Positions 1-32,417 of a DNA stretch of 32,417 bases are shown in pieces. Within the stretch, counting starts at the first letter, position 1. Every line of letters begins with the position of its first letter. The notes below the pieces were generated by a model. It was not told the DNA's origin and did no database searches. It saw nothing but the letters and a program-made list of their open reading frames with translations. The position numbers and the translations under genes are program-made. This stretch comes from Candidatus Methanoflorens stordalenmirensis (GTDB taxonomy: Archaea; Halobacteriota; Bog-38; Methanoflorentales; Methanoflorentaceae), in assembly GCA_003139855.1 (NCBI GenBank), contig PLGY01000054.1, positions 6,219-38,635 of the forward strand. Reading direction: 5' to 3'.

Positions 1-2
1 GG

Positions 3-524
3 AGCGTCGGAATTCCAGCGCGCTATGTGAGCGGCTATCTCGTGGGCGGGGATATCACCGTAAGTAATTACCTGTCGACGTACGGCTATAGTTGGAACGC
101 CGGGCCGCATGCTTGGATCGAGGTGTACTATCCTGACATAGGATGGGTGCCCTACGAACCACAGCAAACGCTGGGCTTTGTCGACGATCATCACGTGCGA
201 GTGTCCGTAGGCACGGACTCAAGCGACGTTACAGATACGCTGATTCAAACGTATGCCACAAGTGACACCGGGCGCATAGTAATCAACGAATCCTCAGACG
301 CAACCCTCACGCACGATACTTCGACATTGCACGTGGTCAGCACGTCAGCTGCCTCGAGCCAGGGAGTTATGACTCAGGAGATGGCACACGGCGGCGTGAT
401 TAATGATCAAATGAATACATTTGATAGCGAGAAGCTCGTGAGTCAGCTGGCGGTGCCGATTATAGTCGCTGTCGGAGTGGTGGCGAGTTTCGGATTCTTG
501 CTCGCCAGCAGACGACGCCGTTAG
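3..524 (+). CDS. Transglutaminase-like domain protein, C-terminal part (truncated by window start), with C-terminal membrane anchor
   Basis: Reading frame is open from base 3 (SVGIPARYVSGYLVGG...HAWIEVYYPDIGWVPYEPQ). The GIPARYVSGY and HAWIEVY...W motifs are typical of transglutaminase-like proteins. C-terminal hydrophobic helix followed by RRRR. Confidence 0.85.
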   Translation, partial: SVGIPARYVSGYLVGGDITVSNYLSTYGYSWNAGPHAWIEVYYPDIGWVPYEPQQTLGFVDDHHVRVSVGTDSSDVTDTLIQTYATSDTGRIVINESSDATLTHDTSTLHVVSTSAASSQGVMTQEMAHGGVINDQMNTFDSEKLVSQLAVPIIVAVGVVASFGFLLASRRRR

Positions 525-543
525 AAATGACGCCTGTTTCGAG

Positions 544-1101
544 CTATGCTCGCGCTGATTCGAGAGCCCATGCGATGAATCGCCGTGCTGGAAACTCGTG
601 AATCGTCGACAGTATGAAGCGCCCTTTATCTGACAACGTCACGGTCAAAACCGCACCGTCTTCTGTCTCAAGAATCACATCGTGTTCTATCGCGCCGGTC
701 AGGTACCCATCTGTGTGGGCCTCAAGGACATCAACGATCTGTGTTGCCGCATGTTCCCTCTTCATAGCCATTTTCACGAGCTCATCCCGCGGTAACAGCC
801 TGAACCGGCATGGAAGACCAAGCCACCCGAAGTCATAATCGTCAACGTACGGGCTGAACGCGACCAGTGATCCCCCTTTTCGCACGAACTCGCGAAGCGG
901 CGTTCCAAGGCTTTTCACTGATTTTGCAACGGTGCTGTAAGCCGGATTCCCAAAACCCACAGGGAGGATTGCCACCTCGAACTTAGGCGAGTACGCGCTG
1001 CCGATCTGCAATGGAGAGACGCGCTCGCAAGCGAAACCGTACTCCACAAACAGCTTCTCAAAAAGAAGCGGCCGATCCCAAATGAGCGCAATTTCAGTCA
1101 T
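544..1101 (-). CDS. Conserved hypothetical protein, possibly glutamine-amidotransferase-like fold
   Basis: 185 aa uninterrupted ORF. Rossmann-like pattern (MTEIALIWDRPLLFEKLF...FEVAILPVGF...LREFVRKGGSLVAFSP). No signature motif recognised with certainty. Confidence 0.6.
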   Translation of the reverse strand: MTEIALIWDRPLLFEKLFVEYGFACERVSPLQIGSAYSPKFEVAILPVGFGNPAYSTVAKSVKSLGTPLREFVRKGGSLVAFSPYVDDYDFGWLGLPCRFRLLPRDELVKMAMKREHAATQIVDVLEAHTDGYLTGAIEHDVILETEDGAVLTVTLSDKGRFILSTIHEFPARRFIAWALESARA

Positions 1102-1331
1102 TACCTCAACGTGACTGGGCGGTTACTTAAGCGTTATTGCAACAGCGAAGCCCCCCACACATCGTAGAACTGACGCAGCGATAATAACACTTGACCTTCG
1201 TCCAAGCCTGACGCACCGAACACCGCTTTGCCGAAGCACCCTAAAAGATCAGCCAGCACGTCGCGAACAGCTCGCTCGCGACAGGCTTAGCACGGGTTCG
1301 ATTGGGGTAAACTCTGACAAACGCCTTTTTT

Positions 1332-4300
1332 TCACATCGGTGATTGCGCGTGCTTCCAGCTCTCGACCAATTCAGCTAGTTCTTCTGGGTCAGTGATTTC
1401 CTCGATCCAAATCTCATTGAACCTAGTGCGCAGCGCGGGAGAGAGCACGTTTCGCGACGGGTGAATTTTAGGAGGATTGATGGAAAAAAACAACCTGAAA
1501 TTGGGATGTAGTTCAAAGAGGGTTCCCTGTTCATCGGCAACGTAGCCGAAGTCTAATAACGTGTTGAGATACTCAGAGAGAGGATTGAGGTTTGCCTCGT
1601 CAATCAAAAGCCACGCGCCCTTCTTGATAGCCTTAAACAGCAGTCCTCGCTTGTAGTGCCATTTGCCGCTGCGGCTTTGCGTATAGCCACCCAAGAGTTC
1701 CTCAAGACCTGAATCTGATGATAGGTTAACGTAGTAAAGGTCCGTTTTCTTCTCCCGTGCAAGGTAGCGTATCAACGTCGTTTTGCCTGAAGCAGGGTAG
1801 CCAACTAAAAGAATCGGCTCATTGAAAAAGAGCGCTTTGACAACGCTCGCGAGTGTATATCTCTGCGTTTTAGTCGGGACAATGTTAGCCTCTTGACCAG
1901 GAATAAGGTGGCGACCGCGAGTAACCGACAAGTCCGTTAAGAACTGCTCCAACTGCCCAGCACTGATAGCAAGAACGTCCTCAATGGTCGTGCTCTCAGT
2001 TTTAATGCCAAAGAGCGTGTCGACAAGCTTTATAAGAGCTTCCCGTTCGTCGCCGTTTCGGACGCGTGCCACGTAAATATCTGACAGCTCTCTAGCGAGG
2101 AGCTCCAAAAGCGCTGGTTCGGGTGCATTCGCCTTTATAGCGGGCGTTAATCGCCTCCCGAGCCGTATCAAGTCGCGCAAGCTGAATATGTACGCCTCCT
2201 TTTCCTCCTTGCCGATGACTTTCGAGTCCGCTTGTTCCTGCAGGGTAATGTGGAAAAACGCCACCGAGTACGCTAAATGAGCGGGAATGTCGAACAGCCC
2301 GCTCAAAATCTCAATTAGGTCTTCTTCGCTCAGCTCGGGTTGATAGTGCACTTTGAATCTCGACACAAACACCTGCGAAAGCCGTTCTCTTTGCGCGTAA
2401 CTCACTGGGTTCGCCGTGGCAAACAGCCGGAATTCGTTTGACGGCTCGACAACACGTTGATCGCCATTTTCTGAATAAACAAACTTGCCGGTGATCAGGT
2501 AATCATTCAGTATCTCAAGGACTTCAGAGGTCGCGAGGTTGAGCTCTTCGAGAACGAGGCACATGCCGCGCTTGGCTGCCTTGAGTATGATCCCATCCTG
2601 CCAGGCAAAGATGCCTCGTTTGTTTGGCTTTATCCCGCCTATGAGTTCTGACTTGGAAATGTACGGGTTGAGCGTATACGAGATGTGTTGGTTGCCCAGC
2701 GCCTCAGTTAGCCACTTGACCAAGAAGCTCTTCCCCGTCGACGTCGGCCCCATCAGCAGGAGTGGATGGTGTAGAAGATACGCTGAGGCGATAGCGTAGA
2801 GCATCTCGTACGAGGATTTAGTTACGATGCACGGCTGTGTATTGGTTCGCAGTCTCTTTTTCTTCAGGGTGAGACGACCTACCTGGAGGGCGTCTTTTCC
2901 CAATAGAACAAAAGGCGAATAAGCACCAGAAAGGGGGGCAGACAACGGCTCATTCAGCTCTTTGTCCAGCTCTCGGAGGGTCTCCGCAAACCCAGCTCCC
3001 TCCTGACCAGATAACACTGCGCGCAACACGCTTGCGAAGAGGTCTTGCGCGGCAGCACGAACTTCGGCCGCCTCGTCGTCTAGCGCGCGCTCCAACTCGT
3101 GCAGCGATGCAGCCTCTTCATCACGGACGTGCTGCGGGTAGACTCGTTGGAGGGCTTCTATCGTGGCCCGGCGCACCTCCGGGTCGTGATCAGTGAGCAG
3201 CTGTTCGAGAGGCGCCAGGTTGACGGCGTTCCCGCGTTCGATGAGTGATGCATAAATCCTGCCCAGAGCTTCGGCCGCTGCCACACGAACTCCTGCGTGT
3301 TTGCTCTGTGCGGATTTCTCTAATTTTGTAACCTCGATGGCCGTGTCCCTTTGAAGCAGCGCGGGATAAATCGCGCCAAGCGCTGTCACGGTAGCCCGAC
3401 GCACCTCCGGGTCGTGATCAGTGAGCAGCCGCTCGAGAGGCGCCACGTTGACGGCGTTCCCGTGTTCGATGAGGGCCAGGTACACACGGCTGAGCGCGTG
3501 GACGGCAGTCCGGCGCATCTGGTCATCTGATTGTAACAGAAGGCGCTCGAGAAGCGCGCTGTCAACCGCGTTCCCGTGTTCGATGAGGGCGGGGTAGACG
3601 GTGCCGAGTGCATTCGCGGCTGTTTTTCGTACAACCCAAGATCGATCGCTGAGAGCCGCTTCTAGCGCCTTGAGGTCGACATCCGTGTCACGTTGGATGA
3701 GGGCGGGGTAGACGGTGCCGAGCGCTTCGGCGGTCGCTTGCCGTACGGCCCAATAGTCATCAGAAAGCCCGGTCTTCAAGCGTGACACGTCGACTGCTAC
3801 GCCCACCTCAATAAGCGCCGGGTAAATGATGCCAAGGGCCTCTATCGTCGTTTGCCGTATATAATCGATCAGTCCGTCCAGGCCCCGTTCAATTTGAGCT
3901 ACGCTTATCTGCCTGTCGTGCTTTATAAAAGCCGGATAAACAGCGCTCAAAACCTGCGCTGCGGTCTTGCGCACTCCGAGGAACTCGCTGTCAAGCGCGT
4001 GCTCGAGCTTTGACAACGAGGGCACTACTCCTCGTTCGAGCAGCGAAACATAAACGCGACCGAGCGCATCGATGAGCGCCATTTGGAATTTCTCGTCACG
4101 ATCTCCAAGATCGGCCTCCAGCGCGTCGATGTCAACGCTCTCGCCTCGTTTCACGAATTCTGAATACGCGATGCCTAACGCCCGTACAGTGGCTTGACGC
4201 ACCTCGGTGTCGTGATCAGTGAGCAGACGCTCTAAAAAGACTATTTCAACCGCGTTCCCGTGTTCGATGAGGGCGGGGTAGACGGTGCCGAGTGCATTCG

Positions 4301-5132
4301 CGGCTGTTTTTCGTACAACCCAAGATCGATCGCTGAGAGCCGCTTCTAGCGCCTTGAGGTCGACATCCGTGTCACGTTGGATGAGGGCGGGGTAGACGGT
4401 GCCGAGCGCTTCGGCGGTCGCTTGCCGTACGGCCCACGATTCATCGCGAAGCAGCAGCTCGAGAAGACTTGTGTCGACCACTTTTCCCCCTCCGATGCGT
4501 TCGCTATACAAAGAGGCCAGAACTGCGACGGCTGCTTGGCGTGCAGTCCACGCTGTATCCGTTAACTCGTCTTCTAATTCCTCGATGATAAGATCGCGCA
4601 AAAAATCGGCGACAAGAACGTCATATGCGATCTTGCGTCCCACGATCTGGGTGCGTTTGTCTGGCGGACTCACTAGTGCGCTAAAGACGCGTAGGAACGG
4701 CTTGATGCGGGGACTCGCAGTAAAGGTGATGAGAAGCTCAACAAAAGAGCTCACGCCTTCTGAAAGAGAGGTGACGAGCGCAGGCAGTTGAGGAGATACC
4801 GAAGTGAAATCGAGCGGTTCAAAATCTTTTAGGACTGCTTTGATGTTTTGTTGCTCTTCGACTATTGAACGGATGATCGGTTCATTCTCTGGCTGTATCC
4901 GGGTAAAACCGTAGTGACACGCTTCAACAAACGCGTCTTTCTCGCTTAAGCCAGCCTCCAAGAACAGCGTCACTGCTTCAGTTGCCCGTTTCAAATCCCG
5001 AATTGTGAATAAGTCGGGAAAGTCGTGTTTAAGTTTGAGGTAAACGCCGGCGATTAGCGCTCCGAGCGCAGCCGTGAACCTATCGTCAGTGGCTTCAGAA
5101 GGCCCGTCGCTTCGAGTGTCGCGTCTTGACAA
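1332..5132 (-). CDS. HEAT-repeat array fused to two tandem midasin/MoxR-like AAA+ ATPase domains
   Basis: 1266 aa. About 14 repeats of ~38 aa (e.g. WAVRQATAEALGTVYPALIQRDTDVDLKALEAALSDRS). Walker A1 GPTSTGKS (2727-2750) with Walker B CLVLEELNLA. Walker A2 GYPASGKT (1779-1802) with Walker B WLLIDEANLNPL. FRLFATANP and FRLFFSINP sensor motifs as in AAA_5/midasin domains. Confidence 0.9.
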   Translation of the reverse strand: MSRRDTRSDGPSEATDDRFTAALGALIAGVYLKLKHDFPDLFTIRDLKRATEAVTLFLEAGLSEKDAFVEACHYGFTRIQPENEPIIRSIVEEQQNIKAVLKDFEPLDFTSVSPQLPALVTSLSEGVSSFVELLITFTASPRIKPFLRVFSALVSPPDKRTQIVGRKIAYDVLVADFLRDLIIEELEDELTDTAWTARQAAVAVLASLYSERIGGGKVVDTSLLELLLRDESWAVRQATAEALGTVYPALIQRDTDVDLKALEAALSDRSWVVRKTAANALGTVYPALIEHGNAVEIVFLERLLTDHDTEVRQATVRALGIAYSEFVKRGESVDIDALEADLGDRDEKFQMALIDALGRVYVSLLERGVVPSLSKLEHALDSEFLGVRKTAAQVLSAVYPAFIKHDRQISVAQIERGLDGLIDYIRQTTIEALGIIYPALIEVGVAVDVSRLKTGLSDDYWAVRQATAEALGTVYPALIQRDTDVDLKALEAALSDRSWVVRKTAANALGTVYPALIEHGNAVDSALLERLLLQSDDQMRRTAVHALSRVYLALIEHGNAVNVAPLERLLTDHDPEVRRATVTALGAIYPALLQRDTAIEVTKLEKSAQSKHAGVRVAAAEALGRIYASLIERGNAVNLAPLEQLLTDHDPEVRRATIEALQRVYPQHVRDEEAASLHELERALDDEAAEVRAAAQDLFASVLRAVLSGQEGAGFAETLRELDKELNEPLSAPLSGAYSPFVLLGKDALQVGRLTLKKKRLRTNTQPCIVTKSSYEMLYAIASAYLLHHPLLLMGPTSTGKSFLVKWLTEALGNQHISYTLNPYISKSELIGGIKPNKRGIFAWQDGIILKAAKRGMCLVLEELNLATSEVLEILNDYLITGKFVYSENGDQRVVEPSNEFRLFATANPVSYAQRERLSQVFVSRFKVHYQPELSEEDLIEILSGLFDIPAHLAYSVAFFHITLQEQADSKVIGKEEKEAYIFSLRDLIRLGRRLTPAIKANAPEPALLELLARELSDIYVARVRNGDEREALIKLVDTLFGIKTESTTIEDVLAISAGQLEQFLTDLSVTRGRHLIPGQEANIVPTKTQRYTLASVVKALFFNEPILLVGYPASGKTTLIRYLAREKKTDLYYVNLSSDSGLEELLGGYTQSRSGKWHYKRGLLFKAIKKGAWLLIDEANLNPLSEYLNTLLDFGYVADEQGTLFELHPNFRLFFSINPPKIHPSRNVLSPALRTRFNEIWIEEITDPEELAELVESWKHAQSPM
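3030..4560 (-). repeat. Array of ~114-bp (38 codon) HEAT repeats within the AAA+ gene
   Basis: Repeating VRxATxxALGxVYPALIxRxxxVxLxxLExxLxD unit. Includes the perfect 191-bp direct repeat 3562-3752 / 4246-4436. Confidence 0.9.
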
Positions 5133-5136
5133 GTCA

Positions 5137-7638
5137 TCAGGATGAATGACTCATCACCTCTTGCTGGAGCACTTCGCCCAACGTCAGCGGCAACTCGTCA
5201 ACAGTAGCGACTTGTATCGGACGGCGATATCGCGCGCTTATCGTTTTTGCCTGTTCGCCGATACCGATGCCGATTACGCTTATGGCTTTTGTTTCTGCCG
5301 CGTCTTGCAGTTCCTCGAACGTCATGCCGGTCGTATTGACGTTGCCTTCGCCGTCGGATATGACGATTATGAGGCGATAAACATCTTCTGGCTCTCGATC
5401 GAATAGGTCGATCCCTAGCGCGAGCGCGTCTGCATCTGCCGTCGCCCCGAGCGGAATGAACTGAGAGACGTCCTCAAACACATCCTCACGAGTCCGCTGA
5501 GTCAGCGTCTCCCCAAACGGCTTGTGGATGATTGGCGCGTCCGAGAAGCCGATGATCGCGTAGTCGATTCCCAGATAATCGAACGCTTCCATAAAGAGCA
5601 AAAGTGCGTGCAGTGCAGCAGTTCGCTTTGGTTCCTGCATCGAGCCTGATTCGTCTAAGAGCAACATTATCCGGTGGTCCAAGCGGGTCGGCCGCCTGCG
5701 CTTGAGGAATACGTCGAAATCTTTCTTGGTCGTGGGCAAGCCTTGTTGCATCTTGCGCGTAACGTCCATCACCCGACGCAAATCCGGTTTTTGCCCAGAC
5801 GGATAGTAGCCTTCGTACTTTGGCTTACGATTCTTTGCAAGCACGTTTTCAAGCGTTCCGACGAGTATATGCAGCAATCCCGAAACAGCAGCGTACGCTC
5901 CTTGGTATTCGTTCATACGGCGGCCGCGTTCGAATTCGAGGTGCCGGCGCTGAGCGACAAGGTCTCGGCGGGTGAGTTCGGAGTGCGGCTTTTCTGCTGA
6001 AATTCGCACGTGTTCAAGGCTATCCCTGTTCTCCGCAATTTTTTGTTCAAGGGCATCAGCGTCGACCGATTCGGGCGCAGTTCGCTTAGCAGACAGCCGA
6101 TCGGCGAGTTCCTTGGCTTGCTCCTCGAGGATCTCCCCCTCTTGCTCCAAAAGTTGTGGGTTAATTTCAGAGGGGTTTTCACCTTCGCCGAGAGGGTGCT
6201 GCCCGCGCTCTGCGCCTAGCGTAAGGTTGTCAGCGGCTTGCTTGAGCAGCTGTTCGTACGGCTCTAGAATATGGTCCCGTATCTGTTCGGCCGCTTCCCG
6301 TGCGTACCGAAGCTTGTCGTACTCTGTCGCGCGGCTAGGGGGGTAGTGGTTGAAGATTGATGGAAAAAACTGAACTGTACTTTCGAGAGCAGCGCCTACT
6401 TGTGGGCTTATGACGTGCGAAGGAAGCCTACCAAACCGCCAGAAGTAAAGAACGCATAACAGGTACTCGAGATGCGGAAACAGCTGGTATGCCTGAATCG
6501 TTGAATCGGAGTATTTTTGCACCTCCTTCTGCAATTTGTGGCTGTAAGCCGTTGCGCTGAGGTCGTCTGACAACAGATCGTCATAAATGATATCGAGATA
6601 TGGGGTCGTTCCCTTAAAAGTGGATTTCATCCAGTTACTTGCGCGCGGATCTTCAAACGTGTTGAGCAATAAGCGCAACGATTCGCTCGAAAGAAGACGC
6701 TTGAAGACCGGATGTTTCACGTCGACACGCGTTACTTGGTAGTGGCCGATCTCGTGCAATAAGTAACCAATAATTTTGTCGGATGGTGCTGTGACGAGGT
6801 CGACGAGAGGAAAGGTTATGGTGTCACTCTCATAGTCAAAAGCCCACCATTCACCAGGAACGACGCTGATGTCAACATCCTCACCCAGTCCCGTTGAGAT
6901 AATGGTCACGAGCGTGCGCATCTTCTTGAGGAGGATTGCCTGGTCTATTCTACTTCTCGCGGCTAACTCGGCTATCCGTTGACGTTGTTCTTCCGAAAGC
7001 TCAGTGTATGGCTCACGCGAAGGCGTTCCTGATGTGGCGAGCGGGGCTGCTTGCACATCCAAATGCGGGAGCTTCTGAGCCAGATGCGCGAACAATGCGT
7101 CCAACCAGTCTTTGTTAGCGAACATCGCATAGCGCTCGGGCGCGCCCAACACGTCGACTTGGTCTTTGAGAAGCGGCAGTGAGAGTTCATCGAGCAGCTC
7201 GTCACAGTTTCTGTCGTTTCCGTTTCGCGCGAGGCGGTCAAACACATACGCAAACACTCCGAGTCGAAAGCCAACGGGCACGCCTTCGCGCAGCAATGCG
7301 TAGCTCAGATAAACGACACGGTCGTCTGCGCTCGCTAACGCCGTGCCTTTCGCATCAACGTTGAGCGAGCGCGAACTGGCCGAAATGACTACCCGCGCTG
7401 GGAGCGTTCGTGCTGACTGCTTGTGACTCAAGGAAACCCACGTCGCAAAATCACGTTCAAACTGACCGAGCATCTGCGTCACTCGTGCCTGAATAGCTGG
7501 TGGCAAGTTAGCAATCCGGTTCTGATCGAAGACGAAGCGCACGTGCGAATCAGCGATGCGTAGCGAGACAGTTAGCTCTGGAAGGCTTTTCTCTTCCTCT
7601 GTCGGCCTAGAAAATGCCGGATAATGAACCAGGGACAC
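5137..7638 (-). CDS. VWA (MIDAS) domain protein with upstream HExxH zincin-like motif; partner of the AAA+ gene
   Basis: 833 aa, GTG start. MIDAS motif IMLLLDESGSMQEP (DESGS at 5641-5655). HEIGH motif (6742-6756) in KIIGYLLHEIGHYQVTRVD. Stop lies 4 bp from the start of the AAA+ ORF on the same strand. Confidence 0.88.
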   Translation of the reverse strand: MSLVHYPAFSRPTEEEKSLPELTVSLRIADSHVRFVFDQNRIANLPPAIQARVTQMLGQFERDFATWVSLSHKQSARTLPARVVISASSRSLNVDAKGTALASADDRVVYLSYALLREGVPVGFRLGVFAYVFDRLARNGNDRNCDELLDELSLPLLKDQVDVLGAPERYAMFANKDWLDALFAHLAQKLPHLDVQAAPLATSGTPSREPYTELSEEQRQRIAELAARSRIDQAILLKKMRTLVTIISTGLGEDVDISVVPGEWWAFDYESDTITFPLVDLVTAPSDKIIGYLLHEIGHYQVTRVDVKHPVFKRLLSSESLRLLLNTFEDPRASNWMKSTFKGTTPYLDIIYDDLLSDDLSATAYSHKLQKEVQKYSDSTIQAYQLFPHLEYLLCVLYFWRFGRLPSHVISPQVGAALESTVQFFPSIFNHYPPSRATEYDKLRYAREAAEQIRDHILEPYEQLLKQAADNLTLGAERGQHPLGEGENPSEINPQLLEQEGEILEEQAKELADRLSAKRTAPESVDADALEQKIAENRDSLEHVRISAEKPHSELTRRDLVAQRRHLEFERGRRMNEYQGAYAAVSGLLHILVGTLENVLAKNRKPKYEGYYPSGQKPDLRRVMDVTRKMQQGLPTTKKDFDVFLKRRRPTRLDHRIMLLLDESGSMQEPKRTAALHALLLFMEAFDYLGIDYAIIGFSDAPIIHKPFGETLTQRTREDVFEDVSQFIPLGATADADALALGIDLFDREPEDVYRLIIVISDGEGNVNTTGMTFEELQDAAETKAISVIGIGIGEQAKTISARYRRPIQVATVDELPLTLGEVLQQEVMSHSS

Positions 7639-8007
7639 GTCGGGGGGTTCTCCTAGTGACGTTCTCTAATCAGAAAAACGTGCCGGTCGAGGGGGACCAA
7701 TCTCTCTGTGCAACACTTATTCAACGTCACCGTTCTTCGCATATGTATTTGCGAGAGAGAATATAATGGTGATGGCGTCGTAATGCTAATTAAACGCGCG
7801 GATTCCGTTGGCCTTGGACAGCCGCGCCAGACTACAGAATGGTTCTACGAAGAGAGGCCCAAGTGTGCGCGAACTACTATGTCAACTCATCCAATAGTAA
7901 AAAACAACTGTGCGCAGGCCGAGCTATCTAAAATGAGACTGCTTCACGATCGTAGCAATCTGCTACCGCGCCGTGCACTTGAGTGCTTAGGGGAGTCTGT
8001 GCGAGTT

Positions 8008-8532
8008 CTAAATCCGCTCACCCGTGATGTCCACTTTGACGCCTGTAACCTTTTCGACAGGCTCTTTTCGGGGCATCGTGACCTCTAAGACCCCGTTGTT
8101 GAATCGCGCTTTAGCTTTGTCTGGAATTACTGGAGCTGGCAAACGCATTGTTCGCTTGTACGCCATGTAGCCCCTCTCTCGACGAGCGTAAGGTTGCTGT
8201 TCACGTGCTATTTCAGCTTTTGATTCGGCACTGATCTCTATAGTGTCTGGCGTGAGGTTGAGGTCTATGTCCTCTTTCTTAACCCCTGGCAGATCAGCGA
8301 CCAAGTGAATTTCTGTTCCGACGTCGATAATATCTACGTCAGGGGCCCTAACCGGCCCTCGAGGCCTTGGTATGATTTCAGGGACGTACGCTTTGTACAA
8401 GTGCTCAGCACGCGAGCGCTGCGGCTCCGGAACAAGCATCTTGTAGAGGTCTTCGGCACTCGCAAACATAGCGTCGAATGCGCGTCTCACATCAGCAAGG
8501 GTACCCAAGATCCAATCTTCTCTCGTCGTCAT
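8008..8532 (-). CDS. Hsp20/alpha-crystallin family small heat-shock protein
   Basis: Alpha-crystallin domain: DVDIIDVGTEIHLVADLPGVKKEDIDLNLTPDTIEISAE...GVLEVTMPRKEP. The tracked ORF extends to 8562; internal ATG (MTTREDW) at 8532 is an alternative start. Confidence 0.92.
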   Translation of the reverse strand: MTTREDWILGTLADVRRAFDAMFASAEDLYKMLVPEPQRSRAEHLYKAYVPEIIPRPRGPVRAPDVDIIDVGTEIHLVADLPGVKKEDIDLNLTPDTIEISAESKAEIAREQQPYARRERGYMAYKRTMRLPAPVIPDKAKARFNNGVLEVTMPRKEPVEKVTGVKVDITGERI

Positions 8533-8624
8533 TTTTCTGCCTTTCATTCGTTTCTCGACCATATGATCACCTGTTAGTCGTTCGGCTGAAAATAATCACT
8601 CTCCATAGAATTCTGCTTTGTTCC

Positions 8625-8634
8625 TATTTATATC
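8625..8634 (-). promoter_or_regulatory. Putative archaeal TATA box for the Hsp20 gene
   Basis: Minus-strand GATATAAATA upstream of the Hsp20 start. Confidence 0.5.
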
Positions 8635-8973
8635 CTCACCTCTGCGTTGAAACGGTGCGCGAGCGCTCTTAGCAGCTTCACTGCACCCAGACAGCTTGGG
8701 CTGGATCGCTTAGGTGGCGTCCGCAGGACTGCAGGAACGTCATACGGCACCGATTATGTGCACCGCACTCGCTGCCGGGCATATCACAGCCTGCCAGAAA
8801 ACTCAATCTTAAACTCTTTTATTGATTGCAGAGTGACAAAGAGCTAAGTAATTGCGTGACCAAAAAGATAGCTAGTGCTGTTGAAATAGCAGGGAAAAAC
8901 TAGGTCGGGCGCCTAGATAGCTAGCTATTTGAGTTTTCGCCGAACAGCTCTGAGCTAGCGTGGTAGGATCAAC

Positions 8974-10356
8974 ATGGGAATCGAAGTTGCACTTATTCAT
9001 CCGCCGTTTGGCAAGGGAGACGTCAGAAAGCTGAATATCTGCTCGCCGCCATTGGGGCTTGCTTATTTAGGCGCTTTTCTCAGAGAGCACGGTCATCACG
9101 TCGCTATCATAGATGCCGAAGTTGAGCGGCTGAGCAATACGCAGATTATGGAGCGCGTGCAGACGGCCGATCTCGTTGGCATCACGACCACAGCACCAAC
9201 TTACAGCTCAGCCCTTGCGCTTGCAAACCTCATTAAGCAATCGAACAACAGCAAGAAGGTAGTTCTCGGCGGCCCACAAGCAACTTTTTTGGACCGCGAG
9301 TGTCTCGAGAAATCAGCGGCTGACGCCGTCGTTAGGGGGGAGGGAGAAGCCACCATGCTCGAAGTCGCGGATTCCACCGAGTCGGGCAGCTTGCACCACG
9401 TTGAGGGCATCACCTTGCGAGACGGGGACGCGATAGTTCGAAACCCCGATCGGAAGTTGATCGCCGATTTAGACGAGATTCCATTTCCCGCGAGGGACTT
9501 GCTACCAATGGCAAAGTACTTGCCACCTAAGAGCACCGGCGTCATATCGAGTAGGGGGTGCCCATTCAAGTGTATTTTCTGCGCCTCCTCAAACGTGTAC
9601 CACAAGACTTTTCGGTCGCGGAGCGCGGACAACGTCTTTGACGAGGTAGCTCAGCTCGTTGCTCAAGGCTACGACAACGTCACCATGCTCGATGACAATT
9701 TCATTCTCAACAAAGAGCGCGCCTTCAAGTTTGCCGATCTGGTAGAGGAAAACAACCTAAAGTTTAGCTGGTCGTGCACGGGGCGCGTTGACTCCGTTGA
9801 TGAAGACTTACTCGGCAGGCTGCGCGAAGTCGGCTGCAACGGGCTCTTTTTTGGCGTTGAGTCTGCCTCGGACGCCACGCTGAAGCTCATCAAGAAAGGG
9901 TTTTCGACCGATCAGGTGATTAACGCCTTTGACGTGCTTAGAGACTACGATTATGCAACAACGGCGTCCTTTATGATCGGATTGCCCGGAGATGACGGGC
10001 AGAAGGTCGCCGACACGATCAACCTAGCAAAACAGGTCATGCCGGATTTCGCAATGTTTTCGGTCACCACGCCCTATCCGGGAACTGAGCTTTACGACAA
10101 CATTGACAACTACGATCTTGAGATTACCTTGGATGACTGGAGTGAGTTCACCCTCACAAAGCCCGTGGTTCGTACACGTGCTCTTTCGACAGCAGACTTA
10201 CACCGGTGGTTTTTGAAAGCATACTTTGGTTTTTACGTACGTGCGTCCTACTTACGACGGGCCATCGCAAAGAAGCAGCTCGGCTTCGTTCTAGGCCCCG
10301 TACAGCACGCCATTGTCGACAAATTCAGCGGCGCGTTCTCGCGTCACAGTTTGTGA
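8974..10356 (+). CDS. B12-binding domain radical SAM protein (BchE/Elp3-like superfamily)
   Basis: 460 aa. N-terminal cobalamin-binding-like domain (MGIEVALIHPPFG...LGLAYLGAFLREHGH). Radical SAM motif GVISSRGCPFKCIFCASS (CxxxCxxC). GLFFGVESASDATLKLIKKG. Confidence 0.93.
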   Translation: MGIEVALIHPPFGKGDVRKLNICSPPLGLAYLGAFLREHGHHVAIIDAEVERLSNTQIMERVQTADLVGITTTAPTYSSALALANLIKQSNNSKKVVLGGPQATFLDRECLEKSAADAVVRGEGEATMLEVADSTESGSLHHVEGITLRDGDAIVRNPDRKLIADLDEIPFPARDLLPMAKYLPPKSTGVISSRGCPFKCIFCASSNVYHKTFRSRSADNVFDEVAQLVAQGYDNVTMLDDNFILNKERAFKFADLVEENNLKFSWSCTGRVDSVDEDLLGRLREVGCNGLFFGVESASDATLKLIKKGFSTDQVINAFDVLRDYDYATTASFMIGLPGDDGQKVADTINLAKQVMPDFAMFSVTTPYPGTELYDNIDNYDLEITLDDWSEFTLTKPVVRTRALSTADLHRWFLKAYFGFYVRASYLRRAIAKKQLGFVLGPVQHAIVDKFSGAFSRHSL

Positions 10357-10423
10357 GATAATGCTACTCGAGACGTGGCGACATAGATTTTGGCGGAAAG
10401 CCTTGGTTAAAAAGGATTAAGCG

Positions 10424-10430
10424 TAAATAT
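10424..10430 (+). promoter_or_regulatory. Putative TATA box for the SOD gene
   Basis: TAAATAT upstream of a purine-rich RBS-like AGAAGGAGA and the ATG. Confidence 0.4.
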
Positions 10431-10481
10431 CTTGCCTCACAGAGGTTAAAGCCTGATTGCAATCAGAAGGAGATGAGACGT

Positions 10482-11117
10482 ATGGAAGCGAACAAAGTTT
10501 ATGTCTTACCAGACCTGCCCTATGGCTATAACGACTTAGAACCCTATATCTCTGAGCAACAGCTCAGGATTCACCACGACAAACACCACCTCACGTACGT
10601 AAACGGCGCGAACGCGACTTTTGAGAAGCTCGATGCTGCACGAAAGAGCAACGCAGACGTAGACGTCAAGGCTACGCTGAAGGAGCTGTCGTTCAACATC
10701 GGTGGCCACGTGCTCCACAAGCTTTTTTGGCCGACGATGGCGCCTGCCGGCAAGGGCGGCGGCGGGGCCCCTAAAGGCAAGTTGGCCGCTGCCATAAACG
10801 AGGAGTTTGGCAGCTTTGATCGATTCAAGGCGGAGTTTAGCAAAGCTGCAGCAACCACCGAAGGGTCAGGATGGGCAGCGTTGGCGCTCGACAAGCTGAC
10901 AGATAGGCCCATAATAATGCAAATAGAGAAGCACAATGTCAACGTCTATCCAAACTTCCGCATCGTCATGGTTCTTGACGTCTGGGAGCACGCCTACTAT
11001 CTCGATTACAAGAACGAGCGGCCGAAATTCGTCGACGCGTTCTGGAACATAGTGAACTGGGAGATGGTGAACGAGCGGTTTGAAGACGTGCTTGAGTGTT
11101 CGTGCGCGATCACCTGA
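10482..11117 (+). CDS. sod: Superoxide dismutase (Fe/Mn family)
   Basis: [101 protein letters not shown]. Start at 10482 preferred (RBS AGAAGGAGA), alternative ATG at 10473. Confidence 0.96.
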
Positions 11118-11336
11118 GCCTTCGCGTCGCCGCAAGCATACGAGAGTATTGGATGGGATTCCTGTCCAATGCTCTTTCCTGTCGCCACGAGTCAATAGCA
11201 CTCGGACGGAACGCCCGCGGCCGATTGATTTGTGAAAGATTCATGATGCTTTTTTAGAGACAGCTGTGCCCATTGTGGGCCACGGCACATATGGTCTCGC
11301 TTCTGTTTCGCCCGAGCCTTTGAGGGCAAAAAGTGA

Positions 11337-14072
11337 CTAGAGCTCAACTACGCTGGCGTGACTGCTGGGGTCTTTTCGTATTGTTATCTGCTGCTGCGTG
11401 TACGCGTGAAAGGTGTCATCGTGGCTTATCACAATAACCTGGTTCAATCCCTTGATTGCACCGATTTGCCGAGCGAGGCTGTCGCATCTCTCTTCGTCAA
11501 GATGGATAGTTGGTTCGTCCAAGATGAACAGGCCGAGGCCGCTCAAAGTCTCTTGCATCGCGAGACGTACAGCCAAACACGCTGAGACCTTCTCGCCGCC
11601 GCTCATTTCATACAATGAGATCACATTGCCGCCATCTGCTTTGAAAACGAGGTAGTCCTCTTGCCAGTGAAGTTGCGATTCATCATTGACCATTTGCCTC
11701 CAGTGACGGGCGGCGTGCTGGCTCACTTTCTTTGTATAAAGCGGCCTCATCGCACTCAAGTTTTTGAAACTATCTCTGATTTCATCAAAGAACTTACCGT
11801 CGGCAGCAATCTCGTTGAGCTCAACGTCGAGTGCCATCAGATCCTCTCTCTTAACCACGAGATCCGCTTCGTGGGGTTTCAGATCTTCAATCTGTTTGTT
11901 AAGTTGCGATGCAATCCCACGCATTTCATTAAGCCGTTGACTCGTTTCTAAGCTATCTTTTTCAATTCTGAGGTGCTCAGCGGCATCATAAAGCCTTGAT
12001 TTGGCTTCTATGTCACCGGCAAGCTTCTGCCGCCGCTCATTGAGTGCCGCCAAGTCTCGGGCACAGTCGTCGTGTCGCGCTCTGGCCCCCTCAAGATTCG
12101 CCGCCAAACTGACGGACGCCCTGTAGCTATCGTAGTTTTCTTGAAGCTCCCGCAATTCGTGTTCAAGTCGCGCTACAAGCGCCTCATCCCCGCCTTGTTC
12201 GGTCAAGTGCGCGATAATGCTTTCAGCCTCCTCTATGTCGCTTTGCAATGCTTCGTCTCTTTGACTGAGCTCAGCGAGCCGACTTGCTAGTGCTCTCCGA
12301 TCTGATTTCTTGAGAGCGTACGCGAGTGACTGATACTCCTCTGCGCTCGATTTCAATGCCTCGATGCGCTCTTCAAGAGACTTTATGCTGGCCAAGTTGT
12401 CACCAATCGCTTGGACAGAATCACGTTCGTCTGCCAGTTCTCGACGCAGTGTGTCTATCTGTTCCAGTTTAAGTTCCAGTTCACGACGCTTGCCGTCGAG
12501 CAATTGCAGTTGGCTTGCAGCACCGCGCGCCTCAGTAATGGCGGATGCCCCTATATCGCGTTCAGACTGCAGCAGCGCGAGTTCCACCCGAATAGCTTCG
12601 AGTTCATGCTCGTGCCGATGGCCGCGTTCTTCAATCGATTCACACCGATCGCTCGTGTACGGACAGACACCTTTAAGGAGGCTGTCGAGATCCTTTTCCA
12701 TCTGCTTCTTGTGCCCGTCAAGCTCACCGACCTTTCGTGCTAACTGGTCGTATTCGCGCAGCAACGTTTCAAGCCTTTCAGCGCGCACTTGGAGTGCGCC
12801 GTGCTCTTTGAGTTCCGCTTCCAGCTCCTTTGCTGCCAGACGCTTTGTTTGTATCAGTTCTTCGGTTGCTTTAATGCGCTCGAGACCCGCCCGGTAGCGC
12901 TGCTGATCCAGTTTGAGCTGTGAGAGGGCTTCAATGAGCTGCGAGTGTTCGGCAGCCATTGGCGACAGTTGGGTCACTCGAGCTGACGCCTCATCCAATT
13001 GCTGAAGCTCTTTTGACGCATTTTCCTTAGCGCTTGTGATGCTTGCGCGAGTAACGCGGAGTTCGGACAGCCTCGTCGCTGCGCTTGCCACCTGCCGCAC
13101 GAGCGCCCGTACCTCGTCAAGCTGTCCGACGATGTGTTGATATCGCAAGAACGAAGGCCGGTGTCGTTCGACCACGTTCTGCGCCCCGCGACAGTTTTGC
13201 ACCTCGCGATTTGCGACCTCGACTGCCGCCGCCACGTCGCCTGCTTTGACATCTGCCGTGCTGAGTTCCCTATTGAGGTTTTCGAGTTCTGCGCGAACCG
13301 ATTCGTACGTTTGCCTCTGATTTTCGACCGCAGACAATTTGGCTTCGACTGCACTGATCGACCGCCGAAGGTTTTTCAGCTCGCTTTCATATTCTCGCAA
13401 TCGGTTAACGAGTCCGATTAGGTGCGTTATTTCAGCTTCAAGCACTCGCGCTTCAGACTCAGCACGCGCTATCTTGCTTTTGAAGTTGTTTTTTACATGG
13501 ACTGAGTCGCTATAGGCCTGCCTATAGCTGTAAAGGCCGAGAACCTTGTCAAAATGGTCTTTTCGTTTTTGAGACGCGAACTCAAATTCATTGATGACCT
13601 GCCCCTGTAACACGCAGATAACATCGCTGAAGAGACTTTCCGCCGAGGAAGTATGAAGCTCCGCCATGCCGAGCTCGTCGCGAATGCGTTCGTGTATCTC
13701 TTGTTTTCCGTACAGATCGGTCTTCTCTCCGTCTATGTACAGCTCCCACGTCTGAGCCGTACGCGACAGGACGTGCCTCACGCGGTACACGTGTCCCTTG
13801 TGCGAGAACGTTGCGTCTATAGACCCTTCTGCCGCTCCTTTTCGCAAGAGGTACTCGGTAACTCCTTGCCTGTGCCGTTCTCCCGCGTAGTCTATCGTCG
13901 CCTGCTTGACCCCGTCGTCCCAGCCAAAGATCGTCCTGCCAATGCTTGTCACTATTGTGCTCTTGCCGGCGCCGTTTTCTCCGTATATTGAGATCGTACC
14001 GTCTTGAAATTGGATCTCGCCCGAGTCTTCGAACGCTCTAATATTCACGAGGCGGAGGCTTTCCAGTTTCAC
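11337..14072 (-). CDS. rad50: Rad50-like DNA repair ATPase
   Basis: 911 aa. N-terminal LRLVNIRAFEDSGEIQF and Walker A GENGAGKST, long coiled coil, central CPYTSDRC hook-like motif, C-terminal EMSGGEKVSACLAVRLAMQ signature and LGLFILDEPTIHLDEE Walker B. Overlaps the Mre11 ORF by 4 bp. Confidence 0.93.
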   Translation of the reverse strand: MKLESLRLVNIRAFEDSGEIQFQDGTISIYGENGAGKSTIVTSIGRTIFGWDDGVKQATIDYAGERHRQGVTEYLLRKGAAEGSIDATFSHKGHVYRVRHVLSRTAQTWELYIDGEKTDLYGKQEIHERIRDELGMAELHTSSAESLFSDVICVLQGQVINEFEFASQKRKDHFDKVLGLYSYRQAYSDSVHVKNNFKSKIARAESEARVLEAEITHLIGLVNRLREYESELKNLRRSISAVEAKLSAVENQRQTYESVRAELENLNRELSTADVKAGDVAAAVEVANREVQNCRGAQNVVERHRPSFLRYQHIVGQLDEVRALVRQVASAATRLSELRVTRASITSAKENASKELQQLDEASARVTQLSPMAAEHSQLIEALSQLKLDQQRYRAGLERIKATEELIQTKRLAAKELEAELKEHGALQVRAERLETLLREYDQLARKVGELDGHKKQMEKDLDSLLKGVCPYTSDRCESIEERGHRHEHELEAIRVELALLQSERDIGASAITEARGAASQLQLLDGKRRELELKLEQIDTLRRELADERDSVQAIGDNLASIKSLEERIEALKSSAEEYQSLAYALKKSDRRALASRLAELSQRDEALQSDIEEAESIIAHLTEQGGDEALVARLEHELRELQENYDSYRASVSLAANLEGARARHDDCARDLAALNERRQKLAGDIEAKSRLYDAAEHLRIEKDSLETSQRLNEMRGIASQLNKQIEDLKPHEADLVVKREDLMALDVELNEIAADGKFFDEIRDSFKNLSAMRPLYTKKVSQHAARHWRQMVNDESQLHWQEDYLVFKADGGNVISLYEMSGGEKVSACLAVRLAMQETLSGLGLFILDEPTIHLDEERCDSLARQIGAIKGLNQVIVISHDDTFHAYTQQQITIRKDPSSHASVVEL

Positions 14073-15244
14073 AAGTACTCTCTCCTAAAGCGTGAGACGT
14101 GCTGTACGACGGGCTCAGCTTCATCAGTGCTCGTAAGTTGGCTTTCGGTTATTTCGCGAAGAAGCATGCGAGCGAAACCCGCAACGTCTCGCGCTTGCTC
14201 GTTGTACCGCGCAAAGCTGCTTGCGAACATGTTCATTTCCAGGTCGTCAAGGGTTCCAGGAGTCTCGATGAGTCCACTGTCGGTGCTGACGGTGTTGTCG
14301 AGAACGGTGCTGTACAAGGGCACGTAACGCTCGTCGATGAACTGCTTTAGCTCGGAGAGGTTAGGAGGGTTCTCCACCTCCCCTTCTAGAATCACACGCA
14401 ACAGCGCACCCGAAACCGGAGCTTCGAGCTCGGCTTCGTCGAGCCGCGCTTGCAACACTCTCAGCAGCGAATAGTCGTCACCCGGATGATCCGCGGAAAT
14501 GCTCAGCATTCGACGAACGCCGGGCACGTCGATTTCACGAACCTTTAGGGTCCCGTTTTGCATAGTGACGTCGTAAAAGCAGCGCCCAATGCCATAGTCG
14601 GAGAATCGATAGTATTCTGGACTTCCCGGATTGAAGATCCAGTCATCGAGGCTAAACTTGTTGTGGTAGTGCCCGAGCGCGAGGTACGCGGTCTTAGGCC
14701 GTAATACTGCTAGCTCAGGTGGGGCGATCTCCGGGTGCCCTCCTTCCGCGTATTGAGTTATGCCGGCGTGGAGCAGCACGACGTTGGGCCCTTCGGGCAT
14801 TTGTTGATAAAAATCGCGCAGCTTTGACCTGAGGTAGACACCTTGGTAGCCGAGCCCGACGATCGAATTACCGTTCACCTCACCTATCGCACCTTCGAGG
14901 GTTCTTCCTGCAGGCGCCAAGTAGTGGCACAGATCTAAGCGTTGCAACACATCGAGGGCGGTGTGCGTTTGAGAGCCTTTTCTTCTGTCATGATTGCCAT
15001 CAATAACAAAGAAAGGGATGTCAGCGTCCTTCAGCGCTCTTAGCATCTCTATGGCGTGGATCAACGAAGTGTGATCAACTTTGTTTGAATTGAACAAATC
15101 GCCGCTGTGAACGACACAGTCTACCTGGTTTTGTATGGCGTAATTGATGCTCTTACGGGTGGCGCTGCTCCAATCATCAAGACGCTCGCTCAAACCGTAT
15201 TGGCGATATCCCAGGTGAGTATCGCTTACGTGCACAAATCTCAA
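14069..15244 (-). CDS. mre11: Mre11-like DNA repair exonuclease
   Basis: 391 aa. Metallophosphoesterase motifs MRFVHVSDTHLGYRQYG, VVHSGDLFNSNKV, FFVIDGNHDRR, LLHAGI, LALGHYH. Confidence 0.95.
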   Translation of the reverse strand: MRFVHVSDTHLGYRQYGLSERLDDWSSATRKSINYAIQNQVDCVVHSGDLFNSNKVDHTSLIHAIEMLRALKDADIPFFVIDGNHDRRKGSQTHTALDVLQRLDLCHYLAPAGRTLEGAIGEVNGNSIVGLGYQGVYLRSKLRDFYQQMPEGPNVVLLHAGITQYAEGGHPEIAPPELAVLRPKTAYLALGHYHNKFSLDDWIFNPGSPEYYRFSDYGIGRCFYDVTMQNGTLKVREIDVPGVRRMLSISADHPGDDYSLLRVLQARLDEAELEAPVSGALLRVILEGEVENPPNLSELKQFIDERYVPLYSTVLDNTVSTDSGLIETPGTLDDLEMNMFASSFARYNEQARDVAGFARMLLREITESQLTSTDEAEPVVQHVSRFRREYL

Positions 15245-15393
15245 AGCAGGAGCTATGTACGATTCCCCAGTGATACTTAAGCGCTAGTCATTATTAAAAG
15301 CAAGCTCGTAGCATCTGAGCCACTGCGCGAGACAGATCTCTAAGATACAGCTCCGTAGGTAGAAATTACGAGTGCGGACTGTACCAATGGAAC

Positions 15394-15404
15394 TTATATA
15401 TAAA
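15394..15404 (+). promoter_or_regulatory. Putative TATA box for the flippase gene
   Basis: TTATATATAAA about 34 nt upstream of the ATG, implying a short-leader or leaderless transcript. Confidence 0.6.
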
Positions 15405-15437
15405 TTCGCAATTAGTTCCACCTAGGTTTAGTCCGTG

Positions 15438-16727
15438 ATGTCGCTCAAGGAACTCGGTTTTCGTTTGCTCAGTGCACCGTATGAGCTGATTTTTAAGGAG
15501 AAGATGGACGACGAAGCGCAGAAGTTCATCTTGGGTACCTCGTACGTCGGCATTGCCACGGCGTTCGGAGCGCTGTTCACGTTGGCCTTCAGCATCATTG
15601 CGGCACGGGCATTGGGGCCGAGCAATTTTGGTGTTCTTGGACTAATCACGACAATGGGCACCATTCTCGCCATCTCAATGATAGCGGTTTCCACGCCGAT
15701 GATAAAATATGGTTCAGAGGTGTCGGATCATTTTGCGCAGGTCGGCATCATCTCCACTTCGTACATTCTATTAGCGTTGGTGACCGCAGCCTCGATAGTT
15801 ATTTACGCATTCTTTTCTGCGCCGTTATCGTACTTGTTTGGGGTTTCGACAGAGCTTTTCTTTTTCGCTCTTTTTCTCGCCGTTACTTCTACGCTCTACC
15901 AGTTAACCACAAATTCTCTCAGAGTCTTCTTCAAAATGAGAGCGTATGCACTTCTGACTGCCGCTCAATCGGTCGTACTGCTTGCTGCGTTTTTCATATT
16001 CATCAGCCAGGACATGAAGTCGTGGGAAACGGCATCTTACTCGTATTTCCTATCCTACGCGGTAATCGGCTTCATTTTGGTCATCTATCTTAAAGACTAT
16101 ATAACGCTTCGATTTGAGCGGTCCTGGGCGAAAAAAATCGTGCATTATTCTCTTCTTGCCCTCCCGGGAGGTGTGGCAGCCACCTTCATGGGCGTCGACA
16201 GATTACTCATCAACAAGTTCATGACGACCGCGGCCGTGGGAATTTACGCCGCATATTTCATGCCATCAATAACTGTAGCCGTCATGCTTTGGATGATCAT
16301 TAACGCCGCTTTTTTCCCCTATGCATCCAAGAGCAACGATAAGCTGGCCATTCTACGTCGCGTAAGCAAGGCAGCGCCGTACCTTGCTGCCTTGATCGTG
16401 CCATCAGTGCTTTTATTACAGTGGATAGTCTTCTTTTTTTATGGGCGCCAGTATCCCTTCAGCTGGGAAATTGCACTCTTTTTTGCTATTGCAGCAACAA
16501 TGGCCTTTTTTTATCAAGCGCTTAGTTGGCTCATGGCTTCAGAAGGTACGCGCGGAGCCAAAGTGAATACACTCAGTAGCATTATCGCGCTTATCGTGCT
16601 CGTCGGTTTCGACGTGGTTCTGATTCCACTGATCGGCATTCTAGGCGCGGCAATCACGCTCATCTTCGCTTATCTGATCGCGGCCTTCTATCTCCTGTCA
16701 AAACGGCGCGTATTGAGTGCGAACTAA
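15438..16727 (+). CDS. Polysaccharide biosynthesis/flippase family (Wzx/MATE-like) multi-spanning membrane protein
   Basis: Hydrophobic, many predicted TM segments. N-terminal FILGTSYVGIATAFGALFTLAFSIIAARALGPSNFGVLGLI is typical of oligosaccharide flippases. ATG at 15438 preferred over GTG at 15435. Confidence 0.88.
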   Translation: MSLKELGFRLLSAPYELIFKEKMDDEAQKFILGTSYVGIATAFGALFTLAFSIIAARALGPSNFGVLGLITTMGTILAISMIAVSTPMIKYGSEVSDHFAQVGIISTSYILLALVTAASIVIYAFFSAPLSYLFGVSTELFFFALFLAVTSTLYQLTTNSLRVFFKMRAYALLTAAQSVVLLAAFFIFISQDMKSWETASYSYFLSYAVIGFILVIYLKDYITLRFERSWAKKIVHYSLLALPGGVAATFMGVDRLLINKFMTTAAVGIYAAYFMPSITVAVMLWMIINAAFFPYASKSNDKLAILRRVSKAAPYLAALIVPSVLLLQWIVFFFYGRQYPFSWEIALFFAIAATMAFFYQALSWLMASEGTRGAKVNTLSSIIALIVLVGFDVVLIPLIGILGAAITLIFAYLIAAFYLLSKRRVLSAN

Positions 16728-17232
16728 GCACGAACGTGCCGTCTTGTTATGTGCTCGGAAAGTGAACTAAAACGATTTTCGATATGGCCCTAGTGAAGAA
16801 GGTAACGAGAGGAAAGTAGTCGCGCGCGGGAGCGCGCGCGGCATTCCGTTGAGTTTACGCCCAAGTTTAGGGTTTGTATCGGAACGAATGACACGCACGT
16901 AATGCCGTATGATGATGGCGGCTTACATTGTCGCAAAGGGATAGCCATTCCTGAATCAAGTCGGAGCGACAAGATAGAAAAGACGCTCAAGCGCGTTTTT
17001 CGGACGGAGCGCGACACGCAAGAACGCATCTTATCCTAGCTCATGAAAAGTTGCCTGCTGCGGCAGCGGCGATTAAAATAGTTTTCATATGGTCGACTTC
17101 AAAAAAAACCGATGCGCTTTTTAAATGGCTTTGTGCGGCATCTGTGTGCGCCGATTCAGTGTAATTCCGAAGCCCGAAACTTATGGGCATGCGCTGCGAT
17201 CCCACCACGCGCAGCTCTTACTCGAGGCCGGT

Positions 17233-18363
17233 TCACGTTATGGTGATCGAGTGTTTGCTATGGGAGGATTTACTGGCGATGTTCTTGAGCGCGTGTGCAG
17301 CGGCTTTTTGCACGCGCTGATTATCATCCTTGAGCGCCTCGTTAAGGGGGTTCAACGCCCGAGAGTCTCCGAGTTGACCGAGCGCCCAAGCCGCAACTTC
17401 GCGCACATCGCTGTATGGATCTTCCAGGGCCCTTATGAGAGGCCCTACGGCTTGTGTGTTGCCGAGTTGACCGAGCGCCCAAGCCGCAACTTCGCGCACG
17501 TTTTTATATCTATCAGACAGCACTTCGACGAGCGGCTCAACGGCGCGGGGGTTGCCGAGCTGGCCAAGGGCTTCGGCGGCGACCCGTCGCACGTCACTGT
17601 TTTCGGCGTATAGCGTGCGGACGAGCGGCTCAACGGCGCGGGGGTTGCCGAGCTGGCCAAGGGCTTCGGCGGCGACCCGTCGCACGTCCGTCGCTCCCTC
17701 GCTCAGCACTTCTATGAACGGCTCTAATGAGCGTGGATCGTTAAACTGCTTAAGCGCGCACGCGGCGGCGAAGCTGACGTGCCAGTCCTGATCCTTGAGG
17801 GCAGCTATGAGCGGCAAAACGGCGCGGGGGTTGCCGAGCTGGCCAAGGGCTTCGGCGGCGGCTCGACGTGCCTGGCTGTCGGTTACTTGGAGCTCATGGA
17901 TCAGAGGGTCTACGGATGGTTCGTCGAGCTTTGCCAACGCCTCAACAGAGGCGGCCCGAACACGCCGGTCGTCATCTGCTAACGTCTCTGTGAGGGGTAG
18001 CACGGCGCGGGGGTTGCCGAGCTGGCCAAGGGCTTCGACGGCGGCGCGGCGCACCCCGCTATCATTCACGTGCATCGCGTTGACCAGGGGGTCGAACGCT
18101 TCGTGCCTTTTAAGCGCGGCTACAGCGCTCAAGCGTACACGCTCATTTTCGTCTTGCAACGCCCCAATTAGAGGGTCAACCGCTCTTTGATCGGCTAGAC
18201 TGCCAAGCGCGTCAACGGCTTCCTTGCGCGTATTCTCGTCGTGGTCGAAATCCGTGCCACCGATTTCTACCGTGCGCGCTAAGTTCTCAACGTCGCCGTT
18301 GGCGAGCATTTTTGCAATATCAGGTTTGCTGTCAAAGATTCTCACTGCTGCCTGCACCTTCAA
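17233..18363 (-). CDS. HEAT-repeat (PBS-lyase-like) protein, ~31 aa period
   Basis: 376 aa. Regular repeats such as VRRVAAEALGQLGNPRAVEPLVRTLYAENSD across almost the whole length. Confidence 0.9.
   Translation of the reverse strand: MKVQAAVRIFDSKPDIAKMLANGDVENLARTVEIGGTDFDHDENTRKEAVDALGSLADQRAVDPLIGALQDENERVRLSAVAALKRHEAFDPLVNAMHVNDSGVRRAAVEALGQLGNPRAVLPLTETLADDDRRVRAASVEALAKLDEPSVDPLIHELQVTDSQARRAAAEALGQLGNPRAVLPLIAALKDQDWHVSFAAACALKQFNDPRSLEPFIEVLSEGATDVRRVAAEALGQLGNPRAVEPLVRTLYAENSDVRRVAAEALGQLGNPRAVEPLVEVLSDRYKNVREVAAWALGQLGNTQAVGPLIRALEDPYSDVREVAAWALGQLGDSRALNPLNEALKDDNQRVQKAAAHALKNIASKSSHSKHSITIT
17527..18040 (-). repeat. ~93-bp tandem HEAT repeats with near-identical DNA
   Basis: 69-bp perfect repeat 17527-17595 / 17620-17688. 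The core GGCGCGGGGGTTGCCGAGCTGGCCAAGGGCTTCG recurs near 17820 and 18003. Confidence 0.85.
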
Positions 18364-18736
18364 ACGTTCCGCTTTCTCGATAAAGCGATGCCCCGCCTAT
18401 TAAAAGTAATTTTAGAAGATCGTATACCTTTTGAATTACGGACTTCGCTTAAACCAGCAGTCAAAAAAGAGCGAGTACTACCCTCCACGAGATGCCAAGA
18501 AAAAAAGTGGCTTAAGAAAAACCGGAAGCTAGGGGCTTGCCATGAAGACCTTAGACACATCTGGGCCATAGAGCTCAAACTAGGTCGAAGTCTCTTATCG
18601 ACCGCGCTCGGCCTGCTTATTGGGAGCGTACCAGTAGCTAACCAGACACCTGAACGAAATAGTAGCAGACAACGTGCCAAGCTCTCCCAGCCCGGATCAA
18701 CGTCGCGCGAGGTAAAGTCCCGCCGAGCGGCGGTTC

Positions 18737-19126
18737 TCAGCTTGCTTCCTTAGAAGAGCCAAGCATGCGCAGGCACAGATCCTTGCCTTCGCGAGCTTCT
18801 CGATTGTCTGGGTCGATCTCAAGCGCCTTGTTGAACGCCTCCAAAGCCGCGTCGCGCTCGCCAAGACGCCCCAAGGCGCAGCCTTTGTCACTCCAGGCCG
18901 CTGCGAGCGTCGGATCGGCTTCCGTCGCCTTCCCGAACTTACCCAAGGCGCCTTGGTAGTCACCTTGTTGGTATAGAGCAATGCCTTCGTTGACCTGCTC
19001 CTTTGCGGTCGATGCACTCTGATCGACGCCGGGCTCTTCGGCCAAAACAGCTCCGCATTCTCTGCAGAAACGCGCGGAGGAGCTTGGGGTCGTTCCACAC
19101 GACTTACAGAACTTTGTATCAGTCAT
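18737..19126 (-). CDS. Zinc-ribbon plus TPR repeat protein
   Basis: N-terminal KFCKSCGTTPSSSARFCRECGAVL (two CxxC), then TPR units (EGIALYQQGDYQGALGKFGKATEADPTLAAAWSDKGCALGRLGERDAALEAFNKALEIDP). Confidence 0.88.
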   Translation of the reverse strand: MTDTKFCKSCGTTPSSSARFCRECGAVLAEEPGVDQSASTAKEQVNEGIALYQQGDYQGALGKFGKATEADPTLAAAWSDKGCALGRLGERDAALEAFNKALEIDPDNREAREGKDLCLRMLGSSKEAS

Positions 19127-19467
19127 AAACTCGATCTAAAATATCGCAACAAAGCAATAAAGCTTGTGATTGGGTTTAACTCAAAAATCGAATCAGCATA
19201 CTCCAACGTCAAATATGAAAAATGGAAATTGAGTTGCGATTTCCGCAGATGCTTCGATCCGTTAGTCGAAGGAATGCTGGCGACAGTCTAGAAATGCTAA
19301 ATTGATGCTGCAGCGATTTTTCAGCGGCCGAGTGACTGGGCTGACAAGATCATTTTTTTGCGGGAACTCCAAAGCGTTTACAATTTCAAGGTAAAATCCG
19401 ATTATAATGGCGCGGACGCCGATCGCTTTAGTGATCGCACAAGGTCTTTTGGATCGGCCGGTCGCCT

Positions 19468-21243
19468 CTAGAAGTCCATTGCATTCAGTATCCGTTTGTT
19501 AAGCCGCGCGCATTGGGCTTTCAAGTAGTACTTGCTTTGTGCAATCTGCTGCCTGAGCAGCGCCTCCATCTCTTCAGCGGTCCTATAGGTAAACGGATCG
19601 AGTTCCTTTAAGCGCTCTTGTGGCAATCCCTCCACCCGCGTCGGGACAAGTACTTTGTCGCCCCACCGCGGATGTGGCTCGTAGTCAACTGCACCACGCG
19701 CCGCTTGGATCAAGAACACCTGCGTCTCTTCGATGGTAGGGCCGGTCCCCCCCACCGGCTTTTTTTTGCCGTCCATTTCTTCAAAAAGCGTCTTTGCGAG
19801 CCATATGGGTTCGTCGCCAAGGTGTGTATCGGCCCATACGTACCTTGCACCGACGCGTCCGGTCGTGTTGATGAGATACGATTCGATTGGATTTTCAGTT
19901 TTTGCCCTTTCCTTCATAAACTCGTAGAATCGGTGGGTGTGGGCGGCGTTCCCGACGCCCATTGTGAACGGCAAGCAATACCTCGATTCATACTTCTCGC
20001 CGCCGACGCCTTCTCGACCTTGCGCGGGGTGGCCGATCGTTCTGCCGTCTGCAAGCACCTTTGCGGCGAACGCAGAATCGTTCAGCTTCACCCAGGCATA
20101 GTCCGAGATATATCCGGGGCTGATGAACACGGCCATGTTGAGCGGTCCGGATGAGTCAACATTTCCGTCGAAGTAGCCGGTGTCCTCCAAGAAGATGATG
20201 CTCCGCGCGTTTTGATTCAGTTTTCCGTGATACTGAAGTATCTCGCCGCGAAAACTCACGTCGCCGTGCTCGTCCCATTCCGTGTTTTCGTGGAGCGCGT
20301 TCGGCGACATTCCGGCGTTGTAGATGGCGTGCTGCGTTACGTCGACGTCCTCTGTTTTGGTCCAGCAGCCGCGTTCGGGGCTGACAACGCGGTCCTCAAA
20401 CACCGCGACTACGTCGTCATTTCGAATGAGTTGGTTAGAAATAAACTCGAGTGGATTGATTCCAAACTTGTCGATGTAGATCTGTGCGATCTTCTCGTCG
20501 TAGACGTAGTGCCCGTGAGTGGATTTTCCGCTGCCGGTCAGTCCCCAGACCGACATCACTATGTCCTTACTTGTGCCGTCAACGCGCCTAACGGTAAACT
20601 CCTTAAGCGAAGCGTGCTCGCCTGTTCCCCCCCTCTTGTAGATCTCATAAATCCAGTGCGAAAGGAATCCCTTCTTCGCTTCTCCCATGTACGAAGATGC
20701 GGCGACGATGCTGTAGTTGTGGAAGGGAAAGCGGATGACCTTCAGCATCTCGTTTTTCCCGGGCACGTTGGGATTCTCAAGATAGTGAGGGATCATAAAA
20801 AGCTGTGCATCAGGCTGTGCGTCCGGATCGCCTGGGAAATTGACCGCTTGCCAGCGGTACGCGACGTCAGGAAATTGCGCGTCGCAGTAGAGCCGACATT
20901 TCATCTCTCCTTTTGAACCCTTTTGCCCGAGCGTTGCGTCTGCCTGAATCATCGGCTGGTCAAGAATGTGCTCCAGCACGCGAAGCATCAACAGTCGGTG
21001 CTCCACGCGCAGGTCATCTTCACGCTCAACTACGACGCTGCCCGCCGCGCTTCTGTTCCAGATGTTTGATGCCCAGTTCCACGACCCGTTTCTAAACTGC
21101 GTTCCGTAGAGTTTTGCGCGCTCCAACAAATCCGGTGGATTGTTCTGGATAGGCTTCAAACCGACCTTTTGCTTGTCCGCTACTATCTGCTCGAACAGCT
21201 TGGGAAAACTCGTTATCGTTATGTCATCGGGGGAAATTGGCAT
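19468..21243 (-). CDS. pckA: Phosphoenolpyruvate carboxykinase (ATP) family protein, divergent
   Basis: 591 aa. P-loop MSVWGLTGSGKSTHGHYVYDEK (GLTGSGKST at 20518-20544), SSYMGEAKKGFLSHWIY, VAVFEDRVVSPERGCWTKTEDVD, NQNARSIIFLEDTG: counterparts of conserved PEPCK(ATP) blocks. Confidence 0.8.
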   Translation of the reverse strand: MPISPDDITITSFPKLFEQIVADKQKVGLKPIQNNPPDLLERAKLYGTQFRNGSWNWASNIWNRSAAGSVVVEREDDLRVEHRLLMLRVLEHILDQPMIQADATLGQKGSKGEMKCRLYCDAQFPDVAYRWQAVNFPGDPDAQPDAQLFMIPHYLENPNVPGKNEMLKVIRFPFHNYSIVAASSYMGEAKKGFLSHWIYEIYKRGGTGEHASLKEFTVRRVDGTSKDIVMSVWGLTGSGKSTHGHYVYDEKIAQIYIDKFGINPLEFISNQLIRNDDVVAVFEDRVVSPERGCWTKTEDVDVTQHAIYNAGMSPNALHENTEWDEHGDVSFRGEILQYHGKLNQNARSIIFLEDTGYFDGNVDSSGPLNMAVFISPGYISDYAWVKLNDSAFAAKVLADGRTIGHPAQGREGVGGEKYESRYCLPFTMGVGNAAHTHRFYEFMKERAKTENPIESYLINTTGRVGARYVWADTHLGDEPIWLAKTLFEEMDGKKKPVGGTGPTIEETQVFLIQAARGAVDYEPHPRWGDKVLVPTRVEGLPQERLKELDPFTYRTAEEMEALLRQQIAQSKYYLKAQCARLNKRILNAMDF

Positions 21244-21298
21244 AAAACCTCAGCGCCTCTGGTTCGGCGGCGATTACGCCTTACTATAGTACTAAAGA

Positions 21299-21308
21299 GT
21301 ATATATCT
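21299..21308 (-). promoter_or_regulatory. Putative TATA box for the PEPCK gene
   Basis: GTATATATCT (minus strand AGATATATAC) about 56 bp upstream of the start. Confidence 0.5.
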
Positions 21309-21401
21309 TTCGTCAGCCCGCGCGAAACAGCTACTGCTTGCTTTTGAGCCTGTATCGACTGTTTCTTCGTCGTCACGCCGCGAGGCTCAAGATCAACGGC
21401 C

Positions 21402-22643
21402 TTAACCGCGACTTACGTCAAGTCCTGATGCGGGAGTGACTTTCATCCTTTCCTTCTGCATGGCAATTTCATAAAGAAGGATGTGTTTTTTCGCGACGAT
21501 AGACCATCCTATCTTTTTCTGCACGTACTCAAGCGCTCGCTTAGAGAAAAGCTCTCTCAACTCGTTATTTCGGAGAAGTAAGAGTATAGCAGCCTTTAAA
21601 TCTTCAAGCGATCCGAGCGGGACGGTTGCGCCCGCTTGACTTGCTTCGACTTCCGCCTTGAGGCCTTCGACCGCCGTTACCACCGCAGGCTTTCCCAGCG
21701 CAAACGCGTGTGCAAGATTCCCGCTCTGCGACGCTCGATCATACGGCAGTACGATGAAATCCGCCAAGTTGAGTAGTGAGTCGTATTCTCTCGGCGTGAA
21801 AGCCCCCGTGATAACCCGGATATTGTCCTTAACGGGAGATTCTGAAATGGCCTTGAGCAGCTTCGGCTTGTAATAGAGACCACTAGGAGACCCCGGTCTT
21901 GCGTCGCCCGCAATAACGAGAACCGCATTCTTGGCTTTGTCGAGCACGCCAGGCCATATGGCCACCACGTCTTCGAACCGCTTGTTTGGTTCCCACCACC
22001 CAATACACAGAACGACTTTTTTGCCTTCGTATCCGAACTGTCTCTTCGCCTCTCGTTCGTCGGGGACGTCTTCCGCGACCACAGTCTTTGCCCCGTGCGG
22101 GATAACGTAAACGTTGTTTGGTATCCTCCCTAAGTTCGCCGGCAAAAAGATCTTCTGAAATTCTTCGTGCACGATGCCCGCGTCAACGGTATCTAGACTC
22201 AAGCTGGTAAAGATAGCCTCTTCTCGACCAAGCGTGCTGTATACCGAATGGTACGTGATCACCGCAGGCACACGCGCGACGAAAAGTAGAAAGAGTAAAT
22301 CGATGATGCTAATCCCATAGTCTCCCATATTCGCGTATAGGCCGTATTCGTGTTGAATGTGTACGACGTCTGGTTTCAGATCCATTATCTTCTTAAAAAT
22401 GACGCGTTCCCAGTCGGGCTTCGAAATATCTATAATCCCGAACACGTTTGTCTGTGATTCGTGTCCGCCCACGTCCTCATCAGTATGACTGATCACGTAG
22501 ACCGTGTGACCAAGACTTTCCATCGCGTTAATCAGCTCAGACGAGTATGTTGCGATTCCGTCATGGCGCGGGGGAAAAGGAGTCACCATGCACACCCGCA
22601 GCGGCCCAGCATCGTTCTCGCCTAGATCTGTCGTAGAATTCAT
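21402..22643 (-). CDS. Glycosyltransferase, GT-B fold (family 4-like)
   Basis: 413 aa. CMVTPFPPRHDGIATYSSELINAMESLGHTVYVISH; PDVVHIQHEYGLY; VVLCIGWWEPNKRFEDVV; DFIVLPYDRASQSGNLAHAFALGKPAVVTAVEG. Confidence 0.93.
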   Translation of the reverse strand: MNSTTDLGENDAGPLRVCMVTPFPPRHDGIATYSSELINAMESLGHTVYVISHTDEDVGGHESQTNVFGIIDISKPDWERVIFKKIMDLKPDVVHIQHEYGLYANMGDYGISIIDLLFLLFVARVPAVITYHSVYSTLGREEAIFTSLSLDTVDAGIVHEEFQKIFLPANLGRIPNNVYVIPHGAKTVVAEDVPDEREAKRQFGYEGKKVVLCIGWWEPNKRFEDVVAIWPGVLDKAKNAVLVIAGDARPGSPSGLYYKPKLLKAISESPVKDNIRVITGAFTPREYDSLLNLADFIVLPYDRASQSGNLAHAFALGKPAVVTAVEGLKAEVEASQAGATVPLGSLEDLKAAILLLLRNNELRELFSKRALEYVQKKIGWSIVAKKHILLYEIAMQKERMKVTPASGLDVSRG

Positions 22644-22723
22644 AACATATCAACCCCCCGTTCACGCGGGGATTCCCTCATTCCGTGCCTGTCGCACAGG
22701 CATGACTGCGATAAGCTTGGAAG

Positions 22724-22732
22724 TATATTATA
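22724..22732 (-). promoter_or_regulatory. Putative TATA box for the glycosyltransferase gene
   Basis: Minus-strand TATAATATA about 80 nt upstream of the ATG; predicts a ~58 nt 5' leader. Confidence 0.5.
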
Positions 22733-23041
22733 CATGCGCTATGCTCTTTCATCAAATCTCGTGTCGCGGCGCCACGGGTCTGCATGACGCGGCGTGATAG
22801 GTCGCAACGCCCCACACCAGGCCTCAGCGTCACGCAAACGCTTGCGAGAGCTCGTGCTTGCAAGCAAAAGAACGAAGAGCGAGCAGATGTTATTGAAAGG
22901 TTACACTAAAGCAACTGACTCAGAGGATAAAATCAGCGAATCTGTTCTATCCTGCGACTTCGGCAAGGAGAACTATCTGGCCTGTCGCCTTCTTGCGTGG
23001 GGCTTAGAAGCGTAGCTATTCGCTTGTCCAACGCGGAACGA

Positions 23042-23413
23042 TCAGCTGAACAAGTCTCCTTCGTATTTTGTTGCGCCTTGGCTAAGCGCCATTTCGACTG
23101 CTTCCTTATCTTTCATCAGGAAGATCTTGTCGTCCCCGACTTCCTCAAACTCAACGCTGTTTTTGAGAATCTCCTTGTGCTTCTGGAAACGCCCTATCGT
23201 CACGCGGAACTCGGTAAGGTCTTCCACCACGTTAACGTCGTAACCCGCTGCCTGCAAGATATCCTGAATCTTCTCGAGATCTGCTGGGGGGATCTCAAAC
23301 CGATAGTTGGGACCGTTGTAGTAATCGCCCAACTGCTTAAAAAGCCCAGGATCGCCGAGGTACTGCTTAAAAATGTAGATATCGTGGAGCTTAAAGATGT
23401 TAATACTCGCCAT
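23042..23413 (-). CDS. Conserved hypothetical protein
   Basis: MASINIFKLHDIYIFKQYLGDPGLFKQLGDYYNGPNYRFEIPPADLEKIQDILQAAGYDV... Protein-like composition, ATG at 23413 (tracked ORF extends to 23422 via TTG). Confidence 0.7.
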   Translation of the reverse strand: MASINIFKLHDIYIFKQYLGDPGLFKQLGDYYNGPNYRFEIPPADLEKIQDILQAAGYDVNVVEDLTEFRVTIGRFQKHKEILKNSVEFEEVGDDKIFLMKDKEAVEMALSQGATKYEGDLFS

Positions 23414-23610
23414 TTGAACCAAAAAAAGATACGCCTAAAAGTATTTAGCTCTATTTCTAATCGCCTCGCGACCACACCGATGCTGCGGTACCGGTATGGC
23501 TTTTTTTAAGTGATTTCAGCATATGCGCGAACAAGAGAAAGGTTAACTTGTAGCAACAACAACACTCCGGTAGTGTCGGCGCTCGGCGCTGAACTCGCCA
23601 AGATGATTCG

Positions 23611-26600
23611 ATGATCAAGGATATTAATCACTATTTTGAACAGCTAGAATCTGAGCTTGAAGCCTGTTTCACTATCGCGTCTGAGGCGCGGAAAAACGGC
23701 GAGGATCCTTCCCTCTCTCCCGAAATCCTGCCGGCTCGGGACCTTGCCGAGCGCGTTGAGAACCTCATCGGCATCCCAGGACTGGCGCAGCGGATACGGC
23801 AGCTTGATAAAACAATGTCCCGCGAAGAGGCGGCGCTCGCGATTGGTCTGGGCTTTGCAAATAACGAATTCGGCTCGTACGAGAGCAAAGTCCAAGTGGT
23901 GGAAAAGGCAGTGAGAGCCGCAGTCGCGATGTTGACCGAAGGGGTCGTCGCCGCCCCCATTGAGGGGATCGCGCGGGTGGAACTCGGCATGAACGACGAT
24001 CGAACCGATTACCTCCAAATCTTTTATTCCGGCCCTATCAGAAGTGCTGGTGGAACTGCCCAAGCGCTTTCCGTGTTAGTCGCCGACTACGTACGGCGCG
24101 CGGTCGGCATTGGCCGATACGTGCCGCGGGACGAGGAGGTCGAGCGATACGTGGAAGAGATTCCACTCTACAAGACGCTCGTAAACCTGCAATATACGCC
24201 CTCGGCCAGCGAGATCAGAACCATCGTGACGAATTGTCCCATCTGTGTTAACGGTGAAGGAACGGAACAGGATGAGGTCTCAGGCTTTCGAAACCTTGAC
24301 AGGGTAAAGACGAACGCGGTTCGCGGCGGCATGGCGCTCGTTTTGGCAGAGGGTCTGGCTCAGAAAGCGCCAAAGCTGAAGAAGTACGTATCGCAGCTCG
24401 GACTCGACGGGTGGGGATGGTTAGACGAAATTATTCACGCTAAAGTGGCCGAAGAAGGAGAAGGAGAAAGAAGCTCAAAAGTGAAGAAGCGTGCAGGCGA
24501 GACCCAAATTGCCCCAAACTGGACGTACATGGAGGACATCATCGCCGGTCGACCCGTGTTCTCGCATCCTTCGCGCAAGGGGGGCTTTCGGCTTCGGTAC
24601 GGACGAGCGCGCAACACGGGCTTTGCTTCTGCAGGAATCAACCCCGCGACGATGGTCGTGCTCGGTGAATTCTTAGCTCCGGGAACGCAACTGAAGATGG
24701 AACGGCCGGGTAAGGCTGCCGGGATTTCTTCAGTCGATTCAATCGAAGGACCGACCGTAAAACTCTACAATGGAACCGTCGTCCGCATCGACTCGTACGA
24801 AGCGGCGCTTACGCATAAAAACGACATCGACGAGATACTCGACATCGGAGAGATTCTCATAAACTATGGAGACTTCCTCGGCAATAACCACCCACTGATT
24901 CCTTCACCCTACGTGCACGAATGGTGGACACAAGATCTTGAGGAGGCAGCAACGCGCTTGAACGAGGTCGCCCCCTCCGTTGACGCACAGGAGCTTACGG
25001 CGTCCCGCACGCTACAGCTTTCGCGGCACTTCGGCATCCCGCTGCACCCCAAGTTTACCTATTTGTGGCACGACATAACGCTCATTGAACTCGCGCAGCT
25101 GGCCGAGGTCGTCAGCCAAACGGGTAGAATATCGGCGGGCACCCCATCCGGGGACGCCGCGGATGGATCTGACGCACCGGTCGAACTCATCGTGCCTGAC
25201 GACCCCAAGACAAAGGAGCTGCTCGAAGCGCTCCTCGTCCCTCACGTCGTTGCTGAGGGCAACGTGGTGATTGACGACGCAGCGGCATTCATCACGAGTC
25301 TCGGGCTCAGTGAGTCGCTTAGCAAGGACTGGTTTTCATTAAAAAGCCCGCGCATCAAATCTCCGATTGACGCGGTAACGCTCCTGAGCGGGATCGAAAT
25401 CCGAAAACGGGCGCCTTCAAGGATCGGAGGACGGATGGGACGACCGGAGAAATCAAAAGCCCGGGAGATGAAGCCTCCCCCGCACGTGCTCTTCCCTATC
25501 GGTAATGCGGGCGGGCGCGACCGATCCCTTCGAAGGGCGGCGGGTTCATCAAAAGCGGCCGCCGAACGCGCGTCGGAAATCGACGTGCAGTACCTCGGCA
25601 TAATCGACGTCGACGTAGGCGTCCGGCGTTGTCCGACGTGCTTGAACGAAACCTACCAAACGCGCTGCGAATGCGGAGCGTTCGCGGAGCCTGTCACGTT
25701 CTGTCCGACGTGTTCGCGCGATCTGCGGAACGGAGCCACGTGTCCAAAGTGTCACAGACAGGGAGTGAGTCATCGGATCCAGTCCATCGACCTGCGAAAG
25801 GTCTACCAGCAGGCGCTCATTCGACTTGACGAAACGGCACGATTCGACAGATTTAAAGGTGTATTGGGCCTGATATCTAAGAACAAAACGCCTGAGCCCA
25901 TAGAAAAAGGCGTGTTGCGCGCAAAACACGAAATCTTTGTGTTCAAGGACGGTACCTGTAGGTACGATTTGACCGACCTGCCCACGACACACTTCACGCC
26001 ACGGGAGATCTCAGTTCCGACGAGCAAGCTTCGCGACTTAGGATACGACGTGACAGACGATGACGATGTCGTCGAACTTGCGCCACAAGACATCATCCTT
26101 TCCCTGGATTGTGGCGAGTGGCTTGTCCGTGTGTCTAACTTCATCGACGATCTGCTCGTGAAGTACTACCGACAGCCGGCTTACTATGAAGCAAAAACGA
26201 AAGAGGATCTTATCGGTTCGTTGGTGATCGGACTAGCGCCGCACACAAGCGCCGGCGTGCTAGGCCGCGTCATAGGTTTTACCCCCGCTTCGGCAGGCTT
26301 CGCTCATCCGTTCTTCCACGCGTCAAAGCGACGAAACTGCGACGGTGATGAAGACTGCATCATGCTTCTTCTCGACGGGCTCTTGAACTTCTCGTTGTCG
26401 TATCTTCCTGATCGTCGCGGGGGCAAGATGGACGCCCCACTGGTATTGACCACGCGAATCGACCCGAAGGAGATCGATGCCGAGGCGCACAACCTCGACA
26501 TAAGCGACCACTACCCGCTCGAGTTCTACCGCGCTACGCTGGGCTTTGAAGACCCGAAGCGCGTTCACATTGCGACCGTGGCGTCTCGGTTGGGCACAGA

Positions 26601-27084
26601 CGCCGAGTACACCGGCTTTGACTTTACCCATCAATCCTCGTCGATCTCGCTCGGTCCCCTGAACAGCACCTACAAGGTGCTCGAATCGATGATGGATAAG
26701 ATGGAGGCCCAGCTTGAGCTCGCTCGTCGTATACGGGCGGTAGACCAGCGCGACGTCGCAGAGCGCGTTATCAAGACGCATTTCCTTCCCGACCTGATTG
26801 GCAATCTCCGGGCGTTCTCACGCCAGAAGGTGCGATGCGTGAAATGCAATTACAAGGTGCGGCGGCCACCCATTAGCGGCAACTGTCCAAAATGCGGCGG
26901 GAAGATCGTGCTCACCGTTCACGAAGGCACGGTGACAAAGTATATGGCACGCTCGATCCAGATTGCCAACGACTATGGCGTCTCAAAGTACACGCGTCAA
27001 CGGCTTATGCTCCTTGAGATGTCGGTCGACTCTCTGTTTGAGAGCGATGCGTCAAAACAGATGGGTCTTGTCGACTTCATGTAG
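23611..27084 (+). CDS. polC: DNA polymerase D (PolII) large subunit DP2
   Basis: 1157 aa. [59 protein letters not shown]; Zn-binding [18 protein letters not shown]...[39 protein letters not shown] catalytic region; C-terminal [22 protein letters not shown]. No intein-sized insertion. Confidence 0.98.
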
Positions 27085-27205
27085 AGGGGTCAGCTCCTGT
27101 CACGGGACCGTGCGTATCCTCACAACGCGACGGACATTTGACGCACAATGCCGCCTCATAAACGGCTGTCCGTAACACGCCTCGGATCACAATGAGTAGA
27201 TAAGT

Positions 27206-28315
27206 ATGGTGGACATTCCCAAACTGGTACTAAACACTGGTCTCCAGTTCTTGCGCTCGCCCGAAGGCCCCACTGACTGGAGGCAAGTCGCACAAAATGC
27301 GGCAAACGTCGGCGACGCTGAAAGGCGGACCTACGAAGAGAAACGACGGCTTCTGCCGGCCTATGAAACCTTCGTGAGCGAACCAACGCCCCAGATCATT
27401 GAGTTAACAGGACTTCACGCGCCAAGCGTTCGCGAGGCACGGGTCTTCGACCGATATGACTGGATCGATATGAACATCACGGCGTTCGAAGACCAGCTCG
27501 CCCCGCTGGAAAAAGCGCTCGTGACGCAAAAAACGGGTTCGCTGATAAGCAAAGGCGTATACAAGTCGAATCAGGTCATCTCGACGGTCGGTCTCGGGTT
27601 TCTCCTCGGCTACCTCGCAAAGAAAGTACTCGGCCAGTATGACCCGAGCCTTTTCGGTCGCGAAATTGTAAGTGGGCAGATCTATTTTGTGGAGCCTAAC
27701 ATCGAAATGGTCGAGCGCCAACTCTCGTTTTCACGAGATGACTTTAGACGGTGGATCGCCATCCACGAAGTCACCCACGCCGTCGTCTTCGAGTCAGTGC
27801 CGTGGCTCAAGGGCCACCTAAATCAGCTTCTCAAACGGTACTTGGAGGCGACCAACGACGGGCTCACATCAGAGGGGCTCCAGTCGCGGGCCCGTGCGGT
27901 CGCGAGCCATTACGCACGGCGGAGACAGCTCTCGCTTATGCACGCGGCTCTCTCGAGCGAGCAGATAGGACTCATCAATCAGATTCAAGCTCTAATGAGC
28001 GTAATCGAGGGCTATTCGGATTTTGTCATGGACAGGATCGGCAAAGAGATGCTCGCCACGTACAATTACATGAAGCGTGAGTTTGAACTCCGTAGAAGGC
28101 GCAAAAGCGGGAGAGAGATGCTCTTTGAGCGCGCAACGGGACTCGGCTTGAAGATGGAGCAGTATGTTCTAGGAGAACGATTCGTTTCGCACATCGCAGC
28201 GAATCGAGGGATCGAATTCGTCAACCGGGTGTGGCGCTCTCCGCACGATGTGCCGACGCTTGATGAGGTAGCCCGGCCTGAAAAGTGGATCACTCGGGAA
28301 GAAAACGCGACATAA
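27206..28315 (+). CDS. Zinc-dependent metalloprotease-like protein (DUF2342 / 'coenzyme F420 biosynthesis-associated' family-like)
   Basis: 369 aa. FVEPNIEMVERQLSFSRDDFRRWIAIHEVTHAVVFESVPWLKGHL with an HExxH motif in the context typical of DUF2342. Confidence 0.8.
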   Translation: MVDIPKLVLNTGLQFLRSPEGPTDWRQVAQNAANVGDAERRTYEEKRRLLPAYETFVSEPTPQIIELTGLHAPSVREARVFDRYDWIDMNITAFEDQLAPLEKALVTQKTGSLISKGVYKSNQVISTVGLGFLLGYLAKKVLGQYDPSLFGREIVSGQIYFVEPNIEMVERQLSFSRDDFRRWIAIHEVTHAVVFESVPWLKGHLNQLLKRYLEATNDGLTSEGLQSRARAVASHYARRRQLSLMHAALSSEQIGLINQIQALMSVIEGYSDFVMDRIGKEMLATYNYMKREFELRRRRKSGREMLFERATGLGLKMEQYVLGERFVSHIAANRGIEFVNRVWRSPHDVPTLDEVARPEKWITREENAT

Positions 28316-28734
28316 GAGATGAACGAGCTAAACCGAAATGCAGTGCTAGGGATGAACGAGTACGGGGCGTTCAGTCCCTTCCAGATCACCACGGCGTTCG
28401 TCACGTGAGCGGAACTTCTCCCGCTTCGCATAGAAATCCGCACGTTCGATAAGCCCGCGAAAAGTCTCACTTACCATGGATCTTCACCGAATAAGCCGAC
28501 GTAGCTATGATGGATAAGCGCATGGCAAGAGCGCCGTGAAAGTAATGGCACTCACGTCCGCGATGGTCCGTGGCCTGACTTGATGAGAGCCCGGGGGGTA
28601 TTCTGCCGTTTTCGTCCGCTCACCCGTTCAGAAATCCCGTGAAAGGAATTTTTACGCCTTTGGAGCTTCTTAATTGGCGCCATTCGCCCGGAGCGGAGAA
28701 TACCTCCACGTAGGGCAGGATAACATTAAATAGC

Positions 28735-29910
28735 ATGCAACGTGACCATTTAACGAGTGGCGTGCCTCAGAAACTACCGTCAAAGGATTTGCTGCAGTGG
28801 GATCAGACGCTCTTCAAGGATGAGCGCTATTTTGAATTAGACTACATTCCAGAGCACTTCTCTCATCGAGAGACGCAGATGCGCGCGCTCACGATCGCCG
28901 CCCGACCGGCACTGCGGGGTGTGCGGCCAATCAACTGTCTGTGTTCAGGGCCTCACGGCACCGGAAAGACCACGGCCGTACTGAAGGTATTCGAAGAGAT
29001 CGAAAACTACACCGACAGCGTCGTGCCGGTTTACGTAAACTGTCAGATCGATGCGACTCGATTTGCGATATTCTCAGAGATTTATAAGAAACTCTTCAAG
29101 TATACGCCGCCGGACTCAGGGGTTTCATTCAAGCGCGTCTTCAAGAAGATTACCAAATATCTCATCGATCAGGAAAAGGTGCTCATTGTCGCGCTTGATG
29201 ATATTAACTATCTGTTCTATGAGAACACGGTAAATAAAGTCTTGTATGCGCTCCTGCGGGCTCACGAGGTGTCAGCGGAGGTCAAGGTGGGGGTCATTGC
29301 AATATCAAGCGACCTGTCCGTTGAGATGTCAAAGGTGCTCGATCCACGCGTGATGTCGGTCTTTCTTCCCGAGGAGATATACTTCCCGCTGTACAAGCGT
29401 GCCGAGGTGCGCGACATACTGGAAGACCGCGTGCGGCACGGATTCCATGCAAACGTGGTACCGGACGACGTGCTCGAGATGGTCGTTGATCTTGTGGAGG
29501 AGTCAAGTGACCTGCGGGTCGGTATCGACCTCCTAAGAAAAACGGGGGTGCGGGCGGAGATAAGCGCTCGAAAATATATCGCCGCAGACGACGTGGTGCA
29601 CTCACACGAAAAATCGCGCCTCGTACACCTCACGTACTCCATACACTCGTTGCGCGCAGAAGAGCGAGACCTCCTCAAACTGATCGCAGAGCAGGAGGCA
29701 AAGATAAAGGCCGGGGACCTCTACAAGAAGTTCAACGAAGAGACGCATCTCGGCTACACGCGATTTTATGACATTATCTCAAAGCTTGATTCAATTCGAC
29801 TCATTAATACCGATTTTACAGGGAGAGGAACACGCGGGCGAACGCGAGAGATTCAACTCAGGTACGAGCCGGAGGATGTCTTCAGCGTGCTTGCCGGGAT
29901 GGATACGTGA
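28735..29910 (+). CDS. orc1: ORC1/Cdc6 family replication initiator
   Basis: 391 aa. DERYFELDYIPEHFSHRETQMRAL; Walker A SGPHGTGKTTAVLKVFEEI; Walker B VLIVALDDINYLF; C-terminal winged-helix region. Confidence 0.95.
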   Translation: MQRDHLTSGVPQKLPSKDLLQWDQTLFKDERYFELDYIPEHFSHRETQMRALTIAARPALRGVRPINCLCSGPHGTGKTTAVLKVFEEIENYTDSVVPVYVNCQIDATRFAIFSEIYKKLFKYTPPDSGVSFKRVFKKITKYLIDQEKVLIVALDDINYLFYENTVNKVLYALLRAHEVSAEVKVGVIAISSDLSVEMSKVLDPRVMSVFLPEEIYFPLYKRAEVRDILEDRVRHGFHANVVPDDVLEMVVDLVEESSDLRVGIDLLRKTGVRAEISARKYIAADDVVHSHEKSRLVHLTYSIHSLRAEERDLLKLIAEQEAKIKAGDLYKKFNEETHLGYTRFYDIISKLDSIRLINTDFTGRGTRGRTREIQLRYEPEDVFSVLAGMDT

Positions 29911-30317
29911 TGCCCGCTGCAAAAGATGACAGAATTGACGCACTCATCCAAGAGGTTCGCGAGCTCAAGAGCGATGTTAAAGAGCTCCGTATGCTCATCA
30001 CGTATGAACTCTTAAAAACAGAACAGCACCGATCACGCGGCAGGTTTAACGATACGCTCCTCTCGTTCGCCAAACAAGCTCTCAAAGCGGCCGTCGAACA
30101 GCTTGCTGACTTCGAGGGCAAAACTGACACCCGCGCCCGGGACAGGCCACGACCGACCAAAGTGCCGGTCAAATCGCGCAAAGATGTGCGAAAGCCTATG
30201 GTAGACGTCGACAAGGAGATCGCAATTCTGAAAAATGAGATGGCCACGAGCTTGCGGGACGCCGCGAAAGACATTGAAGACGAGCACGCAGAAGACGAGA
30301 GAGAGAATACGGAGTAA
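29910..30317 (+). CDS. Charged coiled-coil hypothetical protein
   Basis: MPAAKDDRIDALIQEVRELKSDVKELRMLITYELL... heptad-like N-terminus. ATG overlaps the orc1 stop codon; acidic C-terminus. Confidence 0.72.
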   Translation: MPAAKDDRIDALIQEVRELKSDVKELRMLITYELLKTEQHRSRGRFNDTLLSFAKQALKAAVEQLADFEGKTDTRARDRPRPTKVPVKSRKDVRKPMVDVDKEIAILKNEMATSLRDAAKDIEDEHAEDERENTE

Positions 30318-30320
30318 CCC

Positions 30321-30812
30321 ATGTTGCTTGCGCTCTTCGGTGAGTACCAAACGGATGATGAAGCGGACAAGGAGCCTACCTGGCAGGAATTCGAGGAACA
30401 GGTCCGCGACGTACTCGAGTGCGCCGGTTTCTCAACGGATTTCCGGAAGGTCTTCGTGGCAGCCGGAAGGCGCTACGAAATCGATGTAGTCGCTCACCGC
30501 TTCGATACCACAGTGCTCATCGATGCCAAGCGGTACGGCAAAGCTCGGCTCCGAAGCTCATCTATCAGGGCACAAGCGCGAAAACACCTCGCGCGTTGCA
30601 GCGAATTTGACCGGGCGTTTTCCGTCAGCAGTGTGCCCGTCATCGTGAGTTGGATAGACGACGCGCTTCTTAGTGAGGGCGGTTGTTTCATCGTTCCTTT
30701 CGACAAGCTTGAGGATTTTGTCGTTCACCTCGAACGCTACGTCGATTCGAGTGCCGAGCTCAACGCGCGTGATTCCATAATCGATAATATCAATGAAAAC
30801 GGCATCTTTTAA
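30321..30812 (+). CDS. Restriction-endonuclease-like fold protein (Mrr_cat-like)
   Basis: 163 aa. TWQEFEEQVRDVLECAGFSTDFRKVFVAAGRRYEIDVVAHRFDTTVLIDAKRYGK matches a D...(D/E)xK nuclease pattern (EIDVVA...IDAK). 3 bp after the previous stop. Confidence 0.75.
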   Translation: MLLALFGEYQTDDEADKEPTWQEFEEQVRDVLECAGFSTDFRKVFVAAGRRYEIDVVAHRFDTTVLIDAKRYGKARLRSSSIRAQARKHLARCSEFDRAFSVSSVPVIVSWIDDALLSEGGCFIVPFDKLEDFVVHLERYVDSSAELNARDSIIDNINENGIF

Positions 30813-30820
30813 TCGATGCC
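30801..30820 (+). terminator. Putative hairpin/terminator at the end of the orc1 operon
   Basis: GGCATC-TTTTAATC-GATGCC inverted repeat spanning the stop codon, followed by T-rich sequence. Confidence 0.35.
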
Positions 30821-30929
30821 ATTCATAAAGGCAATATTTTAAGGCCCATAAATGCATCTCTATTATGAAACTGACGACGCCGAGGGTGGGTTCTCGAACT
30901 CGAGGTACGAAAGACGTTGAGGGACATCG

Positions 30930-32102
30930 ATGAAAGCGTGCATTATGTGCGGTGGCGCCGGGACCAGGCTCAGACCGTTGACGTTCGAACGACCGAAGCC
31001 GAGCATCCCGCTGCTCAACAAACCGTCCGTCGGCCACCTCGTCGAACATCTTTCAGCAAACGGCTTCAATGACATCGTTATCACACTCGGGTACCTAGGC
31101 CGCAATATTGAGGAGTACCTCGAAGACGGTGCAAAATTTGGGGTGGAAATACGCTATATTCGCGAGAGGAAGAAGCTCGGCACGGCCGGGAGCGTCAGGA
31201 ACGCTGAGAACGCCCTTGATGGCGGACCATTTCTCGTCGTCGGGGGGGATCACGTGATGGACTTCAACCTTCGCGAGTTCTATCAGTTCCACCGAAAGAA
31301 CGACAGCGTGCTCACGGTAGGAGTAATGTCCATCGATGACCCACGGGAGTACGGCATCCTCGACATCGACGTCAACAATCGCGTCCATCGGTTCAGAGAA
31401 AAGCCGAGCTCAGGCGAGATATTCAGCAACCTCGCAAGCACGGGGATCTACATGTGCGATCCGGAACTCTTCAGCCACATCCCCAAGCAGCGATTTGACT
31501 TTGCCAAGGATCTTTTCCCGAAGCTGTTGAGTTCACACGAACCCATGTCGGCGTGGATGGCGCGCGGCCACTGGACCGACATTGGAAACGCGACGGCGTA
31601 CCGGCAAGCGTCGAGATGGCTGCTCGACAATCTGCGCGGAACGGAGCTCTCTGGGCGCTTCAATATCAAAGACGCGCGCTTGAACGGCCCCGCGACAATC
31701 GGCACCGACGTTTGCATTGGCTCAAACTCCGCCATCGTTGGTCCCGTGGTGATCGGCGCGAACACCACCGTTGGCGATAATGTTTTGATTAGCCCCTATA
31801 CGACGATCGGCTCCAACTGCGACATCGCCGACGACACCTCAGTGCTTTCTGGTATCATCTACAATGATGTGAAGATCGGTGCTCATACGTCCGTCTCGGG
31901 TTCGGTCGTCGACAATGGCACGAGAATAGGGGATCATTGCGTTCTCGAAAACAATACGGTCATTGGTCCACGAGTCCTTGTGTACGACTTCGTCACCGTA
32001 CACTCGGGCGTTTCTATCTGGCCTGAGGTCGTCATAGATGGTGGCGACGTGTACAAAGACGTGTTGAACCCCGCCTACGACACGCACAAGGACGGATCGT
32101 GA
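30930..32102 (+). CDS. Sugar-1-phosphate nucleotidyltransferase with left-handed beta-helix C-terminal domain
   Basis: [54 protein letters not shown]; hexapeptide-repeat C-terminus ([38 protein letters not shown]). Confidence 0.94.
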
Positions 32103-32154
32103 CGAGAGACTGCGCGGTTGCCGTGCACCACGAAGCAAAAGGTGGAATGGAAAC

Positions 32155-32417
32155 ATGCTCGATATTCAAAACTTGCACGTAGACGTTGATGGCAAGAGCA
32201 TACTGAAGGGACTGGACCTCAGCATCAACGAAGGAGAGACCCACGCGCTTTTCGGTCAAAACGGCTCAGGGAAAACCACGCTTGTGCTCACCATTATGGG
32301 ATTCCCAGGCTACCGCGTAACCGATGGGCGGATCCTGTTTAAGAAGAAAGACATTACCCATTTGCCCATTAACGAGCGGGCACGCCTCGGAATCGGGCTC
32401 TCGTTTCAACACCCGCC
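32155..32417 (+). CDS. sufC: SufC-like Fe-S cluster assembly ABC ATPase (truncated by window end)
   Basis: My translation from ATG 32155: [87 protein letters not shown]. Walker A plus the SufC-typical [17 protein letters not shown] block. Confidence 0.9.

Follow-up and report, generated by a model that had tools for sequence, protein, structure and literature searches.

Midasin (Rea1/Mdn1) is a giant eukaryotic ribosome-assembly motor whose clients are of the UBL type (Ytm1/Rsa4, NLE family). The papers considered here treat it as eukaryotic, and its prokaryotic MoxR relatives NorQ, CbbQ, and RavA as single-AAA proteins. The AAA ring of Rea1 moves a client-holding MIDAS VWA domain; the MIDAS binds to the ring and takes hold of UBL domains (PMC11603028). 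In NorQD, a finger beside the VWA domain threads through the AAA pore (PMC13036017, PMC9976466). We compared these systems with a gene pair of Methanoflorens stordalenmirensis (GTDB genus Bog-38), the dominant methanogen of Stordalen mire (PMC10805028).

The window, i.e., the whole stretch of DNA analyzed here, was 32,417 nucleotides in length and belonged to a 53-kb contig of a 2.06 Mb bin with 85% completeness. The pair consists of two adjacent minus-strand genes recognized by their open reading frames and Pfam matches. The upstream member (5137..7638; 833 aa, GTG start) encodes a HExxH-VWA protein and the downstream member (1332..5132; 1266 aa, TTG start) encodes a HEAT-AAA-AAA protein, orthologues or fragments of which were found in seven genomes of the genus. 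The ORF coordinates leave the 4-bp gap between the genes that had been claimed in the original prediction; the two genes are presumably co-transcribed. The G+C content was 0.54 in both genes, the same as in the window. Upstream of the pair, a gene for the small heat-shock protein HSP20 was encoded (8008..8562, minus strand; Pfam HSP20, 2.5e-16), which is possibly a functional neighbor of the pair rather than a demonstrated component. Downstream, a gene for a 185-aa protein (544..1101, minus strand), for which the Pfam search gave no family match, adjoins the AAA gene in all five contigs L044–L048. Elsewhere in the window, a 376-aa ORF (17233-18363) appeared HEAT-like by eye, and further HEAT-repeat reading frames were present elsewhere in the genome.

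The Pfam domain matches of both proteins were far beyond chance; those of the HEAT-AAA-AAA protein were HEAT_2 (1.8e-49), HEAT (2.9e-48), AAA_5 (2e-37, two stretches), and AAA_lid_7 (2.9e-13). The HEAT array occupies residues ~186–700 (3033..4577, minus strand) and was recognized by Pfam, by a period of 38, and by DNA repeat families. Units of ~38 aa over this length give ~14 repeats, the number that had been estimated from the sequence alone. Two HEAT segments located 684 bp apart (3538-3768 and 4222-4452) were 93–95% identical at the DNA level within each genome and only ~70–72% identical to those of genome G003. This pattern, which indicates concerted evolution or intragenic gene conversion, was found in four assemblies.

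The core of the first AAA module, AAA1 (AAA_5; residues 790–926; 2355..2765, minus strand), contains Walker A (GPTSTGKS), Walker B (LVLEEL), sensor 1 (ATANP), and an arginine finger (SRF). Its Walker B carries E-E and not D-E, and the same is true of all orthologues. The core is followed by a lid of the midasin type (AAA_lid_7, PF17867; residues 938–1044; 2001..2321, minus strand), which passed the cut-off and includes a sensor-2-like SLRDL. The core of AAA2 (residues 1100–1250; 1383..1835, minus strand) also has a complete set of motifs: Walker A (GYPASGKT), Walker B (LLIDEAN), sensor 1 (SINP), and an arginine finger (RTRF). However, in all orthologues the chain stops just past this core, leaving AAA2 without a C-terminal lid; this is unusual for a ring member and counts against the ring model discussed below. 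The structure model of the tandem AAA region was of modest quality (pLDDT 60); at this quality, AAA1 showed two short strands (88–92 and 98–102) at the expected site of the helix-2 insert of MoxR-type ATPases. The six motifs named in the original prediction (EELNLA, DEANLN, FATANP, FFSINP, HEIGH, and DESGS) were all found and were invariant across the orthologues of the genus.

The kinship of the AAA modules was assessed by single-domain bit scores. Whole-sequence E-values against PDB (near 1e-100) were dropped as proof of midasin affinity since they are summed over the six midasin domains and are therefore misleading: a control MoxR protein from genome G023 also reached 8e-81. The best single-domain PDB match of both modules was midasin AAA3: AAA1 scored 83.7 bits with Mdn1 AAA3 versus 35.3 bits with CbbQ, and AAA2 scored 84.9 bits versus 32 bits with NorQ. 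The control MoxR showed the reverse (87.6 bits with CbbQ versus 70.2 bits with Mdn1 AAA3). When all candidates were scored on one scale, Rea1 AAA3 gave 87–89 bits with AAA1 and 86–91 bits with AAA2, while the best of the collected prokaryotic AAAs gave 64 and 48.5 bits, respectively. A single collinear stretch (121.5 bits) aligned the two AAAs, together with the intervening region, with Rea1. The proposed Foldseek search with the tandem AAA model agreed, Rea1 taking ranks 1, 2, and 3 with E-values of about 1e-19.

In maximum-likelihood trees, in which Rea1 was represented by five domain segments from two yeasts, both modules grouped with Rea1 AAA3/AAA5 with a support of 92/90 in the first tree and 83/86 in the second. 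The branch joining the AAAs of the window genus with all Rea1 domains had a support of 92/79 in the first tree versus 76/49 in the second; thus, the kinship of the modules with Rea1 is supported but not settled. The modules were placed with the Rea1 domains outside the MoxR/CbbQ/NorQ/CobS clade, with moderate support and no strong exclusion. The name "midasin-like", used in the original prediction, stands insofar as midasin is the nearest solved relative of both the AAA modules and the MIDAS; on the other hand, the six-AAA chain, the linker, and the D/E-rich region are absent. On this partial support, which goes beyond motif resemblance, the AAA modules and the MIDAS may fairly be called midasin-like. 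There is a credible, though tentative, case for placing the AAA modules in a prokaryotic offshoot of the midasin AAA clade.

The C-terminal domain of the HExxH-VWA protein is a VWA domain (5149..5676, minus strand; Pfam VWA, 6.4e-10) with a complete MIDAS, the residues of which (D662-x-S664-x-S666, T733, and D762) were invariant in the orthologues. Together with the segment preceding it, this domain had midasin MIDAS as its best PDB match (E 3.5e-4). The preceding segment itself (residues ~604–650; 5689..5829, minus strand) aligned with the same midasin MIDAS region and, by analogy with NorQD (PMC13036017), is a candidate pore-inserting finger. The zincin-like domain (residues ~215–345; 6604..6996, minus strand) contains the HEIGH motif (residues 295–299; 6742..6756, minus strand). 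H295, E296, and H299, as well as the downstream E329, were invariant in the genus, which corresponds to the HExxH + Glu pattern of gluzincins; E329 would be the third zinc-ligand-like residue. None of the Pfam peptidase families matched this domain, even at permissive thresholds. The structure model of the HExxH-VWA protein was unusable (pLDDT 40). No second PF00092 VWA gene turned up in the host genome (85% complete).

The survey of the phylum covered ~394 genomes; bacteria were sampled via plasmids, phages, viral contigs, and a scan for two peptide patterns. Full-length profile matches to the HExxH-VWA protein were found in this genus only. AAA_lid_7 exceeded the cut-off in each of the seven genomes of this genus, with one weak case elsewhere among the ~394. 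The co-occurrence and synteny across archaea that the original prediction called for were thus found within the genus, where the pair and its order are kept; elsewhere among the ~394 genomes of the phylum, the pair was not found. The bacterial sampling was narrow, with two peptide patterns in a single genome-wide scan, so that the pair may also occur in bacteria.

The gene order HSP20, HExxH-VWA, HEAT-AAA-AAA, 185-aa protein, and a gene on the opposite strand was kept in contigs L045 and L046, and the broken contigs L044, L047, and L048 were consistent with it. The pair of L046 was 61–69% identical to that of the window. The same contig carries a Rad50-like neighbor (L046:738-3479), which was 44% identical to that of the window versus 69–77% for the nearby SOD and HSP20; this gene may have been replaced. 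Both genes of the pair are under strong purifying selection: dN/dS was 0.07–0.24 for all parts, with ~0.14–0.18 for the HEAT-AAA-AAA gene, among relatives with dS up to ~1.4. Named records with orthologues were "fen" isolates and MAGs from the SPRUCE site. A gene for mcrA was found in five of the seven genomes of the genus, indicating that its members are methanogens. Given the matching G+C content and the syntenic orthologues in MAGs from independent peat sites, a recent acquisition of the DNA from outside and a contamination of the assembly were both rejected. An origin from mobile elements was also rejected: plasmids, phages, and viral contigs gave no close match, just single AAAs at 26–35% identity.

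AAA modules were found naturally fused to a homologue of the HExxH-VWA protein in two species of one methanogen genus from a different family of the same phylum (genomes G006 and G221). Their single chains of 3261 aa (L059:3778-13563, plus strand) and 3312 aa (L084, minus strand), respectively, were 51% identical to each other and comprise six AAA_5 domains each; a WD40-like propeller is located between AAA3 and AAA4 of the G006 chain. The C-terminal module of the giants, made up of a zincin-like, a helical, and a VWA part, matched the HExxH-VWA protein with a blastp E-value of 2e-15; the overall layout of the giants is midasin-like. In both giants, HExxH is changed to HExxE and the downstream ED to GD, and the MIDAS threonine is gone. 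The fusion suggests that the VWA module is tied to AAA rings. The odd and the even AAAs of the giants formed two clades in the tree, which means that the six-AAA chain was built by triplicating a pair of AAAs; by the same construction, the HEAT-AAA-AAA protein may form a trimer ring. The AU test rejected one clade of the giants' AAAs with those of the window (p 0.0056) as well as one clade of the giants' AAAs with Rea1 (p 0.0037).

On balance, the pair probably constitutes an AAA+/MIDAS remodeling machine akin to midasin and the MoxR-VWA systems, with its parts divided between two genes. The split machine of the original prediction is favored by the synteny, the co-occurrence in the genus, and the AAA/HExxH-VWA fusion elsewhere; its membership in midasin itself did not hold. 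The HEAT-AAA-AAA protein would be the motor. Each chain has two unlike AAA modules, so a closed ring of six modules would take three chains, with the three HEAT arrays as its outer arms, which could replace the linker of Rea1. The segment preceding its VWA domain would anchor the HExxH-VWA protein to the ring, and the metal of the MIDAS would grip an acidic group of a client protein. Driven by ATP hydrolysis, the machine could then extract the client from a complex, or insert it into one, by pulling or twisting. The zincin-like domain, the least certain part of the model, would probably lie near the gripped client, being either a metal-dependent peptidase or a recognition or stator domain. A role in ribosome assembly via NLE/UBL clients is unsupported: a profile search of the 85%-complete genome for the NLE/UBL family gave no match above the cut-off. 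We also consider, as a tentative and rather doubtful proposal, that the pair is a prokaryotic member of the midasin clade with an intact metallopeptidase domain. It would then represent either the stage before the single chain, with paired AAA modules and a separate MIDAS, or a midasin-like motor that was acquired and converted into a protease.

The remodeling machine split over two genes has to be weighed against other explanations, among which metal insertion and ATP-driven proteolysis are to be taken seriously. The pair could be a MoxR-type metal-insertion chaperone comparable with NorQ-NorD and CobS-CobT, opening a methanogen metalloenzyme for its metal or cofactor; the HExxH would then bind the metal or the client, and no protease would be involved. 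The VWA part does weakly resemble CobT_C and VWA_CoxE in the profile search, the AAAs were matched by the phage CobS-like profile phrog_249, NorQD inserts iron by finger-in-pore twisting (PMC13036017), and mcrA in the genus means nickel-enzyme metabolism. We nevertheless regard metal insertion as unlikely, given that midasin is nearer to the AAA modules than NorQ, CbbQ, or CobS and that the pair has no obvious metal-cofactor gene next to it. An ATP-driven metalloprotease, in which the MIDAS and the HEAT arms hold clients for delivery by the AAA ring to the HExxH site with an FtsH-like outcome, is less probable still. The invariance of HEIGH and E329 in the genus, both lost from the homologous module of the giants, speaks for cleavage, and the HSP20 gene conserved next door hints at quality control; the failure of the peptidase families to match and the unusable model of the protein speak against it.

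A conflict or defense system akin to the MoxR-vWA ternary systems would account for the weak bpMoxR match (7e-6), for the two HEAT units homogenized within each genome, and for the repeat array in general, HEAT-type scaffolds being partners in such systems (PMC7159879). However, the pair occupies a single stable locus with the same neighbors in divergent species, is subject to strong purifying selection, and has no variable effector gene beside it; PADLOC matches were weak and confined to the HEAT or ATPase parts, with none for the VWA protein. We therefore consider this explanation very improbable. The assumption of two unrelated genes that happen to lie side by side is hardly credible: the gap is 4 bp, the order is kept wherever the contigs permit a check, the VWA gene is the only one of its kind found in the genome, and the same VWA module is fused to AAAs in the giants.

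A midasin-related motor that is small and comes in separable parts would make it possible to test directly how an AAA ring drives a MIDAS without a 5000-residue protein. If the zincin-like site is active, the remodeling ring would have a protease arm of its own. The lineage of the host seems to be one of the methanogens relevant to methane release from thawing peat.

Among the known systems, the MoxR-vWA-beta-propeller/VMAP ternary systems (PMC7159879) share with the pair the combination of AAA, VWA, and a repeat scaffold, and the variant with a propeller is reminiscent of the 3261-aa chain of G006. They include a third component and a variable effector, whereas the neighbors of the pair, HSP20 and the 185-aa protein, are constant in the genus. 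A haloarchaeal plasmid (Halomicrobium, L052:730-2277) encodes a cluster of a Ser/Thr kinase, an AAA ATPase, and a vWA protein, which is its own kind of MoxR-vWA set. The MoxR/VWA couples NorQ-NorD, CbbQ-CbbO, CobS-CobT, and RavA-ViaA resemble the pair in having separate adjacent AAA_5 and VWA genes, and by analogy with them, finger-in-pore docking would be expected (PMC9976466, PMC13036017). Chains of the NorQ type contain a single AAA; the HEAT-AAA-AAA protein has two, and these are nearer to midasin. The HEAT fusion and the HExxH domain, both present in the pair, are not described for NorQD.

Midasin shares with the pair AAA_5 modules nearest to Rea1 AAA3/AAA5, the AAA_lid_7 on AAA1, the collinear tandem, and a similar segment before the MIDAS. 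It differs in having six AAAs in one chain instead of two and in carrying the MIDAS in the same chain, past a linker of ~1700 aa and a D/E-rich region; in the window, the HEAT array takes the place of the linker, the D/E-rich region is lacking, and the MIDAS belongs to the protein of the neighboring gene. The HExxH domain is an addition relative to midasin. The giants of G006 and G221 have the homologous zincin-like, helical, and VWA module but combine it in a single chain with AAAs of another clade and have lost the HExxH and the MIDAS threonine. The window pair and the six-AAA giants would thus represent two routes to MIDAS-coupled AAA rings, which bears on the origin of midasin.
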